Source: an uncultured SAR86 cluster bacterium (lineage in GTDB: Bacteria > Pseudomonadota > Gammaproteobacteria > Magnimaribacterales > TMED112). From it: a DNA stretch of 64,000 bases. This document shows positions 1 through 64,000 of this stretch, in pieces. Below the pieces are notes generated by a model, which saw nothing but the letters and a program-made list of their open reading frames with translations, was not told where the DNA came from and ran no database searches. Made by a program: the position numbers and the translations under genes. Each line of letters opens with the position of its first letter. Position 1 is the first letter of the stretch. Location of the stretch: the NCBI GenBank assembly GCA_902526535.1, contig CABZLG010000001.1:1-64000 (forward strand). The letters are read 5' to 3'.

Positions 1-247
1 CTAGCACGCCAACTAAAAAAATTAATTTGCTTTTATGATTTTTTAAACCCAAAAATAATGCAAACAAACTAACAGGAACCGCTATAAAAAGAATTAAGGA
101 GTGGACAAATTCATTATCTATAGAAAGTGATACAAGCCCGGAAGTCGCAATGAAAAATGATGGCATTAATAAACATTGAAGTGCGCAGACCAGCGATACA
201 GTGCCTGCAAACTTATCTGTTGTTAATTGAGTATTAAAAAGTTTCAT
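1..247 (-). CDS. MerC-domain-like small membrane protein, truncated by window edge
   Basis: Manual minus-strand translation from CAT at 245-247: MKLFNTQLTTDKFAGTVSLVCALQCLLMPSFFIATSGLVSLSIDNEFVHSLILFIAVPVSLFALFLGLKNHKSK...; the SLVCALQCLLMP region and helices resemble the MerC family. Confidence 0.55.
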   Translation of the reverse strand, partial: MKLFNTQLTTDKFAGTVSLVCALQCLLMPSFFIATSGLVSLSIDNEFVHSLILFIAVPVSLFALFLGLKNHKSKLIFLVGVL

Positions 248-290
248 GTCTAAAAAAGGCATTTTAGAGTAGTGAAGCTAATCTGACAAT

Positions 291-1118
291 TCATAACTGT
301 ATTTCAGCTATAAAATTTTTTATTTTATCTCTAATAGCCTGATTCTCCTCTTCACTAAACCCATAATGGCCTCCGCCTTCAACAGTGTGCAATATATGTT
401 TTTCTTTTAATTGTTGATCTAATAACTTAGCTTGCGAATAAGGCACCCAAACATCTTTTGTGCCATGAATGGTCAGTGCTTTAATGCTTTGGTTATCTAC
501 TAGATAGATTGGAGATAACTCCTTTGAGGCCTCAGATATTTTTTTTTCATCTGGTATCCAACGTCGAACATAGTTTGATAAAGAAAAGAATTTTGTTTTT
601 TCTAAGTATTTATAAGTTTGTTCAACTTCTGTGATGCCAAACAGATTTACAACTGCTTTTGGTTTTAGATCTAAAAGACAACTTTTGTTAGAAATATTTT
701 TTTGTGATAGTGAAAGAAATAGTGCCAAATGGCCGCCTGCACTTGCACCAGCAACAATTATGTCTGTCTTTGAAAAACCTCTAGAATCAATTTCTTCTTC
801 AATTTTCTTATAAGCACATAAAACATCGTCAATTGCATAAGGAGCTGTATTTTCACCAACTCTATATCCAATCATAAAAACATTGAATTCTTTATGATCA
901 ATAAAATGATTGTGAAACCTTCTTACCCATCTTTTTGCTCTTTTGTCGCCAAAAAGCCACCCTCCTCCATGTATCCAAACTAAAACTTTGTCAGAAGTAC
1001 CAAGGTATAGATCTACTTTTTGCTTTTCATGGTCACCATAAGAAAACTCTATGGGAATTAACTCCTCTGAGGAAAAAGCAGAAATACTAAAAAGGATAAG
1101 AAATAATATTTGCCTCAT
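291..1118 (-). CDS. alpha/beta hydrolase (esterase/lipase-like), secreted
   Basis: Signal peptide, HGGGWLFGDKR oxyanion motif, GASAGG nucleophile elbow, C-terminal HGTKDVWVP and GGGHYGF. Confidence 0.85.
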   Translation of the reverse strand: MRQILFLILFSISAFSSEELIPIEFSYGDHEKQKVDLYLGTSDKVLVWIHGGGWLFGDKRAKRWVRRFHNHFIDHKEFNVFMIGYRVGENTAPYAIDDVLCAYKKIEEEIDSRGFSKTDIIVAGASAGGHLALFLSLSQKNISNKSCLLDLKPKAVVNLFGITEVEQTYKYLEKTKFFSLSNYVRRWIPDEKKISEASKELSPIYLVDNQSIKALTIHGTKDVWVPYSQAKLLDQQLKEKHILHTVEGGGHYGFSEEENQAIRDKIKNFIAEIQL

Positions 1119-1188
1119 AATTTTATACTTTATATTTAATCGAGAGAAAAAATTTTTAAAACTAGAATCTTCTCCAAACCGTCACAAA

Positions 1189-2271
1189 CTAATTATCAAT
1201 ATGTTCATTAATTACGAAATCTATTTTATTAATAGCACCTTGGTCACCGTTTTTATATTCGTCAGCAAGTTGAAATAATTTTGCGAATAGTGGCTGTTCA
1301 TCTATTGTGCTTAAAATAGTAAGTTTTTTTGAATTGTCTACTCTTTTTGTCCAGGCAGCTCTTACCTTACTCCAAAAAACTTCAGTTTCCTTCCAATATG
1401 TATGGCCTGCTTCCCAATCAAAGTTTTTAATTCTTTGATATCTTGCAAGACCAATTTCTTTTGCAACAACAACATCATCAATCCTGGCTTTGTTATTGTT
1501 TTGCTCATGTAACCAACCAAAAGGTGTAATGGTGTGTGTGTTTGTTCCTATCACAATATCATAATCACTTCGCACTGTAGCTTCTCTTCTTGGCAATGGT
1601 CTATTAGTTTCTTCACTTATCCAAACAGAAGAGTTTTTAAAATGTCTCCACTTCCCATACCCATGATACCTAGGAGAGTCATCAACTTGGTAGACTGACT
1701 GCGACCAAGTTCCTCTCCTTTCATTCCAAGGAACAGTTAAATTTTGCCAAGTGCTATTACCGATATACTTGTTTAAATCCTTGTCCTGATATTTCCAATC
1801 TTGTCTCCAGTGCTTTACAACCATTGGCTCAGATATAGTTCCATCTTCCATCTCAAAAAACATGACCATGATGTGTTGAAGGCTTAAAAAATCTCTTCTA
1901 TCTTCTACAAGCACTACAAATTCAGTTCCCCAAGATTGATATGGTTTAGCAGGCACATAATTTTCTACAAAACCAACCGTTTCTATAAAGTCAAAATTGA
2001 CTTTATGTTCACCTTGCATAGCTAGGATAGCTAATCTATCTTTCTCAAATTTTGATAGTGAAGGATTTTTTAACTTCTCCCAATAAGGGTTAGGGTCAAG
2101 ATCTAATTCAACATCAGGCCCAGTAGACGTCCCTCCTCTGGGCGTTTGAAGATCTGGATTATTTAGATGTGTCCATCCAAAAACATATTTAGATTCTTCG
2201 GCATTTAGACATAATGAAATAAAAAAAACTATAAAAAATCTAAGCATTAATTTATTGATTTTTTCTCGCAA
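1189..2271 (-). CDS. secreted protein of unknown function, tentatively DUF6607-like
   Basis: Long ORF with signal peptide; likely start at internal MLRFF (about 2247). Family assignment from memory of the motif pattern only. Confidence 0.6.
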   Translation of the reverse strand: MREKINKLMLRFFIVFFISLCLNAEESKYVFGWTHLNNPDLQTPRGGTSTGPDVELDLDPNPYWEKLKNPSLSKFEKDRLAILAMQGEHKVNFDFIETVGFVENYVPAKPYQSWGTEFVVLVEDRRDFLSLQHIMVMFFEMEDGTISEPMVVKHWRQDWKYQDKDLNKYIGNSTWQNLTVPWNERRGTWSQSVYQVDDSPRYHGYGKWRHFKNSSVWISEETNRPLPRREATVRSDYDIVIGTNTHTITPFGWLHEQNNNKARIDDVVVAKEIGLARYQRIKNFDWEAGHTYWKETEVFWSKVRAAWTKRVDNSKKLTILSTIDEQPLFAKLFQLADEYKNGDQGAINKIDFVINEHIDN

Positions 2272-2590
2272 AGATAAATGATTTAATGCAGAGAATTACG
2301 TAGATTATCCCTGTGATTAAAAGTGTAAGCTTAGAAACGTCAGCCCAAAGATTTGAAAAAATTGTTGGAAAACTCCTTATAACATCTAAACCGCCTAGAG
2401 CTGTTATTAATCCAAAAAATACAGAAATATGCATAAATATTTTTCTTTTACTGGGCATATTAATTGCTAGTCCAGAAAAAATAATTATTGGGATACCCAA
2501 AAAAGCTGGTATTAATGAAGTTATCGAATTGCTGCCTGAAAAAAATGAGACGAATAAAGCAAATATGACTAAAAAAACTCCGTAAAACAA
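2252..2590 (-). CDS. small multi-TM membrane protein, unknown function
   Basis: 112 aa ORF with about 4 hydrophobic segments. Confidence 0.5.
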   Translation of the reverse strand: MFYGVFLVIFALFVSFFSGSNSITSLIPAFLGIPIIIFSGLAINMPSKRKIFMHISVFFGLITALGGLDVIRSFPTIFSNLWADVSKLTLLITGIIYVILCIKSFIFARKNQ

Positions 2591-2656
2591 AGAGAATTTA
2601 GTAAACGGTAGATTTAAAACTTTAAATTCTTTGATTTTTTTCCTTAATTACTTTTC

Positions 2657-2704
2657 TTACTTTGAACAGCAGGTGCATTCACAACATTTACAACAATCAC
2701 ACAT
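2657..2704 (-). CDS. candidate Cys-rich micropeptide MCDCCKCCECTCCSK
   Basis: ATG...TAA, 15 codons, 8 Cys; TATAAT 6 nt upstream of the ATG on the same strand; no clear Shine-Dalgarno. Confidence 0.35.
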   Translation of the reverse strand: MCDCCKCCECTCCSK

Positions 2705-2753
2705 TACTCAATTATAAACCACTAGCTCAAGTAGTTCTAACTTTTATATTCAC

Positions 2754-3134
2754 TTAATTAATGCCACCTATATAGTCTTTTACAGTTGGTTTCATTGCTT
2801 GAATTTTTTCTTTAACTTTATCAGTAATTTCACCAAGTATTGTCATTTTCTCAACGTTAAATAGTTGACTAAATTTTATGTTTACTGGAGTTCCTATTAC
2901 TTTTTCAGCTAACTCTTCCCAGGAAAGAGGATCAGCAAATACTTCAATTAGAGTTCCTGTTTTGTTATTTTCATCAAGGAACCACTCAAATTTTTTAAGT
3001 CCTTCGCCTGCCTGACTTTGAATAAAAGGACATTGTTCATTACGTATAAATTCTTTAATTGTGTCTATTTCGTCTGAAAAAGACACATCTATTATTACAG
3101 TAACCTCTCCATCATTTTTATGTAGTTCCATCAA
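2754..3134 (-). CDS. conserved hypothetical, possibly dimeric alpha/beta barrel (monooxygenase-like)
   Basis: 126 aa ORF, fold guess from residue pattern. Confidence 0.45.
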   Translation of the reverse strand: MMELHKNDGEVTVIIDVSFSDEIDTIKEFIRNEQCPFIQSQAGEGLKKFEWFLDENNKTGTLIEVFADPLSWEELAEKVIGTPVNIKFSQLFNVEKMTILGEITDKVKEKIQAMKPTVKDYIGGIN

Positions 3135-3151
3135 ATATTCTCCTTACCCTT

Positions 3152-3511
3152 TTAAATCCATTGATCATTTTTTGCTGTGAGATCGTTGGTAATATCTCCA
3201 GTATTACTTACACCTTTAGGCTCAATTAACATTATTTTAGCTTCTTTATCTGCGTATGGTTTATGTTTCTTACCTTTTGGCACAACAATCATTTCTCCTT
3301 CATTCAATTCCACAATCTCATCTTCAAATTCAATGCCCATCTTCCCTTCAATTACCAAAAAAGTTTCATCAGTATCTTCATGTTTGTGCCAAGTAAAATC
3401 ATTCTCAATTTTTACAAGTTTGAATTGATAGTCATTCATTTCTTCAACTACTTTTGGAGACCATTGATCAGAAAATTTTTTAAATTTTGATTTTAAATTA
3501 ATTTTTTTCAT
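3152..3511 (-). CDS. cupin-domain protein
   Basis: WHKHEDTDETFLVIEGKMGIEF...GEMIVVPKGKKHKP cupin motifs 1 and 2. Confidence 0.85.
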   Translation of the reverse strand: MKKINLKSKFKKFSDQWSPKVVEEMNDYQFKLVKIENDFTWHKHEDTDETFLVIEGKMGIEFEDEIVELNEGEMIVVPKGKKHKPYADKEAKIMLIEPKGVSNTGDITNDLTAKNDQWI

Positions 3512-3524
3512 TTTTTATCCACAT

Positions 3525-4323
3525 CTAGCCATGTCTTTTTATTAATTTAACAGCCCATTTGATGATCTCAGGGTTTTTCTCAACATCGAGAATAAACTCT
3601 TGTCCAAACCCTCTATAAAAAATTGTACATTTTTTTTTATTTCGCCATTTCATTCTGTTCAAAAATAGATCGCTTGAATTCTTAAAATATTTAGAAGGAA
3701 GTTTCCATTTTGATCTAGATCTATTAACTTCGGTAAGGATTAAATCTTTATGAGTTTTTTTGAAAAGACCATACCCTTTTTTGGAAATTGCTTTTTTATT
3801 TAGCTCAAGATTTTTTTTGCCTACGTAAATAGTGTTGTTTTTATATCTATCTACGTTTCTGTATCCGTGAGGGTGAAGAATATTATTGCTTTTGAGAAAC
3901 TTTTTAATTTGTTGATGTCCTTCAATTATTTTTTCAATTTGCAGCCATCCAAATAGATGATGGCAGTCGGCACCCCTTAAGGAAAAATTTTTAAACCACC
4001 CAAAAAAACATAAAAAGGTCACCCTTTCCGACTTGATTGTTTCTTAACTCTGTTTGGGAGGAATTTGCTTGCCCAAAAATACCAATTTTTTCATCAAGCA
4101 TAGGATCAGTATGGCAATAGTCTGAAAGAGAAGTTTTAGAGGACGATTCAAATAATAATTGAGATCCTGATACGCCATCAAAATTTAAATCTCTATATTT
4201 TTTGGGAGAGGGATTTTTTTGCGGAATTGGGATTGAAAAAATTCTTCCATCGTGAAATATTGGTGATGCATTTCCTCCCGCTTTTGCATCAAAACCTTTT
4301 CTGCTTAGGATAATTCTTTTCAA
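3525..4323 (-). pseudogene. Nmad3-like (nucleotide modification associated domain 3) gene split by a +1 frameshift
   Basis: ORF 3991..4323 (MKRIILSRKGFDAKAGGNASPIFHDGRIFSIPIP...GKGDLFMFF) continues as ORF 3525..4022 (FFGWFKNF...HLFGWLQIEKI...HPHGYRN...GQEFILD) if one T is removed from the T7 run at 4002-4008. Confidence 0.65.
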
Positions 4324-4775
4324 TTTTCATCAGCTGCTTGTGTCTGTAAGCCTATTTTTGCAGCAATTTCATTTGGAACAAGCATGGTTAGAGCGTAGTG
4401 AGCTATTTTCCATTCGCCACTAATAAGCTCTACAACACCAGTACCTCTGCAGTGTCCTAGCTTCTCATTGAAAAGAATTTCGTCAAACCATTTGGTATCT
4501 CCTTCTCCTTCCCAATTACGCTCTACCACTGTATAGGTCCAGCCATGCCCATCAGCAAATGCAGGTTTTGCATAAGCTTTGAATTCCTCTATAGTCCAAC
4601 GCTCAGTTTTGTCTGTTCCTAAAAAGATAGCGTCTGAAGTATACCGATCGAAGTAAGTTTCAAAATTCCCTTCATGAGCATCCTGATGAAGGCCATCTAA
4701 CAGTGCATCAATCTTTTCTTGAGTCCAAACAGTTTGTGAAGAGATAAAAAGAATCATTAGTAAAATTTTTTTCAT
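4320..4775 (-). CDS. secreted SnoaL/NTF2-like (DUF4440-type) protein
   Basis: Signal peptide; DGLHQDAHEGNFETYFDRYTSDAIFLGTDKTERWTIEEFKAYAKP pattern. Confidence 0.75.
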   Translation of the reverse strand: MKKILLMILFISSQTVWTQEKIDALLDGLHQDAHEGNFETYFDRYTSDAIFLGTDKTERWTIEEFKAYAKPAFADGHGWTYTVVERNWEGEGDTKWFDEILFNEKLGHCRGTGVVELISGEWKIAHYALTMLVPNEIAAKIGLQTQAADEN

Positions 4776-4777
4776 TA

Positions 4778-5014
4778 TTAACTTTTAAACCTTTTTATGA
4801 AGTTATTCCACATATCTTTGCTTTTTTGTATTATTTCTGGACCCAATAATGCAACTCCAGGATACCAAGTTACTTGGCTAGCCAAATATATTCCGCCACC
4901 TTTAAGCAACTCTCCAGTAGTAGCCACAAAAACACTGATAAAAGTCAAAATGATGGAAATGATAATGAGTGCCCAACCAGTAATTTTTCGTAATTTAGTT
5001 AAAGTCGATATCAT
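4778..5014 (-). CDS. small membrane protein, unknown
   Basis: 78 aa ORF with hydrophobic segments. Confidence 0.4.
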   Translation of the reverse strand: MISTLTKLRKITGWALIIISIILTFISVFVATTGELLKGGGIYLASQVTWYPGVALLGPEIIQKSKDMWNNFIKRFKS

Positions 5015-5015
5015 T

Positions 5016-5306
5016 TTAGGTTATTAACTTAGGAATTATTCCTAATTGGGCAAGAATACCAAAGATAATTAACAATATTACACTAGAGAGCATTCTAAAA
5101 TTCTTCTTTAGAATCCATTCAAGCAGTTTCTCTATAAATTTTCTTATCCATAGATCAACTTTATTCATCCATTTAAGAGCTTTTCTTGTCCATTTGTCAG
5201 TCATGTCTATTATTGACAGAGAAAGAACCGCAATGATAAGCCACACAAAACCATTAAGGATCATGTCAATAATCCAACCTATTGCTGTCCAATTTATTTC
5301 CATCAT
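5016..5306 (-). CDS. small membrane protein, unknown
   Basis: 96 aa ORF, two TM segments flanking an amphipathic middle. Confidence 0.4.
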   Translation of the reverse strand: MMEINWTAIGWIIDMILNGFVWLIIAVLSLSIIDMTDKWTRKALKWMNKVDLWIRKFIEKLLEWILKKNFRMLSSVILLIIFGILAQLGIIPKLIT

Positions 5307-5314
5307 TTTGTCTC

Positions 5315-5350
5315 AAAAAATAAACATCTTGTAAGTGAAGTTTATTTTTT
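5315..5350 (-). terminator. perfect 11-bp inverted repeat AAAAAATAAAC-N14-GTTTATTTTTT, candidate terminator
   Basis: Exact inverted repeat; lies just beyond the glmS 3'-end remnant and ends in T6 on the minus strand. Confidence 0.45.
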
Positions 5351-5365
5351 AATCACTGTTTAAAA

Positions 5366-5386
5366 TTACTCCACCGTGACTGACTT
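5366..5386 (-). pseudogene. glmS': remnant of a glmS 3' end (KSVTVE-stop)
   Basis: Minus-strand AAG TCA GTC ACG GTG GAG TAA = KSVTVE*, identical in peptide to the end of intact GlmS (NLAKSVTVE*) but with different codons (15/21 nt identical). Confidence 0.65.
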
Positions 5387-5423
5387 GAATTGTATCTATT
5401 AGTTTTATTTTTCAAGTTCATCT

Positions 5424-6506
5424 TTAGTCATACATTAATTTCTTTTGATCAATATATTCCTGTAATTTCCTTCCTTCCAAAGACACTGTCTTGGGACCCT
5501 TTCTTTTAAAAAAGATCTCTTTATTTTTGTACTTTACAAATATATTGACTGGTGTGGGGTTTACATTGATCCTACAGATTGTTTTATTTTCAACATTAAT
5601 AGTAGAGATATCAATAACGTCTGGTAGGTTCATTACATCTGGGTCTGTATTGTTTTCAATTTGTTGAGTTAAAGACCTAAGGAACTCATCTAGATCATTA
5701 AATTCATCTACTTCAATACCAACTATTTTATTTTTATCAGAAACACCGATTAATAAATCTCCCCCTCCTGTGTTACAAAACCCTCCAATGGTCTTCATGA
5801 CACTGTGAATCATTTCTGATTCGGGAATTTGACCTCCGTGATCAATGTCTTTTCTAAGACTTGATTTAAATTCTAGGTAACTATTCTCATGATCTTTTGA
5901 TAGTTTTATAATTGGATCTTGGAAATATTCTTCAACTAGATTTTTTAGAAATTTTTTTTGACCCTCTTCTAATTTTCCTTTTTTTATTGAGTCTAGTAGT
6001 TCTGTCTCTTGTATTTTGTGTTTTCTTTCTTTTTGAATTTTTTTTTGGAGTTCTTCTTGGGGAATTTTTGATATCTCTATCTCAACCAATTCTCGTACAC
6101 TAAGAAAAGGGATTACACTACCTTTCAACCTCCTTTCACATTGTAGTTCAAAGTTTTTATAGAACTCTTCTACTTTGAGATAGTCAGACAAGTAATCATT
6201 CATTTTTGTTCTTAAAACTATCCAGTTATTTCCAATGAAACATGGAGGGTCTGATTCCTTGAATTGGTAAACTTTTCTTTTGGGGAAGATGCTTGAAACA
6301 ACAATATCTCCTGGTTTTAAAATAAATTTATCGTATTTTTCATCACCCTCAAAGAACCTATCTGTTTTTTTGTTTGTAACTAATTCTCCTTTTTCTAAGT
6401 GTCTGGGAGTGAGATAAAGGTACCCCCCAGATGAGTTTGTCTGTTCTTTCGTTAAAAACCTTCCACTGAAAATTCCTTCTAACTCTTTTAATTTAAAGTT
6501 ACTCAA
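5424..6506 (-). CDS. type I restriction HsdS-like N-terminus fused to AlbA_2 (Schlafen-like) DNA/RNA-binding domain
   Basis: N-term LKPGDIVVSSIFPKRKVYQF...GNNWIVLRTK...RRLKGSVIPFLSVRELVEIEISKIPQEEL is TRD-like; C-term YLEFKSSLRKD...IGGFCNTGGGDLLIGVSDKNKIVGIE is AlbA_2; TTG start 23 nt after the glmS stop. Confidence 0.75.
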   Translation of the reverse strand: MSNFKLKELEGIFSGRFLTKEQTNSSGGYLYLTPRHLEKGELVTNKKTDRFFEGDEKYDKFILKPGDIVVSSIFPKRKVYQFKESDPPCFIGNNWIVLRTKMNDYLSDYLKVEEFYKNFELQCERRLKGSVIPFLSVRELVEIEISKIPQEELQKKIQKERKHKIQETELLDSIKKGKLEEGQKKFLKNLVEEYFQDPIIKLSKDHENSYLEFKSSLRKDIDHGGQIPESEMIHSVMKTIGGFCNTGGGDLLIGVSDKNKIVGIEVDEFNDLDEFLRSLTQQIENNTDPDVMNLPDVIDISTINVENKTICRINVNPTPVNIFVKYKNKEIFFKRKGPKTVSLEGRKLQEYIDQKKLMYD

Positions 6507-6529
6507 TTTAACGCACCTTCATAATCGGC

Positions 6530-8356
6530 CTACTCCACAGTAACGCTCTTTGCAAGGTTGCGGGGTTTATCTACATCAGTGCCCTTAAGAAGTGCTGTGT
6601 AATATGAAATAAGCTGCATTGGTACAACTGAGATAATTGGATTAAGGAGATCTAGTGTTTTTGGAATTTTAATATGACCACCGTCTTTGGTAATTTTTGT
6701 TTTACCTAACGGACCTATAGTTACAACCTTGCCCTTTCTCGCTGCAACCTCTTGAATATTTGATTGAATTTTATCTAAATGTTCATTATCTGGAACTAAA
6801 GCAATAACTGGCATGTCACGATCTATCAATGCAAGTGGTCCATGTTTTAGTTCACCTGCAGGGTAGGCTTCTGCATGAATGTATGAAATTTCTTTTAATT
6901 TTAGGGCGCCCTCTCTGGCTATTGGAAAATATAAGCCTCTACCAAGGAAAAGAGCACTACTTCTTTTAAATAAAAGTTTAGCAGTAGACTTATAAATATC
7001 TGTCATCTTTAAAGTTTTATCTATATGTTTAGGCAAATCTCTTAAAGCATCTGTAATTTTCTTTCTAGCGTTAGGTGTTTGATTGTGTACTCTCATAAGA
7101 GTTAGCAGAAGCAAATTCAAACACGCCAATTGAGTAACAAAAGCCTTGGTTGAGGCCACACCAATTTCGGGACCAGCATTTGTAAGCAATGTATAGTCAG
7201 ATTCTCTGCATAATGAACTATTAGCAACATTACAAATCGTTAACGTAATAGGTGCTCCAGTTTTTTTTGCAAATTTTAATGAAGATAGAGTGTCTGCTGT
7301 TTCACCAGACTGTGAAATAGTAACTAATAGAGTTTTTTTGGTTTTGATTGGCTCCTGGTATTGATATTCAGATCCATAATCAACACGACAATTGATGCCC
7401 AAAAATTTATGTGACCAATATTCAAAAATTCTGCCAGAATGGTAACTAGTACCACAAGCAATGATCTGAATGTTTGTCACATCCTTTACAGCTTCTTCAA
7501 AACCTGAACCAAAGATACCCTCTTGTGTCTCATTTTTACCGAGCCTGCCTTCAATGGATTGTGAAATGGCATCAGGCTGTTCAAAAATTTCTTTCTCCAT
7601 AAAATGGTTATAGCCACCTAAATCATTTGTGTATGAATTAGAGTCTATTTCCTGTGTTTTTAATTTTGCAGTATTGCCTTTTGAAGTTATGACACGGTTT
7701 TTTTCTTTAGTTATAAATGCCACTTGACCATCTTCCATAAATTTAAATTTATTCGTCACTGGAGCAAGCGCCATTATGTCTGAAGCAACAAAATTCTCAT
7801 CGTAACCCTCTCCTATAACAAGAGGGCTCTGGTTTCTTGCGCCAATAATTAAATCAGGATTATCTTTGTCTATTATGGCTAAAGCATAAGCTCCTTTAAG
7901 TTGTGAAATAGCTTTGAGTGTTGCCGAATCAAAATCCATACCCTTTTGCATTTGCAGATTGATTAGATGAGCTACAACTTCAGTATCAGTATCAGATCGA
8001 AATTTCACTCCTTCACTTTTAAGTTTTTCTTTAAGGTTCAGGTGATTTTCAATAATGCCGTTATGAACAACAAAAATCTTATTTTCAGAAATTTGTGGGT
8101 GAGCATTTTTTTCTGACGGCACACCATGAGTTGCCCATCTGGTATGTGCAATGCCTTGGTTGCTTTTAATTTTCTTTTCAGGTAATTTATTTTCAAGATC
8201 TAATACTCTGCCCTTAGCCTTTATTAGGGAAATCTCACTGTTTTCTCTAAAAGCAACTCCAGCAGAATCATACCCACGATATTCCAGTCTTTTTAATCCT
8301 TCGATTAAGATTGGTAAAACATTTCTATCCGAAACACCACCAACGATACCGCACAT
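6530..8356 (-). CDS. glmS: glutamine-fructose-6-phosphate aminotransferase (isomerizing)
   Basis: MCGIVGG start, two SIS domains, C-terminus NLAKSVTVE. Confidence 0.98.
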   Translation of the reverse strand: MCGIVGGVSDRNVLPILIEGLKRLEYRGYDSAGVAFRENSEISLIKAKGRVLDLENKLPEKKIKSNQGIAHTRWATHGVPSEKNAHPQISENKIFVVHNGIIENHLNLKEKLKSEGVKFRSDTDTEVVAHLINLQMQKGMDFDSATLKAISQLKGAYALAIIDKDNPDLIIGARNQSPLVIGEGYDENFVASDIMALAPVTNKFKFMEDGQVAFITKEKNRVITSKGNTAKLKTQEIDSNSYTNDLGGYNHFMEKEIFEQPDAISQSIEGRLGKNETQEGIFGSGFEEAVKDVTNIQIIACGTSYHSGRIFEYWSHKFLGINCRVDYGSEYQYQEPIKTKKTLLVTISQSGETADTLSSLKFAKKTGAPITLTICNVANSSLCRESDYTLLTNAGPEIGVASTKAFVTQLACLNLLLLTLMRVHNQTPNARKKITDALRDLPKHIDKTLKMTDIYKSTAKLLFKRSSALFLGRGLYFPIAREGALKLKEISYIHAEAYPAGELKHGPLALIDRDMPVIALVPDNEHLDKIQSNIQEVAARKGKVVTIGPLGKTKITKDGGHIKIPKTLDLLNPIISVVPMQLISYYTALLKGTDVDKPRNLAKSVTVE

Positions 8357-9717
8357 TATTTCTTCTTCCAGTTTTTCTTAGTGCTTTGTTTTGATCTACC
8401 AAATGCCAGAGAATTTGGTGGCACATCTGAGGTAATAACAGAGCCTGCAGCAACATATGATTTCTTGCCAACTTTTACAGGAGCGACAAGTGAAGAGTTT
8501 GAGCCGATAAAAACATTATCATCAAGCTTAGTTTTGTGTTTTTTATTGCCGTCATAATTGCAAGTAATTGTACCTGCACCAATATTTGTTTTTTTTCCAA
8601 CATTTGTATCTCCAAGGTAAGCATGATGGTTTGCCTTAGCGCCCTCTCCTATCTTAGATTTTTTTACCTCAACAAAATTACCTATTTTTGCCTCATTTTC
8701 TAAAACAACTCCTTGTCTTAACCTGGCAAAAGGACCAACAACAACACTACTACCAATTTTTGAATCTTCAACCGAAGAAAAATCCTTAATGAAAGTATTA
8801 TTTCCAACTCTTGAATTTGAGATTAAAATATTCGAACCTACGTTGACGTTATTGCCTAATACGACTGAGCCCTTAAAAGTTACATTGTTGCCTATACTTA
8901 CATCCTTACCAGTTTTTAGATGGCCTTCTATAAAGCATGAGGACGGATCTTTAAAAAAAACTCCTTTTTTACTAACAGCATCTATATTTAATTTTGTCAT
9001 TGATTGATAAAGTTCTGTTAACTCTTCTTTATTATTTGCCCCAAGAACTTCTCTTACATCTGACTTTACTGTTCCCACATTATGTTTTCTGCGACTAGAA
9101 AACTCTACAAGATCTGTTAAGTAGTATTCACCTTTTACGTTGCTTCTAACTAAACCATTTACACCTTTTTTTAAGTGTTTGTTTTCAATAACCATAATGC
9201 CACTGAAAATTTCTTTTATACTTTTTTCTGCCTTATTAGCATCAGCCTGCTCCCTTATAAGAACCGGGCTGTCTTTTTTATCTCTTACAATCCTGCCGTA
9301 ACCAGTTGGGTTATCTATATCTGCTGTTAAGATGGACATTTTTTTTCTCATACATGATCTTATAAGTTTTCTTAAAGTTCCTAATGAAACTAATGGCACA
9401 TCAGCATATAAAATTAAAGTCTTTCCATTTTCTGGCAAGTATGGCAAAGCTTGTTTTACTGCATGTCCAGTTCCAAGTCTTTCTTTTTGTTCACAAAAAA
9501 TAAAATCTCCAGAATTTTCTGCTAATACATATTTTTTTACTTCGTCTTTCTTATATCCTGTTACAAGAATTAGTCTGTCAGGATTTAATTTCATTGAAGT
9601 GTTCAAAGAATGTTGAACCATAGGTATGTCTCCTAACTTAATAAGAGGCTTTGGTAAATCTGTTTTCATTCTTTTGCCTTCGCCGGCAGCAAGAAGAACA
9701 ATGCTTAAACCCATCAT
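8356..9717 (-). CDS. glmU: bifunctional UDP-GlcNAc pyrophosphorylase / GlcN-1-P acetyltransferase
   Basis: LAAGEGKRMKTDLPKPL motif and C-terminal hexapeptide repeats. Confidence 0.98.
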   Translation of the reverse strand: MMGLSIVLLAAGEGKRMKTDLPKPLIKLGDIPMVQHSLNTSMKLNPDRLILVTGYKKDEVKKYVLAENSGDFIFCEQKERLGTGHAVKQALPYLPENGKTLILYADVPLVSLGTLRKLIRSCMRKKMSILTADIDNPTGYGRIVRDKKDSPVLIREQADANKAEKSIKEIFSGIMVIENKHLKKGVNGLVRSNVKGEYYLTDLVEFSSRRKHNVGTVKSDVREVLGANNKEELTELYQSMTKLNIDAVSKKGVFFKDPSSCFIEGHLKTGKDVSIGNNVTFKGSVVLGNNVNVGSNILISNSRVGNNTFIKDFSSVEDSKIGSSVVVGPFARLRQGVVLENEAKIGNFVEVKKSKIGEGAKANHHAYLGDTNVGKKTNIGAGTITCNYDGNKKHKTKLDDNVFIGSNSSLVAPVKVGKKSYVAAGSVITSDVPPNSLAFGRSKQSTKKNWKKK

Positions 9718-9747
9718 GAGATTTTAATGTTTTTTTGAATAGATTAA

Positions 9748-12425
<2,678 letters not shown>

Positions 12426-13973
12426 TTACCACGAACCCTCTTTCATAAAACTATCTAAAACTTTCTTATATTTTTTTTCAATATCATCGTTCCAATCTCC
12501 AGTCTTATTGACTTCTTCCCAAACTTTTAAATATTTAGTTTTGAAGTAGTCTCTTAAATTTTCTTCAAAAGATTGCATTTTATCTTTTTCAATTTCTTTT
12601 AAATATTTATATTCAATGGCGTACAAGATTATCGATATGCATGCTACAGATCTTGGTGAAAACTGAGTTTGTTTAAAAAGCTCAGTGATTCTTTGGCCAT
12701 CTTCAAGCTGCTCTTTGGTAGCATCATCGAGGTCTGATGCAAATTGCGAAAATGATTCAAGCTCTCTAAATTGGGCAAGTGCAAGCTTTACGCCACCTCC
12801 TAGTTTTTTGATTATTTTTGTTTGAGCTGCACCACCAACTCTTGATACAGAAATCCCAACATTAATAGCTGGCCTTATCCCTGAATTAAATAAGTCTGTT
12901 TCTAAGAAAATTTGTCCATCAGTAATCGAGATAACGTTCGTAGGAATAAATGCTGAAACGTCACTTGCTTGTGTTTCAATTATTGGCAATGCTGTAAGTG
13001 ATCCGGTCTTTCCTTTTACTTTGCCATTGGTGAGTCTTTCAACATAATCCTGATTAACCCTTGCTGCACGCTCCAACAGTCTGGAGTGTAAATAAAAAAT
13101 ATCTCCAGGAAAGGCTTCTCTTCCAGGAGGTCTTTTCAGTAGAAGTGATATTTGTCTATAAGCAACAGCGTGTTTGGATAGGTCATCGTAAATTATTAGA
13201 GCATCTTCACCTCTATCTCTAAAATACTCACCCATTGTACAACCAGAATAAGGAGCTAAAAACTGCAATGAAGCACTTTCTGCTGCACTTGCTGAAACAA
13301 CAATTGTATTTTTAAGTGCATCAGCATCTTCAAGCTGTCTCACAACAGTTGCTACAGTAGATTGTTTTTGGCCTATAGCTACATATACGCATGTTATGTC
13401 TGAATCTTTCTGCTTAATTATTGCATCAACAGCAATAGCAGTTTTCCCTGTTTGTCGATCTCCAATAATAAGTTCTCTTTGACCACGTCCAATTGGTACC
13501 ATTACATCTATGGATTTTATTCCTGTTTGAACAGGCTGATCAACACTTTGTCTGTCTATAACTCCTGGCGCAACAACTTCAATGGGTGCGTTTGTTTCTG
13601 CCTTAACTTCCCCTTTTCCATCTATTGGTCTACCTAGTGCATCAATAACACGGCCTTTTAACCCTCCGCCAACAGGAACCTCTAAAATTCTTCCAGTTGT
13701 TTTTACTTTTTGGCCCTCTTTTATATGTCCAGCGTCACCCAGAACAACTGCACCAACAGAATCATTCTCAAGATTAAGCGCTAGTCCATATGTAGCTTCT
13801 CCAAAATCTAATAACTCTCCATACATTGCATCCTCTAGTCCAAAAATTTGAACAATGCCATCTGCTGTGGAAAGAACTTCTCCTACATTTGATTCAGAAC
13901 TTGCACCCTTATAGTCCTCTATTTTCTTTTTAATAATGCTTGAGATTTCTGATGGATTTATTTTGGTACTCAT
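12426..13973 (-). CDS. atpA: F0F1 ATP synthase alpha subunit
   Basis: GDRQTGKTA, full-length 515 aa. Confidence 0.98.
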
Positions 13974-13982
13974 TGTTTCTCC

Positions 13983-14501
13983 TTAGTTTATTAATAACTC
14001 CTTTAACCCTGAAAGCTTATTATCAAGGCTTAGGTCTATTTCATTGTCTTTGTGTTTAATAATAATCCCGCCTATTAAGCTTGCATCTATTTCATAGTTT
14101 ACCTGCATGGATTTATTAAATTTATTTGATATAAATGATGAAATTTTTTCTTTAACGTCATCACTAGGTTCTTTGTTTAATTTGACATTAACTGGAATGT
14201 TGCCTTCTTGTGTAAAACAATAAGTCACAAAATATTTGAAAAGATCTGGTAAAAGGTCAAACCTATTATTGTCTGCTAATGTATTGAAAAATGGCTCAAT
14301 TGAAGAGTCGTCATTTACCAATGCAAGAGCAGTCTGTAACTTTTCCCTCTTACTAATAGTTTTGTCTTTAAAAAATGTTTTTAATGACACAATATCATTG
14401 CTTGAAACAATGCATTGAAAGGCTTCTTTAACATTAATAAGCTCTTCACTATTAAGAGATTGATATAACCCTTTCGAATAAACTTCAAACAATCTATTCA
14501 T
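13983..14501 (-). CDS. atpH: F0F1 ATP synthase delta subunit
   Basis: Operon position and C-terminal [28 protein letters not shown]. Confidence 0.93.
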
Positions 14502-14974
14502 TTTCTAAAATCATCCAAACTTTTTTGAATTGTATCTCCATGATTGGTTTCTGATATTTCTTTACCAACGATTTTTTTAGCTGCCGACATCACATTAGTT
14601 GCAAAATCTTTCTCAAGATTTTTCTTGGCATTAACAACTTCTTTATCTATTTCTGCTTGAGCAGAAGTAACAATACGATTCTTTTCTTCAGTTGCCTTGG
14701 CTTTTGAATCCTCAACAATTTTTTCCGATTGAGCCTTAGCATTAGATAAGACGTTTTTTGCCTCACTTTTTGCTTGAGCAATCATTTTTTTGCTTTGTTC
14801 TTCAGCTTCAATAATCTTTTTAGCACTTTCCTCTGAGTCTTTTAAACCTTTTTCAATTTTACTTGCTCGCTCTTCCATTGCTGCTAGTAATGGTGGCCAA
14901 ACAAATTTCCAACAAAACCAAATAAATAGCCCAAAAGCTATCATTTGTCCTAAGAGTGTGCCGTTTAAATTCAT
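14498..14974 (-). CDS. atpF: F0F1 ATP synthase subunit b
   Basis: N-terminal TM then long coiled coil; operon position. Confidence 0.95.
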
Positions 14975-16245
<1,271 letters not shown>

Positions 16246-16269
16246 TTAATTTAATGTTCGTTTGTAGCT

Positions 16270-17145
16270 CTAATTTGAAATTTTTTCAATGATTCCATCT
16301 AATTCTTCATATGAGTAATATTTAATAACCATCTTTCCTTTTCCATCCTTATCCTCAATAGTTACTTTTGACCCTATACGTGAGCTTAAAGCTGATTCAA
16401 GATTAAGCTCGTCTCTTGATTTTTTTTCTTTCTTTGGAGCTTGTGGAGAGCTTTCTGTAATTTGTTTTTCTAAGTCTCTAACTGATAAATTTTCAGAAAT
16501 TATTCTTGTAAGAAGCTGGTTTGCTTTTGTCTCATCAACACTTAGAAGAACTTTTGCATGTCCCTCGCTTATAACTCCCTTATCAATTTCATCTTGAATT
16601 TTTGGCGATAATGTCAAAAGACGCAAAGAGTTAGCCACAGAGCTCCTTGGTTTGCCAACACTTTTGGCTACAGTTTCTTGTGTGTAACCAAATTCATTCT
16701 TAAGTCTTTGGTAACCTTTTGCTACCTCTAAAGGGTTAAGATCCTCTCTTTGTATGTTTTCTAAAATTGCAATTTCTAATGATTGAACATCAGAAATATT
16801 TGACACAACAACAGGTATTTTTTTTAATTTAGCAAGCTTTGCAGCTCTGAACCTTCTTTCGCCAGCTACAAGCTCATAGCTCTTTCCATCTTTTCTTACT
16901 AAAACAGGCTGTATAACACCGTGTTTTTTAATTGACTCTGCAAGCTCTTCTAATTTTTTTTGATCAAAAGATGTTCTTGGCTGATATTGATTGGCCCTAA
17001 TTTGGTTTAATAAAACATCTGATGAATTTTCTTTAGTTTCTTTTTTTAACCCTTTTTGAGGTTTTTGCGAATTTTTGCTTTCGGCAACATCACCAAGCAA
17101 AGCCTCTAATCCTTTGTTAAGTGATGTTTTTTTTACCATTTTCAA
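16270..17145 (-). CDS. parB: chromosome partitioning protein ParB
   Basis: LEELAESIKKHGVIQPVLVR, GERRFRAAKLA, ENIQREDLNPLEVAKGYQ, HTH region. Confidence 0.96.
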   Translation of the reverse strand: MKMVKKTSLNKGLEALLGDVAESKNSQKPQKGLKKETKENSSDVLLNQIRANQYQPRTSFDQKKLEELAESIKKHGVIQPVLVRKDGKSYELVAGERRFRAAKLAKLKKIPVVVSNISDVQSLEIAILENIQREDLNPLEVAKGYQRLKNEFGYTQETVAKSVGKPRSSVANSLRLLTLSPKIQDEIDKGVISEGHAKVLLSVDETKANQLLTRIISENLSVRDLEKQITESSPQAPKKEKKSRDELNLESALSSRIGSKVTIEDKDGKGKMVIKYYSYEELDGIIEKISN

Positions 17146-17896
17146 ATTTCCTAATGAACTCTCCAGATAAACTCAGAAAAGCTTCAGCCCCAATAGATTT
17201 TATATCATAATCAACTATCGATTGGCCATAGCTGGGTGCCTCTGCTAGTCTTACATTTCTTGGTATGATCGTGTTTAAAACCTTTTCTTTAAAATGTTCT
17301 TCTAACTGGCCAGAAACTTCACGTGTAAGCCGATTTCTCCAGTCTGCCATCGTTCTAAGTATTGCAACTATATCTATTTTTAAACCAAGAACATCATTCA
17401 GTTCTGAAATTGTAGATTTTAAAGTAACTAACCCCTCAAGAGCATAATATTCACATTGAACAGGAACAAGTACGTTTTTACAAAATTCCATAGAGTTGAT
17501 TGTTAAGAGGTTTAGAGATGGAGGGCAGTCAATGAGTAAGTAATCATATTTTTTTGGAAGTTTTTTTAAGTATGTACTGAAATATCTTTCTCTGTTTTCA
17601 GTTTTTTCAATAATTTTTTCTGCTGCAACTAGGCTGTTGTTGGCTGGAATAATGTCATAGCCACCAGACGCTTTCATTATATAGCTCTCTATTTTTTCTT
17701 CATCATTAAAAAACTCATATAAAGAGTTTTCAGAATTTTTTTTGATTCCTGCTGCAGAACTAGCATTGCCTTGTGGGTCAATATCAATTAACAATACTTC
17801 ACGATTTGCTTTAGTAAGCGATGCAGCAAGATTTACTGCGGTAGTTGTCTTCCCAACACCGCCCTTTTGATTTGTAACGGCAACTTTAATCGTCAT
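17117..17896 (-). CDS. parA: chromosome partitioning ATPase ParA/Soj
   Basis: NQKGGVGKTTTAVNLA deviant Walker A. Confidence 0.96.
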   Translation of the reverse strand: MTIKVAVTNQKGGVGKTTTAVNLAASLTKANREVLLIDIDPQGNASSAAGIKKNSENSLYEFFNDEEKIESYIMKASGGYDIIPANNSLVAAEKIIEKTENRERYFSTYLKKLPKKYDYLLIDCPPSLNLLTINSMEFCKNVLVPVQCEYYALEGLVTLKSTISELNDVLGLKIDIVAILRTMADWRNRLTREVSGQLEEHFKEKVLNTIIPRNVRLAEAPSYGQSIVDYDIKSIGAEAFLSLSGEFIRKFENGKKNIT

Positions 17897-18467
17897 TTAC
17901 TTCAATAACTGTCATTTTTACATCTTGACACAAATAATTGTGCATCTTGTAATCATATATCAAAGGCTTAGCTTCTAATAACTCTCTTTTAGTATTGGCA
18001 TCATTTTTCTTTAAAAACAAATAGTTTTTAATATTTTTTTTATTTTTTGTCATAAGCAAGGTTTTTTTAATTGAAGCAAATGCTTTTGAACATACTGTGT
18101 GTTTCTTGTCTAAAGAAAAGTTAGTTACATCTTCGTGGATCGCTACGATACCGTCGACACCTAGTTTTGTTAAAACATATTTTTGAAACTGATGTTTTCT
18201 TAAATTTCTTTCTATTAGAAAGACTTCTTTGTTTGGGTTTAAAATTTTTATTACTATTCCCAACAATCCTGATCCCGACCCTAAATCAACAACCACACTT
18301 TCTAGTGCATCTGAAACTTTCATTGTTGCCTGTATGCAGTCCTCGATGTGAAGCTCAAAGTCTTTTATTGTTTTTGCCCCAGTGATGTTGTGTTTTAAGT
18401 TTTGTTTAAATACCTCCCCCGAGAAAATCTCAAGGGCTTCCTTAGTGTTTGGCTTTAATTGCATCAA
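17886..18467 (-). CDS. rsmG: 16S rRNA (guanine527-N7)-methyltransferase
   Basis: VVDLGSGSGLLGIVIKI SAM motif; position between parA and mnmG. Confidence 0.9.
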   Translation of the reverse strand: MMQLKPNTKEALEIFSGEVFKQNLKHNITGAKTIKDFELHIEDCIQATMKVSDALESVVVDLGSGSGLLGIVIKILNPNKEVFLIERNLRKHQFQKYVLTKLGVDGIVAIHEDVTNFSLDKKHTVCSKAFASIKKTLLMTKNKKNIKNYLFLKKNDANTKRELLEAKPLIYDYKMHNYLCQDVKMTVIEVNDD

Positions 18468-20256
18468 TCTTCTTTAAATGAATTGTTAGAACACTTATTG
18501 CGGCTGGAGTAATGCCCTCAATATTTGTGACTTCTTGCAGGTCTTTTGGTTTATGATGATTTAGTTTTTCTTGGAGTTCGCCAGATAAGCCAATGACCTC
18601 TTTGTAGTCAAATATTAGGCCCAGTTTAAATTCTTCTAGATTTTTAATTTTTTCTAGTTCGCGTTGCTGTTTTTTTATATAGCCAGAATATCTAATATCA
18701 AAATACGTTTGCTTAAAACTTTCGCCTTTAAGTTGGGTAATTTTTGAAATATCTTTAAGAGAAAAATCATTTCTTTTGCAAAGGTCTGTGCCCGTTATCT
18801 TCCTGCCACCTACATTTGCTTTTGTCTTTTCAAGAATGTGTCTGGCTTTATTTTTTTCTGTTTGTTTTTTCGAATAAATTTCCTCTCTTAGAGGGTCTAA
18901 TGTATTAAATTTTTTTGCATATTTAATCATTCTTTCATCAGCATTATCTTGTCTCAATAAAAGTCTGTGCTCTGCCCTTGAAGTAAACATTCTATATGGT
19001 TCACTAACTCCAAACCTTGTTAGATCATCGACCAAAACGCCCAGATAGGAGTCTTGTCTTTTTGGTATCCATTGTTCATTATCTAACAATAAAGACGCAT
19101 TTATACCTGCGACAATTCCCTGTCCTGCTGCTTCTTCATAGCCGGTTGTTCCATTAATTTGTCCGGCTAAAAACAAGTTTTTTAGTTTTTTTATTCTGAG
19201 AGTTTTGTCGAGGTTTCTTGGGTCTATGTAGTCATACTCAACAGCGTAACCAAACTGTGTTATATCTGCCTTCTCAAATCCCTTTATAGATCTAATATAT
19301 TCTTCTTGTATTTCTTTTGGAAGGCTTGTAGAAATCCCATTTGGATAAATTGTATTAGCTTGTAGGCCTTCTGGCTCAACAAAAATTTGATGTTGTTCTT
19401 TGTCTTTGAATCTCATAATTTTGTCTTCAATAGAGGGGCAATACCTCGGCCCAACACCACTTATTAGTCCTGAATACATTGCTGATTTTTTGATGTTATT
19501 TTTAATAATTTTATGTGTTTTTTGGTTTGTGTATGTAATGTAGCAGGATGTTTGCTTTGGGTGTTTGTTTTTTCCGCACAGGTATGACATGAAAAGTTTT
19601 TCATTGTCTCCGGGCTGCTCTTCTAAAGAGCTAAAGTCAACTGATTTTTTATTAAGCCTTGGTGGTGTGCCGGTTTTAAGTCTTCCTGTCTTTAATTCTA
19701 AGGCTTTAAAAAAACTCTCTAAGCCAGAGGATTTTCTTTCATTAATTCGCCCCCCTTCATTTTTTTCATGGCCTATCAAAATAGAACCGTTTAGAAATGT
19801 GCCTGTTGTTAAAACATAAGATTTTGCAAAGTATTCGTTGTTTTTAGATAGTGCTGATTTAATTTCTTTTTTTTCTTTTTTGAAATTAATAATTTCATCA
19901 TCAATCATAACAACGTCTTCTTCTTTAAGTTTCTTTTGGATGATTTTTTCATAAAGATCTTTATCTGTTTGTGCTCTTGTTGCTTGCACTGCTGGACCTT
20001 TTTTTCTATTTAGAACTCTAAACTGAATTCCTGCTAAATCAGTAGCTTCAGCAATGTAGCCACCTAATGCATCAACCTCCCTAGCAATGTGGGTTTTGCC
20101 CATTCCACCTACAGCAGGATTACATGACATCCTTCCTGTTTTTGTGTGATCTAAAGAAACAAGGCCAACGTGGCGCCCCATCTTTCTTGCAATAAGTGCG
20201 GCCTCAACACCTGCATGCCCGCCACCTATTATTAATATATCAAATATATATGTCAT
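18442..20256 (-). CDS. mnmG: tRNA uridine-5-carboxymethylaminomethyl modification enzyme MnmG/GidA
   Basis: IIGGGHAGVEAALIARKMG, CNPAVGGMGK, VEYDYIDPR. Confidence 0.98.
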   Translation of the reverse strand: MTYIFDILIIGGGHAGVEAALIARKMGRHVGLVSLDHTKTGRMSCNPAVGGMGKTHIAREVDALGGYIAEATDLAGIQFRVLNRKKGPAVQATRAQTDKDLYEKIIQKKLKEEDVVMIDDEIINFKKEKKEIKSALSKNNEYFAKSYVLTTGTFLNGSILIGHEKNEGGRINERKSSGLESFFKALELKTGRLKTGTPPRLNKKSVDFSSLEEQPGDNEKLFMSYLCGKNKHPKQTSCYITYTNQKTHKIIKNNIKKSAMYSGLISGVGPRYCPSIEDKIMRFKDKEQHQIFVEPEGLQANTIYPNGISTSLPKEIQEEYIRSIKGFEKADITQFGYAVEYDYIDPRNLDKTLRIKKLKNLFLAGQINGTTGYEEAAGQGIVAGINASLLLDNEQWIPKRQDSYLGVLVDDLTRFGVSEPYRMFTSRAEHRLLLRQDNADERMIKYAKKFNTLDPLREEIYSKKQTEKNKARHILEKTKANVGGRKITGTDLCKRNDFSLKDISKITQLKGESFKQTYFDIRYSGYIKKQQRELEKIKNLEEFKLGLIFDYKEVIGLSGELQEKLNHHKPKDLQEVTNIEGITPAAISVLTIHLKKIDAIKAKH

Positions 20257-20390
20257 ATTATTTTTGTTATTGTTATTAGTCCTCTGTGTAATTGTTAATA
20301 AGTCTAAATTATAGGGTTTTTATACGTCCTTTAAAGCAAATGATTCCTGTGTCTATTTTGTAACTAATTTGTGTTTCTAGTTATGTGAAG

Positions 20391-20426
20391 CTGTTAACAG
20401 TTTGTTGATAAAAAAATATCAACAAA
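20391..20426. repeat. palindrome CTGTTAACAG abutting hairpin TTTGTTGATA-A6-TATCAACAAA
   Basis: Exact dyad symmetries in the mnmG-mnmE intergenic region. Confidence 0.85.
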
Positions 20427-20440
20427 ATATAAACAATTTT

Positions 20441-21745
20441 TCACTTACCTATACAGAATTTTGAGAAGACTCTATCTAATATTTTTTCATTACTAAAATT
20501 TCCATACACATATCTTAGCTCCAACAAAGCATCCCTTAATTGCTGAGCAGTAATTTCAAAAATATCATCGCCTCTCACTGACTCAATGCTATTATTTGCC
20601 TTTACAACAGCTTTATAAACTCTTTCAGTTACCAAAGAAAGCTTAGGATCGGGTTTAATATATTTATAAATTAGTTTTCTAAGCTCCTCTATGCCAGCAC
20701 CTGTTTTAGCTGAAACGTACAATGCATTTTTTTTAGTGTGAACTTTCAATAGGTCAGATTTGTTTATTATTAATACTGAGTCTTTGAACTTTTTCTTTAT
20801 TTTCTGTTCAGGCTCAAAAACCTCTAAACAAAGATCTGACGTTTCGTAAGATTCATTCGTTAAACCCATTCCCATTTTTTCAATCTCAGAAACCTGACCA
20901 GTCCTAATTCCAGCTGTATCCTCAAGCGTTATTTCTACACCTTTTAAAAATAGGTTTTTTCTTACAACATCTCTTGTGGTTCCGGGTGTATTGCTTACAA
21001 GAGCAACCTTCCCACCAACCAACGAATTAAATAAAGATGACTTTCCAACATTGGGCTGGCCAACCAAAACAACCTTTTTTTTCATCATTTCAGATTGGAA
21101 TGGAGAATATTTTCTCAAAAAATTATCTAAATCCCCCTTTAAGACGGCTATTTCTTTTTTTATATTATTTTTGCTTATTGATCCAACAGCTCCTTCATCT
21201 GAAAAATCAAGCTGAGACTCAATAGTCACTAAAAGACCTTCTATTTTTTTTGTTACATTTGAGAAAAAATGTCCAACCTTACCCAACCTAAAATCCTCTA
21301 ACATTCTAAGCTCTTCAACACTGCTTGCACTTACATTAACAGCGACTGACTCTGCCTCATCAATAGTAAATTTATTATTGAGAAACCCCCTTTTAGTAAA
21401 CTCACCTGCCTGAGCCTCCCTAAAGCCAAAATTTTCTAAAACATCAAAAATTTCTGAAACTATTACCATATTTCCATGAGACTGAATCTCTATAACATCT
21501 TCGCCCGTATACGACCGGGGTGCTTTAAAATATAAGATTAAACATTTTTCACTGAAATCACCTAACGTTATTTTTCTTAAAAAAACTCCGGGTTTTTTTC
21601 TCTCTATGCCAAGAAAATTAAAAAATTTTTCTGAAATTGATAAACCAGTAACCCTTATAACTGAAATTGCAGAAACACCTTCTGGTGTGGCGAGCGCATA
21701 TATCGAGTCCTGCTTTCTAACCACTTTCTGACTGCGCGCGGCCAA
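20441..21745 (-). CDS. mnmE: tRNA modification GTPase MnmE
   Basis: GQPNVGKSSLFN G1 motif, C-terminal FCIGK; true start may be a few codons downstream. Confidence 0.97.
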   Translation of the reverse strand: MAARSQKVVRKQDSIYALATPEGVSAISVIRVTGLSISEKFFNFLGIERKKPGVFLRKITLGDFSEKCLILYFKAPRSYTGEDVIEIQSHGNMVIVSEIFDVLENFGFREAQAGEFTKRGFLNNKFTIDEAESVAVNVSASSVEELRMLEDFRLGKVGHFFSNVTKKIEGLLVTIESQLDFSDEGAVGSISKNNIKKEIAVLKGDLDNFLRKYSPFQSEMMKKKVVLVGQPNVGKSSLFNSLVGGKVALVSNTPGTTRDVVRKNLFLKGVEITLEDTAGIRTGQVSEIEKMGMGLTNESYETSDLCLEVFEPEQKIKKKFKDSVLIINKSDLLKVHTKKNALYVSAKTGAGIEELRKLIYKYIKPDPKLSLVTERVYKAVVKANNSIESVRGDDIFEITAQQLRDALLELRYVYGNFSNEKILDRVFSKFCIGK

Positions 21746-23216
21746 TTATTAATACTTGAGGAATTATTGATAAAAGCATATTCACAACTGAATAAACCAC
21801 AACACCAGCAGGCATGAATAAAAAAACAATCGTAATCATGGGCGGAAAAACAACCATCATTTGCTGAGCAATTTGGGCTTGCATTCCTTGAGATTGAGGT
21901 GGTTTTGGCATTAACTTTTGAGAGGCAAACATCATCAATCCCATTAATACTGGAGCAATAAGATAGGGGTCAGATTCTGCAAGATCAGGTATCCATAAAA
22001 AAGACTCTCCACGAAATTCAAAAGCCTCTCTAGTAACCCAAAACATAGCAATAAATATTGGAAATTGAGCAAACAGGGGAAGACAGCCTGCAGCAGGGTT
22101 AAATTTTTCTCTTTTGTAAAGCTGCATCATTTCCACGCTTAATTTATTCCTGTCATTTTTATATCTTTCTTGAAGATCTTGAAGTTTTGGCGAAAGTTTT
22201 CTCATTTTTACCATAGAATTCAGCTGCATAATTTGTAAAGGTGACAACACAAGTTTAAAAAGCACAGTAAGTAAAATAATTGAAACCCCCCAATTATTTA
22301 CAAGGCCATATAAAAAATTTAAAACAACTATAAAAAACTCTCCTATCCCATACACGAAACCAAGATCAAGATTGTATTTAAAGTGTGGGGCCACAACCTC
22401 TAGAACATCCTTTTGTTTTGGGCCAAGATAAAGCTTAGTTTTTGAAACATAATAACTCCCCTCAAAACTCATTGGTTCTGTTGTGCCAAACCTGTACATA
22501 CCGTTTATATCTTTAGGGTAAAGAGATATTTTTTGCTGATTAGCTTCATCATAAACAGCTACTACAAAGTGTTTTTGAGAATGACCAACCCAGTGCCCCA
22601 TATAATCTTCTCTGCTGTCAACAGACTTAAGGCTTTCATCATTAAATGCATCCTCACTTGTGCTGAAGGCGAGATGGTCTCGTGAAAATGAGGTGCCATA
22701 ATCAACTGACTTTTTTTCGTCTCTGTAAAAGGTTTTAAAAGAATTGATAACACCAATTGTGGCGGTTGTGAGATCAAGCCTGTCTTCAATAAGAAGGCTA
22801 TATTTATCAGAAAATTTTATTTTTTTTGTTAAGGTATTTCCCGCCCCATCCATGGCCTGAATAGCTAAATAATCTTTGGATGAATTTAGAACTGAAAAGT
22901 CTCTAGGGTTAAAACCAGAAATTGTTGACTTAAAATAAAATCTTAAAAACTCATCATTTGAAAGCAGCCTTACCTTTTCAAGTCCGTTATTTATCCTTTT
23001 TTCTCTTAAATATGCTTCTTTAATACTCCCGTCTTCTAAATCTATAAAAATTTCTAGAGACCCATTGCTAATTTCAAACAGATCTGAATCTGTTTTTTCT
23101 TGAACAAATTTCGAGACCTCAACTTTTTGTTCTTTACTTACATTTCCCCAATCAAAAACAAGGAGCATTACTAATAAAAGCGAAATTAATAAAAATATAG
23201 ATCTTGGATTAAACAT
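21717..23216 (-). CDS. yidC: membrane protein insertase YidC
   Basis: C-terminal 60KD_IMP domain NWGVSIILLTVLFKLVLSPL... Confidence 0.97.
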   Translation of the reverse strand: MFNPRSIFLLISLLLVMLLVFDWGNVSKEQKVEVSKFVQEKTDSDLFEISNGSLEIFIDLEDGSIKEAYLREKRINNGLEKVRLLSNDEFLRFYFKSTISGFNPRDFSVLNSSKDYLAIQAMDGAGNTLTKKIKFSDKYSLLIEDRLDLTTATIGVINSFKTFYRDEKKSVDYGTSFSRDHLAFSTSEDAFNDESLKSVDSREDYMGHWVGHSQKHFVVAVYDEANQQKISLYPKDINGMYRFGTTEPMSFEGSYYVSKTKLYLGPKQKDVLEVVAPHFKYNLDLGFVYGIGEFFIVVLNFLYGLVNNWGVSIILLTVLFKLVLSPLQIMQLNSMVKMRKLSPKLQDLQERYKNDRNKLSVEMMQLYKREKFNPAAGCLPLFAQFPIFIAMFWVTREAFEFRGESFLWIPDLAESDPYLIAPVLMGLMMFASQKLMPKPPQSQGMQAQIAQQMMVVFPPMITIVFLFMPAGVVVYSVVNMLLSIIPQVLIIGRAQSESG

Positions 23217-23481
23217 TTGAAAAAAATTCCTCTAATTCTTTTTTAAAAACACAATCTTCTTTTTTAAATTTTACCAAAAAATTTTTATTCAGATTTTTCT
23301 GGAAATTACACCTGTAAATTTCTTTGATTTGTCTTTTAATTCTATTTCTTTTAACAGCGCTTTTTACAATTTTTTTGGGAATTGAAATTCTAATAGAAGA
23401 AAAAGGATCATTAGAATCAATCAAGCTTATTTCAATACATTTGTTAATTAGTGTTGTGTTTATTTGTTGTTTGTTCGGCAT
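23209..23481 (-). CDS. rnpA: ribonuclease P protein component
   Basis: KSAVKRNRIKRQIKE motif; position next to rpmH. Confidence 0.92.
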   Translation of the reverse strand: MPNKQQINTTLINKCIEISLIDSNDPFSSIRISIPKKIVKSAVKRNRIKRQIKEIYRCNFQKNLNKNFLVKFKKEDCVFKKELEEFFSNV

Positions 23482-23487
23482 AAAAAA

Positions 23488-23622
23488 CTAAACACTCAAG
23501 CTTTTTCTTTTTTTGGAGCGCCTGTTAGATAAAATTGTTCTACCAGCTTTTGTAGACATTCTTAATTTAAAGCCATGTGTTCGCTTTCTCTTTAAATTTG
23601 TAACTTTTAGAGTTCTTTTCAT
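23488..23622 (-). CDS. rpmH: 50S ribosomal protein L34
   Basis: Manual translation [44 protein letters not shown]; absent from ORF track because of size. Confidence 0.97.
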
Positions 23623-23703
23623 TTTTTATCAACAAGTTATACACAGAAAAACAATATACTTATTACATGTTTTTCAAAGCTCTAGTATTATAAACTTATC
23701 GTC
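23623..23703. promoter_or_regulatory. oriC: candidate oriC / dnaA regulatory region
   Basis: rpmH-dnaA intergenic at the coding-strand switch; TTATCAACA (23626-23634) and TTATACACA (23637-23645) DnaA-box-like sites 11 bp apart, then AT-rich DNA. Confidence 0.5.
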
Positions 23704-25008
23704 ATGTCTAACAAGCTATCTACAATAAATATTTTCAATCAAAGCGTCAAAGAATTAGAAAGATCAATGAATCCCCCTGAATATAACTCATGGGTAAGAC
23801 CTCTTGAATTTGATCTAAAGGAGAATAACTTCAATATATATGCTCCAAACGAGTTCATTGAAAACTTTTTTAGAGAAAAGTATCTGCCAAGACTTATGGA
23901 GCTTCTCGAAAATAGCATTGGAAGAAACAGATTTATATTAAATCTAGGAGTTCAACAATCAACAAGTCCTGTAAGCAGTTATGATAGAACTGGTTTAAAT
24001 GATAATTACATTTTCGAAAGCTTTGTTGAGGGTAAATCAAATCAAATAGCTCTTGCTGCTGCAAAACAGGTTGCTGATCAGGCAACAGGAAGCAAATATA
24101 ACCCACTTTTTTTATACGGTGGAGTTGGTCTAGGAAAAACACACTTGATGCATGCAATTGGAAACAAGCTCAAAAAAGAAAGACCTGATGCGAAAATTTG
24201 TTATCTTCACTCTGAAACTTTTGTAAGTGAAATGGTAAAAGCCTTGCAGCTAGGAGCGATGAACGAATTCAAAAAATTTTACAGAGGTCTCAATGCACTT
24301 TTAATAGATGATATACAGTTTTTTGCTGGTAAAGAACAATCACAAGATGAGCTTTTTCATACATTTAACTGTTTGATAGAAAATGGCAACCTAATGATTT
24401 TTTCTTGCGACAGATACCCAAAAGAGATAGAGGGTCTCGAGGAAAGACTTAAATCTCGTTTTGGTTGGGGCCTTTCTGCTGTAATAGATCCCCCTGCACT
24501 TGAAACTAGAGCTGCAATATTAATGCAAAAAGCGAATGATATGGGGTTAACTCTGTCAGATGAATGTGCCTTTTTTATTGCAGATCAAGTAAAGTCAAAC
24601 GTTCGAGAGCTTGAAGGAGCACTTACTAGAGTTGTAGCAAATGCACGTTTCACAGATGCTGAAATTAATATTGAATTAATTAAAAACTCCTTAAGAGATA
24701 TATTGGCAATACAAGCTAGGATGGTAACAATACCAAACATTCAGAGAGTTGTTGCAGAATACTACAACATTAGAGTTTCAGATCTACTTTCTTCTAGAAG
24801 AAGCAGGTCTGTGACTAGGCCAAGGCAAATTGCAATGTCTCTCGCAAAGACACTTACAAACCATAGCCTTCCAGAAATTGGAGAGTCTTTTGGAGGCAGA
24901 GACCATACTACAGTTATTCACGCATGTGAAAAAGTTAAAGAACTTATGCATACGAATTTAGAAATTGATGAAGATTTCAAAAAGTTAAGAAGACATCTTT
25001 CAGCGTAA
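23704..25008 (+). CDS. dnaA: chromosomal replication initiator DnaA
   Basis: GGVGLGKTHLMHAIGN, GRDHTTVIHACEKV. Confidence 0.99.
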   Translation: MSNKLSTINIFNQSVKELERSMNPPEYNSWVRPLEFDLKENNFNIYAPNEFIENFFREKYLPRLMELLENSIGRNRFILNLGVQQSTSPVSSYDRTGLNDNYIFESFVEGKSNQIALAAAKQVADQATGSKYNPLFLYGGVGLGKTHLMHAIGNKLKKERPDAKICYLHSETFVSEMVKALQLGAMNEFKKFYRGLNALLIDDIQFFAGKEQSQDELFHTFNCLIENGNLMIFSCDRYPKEIEGLEERLKSRFGWGLSAVIDPPALETRAAILMQKANDMGLTLSDECAFFIADQVKSNVRELEGALTRVVANARFTDAEINIELIKNSLRDILAIQARMVTIPNIQRVVAEYYNIRVSDLLSSRRSRSVTRPRQIAMSLAKTLTNHSLPEIGESFGGRDHTTVIHACEKVKELMHTNLEIDEDFKKLRRHLSA

Positions 25009-25009
25009 A

Positions 25010-26103
25010 ATGAAATTTAATCTTGATAAAAAAGATATAGATTCGGTGCTATTATCACTTTCAGCAGTTGCAGACAAAAAGCAAACATTGCCTGTTTTAA
25101 GCAATATCTTAATTAAAGCATATGAAAATCGTTTAAATATGCTAAGCACTGATTTAGAGATAGAATTAGAAATGGAAGTAGAAAACGTTGTTGTTGAAGC
25201 TCCAGGAGAAATTACAATTCCAGCCAAAAAAGCAAGCGATATAGTGAAAGAGCTTCCGGATGGCAACATATCTTTTTCTTTGGAAGAAGGAGAGAAGTTC
25301 CAGATTAAAACTTCCACTGGCGAATATAATCTTGTAACAATGGAAGCTTCAAGTTTTCCTGAATTTTCATCTGTTCAAACTGAAAATGCACATGAAATTA
25401 ATTCAGAAGAATTGATAGAGTTATTTCAAATGACAAGTTTTGCTATGGGCAATCAAGATTGGAGACACTACCTTAATGGAACTTACATTGAATGTGTAAT
25501 GGGATCAATAAAAATGGTAGCTACAGACGCTCATCGACTTGCAATGTTTAAAAAAGCATTTAATGCAGAAGCTGAATTTAGTGGAATTATTCCTAGAAAA
25601 ACCTGTATGGAGCTTATGAGAATACTGCCTAAAGAAAATGCCAAAATTAAGTTTTTTTTAGATCAAAATAGAATTGTATTTTCTTCTTCTAACTTTATTT
25701 TTAAATCAAAATTAATTGATGCAAATTTTCCAAATTATAATCAGGTCATACCATCCGGAGATTCTGTAGAAATTAAAGTTAATAGGGAAGAGCTCCTTGA
25801 TATAGTTTCAAGGGTGTCAGTTCTGTCAAATGATAAATTTAAAGGTGTAAAGCTTAAATCAGAAGGCAATTTGTTAAAAATCTTTTCTAGTAATAACGAT
25901 CAAGAATCAGCAGAGGAAGAACTAGAGCTTGAGGTTGCAAATGATGGATTTGAAATAGCATTCAATGTTAATTATTTGCGAGAAATGCTTAATACAATTG
26001 AAGATAAAAGCATTTCTATACTTAGTTATGGCAATGAAAAGAGCGCTCTTATGAAAACCACAAATGTTGATAGAGTTTTAGTGTTAATGCCAGTACGTCT
26101 TTA

Positions 26104-26104
<1 letters not shown>
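25010..26104 (+). CDS. dnaN: DNA polymerase III beta clamp
   Basis: Full-length clamp, C-terminal VLMPVRL. Confidence 0.98.
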
Positions 26105-30423
<4,319 letters not shown>

Positions 30424-30463
30424 TTTTTTAATAAACTATAAAAGGTATTCTAGTATTTTAAAA

Positions 30464-31282
30464 ATGTTTCTCATAATTTTTAAAACAATATCTACATTTC
30501 CATTATTTTTAATAAATGGAATCTCATTAGCTATTTCAACAATACTTTTCAGATTAAATAGTTCACAAAAAAGAGTTACTGAAAAAAATTTAAATCATTG
30601 TGGATTCTATTCAAATCAGCTTTTGAGATTATCTGTAAACAAAACTTTAGAGAGTATGATGTTATACCCGTACATCTGGGGAAATCCAAAAAATTATTCA
30701 AAACTTATTGATAAATATGACTCTAGTCATGAAATTTTTTCAAAGGATGAAAGTAAATTAATTTTTACTCTTCACATGGGGTGTGTGGATGTGATGTTGA
30801 ATCTACTTTCTGACGAAATTAAGAGCCTAGACATTATTTATACTCCAGCAAAGAATAGTGAGCTTGATAAGATTATTAGAGCATCAAGAACTTATTTCGA
30901 GGCAAACATGATTCCTGCTAATGAGAAAGGAATGATTAAGCTCTATAAGAATTTTTTAAACAAGAAAAGTTTAGCAATGGCATCTGATTTAGTGCCACAT
31001 AATTTCAATGGAAAATACTCTAAATTCTTTGGTAAAAAATGTTTTAGCATTGACCTTTTAGAAAAGCTTTCTAAAAAAGGTACACACAACATTTATTTTG
31101 TTTACTTTACAAAAGGTTTACAAAAAAAATATAAATTTAATGCTATAAATATTGGCAAGCAGCTGACAATTGATGCAATGAATCAATATTTTGAAAAGGC
31201 TATAAAAGAATCTCCAGAACTTTATGGATGGGAATATAAAAAGTTCAGAAAATTAGATAAAGAAAATAGAAATATTTATTAA
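30464..31282 (+). CDS. LpxL/HtrB-family lauroyl acyltransferase-like protein
   Basis: HMGCVD (HX4D) motif and family layout. Confidence 0.75.
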   Translation: MFLIIFKTISTFPLFLINGISLAISTILFRLNSSQKRVTEKNLNHCGFYSNQLLRLSVNKTLESMMLYPYIWGNPKNYSKLIDKYDSSHEIFSKDESKLIFTLHMGCVDVMLNLLSDEIKSLDIIYTPAKNSELDKIIRASRTYFEANMIPANEKGMIKLYKNFLNKKSLAMASDLVPHNFNGKYSKFFGKKCFSIDLLEKLSKKGTHNIYFVYFTKGLQKKYKFNAINIGKQLTIDAMNQYFEKAIKESPELYGWEYKKFRKLDKENRNIY

Positions 31283-32715
31283 CTTTTCCAAAAAGAAGGA
31301 AATAGCAACAACAAAAAACCAAAAATCTCAAGACGCCCAATAATCATTGCTAACGAAAGTGTAATTTTTCCTGCAGGTTCTAAACTTGAATAATTTTCTG
31401 AAAATTGTCCAAGGCCGGGCCCAAGATTATTTAAGGTTGCACTCACAGCAGAGAAAGCAGAATAAAAGTCGATATTTTGAAGCATAAGAGTAAGCAAGAA
31501 TAGGATTGCAATTAGAACATAAATTACAACAAAAGAGAAAACTGATTCAATTTGCTTTTGCTTAATTTTTTCACCATTAAATTTAATTGTGCTGACCGCA
31601 GTAGGGTGCATAATTTTAGTTATATTATCAAAGGCTAATCTTATTAGAATGTTAATTCTCCATGCCTTCATGCCTCCTCCAACTGATCCTGAACATGCAC
31701 CTATAAATGCTAAGAGCATTATTAAGACAGGCAATAAAATACCCATTCTATTAAGGTCAGTAATAGTAAATCCTGTTGTTGTAATTATTGATATTGTTTG
31801 AAATATACCATACCTAAATGACTCACTTAAACCTATTTGTTCGTTGAATAATAAAACTGAGACACTGAATGTTGTTGCTGCAAGAATAAGCAACAAAAAG
31901 AATTTAAATTCATCATTTTTTACATAAAATTTAAAGTCTTTTTTCAAAAAAAATAAAAAATGTAATCCAAAATTTGTTGCAGATATCAATATGAAAATAA
32001 TGGCTATCCCCTCAATTAATGGACTATTAAAATATCCAAAATTATCGTCATAAATAGAAAACCCACCAATCGAGACAGTACTAAATGAATGAGATATAGC
32101 CTCAAAATAAGTCATCCCTGCAAGCCAATAAGAAATAGCGCAAAGGAGTGTGATTCCTAAATAAAATCTAAGCAGTGATCTTGCTGTCTTTCTGAGCCTT
32201 GGAGAAAAACTATTTTCCGCAAAACCAGATGTTTCAGCTTGAAGTACTTTTATTCCACCAGAAGCTGCTGGTATTATTGCAAGAACAACAATTATTAAAC
32301 CAACCCCTCCTGCCCATTGAAGTAGCTGTCTATAAATAAGAAGAGACTCTGATAATGCAGAAAGATTGGATATTGTTGTTGAGCCAGTAGTTGTTAGACC
32401 AGAGACAGCCTCAAATATTGAATCTGCATAACTCATTCCACTAAATAAGAATGGAAGGGAAGCTAAAATAGAAACAAAAAACCAACCAAAAGAAGTAATC
32501 AAGAAACCATCTCTGGGGGTATAGGTAAACCTTTTTCTTCTGAGAGTAAGCTCAATTAAAATCCCATATACTAAACAACTTACAAAAATTGATAAAAAAA
32601 TTATTTCTACTTGTGATGTATAAGCCTGCATAATAAGAGGTGGCAAAATTACAAATGTTGCAAAAAACAACATTAAAGGACCTAAGAATCTAAGAAATTT
32701 TAGAAAACTAATCAT
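31279..32715 (-). CDS. trkH: Trk potassium uptake system TrkH
   Basis: SGLTTTGST, GACSGSVGGGMKAWR pore motifs; next to trkA. Confidence 0.93.
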   Translation of the reverse strand: MISFLKFLRFLGPLMLFFATFVILPPLIMQAYTSQVEIIFLSIFVSCLVYGILIELTLRRKRFTYTPRDGFLITSFGWFFVSILASLPFLFSGMSYADSIFEAVSGLTTTGSTTISNLSALSESLLIYRQLLQWAGGVGLIIVVLAIIPAASGGIKVLQAETSGFAENSFSPRLRKTARSLLRFYLGITLLCAISYWLAGMTYFEAISHSFSTVSIGGFSIYDDNFGYFNSPLIEGIAIIFILISATNFGLHFLFFLKKDFKFYVKNDEFKFFLLLILAATTFSVSVLLFNEQIGLSESFRYGIFQTISIITTTGFTITDLNRMGILLPVLIMLLAFIGACSGSVGGGMKAWRINILIRLAFDNITKIMHPTAVSTIKFNGEKIKQKQIESVFSFVVIYVLIAILFLLTLMLQNIDFYSAFSAVSATLNNLGPGLGQFSENYSSLEPAGKITLSLAMIIGRLEIFGFLLLLFPSFWKS

Positions 32716-34052
32716 TTAAACTTGTTGTAAAACTCATCAAAAGCTTTTTTATCCTTGTAAAAAATTATCAAATGGTCTCCCTCAAGAAGTTCCGTTTCTT
32801 TATGGGCTATAACTACACTCTCACCCCTCTGTAGGCAAGGTATTTCAATGGAGTCTTGCATCTTTAATTCACTTATTTTTTTGCCTTTTAGGCCCTCAGC
32901 AAAATTGTCAATAGTTATTTCTAAAACTTCTGCTTTCCCCTTTTTAACTTTATGAACATTCGAAACAGAACCTTTTCTTACATATTTTAAAATATATGAA
33001 ACAGTTATTTGTACAGGTGAAATGATGATGTCTAACTCATTTTTTCCTACTAGATCAAAGTAAGCGTCATTATTAATAATGGTAATTGTTTTCTTTGCAC
33101 CTAATTTCTTTGCCATTAATGAGCACAAAACATTGGTTTCATCATCTTGGGTAACTGCAACATAAACATCACATTCTGTAATGCCTTCATTAGCTAAGAA
33201 ATCTTTATCTGCTGCATCAGCATTTAAAATTAGAACATCATCTAGCAGATCAGAAGCAATCTTGCTTTGTGTTGAATCTTTTTCTATTACTTTTAAGTTA
33301 AAGTCATTTTTTATTTTAGAGGCCAATGAAGTACCAATATTACCTGCACCGACAACGTATATATTTTTATACTTATCTTCTAGTTTCTGAAGCTCTTGAG
33401 TTACATCCTCAATATGTTTTTCGTCGGCCATAAAAAAAACTTCATCTCCTTCCAATATCGTTGTATCGCCTGTTGGTATAATGAGGCCTTCATCCCTGTA
33501 TAAAGCAGGAATGCGTGTTTCATAATCAGGTAAATCACTATTTAATTCTTTTATCTGACGACCAACCAAGATACCGCTTTTTTTTGCGTAGACACTTACA
33601 AGCTTAATTTTTCCTTCAGCAAAATCTAAAATTTCTAAAGCACCAGGATGTTTCAAAAGACTCTTTATTTCATCAGTGATAAGATCTTCAGGATTAATAA
33701 AAAAATCTACATGGCTTGCAATTTTTTTAGCGATTTCTTTGTATTCAGACCCCTTTAATCTGCAGATTATTTTTTTTACATCAAATTTTGCATGTGCAAT
33801 TATTGATGCTAAAAGATTTATTTCTTCTGAATCTGTAAGACAAAGAAGTAAACTGTTTTCATCCAAGTTGCTTTTAGAAAGTGTATTAGGAGAGGTAGCA
33901 TCTCCAATCACTGTTTTAATTCCCTCTTTTGATTTTAGTGGCTCAAGATTAGCTTCATTGTTGTCTATTACAACAATGTCATTATCTTCGGTTGATAATT
34001 CTGTAGCAACACTGCCACCTATTGAACCACCACCGAGTATGATTATCTTCAA
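32712..34052 (-). CDS. trkA: Trk system potassium uptake protein TrkA
   Basis: Two RCK/TrkA-N repeats (IILGGGSIGGSVA, VVGAGNIGTSLA). Confidence 0.95.
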   Translation of the reverse strand: MKIIILGGGSIGGSVATELSTEDNDIVVIDNNEANLEPLKSKEGIKTVIGDATSPNTLSKSNLDENSLLLCLTDSEEINLLASIIAHAKFDVKKIICRLKGSEYKEIAKKIASHVDFFINPEDLITDEIKSLLKHPGALEILDFAEGKIKLVSVYAKKSGILVGRQIKELNSDLPDYETRIPALYRDEGLIIPTGDTTILEGDEVFFMADEKHIEDVTQELQKLEDKYKNIYVVGAGNIGTSLASKIKNDFNLKVIEKDSTQSKIASDLLDDVLILNADAADKDFLANEGITECDVYVAVTQDDETNVLCSLMAKKLGAKKTITIINNDAYFDLVGKNELDIIISPVQITVSYILKYVRKGSVSNVHKVKKGKAEVLEITIDNFAEGLKGKKISELKMQDSIEIPCLQRGESVVIAHKETELLEGDHLIIFYKDKKAFDEFYNKFK

Positions 34053-34990
34053 ATCAAGTTTCCCTTAAGAGGAATTATATCTCTTTTTGAATTAAAGAAA
34101 TCATTTGATGAAATTACTTTTTTACCTGGAAACTGGAAACTTTTTAAGTTTATCGCTCCTTTTTGACAGCAAACTGTCATGCCATTTTTGTCAAAAGAAA
34201 AAATTTCACCTGGAATACCTGTGATAGTTTTAATATTCTCAATGTCTATTGCTTTTACTGTTTCATTATTGAATTTAAAATAGCTGCCAGGCCACCTTTT
34301 GAATGCTAAAAAATTTCTAAATACCTGAGAAGAATCTATATTCCAATTTATCAATCCTTCTTCTTTCATGACCTTATGGGCATATGTTACTTTTTCTTCT
34401 TCTTGAGTTTTAGGTATTATTTCTTCAGAACAAATTTCAACAATTGTACTACTCAAATGCATATTGGTCATTTCAACTAACTTTTTCTCTAAAATATAAA
34501 TATCTTGGCCATGGTTCTTTGTAGAAAAAGTTTTATATATTCCTCCTGCATCAAGCTTTTCTTCTATTTTCATAAAACTTACTCCAAGGCTTTTATCACC
34601 ATTTGCAATAGCTCTTTGCATAGGTGCTGCACCTCGCCATTTAGGCAGTATAGAAAAATGAACATTTAAACATCCATATTTAGGATGTTCCAAGAGCCAA
34701 CGCGGCAAAATTTTGCCATAGGCCACAACAATAAGAAGATCTATATTCTGTTTAAGAATAATCTTTTTAAAATCACTATCATTTAAGTTCTCAGGCTGAA
34801 GTACGCTATATATGGCTTTTTTTTGTAGAAACTTAGAACTTTTGAGTTGAGCTCCTCTGCCAGCCTTTTTGTCAGTTTGAGTGAGGATAAAGTTTATATG
34901 AAAGTCTTGATTTGATAATTCCTCGAATATATCGAATGAAATTTCAGGGGTACCTGCAAAGGCTATATTGATATTACTATTTTTTTTCAT
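34049..34990 (-). CDS. fmt: methionyl-tRNA formyltransferase
   Basis: NVHFSILPKWRGAAPMQRAI motif. Confidence 0.96.
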   Translation of the reverse strand: MKKNSNINIAFAGTPEISFDIFEELSNQDFHINFILTQTDKKAGRGAQLKSSKFLQKKAIYSVLQPENLNDSDFKKIILKQNIDLLIVVAYGKILPRWLLEHPKYGCLNVHFSILPKWRGAAPMQRAIANGDKSLGVSFMKIEEKLDAGGIYKTFSTKNHGQDIYILEKKLVEMTNMHLSSTIVEICSEEIIPKTQEEEKVTYAHKVMKEEGLINWNIDSSQVFRNFLAFKRWPGSYFKFNNETVKAIDIENIKTITGIPGEIFSFDKNGMTVCCQKGAINLKSFQFPGKKVISSNDFFNSKRDIIPLKGNLI

Positions 34991-35483
34991 CTTTAAGCTT
35001 CAAAAGCTTATCTCTAATTCTATTTCTCTTTAAAGACGATGAATAATCTACTAATAATTTTCCGTTTAAATGATCAATTTCATGCTGGATGCAAAAACCT
35101 AATAAACCATCTGCAGTCAATTCTTTATCTGAGCCATTTAAGTCTTGATATTTTAATTTTATTTTCTTTACTCTTTTAACTTCTTGCCTAAAAGAAGGAA
35201 TTGACAGGCAGCCTTCTTCCGATAATTCAAGAGTATCATCTAAAATTTCATAATCAGGATTTACAATGTATAGAGGGCTACTTTTGTCTTCAGACAAATC
35301 AATTACTATTAATCTTTTATGTATGTCCACTTGAGTTGCAGCCAGCCCTATACCTTTGTCTTCATACATTGTATGCAGCATATCGGATGCCATAGACTTT
35401 AATTTGTCATTAAATTCTATAACTGGTTCAGCAGTTTTTCTTAACCTTGGGTCAGGAAATGTTAATATGTTCAACTTATTCAT
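34977..35483 (-). CDS. def: peptide deformylase
   Basis: GIGLAATQV, EEGCLSIP, QHEIDHLNG. Confidence 0.97.
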   Translation of the reverse strand: MNKLNILTFPDPRLRKTAEPVIEFNDKLKSMASDMLHTMYEDKGIGLAATQVDIHKRLIVIDLSEDKSSPLYIVNPDYEILDDTLELSEEGCLSIPSFRQEVKRVKKIKLKYQDLNGSDKELTADGLLGFCIQHEIDHLNGKLLVDYSSSLKRNRIRDKLLKLKDEKK

Positions 35484-35504
35484 TTTTGTTATTATTAATA
35501 TTAT

Positions 35505-36002
35505 ATGAACGAAATTAAAGTTTCTGTAATTCTTGGCTCCGATTCGGATGTTGAATTAGGTAAAGCTGCGATTAACTCCTTGAAAGATTTTTCAATTCCT
35601 TGTGAATTAAAAGTCATATCTGCTCACCGCTCTCCTGATGTATTGGTAGATTATTTGAAAAATTCAAAAGGTAGAGGCTGCAAGGTCTATATTGGAATCG
35701 CCGGTATGGCAGCACACTTAGCTGGTGCAATCGCCGCACATTCATCAAGTCCAGTTTTAGGTGTTCCATCAGCTAACAGTTCTCTGAATGGGCTGGATGC
35801 AATCTTATCCACGTTACAAATGCCTGCAGGTGTACCAGTTGCAACTTTTGCGGCTGGAAAGGCTGGCGCAACAAATGCTGGAATTTTTGCCGCACAGATG
35901 TTAGCAGCTAGTAATGATGAATTAGCAGAAAAAATCAACTCTTTTAAAGCAGAGTTAAGAGAGAAAACTATTCTCAAAGATAAAAATCTTGATAGAGACT
36001 GA
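35505..36002 (+). CDS. purE: N5-carboxyaminoimidazole ribonucleotide mutase
   Basis: LGSDSDVELGKAA, SAHRSPD, GIAGMAAHLAG. Confidence 0.97.
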   Translation: MNEIKVSVILGSDSDVELGKAAINSLKDFSIPCELKVISAHRSPDVLVDYLKNSKGRGCKVYIGIAGMAAHLAGAIAAHSSSPVLGVPSANSSLNGLDAILSTLQMPAGVPVATFAAGKAGATNAGIFAAQMLAASNDELAEKINSFKAELREKTILKDKNLDRD

Positions 36003-36510
36003 TAAGATACCTTTAGCAGCAAGTTGGATTAAAGAAAAAAAAATCATTGCTTATCCAACAGAGGGAGTTTGGGGTATTGGCTGTATTAACAATGAATTTG
36101 TAATATCTAAATTAAGTGAAATTAAACAAAGACCTAGAGATAAAAAATACATCCTGCTGTTCAAAAGTGTTTACGACTTAAGGAAAAAATTTGATGTGAA
36201 AAAAGATTACATCAAACAAATCAAGGAACTTTCAGATAGTTTTACAACAATTATTGTTCCTTTTGGTGAAAATAATAGTATTGCAGTCAGAATTCCGAAA
36301 ATAAAAATTCTTCAAGATTTGCTTGAAGAAGTTGGTGAAGAAATTGTTTCTACATCAGCAAACATATCATCTTTAAGCGTGTGTAAAAATGTTAAACAAA
36401 TTAAAACAGTTTTTTCTAAAAAAATTTTTGGTATTCTAAACCTCCCTTTAGGTGGAGAAAAAAGATCATCAAAAATTTATGATTTAAAGACAGATACTTA
36501 TGTTAGATAA
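35989..36510 (+). CDS. tsaC: threonylcarbamoyl-AMP synthase (YrdC/TsaC family)
   Basis: IIAYPTEGVWGIGC, KQRPRDKKYILL, STSANIS; TTG start. Confidence 0.9.
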   Translation: MIETDKIPLAASWIKEKKIIAYPTEGVWGIGCINNEFVISKLSEIKQRPRDKKYILLFKSVYDLRKKFDVKKDYIKQIKELSDSFTTIIVPFGENNSIAVRIPKIKILQDLLEEVGEEIVSTSANISSLSVCKNVKQIKTVFSKKIFGILNLPLGGEKRSSKIYDLKTDTYVR

Positions 36511-37384
36511 AATAGCAGAAAACTTTCGACAAATTCATCAATCACTAATAGATAACTTTTATTGTTATGAACAAAAAGAAAAAATTATTATTGATAAATG
36601 GGAAAAAGATTCACTTGGCCATGGTATTTCAGTTGTTGTAGATTGTGGCAAATTTTTCGATAAAGCGGGAATTAATTTTTCACAAATTTCCGGTAATTCT
36701 TTACCTAGATCATCTGTTGGAGGTGAGGGATATAAAGACGCTCCATATTTTGCGACTGGAGTTTCAGTTGTCTTTCATCCCAAAAACCCAAACATACCAA
36801 CCTCACATCTGAATGTAAGGTATTTTGCGACTTTTAATGAGAAAAATGAAATTAATGAAGATTGGTTTGGGGGAGGTTTTGACTTAACACCTTATGTTCC
36901 TTTTAAAGAGGATTGTAAATCATGGCATCAGCAAGCCCAAATTGCGTCAAAAAACAGATATCAAGAATGGAAAAAAAATTGTGATGATTATTTTTATTTA
37001 AAACATAGAAATGAGCACAGGGGTATTGGCGGTATTTTTTATGAAAAACAGACATTTGAAAAATCTGAACAAGGATTACAGCTATCTAAAAGCGTTGCAG
37101 AGTGTTTTTTAAATGGATACAGCAATATTTTAGATAAAAGAAAAGACCTTAAGTTTACAGAAAGACAAAAAGAGTTTCAGATTTTTAGAAGAGGAAGGTA
37201 TGTAGAATTTAATCTCTTGTATGACAGAGGAACTTTATTTGGACTTCAGTCTGGAGGGAGAATAGAGTCAATTTTAATGTCTCTTCCCAGTAAAGTTTCA
37301 TGGCGCTATAAATTTGATCAAAATCTAAATAGTGAGGAACAAGATCTTTACAACCTTATATCCAAACAGCATCAATGGATATGA
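36500..37384 (+). CDS. hemF: oxygen-dependent coproporphyrinogen III oxidase
   Basis: HLNVRYF, WFGGGFDLTPYVPF, RGIGGIFYE, RGRYVEFNLLYDRGTLFGL. Confidence 0.97.
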   Translation: MLDKIAENFRQIHQSLIDNFYCYEQKEKIIIDKWEKDSLGHGISVVVDCGKFFDKAGINFSQISGNSLPRSSVGGEGYKDAPYFATGVSVVFHPKNPNIPTSHLNVRYFATFNEKNEINEDWFGGGFDLTPYVPFKEDCKSWHQQAQIASKNRYQEWKKNCDDYFYLKHRNEHRGIGGIFYEKQTFEKSEQGLQLSKSVAECFLNGYSNILDKRKDLKFTERQKEFQIFRRGRYVEFNLLYDRGTLFGLQSGGRIESILMSLPSKVSWRYKFDQNLNSEEQDLYNLISKQHQWI

Positions 37385-38148
37385 AATATAAACTTGGCGT
37401 ACTTGGCAAAGGAATCTTTTATTCGTTATCCCCCAAAATTCATAATTTATTCGCTAAAAAAAGCAATATTGATATTGAATATGAAATTTATGACATAGAA
37501 AAAGATTCTTTAACTTTTATAGATAATTTTTTCAAAAATGGTGGGCACGGATTAAATATAACCCAACCGTTTAAAGAAGAAGTAGGAAAATTTTATAATG
37601 CGCCACCCTCAAACATTCTCTTCAAAAGTGATAATGAGATAAAAGCTGACTCAGTTGATGCAGAGGGACTTTTCACTGATTTATTTAAAAAAAATATTAA
37701 AATAAATTCTGATACAAGAATTTTGTTGTTGGGATTAGGTGGTGCTGGGATCTCGATAATTAATTCCTCAATATTTAGCAAATGTAATTTTGTAGTTTGG
37801 AATAGATCCAAGAGTAAATACAAAAATATTCAGAGAGAATTTTTAGAATTTAAAAATAATTATGATAAGAAAATTGATCTTGTAGTTTCATGCGTCTCAG
37901 AAATGAATAATGAAATTTCTGAGATTATTTTGAACACAAAATTTCAAGAATTTGCACACATATATGATATTAATTACAAAAACAAAACCAATACACATTA
38001 CAAAAAAATTTCTTTAAAAAAAAATGTTAGTTTTAATTCAGGCGAAGGTATGTTGGTTGAACAAGCTGCACTTTCATGGATGAGATGGTTTGATAATAAA
38101 CCTGACACTGCAGATGTTAAAGTAATAATACAAAATGAAAGGATATAA
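37375..38148 (+). CDS. aroE: shikimate dehydrogenase (divergent)
   Basis: YSLSPKIHN, NITQPFKEE, LGLGGAGISI; conserved hemF-aroE neighbourhood. Confidence 0.85.
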   Translation: MDMKYKLGVLGKGIFYSLSPKIHNLFAKKSNIDIEYEIYDIEKDSLTFIDNFFKNGGHGLNITQPFKEEVGKFYNAPPSNILFKSDNEIKADSVDAEGLFTDLFKKNIKINSDTRILLLGLGGAGISIINSSIFSKCNFVVWNRSKSKYKNIQREFLEFKNNYDKKIDLVVSCVSEMNNEISEIILNTKFQEFAHIYDINYKNKTNTHYKKISLKKNVSFNSGEGMLVEQAALSWMRWFDNKPDTADVKVIIQNERI

Positions 38149-38299
38149 ATTTATCGCTGGAGCCATATGCCCTTCTTGTAAGGAGCAAGATAGTATAGTT
38201 CTAAAAGACGACGATTCCGAAGTTAAATGTATTTCCTGTAATTACTTTGAGCTTAAGGATGATAAGGATCTTGATTCAATTAAAATAATGGATGATTAG
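38135..38299 (+). CDS. yheV: YheV-like (DUF2387) zinc-ribbon protein
   Basis: Manual ORF MKGYKFIAGAICPSCKEQDSIVLKDDDSEVKCISCNYFELKDDKDLDSIKIMDD*; CPSC...CISC; not in ORF track. Confidence 0.75.
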   Translation: MKGYKFIAGAICPSCKEQDSIVLKDDDSEVKCISCNYFELKDDKDLDSIKIMDD

Positions 38300-38361
38300 A
38301 AGTGACTATTAGTGGCATTTATTTCTCGACATAAGGGATATTTATAGTAATATATGCGTAA

Positions 38362-39513
38362 ATGAGATACAAGTTAGGGCTTTTCTTATTATTAATAGCA
38401 TCTTTTTACACATCAGCTGATTGGCTAGATGTGAATATGCCCGTGGGCGTAACAGACATTAGTAAAGAAGTTTTTGAACTTCATATGGCAATATTTTTCG
38501 TTACAGTTGCTATAGGCGTTATTGTATTTGGGTTTATGTTTTATTCTATGTGGCGTTATAGAAGAAGTAATAACAAAAAACCGGCTAAATTCAAAGAGAA
38601 TCACAAACTTGAAATTCTCTGGACAGTAATACCAACTTTAATTCTAGTTGCGATGGCTGTTCCAGCCTCTGTTACATTAAAGAAAATATACGACCATGAA
38701 GCTGAAGAAGGTGGCATGGATATTCAAGTAGTTGGTTGGCAATGGAAGTGGCAATACAAATATTTAGATGAGCAGGTCGGTAACAAGCCTTTAAGTTTTT
38801 TTGCTAACTTAACTACCCCTCCAGATCAATATGAATATAACAGAGTTGAAAAAGGTGAGAATTATTTACTTGAGGTTGATGAAGAAGTTGTAGTTCCAGT
38901 AAACACCCCAATTAGATTTTTAATTACTAGTAATGACGTTATTCATTCATGGTACATGAGTGATTTTGCTGTCAAGCAAGATGCTATACCAGGTTTTATA
39001 AATGTTGCAAAAACAACAATCAATGAACCAGGTATTTATAGAGGAAATTGCACAGAACTTTGTGGTGAAAGACATGCCTATATGCCAATAGTAGTACGTG
39101 CTGTTACAAAGGAAGAATATGATGAATGGGTTTTAGAAAAAAGAGAGGCAATGGAGCAACTTAATTTTTTAACAGAGAAAGAATGGACCGCAGATGAACT
39201 TTATGCACAAGGTGAAGAAATATATAAAACACGTTGTGCAGCATGTCATCAAGTTAACGGAGCAGGAATTACAGGGTTTTATCCAGCATTGGCTGGTAGT
39301 GATGTTGTGATGAATGATAAGACAGGTCAAATAGAAATTCTTATGGAAGGCATTAGAGGAAGTCAGATGCAATCATTTGCAGAGCAGCTTAATGAAGTTG
39401 ACATGGCAGCTGTAATAACTTTCACAAGATTAGCTTGGAATAATGATAAACAAGGAGATGGAACAATTGTTGTTCCTAATGATATTGTTGATTATAAAAA
39501 AGGAGATTTATAG
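38362..39513 (+). CDS. coxB: cytochrome c oxidase subunit II with C-terminal cytochrome c domain
   Basis: CuA motif [12 protein letters not shown] and CAACH heme c motif. Confidence 0.96.
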
Positions 39514-39521
39514 GAGTAATT

Positions 39522-41099
39522 ATGAGTGCAGTAATTGAAAATCATGATCACGAACATCATGGACCTCAAAAAGGTATCTTAAGATGGCTTTTCACAACTA
39601 ACCATAAAGATATTGGAACACTATACCTATGGTTTAGTTTTATTATGTTTTTAACAGGTGGTGCCATGGCTATGGGAATAAGAGCTGAGCTATTTGAACC
39701 AGGATTACAGCTTATGGACCCAATTAGGTATAACCAACTTGTTACTATGCACGGACTTATAATGATATTTGGGGCAGTGATGCCAGCATTTGTGGGTTTA
39801 GCAAATTGGCTTATTCCTATGCAAATCGGAGCACCAGATATGGCGTTGCCAAGAATGAATAATCTTAGCTTTTGGCTGCTACCTTCAGCATTTATAATTC
39901 TTCTTTCAACTGCTTTCATGGAGGGAGGCTTGCCTGGTTTTGGTTGGACTTTCTATGCACCCTTATCGACAAATTACCCCAATATTGCCTACTTTGTGTT
40001 TGCTATTCATGTAATGGGGATTTCATCGATAATGGGATCAATTAACGTGATTGTCACAATTATGAATATGAGAGCACCTGGAATGACATTAATGCAAATG
40101 CCTTTGTTTGTATGGTCTTGGTTAATAACAGCATATTTGCTTATAGCTGTTATGCCGGTCCTTGCTGGAGCAGTAACAATGCTTTTAATGGATGCATATT
40201 TTGGCACTTCATTCTTTGATGCAGCAGGTGGAGGAGATCCAGTTTTATTTCAACATGTCTTCTGGTTTTTCGGTCATCCCGAAGTTTATATAATGATACT
40301 TCCTGCATTCGGAATTACATCTCATATTATTTCAACTTTCTCAAGAAAGCCTTTGTTTGGACAATCATCTATGGTTTATGCGATGGTTTCAATCGCCGTA
40401 CTCTCATTTGTAGTCTGGGCTCATCACATGTTTACTGTTGGAATGCCGCTGGCTGCTGAACTATTTTTTATGTGGGCAACAATGATAATTGCTATTCCTA
40501 CTGGTGTAAAAGTTTTTAACTGGGTTGCAACTATTTTTAAAGGATCAATAACCTATGAAACACCAATGCTATTTGCAATAGCCTTTGTTGTTTTATTTAC
40601 AATAGGGGGTCTGTCTGGCCTCATGTTAGCGATTACACCTGCAGATTTTCAGTATCATGATACTTATTTTGTTGTAGCACACTTTCATTATGTACTCGTA
40701 CCAGGTGCCATTTTCTCAATAATGGCTGCTGTTTATTATTGGCTTCCAAAATGGACCGGAAATATGTATGACGAGAAAATGGGTAAGCTTCATTTCTGGC
40801 TATCTTTTGTTGGTGTAAATGTTACTTTCTTCCCACAACACTTTGTTGGGTTAGCTGGCATGCCAAGAAGATATGCTGATTACGCATTACAGTTTGCAGA
40901 ATGGAATGCAGTTTCATCAGTAGGAGCATTTTTGTTTGGTTTATCACAGCTACTTTTCCTCTATATCGTTATCAAGACAGTTTTTGCAGGCAAAAAAGCT
41001 ACTGCACAGGTTTGGGATGGTGCAGAGGGACTAGAGTGGACTGTAGATTCACCTGCTCCCTACCATACATTTGAAACTCCACCAAAAGTAAATGGCTAA
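39522..41099 (+). CDS. coxA: cytochrome c oxidase subunit I
   Basis: [30 protein letters not shown]. Confidence 0.98.
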
Positions 41100-41652
41100 G
41101 AATAATTTTTCAAGTAAAATATTTCTCTACTTAGTTTCAGCTGTAATCTTTATGTTCTTTTTTTCTTTTATGTTGGTGCCTCTTTACAATGTCTTTTGTG
41201 AGGTAACCGGTCTAAATGGAAAAATATATGGCCCATCATCCTTTTTTATAAAAGATAGAGAAAAAGAGAAAGATTCTAGAGAAATAAGAATAAAATTTTT
41301 AAGTCAAGTTAATGAATCAGCTCCAGTTAAATTCTTCCCTTCTTCTAATGAAGTAAAAGTTTGGACTAATAAGGTCAGTAAGACATCATATATTGCTGAA
41401 AACACTACTGATAAACAATTAACTCTCACTATAATTCCATCAGTATCACCTGGCTTAGCAGCAGAAAATGTGAAAAAAATTCAATGTTTTTGTTTTGAAG
41501 AGCAAGTTTTAATGCCTTACGAAAGGCAAGAGTGGCCAGTTAGGTTTTATGTAAGTTCCGAAGTAGGAGATAACGTAAATGACATATATTTATCTTATAC
41601 ACTCTTTGAAACAGATCGTGTTTTAACAGACAATATGAACCATGGAAAGTAA
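41092..41652 (+). CDS. ctaG: cytochrome c oxidase assembly protein CtaG/Cox11
   Basis: [25 protein letters not shown]. Confidence 0.95.
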
Positions 41653-42562
41653 GACAGATAATTTTCAAAAATATTATGTTCCTGAAAAGAGTGCAATTCC
41701 AATAATTTTTGCAGTTTCTGTTTTTTTTGCAGGTTTTGGTGCTGCAAATGCAATTACCGGCAACGGCTCTACAATGCTACTTTTTGGTTTAATAGCTGTA
41801 ATCATTACGATGTCTTTTTGGTTTTCAGTTGTTATGAAAGAGTCAAAAGCTGGTCTTGATACTCCTCAACTAAACAATTCTTATGTATTTGGAATGGGAT
41901 GGTTTATTTTTTCAGAGGTAATGTTTTTCTTCGCTTTTTTTGGCGCATTATTCTACATACGACAGTTTTCAGTCCCATGGCTTGGTGGTGAAGGAGAAAA
42001 GGGTCTTGCTGGAGAAATATTATGGCCAGAGTTTGAGGCAACATGGCCACCTATGGTTACACCTGAACAAAGCATTATGGGGGATCAAGCAGTTACTAAA
42101 GGACCTGATAATTCTATGTATCTAAATGGCATAGCAGGGATAATTAAGTGGCTACCTTTATGGAATACAATTGTTCTTCTTAGTTCAAGTGGAACAGTTC
42201 ACTTCGCACACATCGCACTAAAAGAGAATAATAGAAAAAGATTTAACTTTTGGTTAGGCATAACTGTAAGCTTGGCATTTATTTTTGTGATTCTTCAGGC
42301 AGCAGAATACTACGAGGCCTATGCTCATCTTGGATTAACTTTAAATTCTGGTGTATATGGAACAACTTTTTTTATGCTAACTGGATTCCATGGCATGCAT
42401 GTCTTAATCGGTGGAATTTTTCTTTTAACACAGCTATTTAGGTCAACAGGGTTCAAACATTTTACAGAAAAAGAACATTTTGGCTTTGAAGCAGCTTCGT
42501 GGTATTGGCACTTTGTTGATGTTGTCTGGGTTTGCCTGTTTTTATTTGTTTATATTATTTAA
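41642..42562 (+). CDS. coxC: cytochrome c oxidase subunit III
   Basis: GFHGMHVLIGGIF, WYWHFVDVVWVCLF. Confidence 0.96.
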   Translation: MESKTDNFQKYYVPEKSAIPIIFAVSVFFAGFGAANAITGNGSTMLLFGLIAVIITMSFWFSVVMKESKAGLDTPQLNNSYVFGMGWFIFSEVMFFFAFFGALFYIRQFSVPWLGGEGEKGLAGEILWPEFEATWPPMVTPEQSIMGDQAVTKGPDNSMYLNGIAGIIKWLPLWNTIVLLSSSGTVHFAHIALKENNRKRFNFWLGITVSLAFIFVILQAAEYYEAYAHLGLTLNSGVYGTTFFMLTGFHGMHVLIGGIFLLTQLFRSTGFKHFTEKEHFGFEAASWYWHFVDVVWVCLFLFVYII

Positions 42563-42771
42563 CCCCAAGGCGCGTTATTGCCAAGTTGACCGGTAAAAAT
42601 CCCATAGATTATGAGAATTAATATAATGGCACCGAGAGTCACCCTAAACCCGAGCCCATACATTATGCGTTTCTTTTTAGGATTACCTTTATCTATAAAA
42701 AGGAAAACAAGGCTCGAAAAGAGACTTATTAGCACAAGAACAACTAAAATAATTATTACAGTTTTAAGCAC
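42559..42771 (-). CDS. twin-TM DUF2909 family protein
   Basis: LFIDKG...KRIMYGLGFRVTLGAIIL; typical position between coxC and surf1. Confidence 0.8.
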   Translation of the reverse strand: MLKTVIIILVVLVLISLFSSLVFLFIDKGNPKKKRIMYGLGFRVTLGAIILILIIYGIFTGQLGNNAPWG

Positions 42772-42787
42772 GATATCATTTTAACAG

Positions 42788-43474
42788 ATGCATAAATTTA
42801 AATTCAGAATACTTTTCTTTTCTTTAGTTTTTTTCCCCATCACAATTTTGCTTGGAATATGGCAAATTAATAGAGCGGAAGAAAAAAATAACATCATGGA
42901 TCAATATGCAAAGCTTATTAAAAAACCACCAATTCAACTTCTAAACTCTTATCAATATAGTAATTGGGAGCCAGTATATGGTGAGGGCATGTATCTAGAT
43001 GAAATTATTTATGAGGACAATGCAATAAGCAATGGTAAGGCCGGATATAAGGTTTATCATTTATTTGAATTAGTTTCTGGAGAAAATATATTTGTTAACA
43101 GAGGGTTTATTGAAAGGAAACCAACGAAGAATGATCTTCCAGAAGTTTTAGTGCCTGGAGGACTTTTCTTTATACAGGGTAATGTGATACTTAAGCAAAA
43201 GAACGCCTTTGCAAAAGAAATAAATGAAAGCGATTCAAGAATTATTCAAGAATTTAATCTTAAAAATATTAAACGCAAGAGAGGACTAGAAGATAAAGAA
43301 ATTTACGATTTCTTATTTAATTTAGCTCCATCAGACCCATTTAAGCTTGTACCAATTGAAAAGCCAATAAGCATGAGCGCAAGCAAACATATTGGATATG
43401 CAATTCAATGGTTTGGATTAAGTGTTGTTTTGGTTGTTATGACACTAATTGCATTTTTAAAAAATAATGAATAA
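42788..43474 (+). CDS. surf1: SURF1 family cytochrome oxidase biogenesis protein
   Basis: LGIWQINRAEEKN, VNRGFI, HIGYAIQWFGLS. Confidence 0.92.
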   Translation: MHKFKFRILFFSLVFFPITILLGIWQINRAEEKNNIMDQYAKLIKKPPIQLLNSYQYSNWEPVYGEGMYLDEIIYEDNAISNGKAGYKVYHLFELVSGENIFVNRGFIERKPTKNDLPEVLVPGGLFFIQGNVILKQKNAFAKEINESDSRIIQEFNLKNIKRKRGLEDKEIYDFLFNLAPSDPFKLVPIEKPISMSASKHIGYAIQWFGLSVVLVVMTLIAFLKNNE

Positions 43475-44024
43475 AGGAGTAGGTTTAGCATTAGTTATTT
43501 TAATTACCCCATTGGTGGTAATTACCGCCTCAACACTTACCTTTTACTTGGGTTATAAACCAACAAGCACATCAAATAATGGGGAATTAATTGTGCCACC
43601 CCTGGAAACTAATCTTTTTAAACTCGAGAACATTAATGGAGATTCTTTTAATTTTCGAAAAGGAAAGTGGTACCTAGTTTATTTTGATGATTTTAAAAAT
43701 GTAGAAGCTTCGGAAGAAAAATTGAAATTTACTTTTAGCATTAATACAACTCTTGGAAGAAAAATGAACAGACTTAAAAGAGTCGTTGTGTTAAAAGAAA
43801 ATTTCAATTTGAAATCAATTAATAATCTATCAGCGAAATTTCCAAATGTTTTTTTTGTAAAAGATATAGATCAAGAATTTGAAGAATTACTTTTAAATGC
43901 TGGCAAGAGTCCTTTTGAAAATCAATCTCTATTTTTATTAGATGATTTCTCTTTTGTAATGGAAGAATTTAATAAAGAGCTTGATTTTAAAAAAGTTTTT
44001 GAGGATATAAAAACTTTATTATGA
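43467..44024 (+). CDS. hypothetical protein in cox assembly cluster, one N-terminal TM
   Basis: ORF and context. Confidence 0.6.
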   Translation: MNKGVGLALVILITPLVVITASTLTFYLGYKPTSTSNNGELIVPPLETNLFKLENINGDSFNFRKGKWYLVYFDDFKNVEASEEKLKFTFSINTTLGRKMNRLKRVVVLKENFNLKSINNLSAKFPNVFFVKDIDQEFEELLLNAGKSPFENQSLFLLDDFSFVMEEFNKELDFKKVFEDIKTLL

Positions 44025-45004
44025 ATATTTTTACAACAAAATTTTTATCATTTTTAGGTGTTTTTCTTGCTTTTATCGTTATTGGTCTTGGGGCCTGGAC
44101 TCGCTTAGCAGATGCTGGGCTTGGTTGTCCTGATTGGCCTGGATGTTATGGGTTTGTAACTTTTCCAACAACTATTCAGGAAATAGAAATAGCAGAACAA
44201 CTGTACCCAGACTCTCCTGTTGAAATTGATAAAATAATTCCTGAAGTAGTGCATAGGTATTTTGCAGCTTCTCTCGGCCTTCTTGCAATTTTTCTACTTT
44301 TTATATCAATAAAGGAAAAAAAACATATTCTTACTTCATCCCTGTTGCTTGCAATAATCATAGGACAAGGAATATTTGGTTATCTAACAGTAAGCTTAAA
44401 ACTACACCCTCTAATAGTAACCACACATCTTTTTGGGGCAATGATTACTACATCAATTTTTCTTATTATTTTTTTAAGATCGCTTAAACTTGAGCATAGC
44501 TTCCAAATTCTTAAAGCAAACAGACATTTAATAATGATTGGTTTTGTTTTAATTATTTTTCAAATTTTTTTAGGAGCATGGACATCAACAAATTATGCTG
44601 CAAGAGCGTGTTTAGATCTTCCTTACTGTCAGGGTGAATTAATACCAAACACAAATTTCAAAGAAGCTTTCAACCTATTTCAAACTATTGGTCCTAATTA
44701 TTTATTCGGACAAATGAGCAATGAAGCTAGGGTTGCTATTCATATTACACACAGAATTGGTGCAATAGTTGTATTTTTATACTCACTTTTTCTTATATTT
44801 AAATTGAAATCAAAAGAAACCTTACCTGTAATAGTCTCTTTTGCAGCTATTCTTTTTCTTCAAGTTTTCTTGGGTATTAATAATGTTTTGAGCCATTTAC
44901 CTTTATGGAATGCTGTAGCTCATAATATTTTTGGCGTTATGTTGTTTCTGTGCATGATTGTTATTATGTATTTAAGTTATAGAAAAGTTGATGCAGTTGA
45001 ATAG
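44021..45004 (+). CDS. ctaA: heme A synthase (CtaA/COX15)
   Basis: GAWTRLADAGLGCPDWPGCYG; paired His helices. Confidence 0.96.
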   Translation: MNIFTTKFLSFLGVFLAFIVIGLGAWTRLADAGLGCPDWPGCYGFVTFPTTIQEIEIAEQLYPDSPVEIDKIIPEVVHRYFAASLGLLAIFLLFISIKEKKHILTSSLLLAIIIGQGIFGYLTVSLKLHPLIVTTHLFGAMITTSIFLIIFLRSLKLEHSFQILKANRHLIMIGFVLIIFQIFLGAWTSTNYAARACLDLPYCQGELIPNTNFKEAFNLFQTIGPNYLFGQMSNEARVAIHITHRIGAIVVFLYSLFLIFKLKSKETLPVIVSFAAILFLQVFLGINNVLSHLPLWNAVAHNIFGVMLFLCMIVIMYLSYRKVDAVE

Positions 45005-45857
45005 TTATCTCGATCTTTGCAAACCAAAGATTGTCCTTCTTTTAACACTAACAGCATTAGTGGGGATGATGCTTTCAACAAATTTCTATAATGATGTCAT
45101 CTCAGGCCTTGCGAGTTTACTTGGATTCGCATTTCTAGCAGCCTCATCAGCAGCTTTAAATCAAATTTTTGATAAAGAAACTGATAAAAATATGCAGAGG
45201 ACAAAAAATAGACCTTTAGCATCAGGAAGCATCACTTTGTTTAATGCTTTAATCTTTACATCTATACTTTTATTTCTGGGCTCATCTCTCATGCTCTATT
45301 TCTCTAATATTTTGACATTATTAATAACTACTTTTGGATTCATTTTTTATAGTCTGATTTATACAATTTATTTGAAATGGGCAACCCCACAAAATATTGT
45401 TATAGGAGGATTATCAGGAGCGTTACCTCCATTAATAGGATGGACAGCCGTGACAAATGAAATTTCATTACTACCACTAACACTTGTTTTGATTATTTTT
45501 CTTTGGACTCCTCCTCACTTTTGGCCTCTAGCAATAGATCGAATTGATGAATACAAAAAAGAAGGTGTTCCAATGATGCCAATTGCCAAAGGTGTGGCGA
45601 GAACAAAAATTGAAATGGTTATTTACGCTGTTCTACTATTTGGTGCGTCGCTTGCTCCATTTCTTTATGACCTTACCGGAATTTTTTATTTAGTTTCTAC
45701 ATCTTTATTGAATGTTTATTTTATTTATTTATGTGTTGCGTATCTTAATGATCGAGAAAATATCCTTTCTATGAAAATTTTTAATTTTTCTGTTAAGTAT
45801 ATGTTTTTGTTTTTTTTAGCAACTTATATCGACTTCTTATTAATCCTTTATGTCTAA
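44988..45857 (+). CDS. cyoE: protoheme IX farnesyltransferase
   Basis: NQIFDKETDKNMQRTKNRPL; start may be ATG at 44991. Confidence 0.96.
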   Translation: MMQLNSYLDLCKPKIVLLLTLTALVGMMLSTNFYNDVISGLASLLGFAFLAASSAALNQIFDKETDKNMQRTKNRPLASGSITLFNALIFTSILLFLGSSLMLYFSNILTLLITTFGFIFYSLIYTIYLKWATPQNIVIGGLSGALPPLIGWTAVTNEISLLPLTLVLIIFLWTPPHFWPLAIDRIDEYKKEGVPMMPIAKGVARTKIEMVIYAVLLFGASLAPFLYDLTGIFYLVSTSLLNVYFIYLCVAYLNDRENILSMKIFNFSVKYMFLFFLATYIDFLLILYV

Positions 45858-46473
45858 AAATAAACTTACAATTTTATTATTTGCTATTGTTATTGCACTA
45901 ACCTCTTATTCATTTTGGCGAATAAGTATACCGAGAGTGCTATCTATCGAAGAGATGAAGGTAAATGGCTTCTATAAGTATGGCGATTCACAAGAAGTTA
46001 GAGAATTTGCATTGAAGGATCATGATAATAATATTTTTACCAAAGAAAATTTACGAGAGCATGACATAAACTTCATATATTTTGGATACACCACATGTCC
46101 AACTGAGTGTCCGGTAATGATGTCTGTGATGAGACAGCTTTTCGAAAAAATTGATACAGATGACATTGCATTTTATTTAATAAGTTTTGATCCGGAAATT
46201 GATACTATTGAGAGGCTAAAGAAGTATGTAACTGCTTTTAATGACGATTTTATCGGAGTGTCTGGTGAACAGTCTGAAGTTTTGAAATTAGGCTACCAGC
46301 TCGGAATAGAAAAATTAGAACCCGTCCAAAATCATATGAGTCAAAGAGTAATTTCACATACTAATCATTTAGTTCTAGTAGATAATGATGCAAATATCAT
46401 GGGAATATTTAAGGGGCCATTTGATAGCAGAGCCATGTCATTAGTAACTAAGTCTTTGTTACAGACAAATTAA
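45850..46473 (+). CDS. SCO1/SenC copper chaperone
   Basis: YFGYTTCPTECPVMM and LISFDPEIDT. Confidence 0.93.
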   Translation: MSKNKLTILLFAIVIALTSYSFWRISIPRVLSIEEMKVNGFYKYGDSQEVREFALKDHDNNIFTKENLREHDINFIYFGYTTCPTECPVMMSVMRQLFEKIDTDDIAFYLISFDPEIDTIERLKKYVTAFNDDFIGVSGEQSEVLKLGYQLGIEKLEPVQNHMSQRVISHTNHLVLVDNDANIMGIFKGPFDSRAMSLVTKSLLQTN

Positions 46474-46544
46474 ATTCACAGTAAATTCACATTAATAATC
46501 TAACAATCTTTAAAAATAGTTTTATTATTGAATAAGGAGGAAAT

Positions 46545-47261
46545 ATGAGAATTATTTATTTATTTATTTTATCTTTTACTCTTTTTCCACTTTCGGCTGA
46601 TGATCATAAAGTTATGCCTGGTGGTGAGGTAGGAGAATTTCACTACATAAAAGCAAAGAATCCATTAGCAATTGTTGCAGCTACTGATAAGTTCATTGCT
46701 TCTGATTGCGGGCAAAAATGGCAAGCAAAATCAAGAGGGTTAGTGTTAATGCAGTTAGATGGCTCAGGCATGTCACACTTTTTTTATTCAGGCTTTGATG
46801 ATTATGAAAGCATGAATGAAGCAATTCAATTAGCAAGCAGTTGTGCTGCAGGTCTTGAATTTGTCCAGGCAGTTGGCGACGCCTCATATGGAGAATATTA
46901 TTTCAATAGAATTGGCGAACTTTCACTTCAAAAAGGTGATTGGACAAAAGATAGCGTTTTCATGAAGTATGATCTTTTTGTTGATCCAACGAAAAGGGGC
47001 GATTATGTAAAGGCTTGGAGTTCATTAGTTGAAAGCCAAGAAACTCCGGGCGCATCAGGGCTTGTAACACATGTTACTGGTAACGGGCGTGTATCACATT
47101 TTGCATTTAATGGTGGCCCTTCGATGCCAGAATTGATGTCAGGATCGGAAGATACCTTTAGCAGCAAAGAGTTTCTGGAATTTGCAGCGGAAGTTGATGA
47201 ATATAGAACTGTTGTTAATGTAATGATGGTTACTCCCATAAAAGCTTGGGTTAAAGAGTAA
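46545..47261 (+). CDS. secreted protein of unknown function, apparent two-repeat architecture
   Basis: Signal peptide, AAGGAGG RBS, two similar halves. Confidence 0.6.
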   Translation: MRIIYLFILSFTLFPLSADDHKVMPGGEVGEFHYIKAKNPLAIVAATDKFIASDCGQKWQAKSRGLVLMQLDGSGMSHFFYSGFDDYESMNEAIQLASSCAAGLEFVQAVGDASYGEYYFNRIGELSLQKGDWTKDSVFMKYDLFVDPTKRGDYVKAWSSLVESQETPGASGLVTHVTGNGRVSHFAFNGGPSMPELMSGSEDTFSSKEFLEFAAEVDEYRTVVNVMMVTPIKAWVKE

Positions 47262-47266
47262 CTCTT

Positions 47267-47293
47267 AAAAGGTCCTGTTTAACAGGGCCTTTT
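47267..47293. terminator. bidirectional intrinsic terminator AAAAGGTCCTG-TTTAA-CAGGGCCTTTT
   Basis: 11-bp stem with one G-U wobble, 5-nt loop, between convergent genes. Confidence 0.85.
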
Positions 47294-48293
47294 ATTCATT
47301 TGTGAGAACTACTTTTCCTATTACACCTCTATTTCCAATAAGATTTATTGCTTCAACGGCTCTCTCCATTGGAAATGTTTTTGAAACTAGAGGTTTAATT
47401 TCACCATCTTTAAGCATTTGATTAATCTCATTCAGGTTTTTAGAATTTAAATCAGGCTCACGTCCAGTAAAAGAACCCCAAAAAACTCCAACTAATGAAG
47501 CCCCTTTCAAAAGTGAAAGATTTATAGGCAATTTAGGTATCTGTCCAGCTGCAAAACCAACCACTAAATATCTTCCCTTCCAACCAATGGACCTAAATGC
47601 TGGTTCTGTGTAGCAGTCACCAATTGGGTCATAAATAATATCAAATCCACCTTTTAGACTTTTTGACTTTAGTTCTAATGATAGTGCTTTTGATTCATAT
47701 TTATCTTTGGGGCCCTCTCCATATATAACAACATCAGCAGCACCATAATCATGACAAATTTGAGCCTTTTTTTCGTTGGATACACCAGCAACAACCCTTG
47801 CTCCTTTCGCAACTGCGATATCTACAGCAGCTAATCCCACGCCGCCAGATGCTCCTAATACAAGCAATTCATCGTCTTTCTTAAGTTCACCTCTTTGCAT
47901 AAGCGCATGATAGCTGGTGCCATATGCCATTTGATATGATGCAGCCATTTCGAAAGATGTATCTTCTTCAATTGCAAAGGTCCCAAGTTCATGCATACAA
48001 ATCTCTTCAGCAAAAGCTCCATAAGCAGACATAAAATAAACACGATCTCCTTCTTTGAATTTCGTTACATTTTTTCCGATTTTTTTTATTACACCAGATC
48101 CCTCATTCCCTGGTGCAAAAGGAAATTCAGGTTTAAATTGATAGAGGCCTTGAACAATTAAATAGTCAGGGAAATTAAGTGCTGCAGCCTTAACTGATAT
48201 TAGTACCTCATCATCTCGAGGCTCAGGAGAATCAATATTCTCCCAAACAAGATTTTCAACTGGACCGAATTCTTTACAATGCAGAATTTTCAA
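47292..48293 (-). CDS. NADPH:quinone oxidoreductase / zinc-binding-type MDR family
   Basis: AALNFPDYLIVQGLYQ, GNEGSGVI, LGASGGVGLAAV. Confidence 0.9.
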   Translation of the reverse strand: MKILHCKEFGPVENLVWENIDSPEPRDDEVLISVKAAALNFPDYLIVQGLYQFKPEFPFAPGNEGSGVIKKIGKNVTKFKEGDRVYFMSAYGAFAEEICMHELGTFAIEEDTSFEMAASYQMAYGTSYHALMQRGELKKDDELLVLGASGGVGLAAVDIAVAKGARVVAGVSNEKKAQICHDYGAADVVIYGEGPKDKYESKALSLELKSKSLKGGFDIIYDPIGDCYTEPAFRSIGWKGRYLVVGFAAGQIPKLPINLSLLKGASLVGVFWGSFTGREPDLNSKNLNEINQMLKDGEIKPLVSKTFPMERAVEAINLIGNRGVIGKVVLTNE

Positions 48294-49777
48294 TTGATTT
48301 CCCCTCTATAATTTTCTAAAAAAGTTTCAAAATCTATCTTATCGTTATTTTGCTGAACTAAGTATTCTTTTCTCGATGCTTTAGCCTCTAAGGACATCTT
48401 TTTTAAAAATTCTTTCGACAGATTTAAACTTTGTTTTTTTGATTTAGAGCTTATGAAATTCACTATTGAATTATTTGATAAATCATCAACAATTTGCTTC
48501 GATAGTGGTGCTTCATTTCTTCTATAAAATTCCTTAAACATATTTTTATGGCTCTCTTTAAAACCAATTGCATTTGATAGGCTTTCAAGTGATTCTAAAA
48601 ATTCTTGTGTTAATACTTTAATACTTTTTTCTGCATCACCTTTTTCAAAACTGCAAATCAAATTACAATCCTGACCAGATTCAGAGGCACGTCTTATATT
48701 TTCTTTGATCTTAATTTCTTCGATAGGATCAATCTTTTCGCTACCACATAAAATACAATATATTGATAAAAGTTCTAGAAACTCAATTTCAATTTGAGAA
48801 ATTCCAAAAGGTGTGTAAGGGTTCAAATCTATAGATCGTAACTCAAGATACTTTATTCCCCCCTTTTTTAACTGATTATATTGACGCTCATTTGTCGTAA
48901 ATTCTCCCTTTGGTCTTATATGATTATAGAGTTCACTCTCCATTTGAATTGTCCCATTATTAATTTGTTTTGGATTTGTTAGTTCGATTTCAATTTCTTT
49001 AAATCTTTTATTTGGAACATTTATGTAGTACTTAATTATTTCGAGATAATCTTTCAATGAATTGAAATTAATAAATTTCTGCTCTTGCTCCTCTGAGTAA
49101 TATCCTAATTTACTCACCCTCAAAGATGTGGCTTTAGGTAAATAACAGTCTGTTCTATTAAGAAATTGTGCATTTATATCTCTATCCTTAATAAAAGATT
49201 TATGAGCAACAGGTGATGCCCCTATAACTCTCAAAACTTGAGGAAAGATACGAAGAAAATTTCTGCATGCGCAGAGATAGATCTCATCTTTGTTTCCACC
49301 AAGAGAATCAATAACCGAGCTTGAGAAAGATATATTAAAGTGAATGCCTGCTGTACTTTGCATCTTATCTCCATATCTATTTCTTAAGCCCAACCTGTAA
49401 AGATAGGCTAATTTTGATTTATTTATATCACCTGAAGATGGAAGAGTAATGTACTTTTTTTTAAATTTTGGCGGCATTGAATAATTCCACAAAAAATCAC
49501 CCTCAATTTGCTGCTCTAAATATAAATGAAGATTTTCTAAAAATTTTAACAATTCCAGATTATCCTCAAAAGGTGGCGTAACAATTTCAAAGTGAGGCTC
49601 TGAATAATCAAGTGTGATGTACTTGTTAAAATGATGATTGCCTAGATTATCAGGAAATTTATTGCCTGAAATTTTGCCTTCTCTATCTGTTCGAAGATTT
49701 TCTTTTTCTAACCCTTTATATGTCTTTTTATCAGATGCTAAGAAAGCTTTAACTTTATTTCGGTTGATTGCAACCAT
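48290..49777 (-). CDS. gshA: glutamate-cysteine ligase
   Basis: Proteobacterial GshA pattern (GDFLWNYSMPP, AGIHFNISF, RSIDLNPYTPFGI); start placed at MVAINRNK. Confidence 0.93.
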   Translation of the reverse strand: MVAINRNKVKAFLASDKKTYKGLEKENLRTDREGKISGNKFPDNLGNHHFNKYITLDYSEPHFEIVTPPFEDNLELLKFLENLHLYLEQQIEGDFLWNYSMPPKFKKKYITLPSSGDINKSKLAYLYRLGLRNRYGDKMQSTAGIHFNISFSSSVIDSLGGNKDEIYLCACRNFLRIFPQVLRVIGASPVAHKSFIKDRDINAQFLNRTDCYLPKATSLRVSKLGYYSEEQEQKFINFNSLKDYLEIIKYYINVPNKRFKEIEIELTNPKQINNGTIQMESELYNHIRPKGEFTTNERQYNQLKKGGIKYLELRSIDLNPYTPFGISQIEIEFLELLSIYCILCGSEKIDPIEEIKIKENIRRASESGQDCNLICSFEKGDAEKSIKVLTQEFLESLESLSNAIGFKESHKNMFKEFYRRNEAPLSKQIVDDLSNNSIVNFISSKSKKQSLNLSKEFLKKMSLEAKASRKEYLVQQNNDKIDFETFLENYRGEIN

Positions 49778-49793
49778 GAAACAATAATACTTA

Positions 49794-51317
49794 TTATTTT
49801 GGACCAGAAGCAAGAATCTCTTCGCTTACTTCAAATTTTTTGATGTTATGTTTAAATCTTTGTGCCAATTTTTCTGCTTCATAGTCATACATATCTTTAT
49901 TTTCCCATGCCTCTCTTGGGTTTAGATATTTTTCATCTACTCCAGATATTTTATTTGGAATTATTAAATTTAAAGATTCCATATGATAAGTATCATTATG
50001 GTCAATGGCATTATCTTGTATTGCTGAGATAATTGCTCGAGTTACAGGAATAGGAAATCTTTTTCCTACTCCATATCCACCTCCTGTCCAGCCAGTATTT
50101 ACAAGATAAACTTTTGTATCCATTTTTTCGATTCTTTTTATAAGCAAATCTGCATATACGCCAGCAGGTCTCGGAAAAAACGGGGCTCCAAAGCAAGTTG
50201 AAAAAGTGAAATCCATTGATTTTGTACTTCCTACTTCGGTAGAACCTACTTTAGCGGTATAGCCACTCAAGAAATGATAAGCAGCTGAAGTTTTATTTAG
50301 TATGCTCACTGGTGGTAATACTCCCGATAAATCACAAGTTAAAAAAATAATATTATCTGGTTCTATACCTTCATTTTCTGGAACGCTATTTTCAATAAAT
50401 TCTCTTGGATAGCAGCATCTTGTATTCTCTGTATATTTATCACTATCATAGTCGGGGTTTCCTTGGGTGTCGGTATCAACATTTTCTAAAACAGTCCCAA
50501 ACTTAATTGCATCCCAAATCAATGGTTCATTTTCTTTAGAAAGCTTTATGCACTTAGCATAACAACCACCCTCAAAATTAAAGACTGTGCCATCGCCCCA
50601 TCCATGCTCATCATCTCCAATAAGCGAACACTTAGGATCTGCCGATAGCGTTGTTTTGCCTGTTCCAGATAAACCAAAAAATAATGTTGTTCGTCCATCT
50701 GAGGTTTGATTTGCAGAGCAGTGCATAGGAAGTACATTTTTTTCAGGCAATAGAAAGTTTTGTACAGCAAACATAGATTTCTTCATTTCACCAGCATATT
50801 TCATACCAGCAATCAAAACCTTTCTTTTATGAAAATTGATTATCACACAACCATCAGAATTTGTTTTATCAACTTCGGGGTCACAAATAAAATCAGGAGC
50901 CGAAAGTAACTGCCAAACTTCTTTATTCTCCGAGTTATATTTATCAGGAACAATAAAGATTAATTTTGAAAAGAGAGAATGCCATGCTTTTTCACACTTT
51001 ACTTCTACTGGAATATAGTGATCTGTATTTGAACCAACATGAATTTCTGTTTTGTAGTGTTTTTTGTTACTTAAATAATCGTAAACTTTGTCCCATAGAT
51101 TATTAAAATCATCTGAATTAAAAGGCTGATTAACCTTACCCCATTCAATTTGATCCCTAGTACTGACTTCTTCTACAATGAATCTATCTTTTGGACTTCT
51201 GCCTGTCCTACTTCCAGTTAAGGCAAGAAATGCGCCGTTGCTGGCAAGTTTTCCTTCATCATTAGCAACTGCTTCTTCAATAAGTTTTGAATTAGATAAA
51301 ATTTGTTCTTTTGACAT
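49794..51317 (-). CDS. pckA: phosphoenolpyruvate carboxykinase (ATP)
   Basis: [26 protein letters not shown]. Confidence 0.98.
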
Positions 51318-51334
51318 TAAAGGTAGCCCAATAT

Positions 51335-51838
51335 TTATTTACTCATATTTGTAAAAATTAAAAGGTATCTTAACAGTATTAATAAAATCATTGAAGCAAA
51401 ATAGACTGTTGACCATTCGGCAATATTAAAAGACAAAAACGTCCAAACTTCTTCTGCACACTTGCTGCTACCAATGAAAATTTTTTGAATACCTTCAAAA
51501 AATGGATAAATATTAAATACAACATCAAAGGGCATGTCACATAAACCATCAGGCAGCTTATCCTTAGGCAAATTTTGTAAATATATTTGTCTACTTCCTG
51601 CTGACAGACCTATAGTTAAGGCTAAGACTCCAAGGATATCAAAAAAAGTTTTTAATATCGGCGTTAACATCTTAAACAGAAAAATTACAAAAATAGTTCG
51701 AGCTGCATAAGATTGAATTAAACATAGATTACACGGCTTAAGGCCCTCTATGTTTTCAAGATAATATTGACTTAAAACAACAAATCCCGAGCAAAAAGTA
51801 ATAAAAAAATCTAAATAGTTTTGAAAAAATGCTTTCAC
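51335..51838 (-). CDS. dsbB: DsbB family disulfide bond formation protein (divergent)
   Basis: [11 protein letters not shown] plus second Cys pair, 4 TM. Confidence 0.85.
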
Positions 51839-51861
51839 AATTAAGTATTATATATACTTCT

Positions 51862-54516
51862 ATGAAATTTCAACCGAACGTTATTCTAATAGATGGAACC
51901 TCATATATTTATCGAGCATTCCATGCTTTGCCACCTTTAACTACATCAACTGGTAAACCTACTGGAGCAACTAGAGGATTTGCAGCGATGTTGAATAAAT
52001 TAATAAAAACGTATCCTGAAACACCAATGGTTATGGTCTTTGATGCAAAGGGAAAAAATTTTAGAAATGATTATTATGAAAAATATAAAGCAAATAGACC
52101 TCCCATGCCCAATGAACTTAGACATCAGATTGAGGATATAAAAAAATTATGTGGTTTGTTTAATTTTACAGTTCAGGAAATTGAGGACGTTGAAGCAGAT
52201 GATGTTATTGCTACTTTAGTCTCTAATCTTTCTGAAGATAAAATTTTAATATCTTCTCCAGACAAAGATTTAACTCAGTTAGTTAGTAAAAATGTGATTC
52301 AACATAATTCAATGAGTGATATATTCTTCGATGAAAATGGCGTTAAAGAAAAATTTGGAGTTTTTCCAAATAAAGTGGCTGAATTGCTGGCTTTAGTAGG
52401 AGATAAATCAGATAACATCCCTGGAATTACAAAAGTGGGAGAAAAAACTGCCGCTAAATGGCTTAATGAATACGGAAGTTTGGATGAAGTTATAAAAAAT
52501 GCTGAAAATCTCACAGGAAAAGTTGGTGAAAATCTTAGAGAGGAAAAAAATGTTCTACAGAGAAATTTCTTTTTGGTCAGCTTAAAAAGTGATATTAATT
52601 TAGAACTTCAAAAAAGTGACATCTCAACTCCAAAAGCTAATAGTAGTGGACTTCAAGAATTTTATAAGGGTCTAGAATTCAATACATTTATTGAACATGA
52701 AGATAATAAAAGTGCAAGTGTAGAGTACAAGTCTGTAATATCTCTTGAGGAGCTGGAGAATCTTTCATCTCAATTTTATAACTGTGACTACTTTAGCTTT
52801 GATACTGAAACAACATCATTGGATGTAAATATTGCACAAATAGTTGGTTTTTCTTTTTGCTTTGAGTCTGGAAAAGCCTTTTACGTGCCATTAGAACACA
52901 ATGAGAGCACAGATCTTTCAAAAGATATCGGAATAAAATGGCTAAAAGAAGTCCTTCCTAAAAACTGTTCAAAGCTTATAGGGCAAAATTTAAAATATGA
53001 TTTAGCAGTTCTTTCAAAAGAAGGAATTTATCTAGAGTCATTTCTTGCTGACACGATGCTTATGTCATACGTATTAAATAGCACTGCATCAAGACACAAC
53101 CTAGATGCACTTTCTGAGTATTATCTTAATTTTAAAACTATTAAATATGAGGATGTAATAGGAAAAGGAGCAAAGAAATACAAATCATTTGCTGATGTGC
53201 CAATTAAAGAAGCAACAAATTATGCCGCTGAAGATGCTGACATAACTTTGCGATTATATCAAAAGTTCTGTGATCTGCTTGATAAAGAAACTCAGGATAT
53301 TTTAATAAATATGGAATATCCATTATTAATTGTTTTAATGCAAATGGAGAAAGATGGAGCACGTATAGACACCGGACATCTTAAAAAATTATCAAATAAT
53401 TTTGGTGATCAACTTATGAAATTAGCAAAAAAAATACACGATATTTCTGGCTCTATCTTTAATATTGATTCACCAAAACAACTTAGCGAAATACTTTTTG
53501 AAAAATTAAAAATTGAAACAAAAGGTCTTAAAAAAACTAGTACTGGATATTATTCGACATCAGAGAATGTGTTGCAGAAATTGGCTACTGAAAATCCTAT
53601 TGTTAAAGATATTCTTAACTACAGGTCATTAGCAAAATTGAAAAGTACTTATACAGATAAGTTGTCCGAGATTTGTGATGCCTCTTCCAGAGTTCATACG
53701 TCCTATCAGCAAGCAGTAACATCAACAGGAAGACTATCTTCTTCTGAACCTAATCTTCAAAATATACCCATTAGAACCCCAGAGGGAGTGACAATACGAG
53801 AAGCTTTTGTGGCTTCAGAGGGCAAAAAGATTCTAGCAATGGACTACTCACAAATAGAATTGAGACTGATGGCACATTATTCCAAAGATCAAATTATGCT
53901 AGATTCTTTTAAAAATAATGAGGATATTCACAAAAGAACAGCATCAGAGGTTTTCTCAGTTGAAATGGAAAATGTAACAGATGAAATGCGGAGAAGGGCA
54001 AAAACTATTAATTTTGGTTTGCTCTATGGAATGAGTGCTTTTGGTCTTTCAAATCAATTGTCCGTATCTAGGGCAGAAGCTGAAGAGTTCCTTCTAAATT
54101 ATTTTGCTAAATATTCCTCCATAAAAATATTTATGAAAGATGTTATAGAACAAGCAAAAAAAGATAAATACGTGTCTACTCTCTATGGCAGGAAAATTCA
54201 TGTTCCTAATATTGAGTCATCAAATTATATGCTTAGACAAGCCTCAGAAAGAGCAGCAGTTAATGGTCCTTTGCAAGGAAGTGCAGCGGATATTATCAAA
54301 AGAGCAATGATTAATATCTTTAAAGAATCTGGAAGGAATGAAAAGGGTGTAAAAATGATACTGCAAGTTCATGATGAGTTAGTATTCGAGGTTCCGGAAG
54401 ATTATGATGAAAAAAATATTTCTTACTTAATTGATTTGATGGAAGAAAGTTCTTCGATTGATGTTCCACTTAAAGTTGAGTACGGCTTTGGCTCAAATTG
54501 GCGAGAGGCTCATTAG
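51862..54516 (+). CDS. polA: DNA polymerase I
   Basis: 5' nuclease, DTETTSLD exo motif, DYSQIELRLMAH and QVHDELVFEV polymerase motifs; start placed at MKFQPN. Confidence 0.98.
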   Translation: MKFQPNVILIDGTSYIYRAFHALPPLTTSTGKPTGATRGFAAMLNKLIKTYPETPMVMVFDAKGKNFRNDYYEKYKANRPPMPNELRHQIEDIKKLCGLFNFTVQEIEDVEADDVIATLVSNLSEDKILISSPDKDLTQLVSKNVIQHNSMSDIFFDENGVKEKFGVFPNKVAELLALVGDKSDNIPGITKVGEKTAAKWLNEYGSLDEVIKNAENLTGKVGENLREEKNVLQRNFFLVSLKSDINLELQKSDISTPKANSSGLQEFYKGLEFNTFIEHEDNKSASVEYKSVISLEELENLSSQFYNCDYFSFDTETTSLDVNIAQIVGFSFCFESGKAFYVPLEHNESTDLSKDIGIKWLKEVLPKNCSKLIGQNLKYDLAVLSKEGIYLESFLADTMLMSYVLNSTASRHNLDALSEYYLNFKTIKYEDVIGKGAKKYKSFADVPIKEATNYAAEDADITLRLYQKFCDLLDKETQDILINMEYPLLIVLMQMEKDGARIDTGHLKKLSNNFGDQLMKLAKKIHDISGSIFNIDSPKQLSEILFEKLKIETKGLKKTSTGYYSTSENVLQKLATENPIVKDILNYRSLAKLKSTYTDKLSEICDASSRVHTSYQQAVTSTGRLSSSEPNLQNIPIRTPEGVTIREAFVASEGKKILAMDYSQIELRLMAHYSKDQIMLDSFKNNEDIHKRTASEVFSVEMENVTDEMRRRAKTINFGLLYGMSAFGLSNQLSVSRAEAEEFLLNYFAKYSSIKIFMKDVIEQAKKDKYVSTLYGRKIHVPNIESSNYMLRQASERAAVNGPLQGSAADIIKRAMINIFKESGRNEKGVKMILQVHDELVFEVPEDYDEKNISYLIDLMEESSSIDVPLKVEYGFGSNWREAH

Positions 54517-55097
54517 ATTAGTTTATCGATTTTTTTTGCTAGGGTCGTTACCAATCCAATGTCTTTATTACTTAAAAGATAAAAGCTCTGAAAATTTTCT
54601 TCAAAGCTTTTTGAAACTTCGATTATTTGCTCATTCTTAAGCTTGTCTATTTTTGTAAGCACGATATGAAATGGCAAATTGAGTTTGTTGAGATACTCAA
54701 TCATTTGTATGTCAGTTTCTTTAATTTTCTTTGATTTATAGAAGGAATTTGAGTCAATAAATAGAAAAGCATATTTTAAATTTTCTCTTTCTTCAAAATA
54801 TCTGGGTAATTCCTTCTGCCAAGACTTGATTTGAGATTTTGAAATATTTGCAAAACCGTATCCAGGAAAATCAACAATAAAATTATTATCTTTTTTAAAA
54901 TAATTAAATAACTTTGTTTTCCCTGGTTTCTTACTGGTATAAGAAAGCTTTTTATTATTTGCCAATAAATTAATAGCAGAGGACTTGCCTGAGTTAGATG
55001 CTCCTACAAATGCAATTTCCTGACAATTTACACTTGGTATTTGTTCAAAAAATTCATAACTAGCAAAAAATTCTAAATTTATAGTATGACGGTCCAT
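54513..55097 (-). CDS. ysxC: ribosome biogenesis GTP-binding protein YsxC/EngB
   Basis: GASNSGKSSAINLL, DFPGYGFA, TKIDKL. Confidence 0.95.
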   Translation of the reverse strand: MDRHTINLEFFASYEFFEQIPSVNCQEIAFVGASNSGKSSAINLLANNKKLSYTSKKPGKTKLFNYFKKDNNFIVDFPGYGFANISKSQIKSWQKELPRYFEERENLKYAFLFIDSNSFYKSKKIKETDIQMIEYLNKLNLPFHIVLTKIDKLKNEQIIEVSKSFEENFQSFYLLSNKDIGLVTTLAKKIDKLI

Positions 55098-55131
55098 ATT
55101 TCGAAAAAACTTGTTATATAATCATTTTCGC

Positions 55132-55707
55132 ATGTTTAGATTGTTTTCAATAATTCTAGTTGCCTTTCCATTATTGGCTCAACCAAAGCTAAATGTCGAC
55201 TATATTGAAATACCCGAAGGATTAGTCAAAGAAAAGGGTGTAACTGAAATCTTTTGGTACGGTTGTCCGGCTTGTTTAGAGTATGAAAATACTCTTAAAA
55301 AGATCAAAGAAATAGATCCAACTATTGAAGTAAACAAGATTCCTCAATTTAGACTTCCAGCAGCAAAAACCTATTACACCATTGAGGCGTTAAATCTTGG
55401 TGATGAAGTTCACGATAAAGTATTTAAAGACTGGCAACTAAAAAGAAAACCACTTGGTAGTGATAAAGATGTAGAAAACTTTGCGAAAAGACATAATCTT
55501 GATGTTGAAAATTTCATGAGAGTTTACAACTCTTTTAGCATAAATATAAAAGCTAAAAATGCCATAGTCGTTCCAAGAAAACTTATTGAAAATGGAATAG
55601 ATTTCAAAGGCACACCAACTGTTGTAGTTAATGGTAAATATATTGTGACAAGACAAAGAAACGTGAGTAAAGAGATAGAGAATATAATCTTTCTTTTGAA
55701 TAAGTAA
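55132..55707 (+). CDS. dsbA: DsbA-like thiol:disulfide interchange protein with CPAC active site
   Basis: FWYGCPACLEYE, GTPTVVVNGKY; start placed at MFRLF. Confidence 0.87.
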   Translation: MFRLFSIILVAFPLLAQPKLNVDYIEIPEGLVKEKGVTEIFWYGCPACLEYENTLKKIKEIDPTIEVNKIPQFRLPAAKTYYTIEALNLGDEVHDKVFKDWQLKRKPLGSDKDVENFAKRHNLDVENFMRVYNSFSINIKAKNAIVVPRKLIENGIDFKGTPTVVVNGKYIVTRQRNVSKEIENIIFLLNK

Positions 55708-55743
55708 CTTGAAATAAAAAAATTTATATAAATAAAAGTATTA

Positions 55744-56139
55744 ATGAAAAATTTGATTTACCTTCCACTTTTAATATCAGGTCTTCTCTTTGCAGATGAT
55801 TATGAAGATGAAGTAAGAGACAGACTTAATAAATATTCGGGAAGTACTATTGCTGTTGATAATGGATCGCAAGAGGGTGAGGAAGTTATCTCAAGGAGTG
55901 GTAAGGAAGTTTACGATATTGGGTGTGCTGCATGCCATACTGCAGGCCTAGCCGGTTCTCCATTATTAGGCGATCAATCTCAATGGGAACCTAGACTTGT
56001 GAAAGGCGTAGAGACATTAACAAATAATGCCTACAACGGCTACAATGCAATGCCTGCGAAAGGTCTTTGTATGGATTGCTCAAAAGAAGAAATAAGAGCT
56101 TCAGTAGATTACATGCTCGAGGCTTTAACAGTCGACTAG
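55744..56139 (+). CDS. cytochrome c5 family protein
   Basis: CAACHTAGLAGSPLLGD, GLCMDCSKEEIRASVDYM. Confidence 0.92.
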   Translation: MKNLIYLPLLISGLLFADDYEDEVRDRLNKYSGSTIAVDNGSQEGEEVISRSGKEVYDIGCAACHTAGLAGSPLLGDQSQWEPRLVKGVETLTNNAYNGYNAMPAKGLCMDCSKEEIRASVDYMLEALTVD

Positions 56140-56312
56140 ACTTTCTTTTCTAGCTCTTCAATTTTTTTTTCTAACTGATCAATTTTTGTAATTAGTTGTT
56201 CTAGCTCATCTTTTTTAACAAAACCAGAATCTTTCATAAATTTTTCAAGGGCAGGTTTTACCATTTTTTCCATACCTTTTAAATCTTTACCCATTCCAAA
56301 CGGATGAAACAT
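56136..56312 (-). CDS. small coiled-coil protein, 58 aa
   Basis: Manual ORF MFHPFGMGKDLKGMEKMVKPALEKFMKDSGFVKKDELEQLITKIDQLEKKIEELEKKV*. Confidence 0.6.
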   Translation of the reverse strand: MFHPFGMGKDLKGMEKMVKPALEKFMKDSGFVKKDELEQLITKIDQLEKKIEELEKKV

Positions 56313-57051
56313 TTTCTCTCTCCAAAATAAAATTTTTATTAATTAGATTGTAGACCTCTTTCCAATTTTTAGCTTGTAATTCACATGGAAAAATCTCAGT
56401 CCACTTTTCTCCCTCAGAATTAAACCATATGGTGTTAAAGTTACAATTTCTTGCACCTCCTACATCATTTATAGGGCAGTCTCCTATGTGTAAGACTTCA
56501 TCAGCTTCGCATTTTGTAAATTCTAAAGCTTTCAAAAAATGATCTGGCGATGGCTTGTTGCTTTGAACATCTTTTGAATTAACAGAGAAATCAAATATAT
56601 GATCTATACCAATAAGCTTCAGATCTGCATTTCCATTTGAAAGAGAAGCAACCTTTGTTTTTCTAAAGAGTCTTTCAATAATAATTTTTGCATCTTTGTA
56701 GAGTTGAACTTTATTTCTAGATTTAAAGAATTCATTAAAAGCTTCATTACTATAGTAAGTAGCTTCGCTTTCATCAGCTCCGACTTCTTCAAGAATGTGC
56801 TTAATAATTTCTTTTCTAAAAGTGGTTAAATCGAATTTTAAATGAGGTTTTTTTTCAACTAGAGTTACTCTAATTTCACTTATGCGCTTATCGTCATAGT
56901 CATTATATATTTCTGGAAATTTTGTGAATACAAAATCCCACATCGCTTTTTCTGCCTCAACAATTACTTTGTTATTCGGCCACACAGTATTATCCAAATC
57001 TAATGTAATGAGTTTAATTTTCTTTCTTTGCATGAGGATGTGAGGCATCAT
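56287..57051 (-). CDS. yigB: HAD family hydrolase (YigB-like)
   Basis: ITLDLDNTVWPN, SLSNGNADL, HIGDCPINDVGGARN; dapF-xerC-yigB order. Confidence 0.88.
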   Translation of the reverse strand: MMPHILMQRKKIKLITLDLDNTVWPNNKVIVEAEKAMWDFVFTKFPEIYNDYDDKRISEIRVTLVEKKPHLKFDLTTFRKEIIKHILEEVGADESEATYYSNEAFNEFFKSRNKVQLYKDAKIIIERLFRKTKVASLSNGNADLKLIGIDHIFDFSVNSKDVQSNKPSPDHFLKALEFTKCEADEVLHIGDCPINDVGGARNCNFNTIWFNSEGEKWTEIFPCELQAKNWKEVYNLINKNFILERENVSSVWNG

Positions 57052-57898
57052 AAATTTTTGCCAGTTGTTGGAAATTAAGTTTAGTATAAATCTGAGTTGT
57101 TGTGAGGCTGCTATGTCCCAACATTTCTTGAATCGATCTTAAGTCTCCACTTGATTCAAGGAGATGAGATGCAAAACTATGTCTCAGCATATGCGGATGT
57201 ACAGGTTGCATGCCTTGCGAAACTGAGATTTTATACAATCTTTGCTGGAAAGCTCTCACAGAAATTCTATTACCATATTTATTAGTAAAAAAAGCATCAG
57301 TTTTGATTCCTTTGGTCTCTCTAAAACTAATCCAATCTTGAATTGCTATTTGCGCAAATTTGCCAACGGGTATTAGCCTCTCTTTTTTTCCTTTTCCATA
57401 AACTTTTACAAAAGAGTAATTTGACTCAAAAGAAGATAAATTTAATCCAACTGCTTCTGAAACTCTTAATCCTGAAGAGTAGAGCAGTTCTAAAAAAGCT
57501 TTATCCCTGAAGTCTGACATTGTTTTAGGTTCAAATGAAAGTAGTTTTGCAACATCTTCCGGTGGCAAAGCCTTAGGCAAGGTTTCATTAAGTTTTGGAC
57601 TTTGAATATTTTCAAAAACGTTCTCATCGATTTCTTCCATCTTTTTTAAATATCTAAAAAAATTTCTTAAAGAAGAAAGATTTCTCAAGATAGAGCGATT
57701 ACTGAGTCCTTTTTTTCTTAAATCAAAAATCCAGGAAGTTACATCTTGTTGCTCTAATGACTTTAAACTTATTTTGGTTTTAGATAAAAAGGCTAGAAAT
57801 CTCTTAACATCTCTCTCATAGTTTGAAATTGTATGATTAGAGTAATTTTTTACTCTCAGAAAAGTTTTTAAATTTTCAAAAATATTCTCTTTCATCAA
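57014..57898 (-). CDS. xerC: tyrosine recombinase XerC
   Basis: R...HMLRHSFASHLL...LGHSSLTTTQIYT. Confidence 0.94.
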   Translation of the reverse strand: MMKENIFENLKTFLRVKNYSNHTISNYERDVKRFLAFLSKTKISLKSLEQQDVTSWIFDLRKKGLSNRSILRNLSSLRNFFRYLKKMEEIDENVFENIQSPKLNETLPKALPPEDVAKLLSFEPKTMSDFRDKAFLELLYSSGLRVSEAVGLNLSSFESNYSFVKVYGKGKKERLIPVGKFAQIAIQDWISFRETKGIKTDAFFTNKYGNRISVRAFQQRLYKISVSQGMQPVHPHMLRHSFASHLLESSGDLRSIQEMLGHSSLTTTQIYTKLNFQQLAKIYDASHPHAKKEN

Positions 57899-58568
57899 AT
57901 TTACTTTTATTAATTATTTCAGTGTTTGCTTCTGTGCATATTTTATTGTCATCTTTTTTATAGCAGATCATTTGACCCCCTCTAGAATTAAGAAAAATTT
58001 TATCTAACGAAGGATTCTTCCTAAAGATTACAAAAGCTGTTGCAGAACTTCCACTTCCACATGAAAGCGTTTCACCTACACCTGCTTCAAAAGTCCTTAT
58101 CAGAAACTTATCACCAAAATTACGTTTATAGATATTTAAATTAAAATTATCTGAATTAAAGAATTTCCCTGTTTTTTGATATTCATTTTCAAAGTCATCA
58201 TCTATTAAATTTTCAGATTCCCAAACAATGTGATAATTGATTGTGTCGACATAAGTTAATCCATCTAAAAGTTCCTTGTAATCATTAATTCTCACAGTGG
58301 CTTTAATATTTTTAGCTATTGGTTTATCTCCATTCAATAAGGCCTTTATACACCTTTTTCCATTAATGCAGTTTAGCGCAGGTGTTCCATCTCGGTTAAA
58401 AATTTTTAAATCCATAAAAGATGTGTCATTTTGTTTATGTATTAGTAACTGGTCAAATTTAAGGTCTTTATTTTGATTTAGCTTTTTAAAAGAGCACTTC
58501 GTAATTTTTTCATCTTTAGTAATGATAAAGGAGTTGCCATTACAGTGCATTTTTACAAATTCAATCAT
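57876..58568 (-). CDS. dapF: diaminopimelate epimerase (divergent)
   Basis: FVKMHCNGNSF, NCINGKRC, GVGETLSCGSGSSATA; position upstream of xerC. Confidence 0.85.
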   Translation of the reverse strand: MIEFVKMHCNGNSFIITKDEKITKCSFKKLNQNKDLKFDQLLIHKQNDTSFMDLKIFNRDGTPALNCINGKRCIKALLNGDKPIAKNIKATVRINDYKELLDGLTYVDTINYHIVWESENLIDDDFENEYQKTGKFFNSDNFNLNIYKRNFGDKFLIRTFEAGVGETLSCGSGSSATAFVIFRKNPSLDKIFLNSRGGQMICYKKDDNKICTEANTEIINKSKFDEREYF

Positions 58569-58636
58569 ATAATTTTTTAATACTCGTTTATTTTTTAATT
58601 TCAATTATATAATTGACCTGAGGTTTTTTTCTTAAA

Positions 58637-60598
58637 TTGATCAAAAACAGGACCGTAAATGCATTAAGATTTCTGTCTGTAGACAGTGTGGAGAGGGCTG
58701 CTTCAGGACATCCAGGAATGCCACTTGGTATGGCAGACATAGCAGAGGTTTTATGGCGGAAACACCTTAAGCATTCCCCAAATAATCCTAAATGGTTTGA
58801 TAGAGATAGATTTGTCTTGTCAAATGGACATGGCTCTATGCTCCTATATAGTCTTTTGCATCTTACTGGTTATGACTTAACTATCGAAGATCTCAAAGAT
58901 TTTAGACAACTAAAATCTAAAACTCCTGGCCACCCAGAATATGGAATCACATCAGGTGTTGAAACTACAACAGGACCTCTTGGACAAGGGATTGCTAATG
59001 CTGTTGGGATGGCTTTAGCTGAGAAAATATTGGCTAATCTACTAAATAACGAAAAAATAAATGTTATTGATCATTTTACTTACTGCTTTTTAGGCGATGG
59101 ATGTCTTATGGAAGGGATTTCACATGAGGCTATGTCTTTTGCTGGCGTACATGAGCTTAATAAATTAATTTGCTTTTATGATTCAAATGGAATTTCTATA
59201 GATGGTGAAATAAGTGATTGGTACAAGGATGATATTTCATTAAGGTGTAAAGCATATAGATGGAATGTTATCGATAATGTAGATGGACATAATAGAGAAG
59301 AAATTGATAAAGCAATTTCTGACGCAAAAAAGTCAAAAAAACCAACTATGATTGTATGTAATACACATATTGGCTATGGTGCAGGTGATAAGCAAGATTC
59401 TGAATCGTCTCACGGAGCTGCACTTGGACCTGAGATTGTAAAAGAGTTAAGAGAAAACTTAGATTGGCCATTTTCTGAATTTGAAATCCCTCACGAAATT
59501 TATGCAGATTGGGATGCTTCAGACATAGGTCAAAAATATGAAGATGATTGGATTGAAAAAGTCCAAATCCTTAGATCAGAAAACCCTGAGCAAGGAGAAC
59601 TTCTAGAAAGACTATTAAAAGCTAAGCTACCTGAGAAATTTGATTCTAACTTTAGTGCTTTTTTAGAGGAAATTTTGAAGCACAATGAACCAATAGCAAC
59701 TAGAAAAGCTTCTCAGAAAGTTCTTGAATTCTTAAAGAAAAATTTGCCAGAATTGATTGGCGGCTCAGCTGATTTAAGTGGCTCAAATAATACTAATACA
59801 AGTATTTCAAGCCCAATTACCAGCTCCCAAAATGGAAATTATATTTATTATGGCGTCAGAGAGTTTGGTATGAATGCAATAATGAATGGCATCTCACTTC
59901 ATGGAGGGCTTATTCCTTATGCAGGTACATTTCTAGTATTCATGGATTACGGAAGAAATGCTGTAAGAATGGCTGCATTGATGAGGATAAAAGTAATCTT
60001 TGTTTATTCTCATGACAGTGTTGCGCTTGGAGAGGATGGGCCTACACATCAACCGATTGAGCATCTTACCACTTTAAGATCTACCCCAAACATGCACACC
60101 TGGAGAGCAGCTTCATTATTAGAAACAGCAGTTGCATGGAAATCAGCTATTCAAAGAAATGATGGACCATCTTCTCTAATACTTACTAGACAGAATATAG
60201 ACAATATTGAGAATAAAACTTTTGATGATGTGTCAAAGGGAGGATACTTTTTAAGAAAATTTGATGATTCAAATATTCATCTTATAGCTACTGGGTCAGA
60301 GGTTTCTCTAGCACTTGAAGCCGCTGAAATCCTTGAAGAAGAAGGAATTAAATGTAATGTTGCTAGTGTTCCTTGTATTGAAGTGTTAGAAACTAACAAA
60401 CAAATTTATGATGAAATTTTTACAGAAAGCAAAATTAATATTGCCATTGAGTGTAGTCATCCAAATTCTTGGTATGCACATACAAAGAATGTTATTGGAA
60501 TTGAAGAATTTGGAGAATCGGGGAAAGGTCAGATATTAATGGAGCACTTTGGTTTCAACTCAAAAAAAATAGTAGAAAAAATTAAAAGTTTTTTATGA
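58637..60598 (+). CDS. tkt: transketolase
   Basis: GHPGMPLGMAD, GDGCLMEGISHEA, GEDGPTHQPIEHL; TTG start. Confidence 0.97.
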   Translation: MIKNRTVNALRFLSVDSVERAASGHPGMPLGMADIAEVLWRKHLKHSPNNPKWFDRDRFVLSNGHGSMLLYSLLHLTGYDLTIEDLKDFRQLKSKTPGHPEYGITSGVETTTGPLGQGIANAVGMALAEKILANLLNNEKINVIDHFTYCFLGDGCLMEGISHEAMSFAGVHELNKLICFYDSNGISIDGEISDWYKDDISLRCKAYRWNVIDNVDGHNREEIDKAISDAKKSKKPTMIVCNTHIGYGAGDKQDSESSHGAALGPEIVKELRENLDWPFSEFEIPHEIYADWDASDIGQKYEDDWIEKVQILRSENPEQGELLERLLKAKLPEKFDSNFSAFLEEILKHNEPIATRKASQKVLEFLKKNLPELIGGSADLSGSNNTNTSISSPITSSQNGNYIYYGVREFGMNAIMNGISLHGGLIPYAGTFLVFMDYGRNAVRMAALMRIKVIFVYSHDSVALGEDGPTHQPIEHLTTLRSTPNMHTWRAASLLETAVAWKSAIQRNDGPSSLILTRQNIDNIENKTFDDVSKGGYFLRKFDDSNIHLIATGSEVSLALEAAEILEEEGIKCNVASVPCIEVLETNKQIYDEIFTESKINIAIECSHPNSWYAHTKNVIGIEEFGESGKGQILMEHFGFNSKKIVEKIKSFL

Positions 60599-61707
60599 CA
60601 GATCTTCACTCCATCGATCTTAAAAGTAAGTATGTTGGGCTAAGAGTAGATTTAAATGTTCCTTTAGAAAGCGGAGAAGTATTGAGCCCTGACAGATTAT
60701 CAGCTGTATTGCCAACAATTTTATATATTCTTGAACATACTGATAACATCTGTCTTATAAGTCACCTCGGTCGTCCAAAAGAGGATGATTTTGATCCAAA
60801 CCTCTCCTTGAAGCCTATTAAAGAGTGGTTTGAAAAAAGATTAAATAAAAAAATAGCCTTAGAGAATGAAATTAAAAAAAGTGAAGGTATAAGGATACTT
60901 GAAAATATTCGTTTTTTTAAAGGAGAAAATGAAAACTCTGAATACTTAGGACAAAAGCTTGCGGATATTTTTGATGTATACATTATGGATGCCTTTGCTA
61001 CAGCTCACCGTAAATCTGCTTCAACTTATGGAGCTATAATAAAATCAAAAATTAAATCACCCGGATTTCTATTTAGTAACGAAGTCAGCAATTTAAAAGA
61101 AATTCTTAATAAACCAAATCAATTAGTAAGCATAATTGGAGGTTCTAAAGTTTCAACTAAGCTTGAAGTTGTTGAAAATTTACTTCAGAAATCTGAAAAA
61201 ATTATTGTTGGAGGCGGCATTGCTAATACTTTTCTTAGAGCAGTTGGATATGAAATTGGAGTATCAATTTATGAGGAAAATATGTTAAATAAATGCTCAA
61301 AAATGATTAAAAGTGGAAAAGTTTTGTTACCAGAAAAAGTTTATGTTGCAAGCTCTCCATCTGCTACAGAAGTAAATTTAGTTGATGTTGAAAAAGTACC
61401 AAAAGAAATGATGATTTTAGATTTAGAATTTAAGAGTCAACCTGTATCAAAATATTATAATTTCTTATGGAACGGCCCATTGGGTATTTTTGAGATTGAT
61501 CTTTTTTCAAATGGAACAAAGCAACTGATTGATTTTTTAGCTCAACCAAATAGGAAAGTTGTTGCAGGTGGTGGGGAAACAATTTTTGCTATTAATAAGT
61601 TTTCTGATAAGAAAAATTTTCATTACGTATCCACAGCAGGCGGTGCTTTTTTAGAGTATTTATCGGGCAAAAGCCTTCCCTCGGTTGAGGCATTGGAGTT
61701 AGAATAG
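60595..61707 (+). CDS. pgk: phosphoglycerate kinase
   Basis: VGLRVDLNVPL, SHLGRPK, WNGPLGIFE, GGGETIFAI. Confidence 0.97.
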   Translation: MTDLHSIDLKSKYVGLRVDLNVPLESGEVLSPDRLSAVLPTILYILEHTDNICLISHLGRPKEDDFDPNLSLKPIKEWFEKRLNKKIALENEIKKSEGIRILENIRFFKGENENSEYLGQKLADIFDVYIMDAFATAHRKSASTYGAIIKSKIKSPGFLFSNEVSNLKEILNKPNQLVSIIGGSKVSTKLEVVENLLQKSEKIIVGGGIANTFLRAVGYEIGVSIYEENMLNKCSKMIKSGKVLLPEKVYVASSPSATEVNLVDVEKVPKEMMILDLEFKSQPVSKYYNFLWNGPLGIFEIDLFSNGTKQLIDFLAQPNRKVVAGGGETIFAINKFSDKKNFHYVSTAGGAFLEYLSGKSLPSVEALELE

Positions 61708-61713
61708 CAAACA

Positions 61714-62727
61714 ATGAATTTTTCCAATTTAAATTCTATAGTGAACTATATTGTAGAAAATGGAAAAGGCATTCTTGCAGCAGATGAAAGCAATCCTACA
61801 TGTAAGAAAAGGTTTGATACAATTTCTGTAGAATCAACAGAAGAAAATCGTAGAGATTATAGACAGCTTTTATTTCAGGCTGAGGGCATGTTAAATAATA
61901 TAGGAGGGGTAATTCTTTTTGATGAAACTATTAGACAAAGCACTAGTGATGGCACTGCCCTTGTAGATTTAATAAAACAAAAGAAAGCACTTCCAGGAAT
62001 AAAAGTTGATAAAGGTCTTACTCCTTTTGAGAACTCAGATATAGAAAAAGTAACACAAGGTATAGAGGATCTTGACTCTAGGTGTGAAGAATACTTCAAG
62101 ATGGGTGCTCTTTTTACAAAATGGCGTGCAGTGATAAGCATTGGAAATAACTTCCCTTCACAAGGATGCATTGACGAAAATGCAAAACTTCTTGCTAGAT
62201 ATGCAAAGATAGTTCAAAACAATAACATGGTTCCTATAGTTGAGCCTGAAGTTCTAATGGATGGCAGTCATAATATTCAGGAATGTTATGACGCTACTTC
62301 TAGAACATTAAAATCGCTTTTTCAAAATCTTGAAAAAGAAAATGTCGATATACCAGGAACTATATTAAAACCAAATATGGTAACACCTGGATCGGATTAT
62401 CAGGAAAAGATCAGTATTGAGACTGTTGCTAACGAAACCTTAAGGTGTCTACATGAGAGTGTTCCTGAAAACCTTCCTGCTATTACATTTCTTTCAGGTG
62501 GACAATCAGAAACTGTTTCAACAGAACACTTAGATGCAATGAATAAGATTGGAGGTTTTCCATGGAAACTAAGTTTTTCATTTGGAAGAGCTTTACAAGC
62601 TGGAGCTTTACAAACCTGGTTAGGTAAATCAGAAAATGTTGATGCAGCACAAAGTGCATTTTCTCATAGGGCTTTAATGAATAAAAAAGCAGCACTTGGC
62701 CAATGGTCAATAAATTTAGAAATTTGA
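61714..62727 (+). CDS. fba: fructose-bisphosphate aldolase class I
   Basis: GKGILAADES, KWRAVISIG, VPIVEPEVLMDG, TILKPNMVTPG, FLSGGQSE, FSFGRALQ. Confidence 0.96.
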   Translation: MNFSNLNSIVNYIVENGKGILAADESNPTCKKRFDTISVESTEENRRDYRQLLFQAEGMLNNIGGVILFDETIRQSTSDGTALVDLIKQKKALPGIKVDKGLTPFENSDIEKVTQGIEDLDSRCEEYFKMGALFTKWRAVISIGNNFPSQGCIDENAKLLARYAKIVQNNNMVPIVEPEVLMDGSHNIQECYDATSRTLKSLFQNLEKENVDIPGTILKPNMVTPGSDYQEKISIETVANETLRCLHESVPENLPAITFLSGGQSETVSTEHLDAMNKIGGFPWKLSFSFGRALQAGALQTWLGKSENVDAAQSAFSHRALMNKKAALGQWSINLEI

Positions 62728-62728
62728 T

Positions 62729-63265
62729 TTGAAAAAACTTGCAGTTTTTCTTTCTTCTGGGGAACCTAATTTCCAAATAAAGTCAGATTTAGACCAAATA
62801 GCAAATTTTCTAGCTGAACAAAAAATATGTCTATTATATGGAGGGGGCAAGCTTGGCTTGATGGGTTATCTCTCTCAAAAAACAAAAAAGTATAATGGAT
62901 ATGTCGAGGGTGTAACAGTCGATATATTTGACAAAAAAAAATTTACCCCAGACTATATTGATTCTCTAGAAGTTGAAACAAATTTTTACGATAGGAAGAG
63001 AAAATTAAATGATCATTCAGATGCATTTCTTATTTTACCTGGTGGAATTGGAACAGCAGATGAATTCTTTGATGTCTTAAACTTAGCTAGTCTTGGTTTA
63101 ATAACAAAAAAAATTATTGTCTACAACAAAAATGATTGTTGGACAGATTTACTAACGTGGATAGATAAAGCTAAAAATATGGAAATGTTGCGTACTATTC
63201 CCAAAAATTTACTTATAGCTGAAAATATAGATGAGCTTATTTTTGCTTTAAAAAGTTATGTCTAA
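62729..63265 (+). CDS. LOG family (TIGR00730-like) nucleoside monophosphate phosphoribohydrolase
   Basis: GGGKLGLMG and PGGIGTADEFFDVL; TTG start. Confidence 0.88.
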   Translation: MKKLAVFLSSGEPNFQIKSDLDQIANFLAEQKICLLYGGGKLGLMGYLSQKTKKYNGYVEGVTVDIFDKKKFTPDYIDSLEVETNFYDRKRKLNDHSDAFLILPGGIGTADEFFDVLNLASLGLITKKIIVYNKNDCWTDLLTWIDKAKNMEMLRTIPKNLLIAENIDELIFALKSYV

Positions 63266-64000
63266 GTTTGATATTAAGAATTTTGTAAACCCACATATAG
63301 CAAACCTTGAAGACTTTAATTCACAATATAAAGAGTCCATTCAAAATCCAAGTACCTTCTTTCTCAAAAAAGCTATTTCTTATATTTCTTGGTTTAAAGA
63401 GCCAAATATTGGACATAATGGAAACTTTGAAGAGCCAAAATGGTTTGAAGATGGAATACTTAATATAAGTTATAACTGCATAGATAGACACGCAAAAAAA
63501 AATCCAGAGAAAATTGCAATCATTTGGCAAGGGGATCAAGAAAGTAACTCTAAAAAAATTTCTTATCAAGAACTTCTAGAAGAAGTTTCAAAATTAGCAA
63601 ATGGTCTAAAGTCTTTAGGTGTTAAAAAAGGTGACAGAGTTTGCATTTATATGCCCATGATCCCTGAAGCAGCATATTCAATGTTTGCCTGCATGAGAAT
63701 AGGGGCCATTCATTCAGTTGTTTTTGGGGGCTTCTCTCCAGAGGCAATTTCATCAAGAATTCTCGATGCTGATTGCGAATATGTGATTACTGCAAATGAG
63801 GGAATTAGAGGCGGCAAGACAATCCCACTTAAGTTCAGTGTAGATAAAGCATTAGAGAAATGTCCAAAAATTAAAAAAGTGATAGTTTTTCAATACACAA
63901 AAACGGATGTTACTTGGAATAGTAAATTAGATATTACTTATAGGGAATTAGTTGCTAATCAGCCGATACAATGTGAGTGTGCTGAGTTAAAAGCTGAAGA
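63258..64000 (+). CDS. acs: acetyl-CoA synthetase, truncated at window end
   Basis: Manual translation from ATG 63258: MSKFDIKNFVNPHIANLEDF...VCIYMPMIPEAAYSMFACMRIGAIHSVVFGGFSPEAISSRI. Confidence 0.93.
   Translation, partial: MSKFDIKNFVNPHIANLEDFNSQYKESIQNPSTFFLKKAISYISWFKEPNIGHNGNFEEPKWFEDGILNISYNCIDRHAKKNPEKIAIIWQGDQESNSKKISYQELLEEVSKLANGLKSLGVKKGDRVCIYMPMIPEAAYSMFACMRIGAIHSVVFGGFSPEAISSRILDADCEYVITANEGIRGGKTIPLKFSVDKALEKCPKIKKVIVFQYTKTDVTWNSKLDITYRELVANQPIQCECAELKAE

Follow-up and report, generated by a model that had tools for sequence, protein, structure and literature searches.

A half type I specificity subunit fused to a Schlafen-like AlbA_2 domain, encoded behind glmS in a SAR86 cluster bacterium

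Half HsdS proteins, Schlafen RNases and an RNase that stands beside a type I restriction enzyme are all known. Dimers of half HsdS subunits can function as specificity subunits (PMC6158711; PMC3320862), and half HsdS proteins show activity in combination with HsdM (PMC6158711). In rat SLFN13, the active site consists of E205, E210 and D248, where any single mutation lowered cleavage and the E205A and E210A proteins were inactive (PMC5862951), and the AlbA-type fragment of SAMD9 (156-385) cleaves tRNA alone (PMC12331169). PrrC is held in EcoprrI and is released on T4 infection (PMC3874165).

Here, we describe a protein in which a half HsdS and an AlbA_2 domain are combined in one chain. It is encoded in the window, the whole analysed stretch of 64,000 nucleotides from a small-genome bacterium. 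With HsdS (1YF2 and EcoKI 2Y7C) and with half HsdS proteins (EcoR124INT and engineered half-S) it has in common the sequence and fold of the target-recognition domain (TRD) and a spacer-like helix, but it differs from HsdS in having one TRD rather than two, a C-terminal Schlafen domain and no HsdM in the assembly. The AlbA_2 fold is shared with SLFN13, SLFN11, SLFN14 and the tRNase domain of SAMD9, and the E/E/D triad of SLFN13 is aligned; whereas the animal Schlafens have two lobes, the window protein has a single lobe attached to a DNA-reader half. A dimer could stand in for the second lobe. The likeness to PrrC of EcoprrI is confined to the proposed logic, in which an RNase stands beside a type I enzyme to back up its defence as a second line. 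No account of a half-HsdS-AlbA_2 family was found in the open-access literature other than preprints, and no description of the fusion was found in open-access papers naming Schlafen or AlbA_2 with type I restriction.

Domain make-up and predicted structure of the fusion protein

The features of the gene and its product are as follows.

5424..6506, minus strand: half-HsdS-AlbA_2 fusion CDS, an intact ORF of 360 aa with a TTG start, stop codon included
6514..6519, minus strand: AAGGTG, Shine-Dalgarno-like by resemblance to the consensus only, 7 nt upstream of the TTG
6033..6506, minus strand: residues 1-158, type I specificity-subunit-like target-recognition half (PADLOC, Pfam, Foldseek)
5925..6059, minus strand: residues 150-194, charged helical linker (AlphaFold helices), at the position that the spacer helix has in HsdS
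5481..5888, minus strand: residues 207-342, Schlafen/AlbA_2 domain (PF04326, Foldseek)
5871..5888, minus strand: predicted triad acids E207 (5886-5888) and E212 (5871-5873) in an ExxxxEFK motif, by alignment to SLFN13 E205/E210
5736..5738, minus strand: third predicted triad acid D257, by alignment to SLFN13 D248

Of the PADLOC Specificity_I models, 14 matched the target-recognition half, the best with an E-value of 1.5e-11, and Pfam Methylase_S (PF01420) matched 6033-6500 in the genome search with a score of 25.2 bits (cut-off, 22), while it was not listed by hmmscan of the fusion protein alone. SLFN_AlbA_2 (PF04326) was matched at residues 207-342 with an E-value of 7.5e-17 and 62.4 bits against a curated cut-off of 25.3, and with an E-value of 2.9e-18 in the genome search of the assembly. 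At these E-values, the two predicted domain assignments are not a matter of chance. The chain thus holds one TRD, then a helix and then AlbA_2, and it stops after the AlbA_2 domain. PrrC is a different, ATPase-type nuclease, and Pfam gave no match to a PrrC/ATPase domain in the fusion protein. The PADLOC search gave no match of the mad5 model at E<=1 for the fusion protein and weak matches in its relatives. Membership in MADS, PrrC or the BREX-type Schlafens was accordingly rejected by Pfam and PADLOC.

An AlphaFold2 model was built on 31 aligned sequences, comprising the window protein and loci from genome contigs. Its mean pLDDT was 86.5 with a pTM of 0.53, which indicates that the individual domains are well predicted, but not their mutual placement; the linker was modelled as helices at 150-175 and 181-194, and the pLDDT drops to about 59 near residue 195. 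Foldseek against the PDB returned HsdS-type matches (Esub1 8vsr, 1yf2, PacII S, S.BsaXI and EcoKI), of which Esub1 8vsr was at the top with an E-value of 7e-9 and a TM of 0.66 by target, and Schlafen-type matches (SAMD9 7ksp and 9o0d, DIP2311, SLFN13 5yd0, SLFN11 and SLFN14). HsdS-type and Schlafen-type structures were also retrieved by a sequence profile of the fusion protein and four relatives with an MTase-TRD-AlbA_2 order. Esub1 (8VSR, 8VSQ), the best solved-structure match of the TRD half by both fold and sequence, is a single-TRD protein of 198-206 aa, the solved chain of which is without an AlbA_2 domain, and no account of its biology was found in the open-access literature. The half HsdS, helical linker and AlbA_2 order proposed in the initial annotation is therefore backed by sequence profiles, model and fold search alike, and the structure prediction it had suggested as a check gave an HsdS-type fold for the N-terminal half and a Schlafen fold for the C-terminal one.

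The profile alignment to 5yd0 pairs SLFN13 E205/E210/D248 with E207/E212/D257 of the fusion protein, where D248 was taken as the second D of GVDD by a manual residue count. By this alignment, the fusion protein carries the E/E/D catalytic triad of the Schlafen RNases. The three acids are invariant in 31 aligned relatives and in 81/81 sequences, including all 80 best genome matches, and they lie outside the pattern that was used to find the loci. K214, R218, K238, N245, D273 and R335 are likewise invariant in 81/81, the invariance of K238 and N245 being partly built in because both lie in that pattern.

The spot behind glmS

The window sequence bears out that the gene starts with TTG 23 nt behind the stop of glmS (6530-8356), in the same orientation as glmS, glmU and the atp genes. 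The fusion gene was found in one of the 21 genomes of the genus; the 20 other congeners were searched without a copy being found, and glmS was seen in 15 of these 20, mostly followed by other genes. The DNA identity to the sister genome G009 reaches the glmS stop (6530) and returns at 5303, the start of a small membrane gene, which defines the following interval.

5304..6529, no strand: variable interval from the glmS stop to the conserved small membrane gene, holding the fusion gene alone

The GlmS ends of G009 and G015 are 99% identical to that of the window. Behind glmS, G009 has a type II restriction enzyme, G015 has the type III genes Mod and Res together with a fragment of a type II methylase and a restriction enzyme, G008 has an HNH restriction enzyme and G018 has an SRA-HNH protein, and the remaining related genomes have other genes there. 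The spot behind glmS is a restriction hotspot. The gene is thus placed in a variable spot of restriction genes. A recombinase fragment accompanies the restriction genes of G015 where the window holds the fusion gene (L031, G015:C7).

As to its neighbors on the other side, the two small membrane ORFs (4778-5306) noted downstream of the gene are indeed present. Both belong to gene clusters conserved in the genus, with nine members apiece including the window copy, and they are not partners of the fusion protein because they are present in related genomes without the fusion gene. A SnoaL gene is also common in the genus and has no link to the fusion protein. Separately, a gene of the Nmad3 (nucleotide-modification-associated) kind at 3525-4323 on the minus strand is split into overlapping ORFs, 3991-4323 and 3525-4022, whereas its homologue in G015 is a single ORF of 265 aa, so that the split represents a frameshift or an assembly error.

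Neither N6_Mtase (PF02384) nor HSDR_N (PF04313) was matched in the window, as the initial annotation had said of hsdM and hsdR, or in the rest of the 771-kb, 71%-complete assembly, in which the fusion gene is the single Methylase_S match and the single AlbA_2 match. This orphan status may change because the assembly is incomplete. The suggestion that the protein is a stand-alone one holds for this 71%-complete assembly, but not for the family, in which the two members whose upstream context can be read lie in type I operons, as described below.

Relatives of the whole protein and of its AlbA_2 domain

The family was uncovered by an alignment-based scan of 84,980 species genomes, whereas a single-sequence scan of genome contigs retrieved no members. 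Three near-full-length relatives from separate MAGs (29-31% identity, E 4e-47 to 2e-37) were obtained.

L108, JAKPSH010000194.1: Pseudomonadota MAG, aligned over residues 8-355, E 4e-47
L109, JAOAPR010000061.1: Bryobacterales MAG, residues 26-352, E 7e-43
L110, JAHJQK010000119.1: Proteobacteria MAG, residues 6-351, E 2e-37

They have the same order of parts as the window protein and a family-specific TRD, and the helical linker of L108 and L109 is longer. L109 lies immediately downstream of hsdM, hsdS and hsdR, and L108 downstream of hsdS and hsdM; the neighborhood of homologs, which had been put forward as a further check, is hence for these two that of type I restriction operons, whereas the window copy is alone behind glmS. 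Both operons already contain a full HsdS. L110 begins near a contig edge, which leaves its upstream context unreadable. Besides the window copy, there was no full-length match in 21 genus, 203 order, 369 class and 399 phylum genomes, so the family is rare. Searches of the genomes of the order, plasmids and viral contigs gave at most matches to the AlbA_2 part and no full-length one, and phages gave no match to the fusion protein.

By BLASTP, the window TRD matched those of L108, L109 and L110 with E-values of 1e-19 to 1e-22, compared with a best E-value of 0.056 against 24 HsdS entries, which came from the same and other loci with a few listed twice. Because the TRDs are closest to each other and not to HsdS, this looks like one family and not like repeated fusions. 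Derivation from a truncated MTase-TRD-AlbA_2 protein was also considered and is not favored, as the compact form is intact in three other MAGs and the TRDs are most alike mutually. Furthermore, the TRDs of L108 and L109 are 66% identical though the MAGs are filed under different phyla, which is unusual for TRDs and suggests transfer together with a fixed target or partner.

Among the 80 nearest AlbA_2 relatives in the 84,980 genomes, which were classed by BLAST against a few reference proteins with a Pfam check on ten proteins, 55 are C-terminal domains of HsdR, four are fusions to GmrSD (DUF262), three are half HsdS and one is MTase-like-TRD, and the remainder includes unclassified proteins as well as cNMP-binding and transmembrane ones. 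The HsdR proteins that end in an AlbA_2 domain with the full triad occur in bacterial MAGs of many phyla, among L111-L187 (for example, L111:2968-6525, L120:2968-6498 and L140:3151-6636), and may amount to a more far-reaching result than the gene of the window. A second architecture consists of an N6-MTase-like domain, a TRD and AlbA_2. A plasmid of Pseudoalteromonas carries it next to hsdM, hsdS and hsdR; it also occurs in a Flavobacteriaceae MAG (L115) beside hsdS and hsdM, and in further examples (L006, L060, L061 and L078), with coordinates of L007:4072-6423, L115:4891-6849, L006:361-2094, L060:496-2214 and L078:811-2469. In place of NPPY/F, their motif IV reads FPPI, MPPW, DIPF, NFPL, ILPI or DIPL; because this motif appears degenerate by eye, they are probably not active methylases. 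The HsdR, GmrSD and MTase-like-TRD proteins thus have a C-terminal AlbA_2 group in common with the window protein, with a domain identity of up to 41%, but differ from it in their N-terminal parts, which are a motor/nuclease, GmrSD or an MTase-like domain with the degenerate motif IV.

AlbA_2 was also seen joined to a cyclic-nucleotide-binding domain, PF00027 (L158:5668-6570), and behind transmembrane segments (L187 and others), which suggests that one output module may be wired to a variety of sensors. In genomes of the order, it was accompanied by other N-terminal parts (L003:757-2022, L004:913-2109 and L005:1471-2844), two with repeats that are Myb/SANT-like by eye and one of another kind.

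Possible function and implications

The explanation that we prefer, and to which we give an even chance, is that the fusion protein is a horizontally acquired defence protein derived from type I restriction, predicted to act as a DNA-guided Schlafen RNase in abortive defence. The defence reading is supported by the position of relatives in type I operons, the occurrence of the nearest AlbA_2 relatives mostly on HsdR and the variable spot of restriction genes. In this mechanism, the helix would pair two copies of the fusion protein, or one copy with HsdM/HsdS, and the TRDs of the homodimer or of the HsdM complex would read a DNA site; sequence-specific recognition by the TRD half is suggested by its fold. 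The AlbA_2 domains, for which RNase activity is predicted, would act as a Schlafen-type RNase, and the binding of unmodified invading DNA, or a disturbance of a resident type I enzyme, would release the cleavage of RNA, probably tRNA, so that translation stops, as with PrrC released from EcoprrI. In the window genome, the protein may work alone or with a methylase encoded outside the assembled 71%.

Some of the evidence would also suit an accessory or alternative type I specificity factor, in which HsdM (and HsdR) would be brought by the half HsdS to a palindromic site not recognised before, while AlbA_2 serves for dimerisation or nucleic-acid binding with no nuclease function, given that the N-terminal half is HsdS-like by profile and fold, that hsdM and hsdS adjoin the relatives and that such halves show activity when combined with HsdM (PMC6158711). 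We consider this rather doubtful, since a full HsdS is already present in the operons of the relatives, no hsdM was found in the 71%-complete assembly and the invariant triad would be left unexplained. It is unlikely that the gene is a decaying or silent leftover, without present function, from a type I-associated system that was formerly complete; the intact ORF with its ribosome-binding-like site, the retention of all the predicted catalytic residues and the intact compact form in three other MAGs speak against it, although the orphan state in the incomplete assembly, the presence in one of 21 genus genomes and the TTG start would be in line with such decay.

The variable spot and the recombinase fragment at the matching place in G015 could be taken to mean that the gene serves a mobile element, with its half HsdS competing with a resident HsdS as an anti-restriction protein or decoy, but the relatives lie within host restriction operons and phages, plasmids and viral contigs gave no full-length match, which makes this very improbable. 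A housekeeping regulator tied to glmS or the atp-glm operon, as might be supposed from the co-orientation and the distance of 23 nt, is scarcely credible because it is contradicted by the patchy presence, the gene being missing from all 20 other congeners, 15 of which show glmS. Thus, of the two roles offered by the initial annotation, defence or regulation, the former gains from the genomic context, and nothing found favors a purely regulatory one.

Several points count against the preferred explanation of a DNA-guided RNase. There is no hsdM or hsdR in the assembly, though this is 71% complete, and there is a single lobe compared with two in the animal Schlafens. The TRD conservation of 66% is unlike that of a typical diversifying DNA reader. 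In addition, AlbA_2 of the same group is present on signalling-like proteins, namely cNMP-binding and transmembrane ones, and its role may therefore be regulatory and non-toxic.

In a broader and more tentative reading, which we regard as possible but on the less probable side, Schlafen AlbA_2 domains on HsdR, on the probably inactive MTase-TRD, on half HsdS and on GmrSD would constitute a class of DNA-licensed RNases, in which foreign or unmodified DNA leads to RNA cleavage, and the half-HsdS protein would be its simplest representative, encoded by one gene and equipped with a fixed-specificity TRD. If the reading is true, a predicted RNase domain can be assigned to numerous HsdR proteins, which make up 55 of the 80 best matches; no discussion of this domain was found in the open-access literature. 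Three predicted catalytic residues, E207, E212 and D257, are now named. In that case, restriction-modification and Schlafen RNases, which are usually treated as separate immune strategies, would be physically joined in bacteria, and the window protein, with its 360 aa, would rank among the very small RNases that sense DNA.
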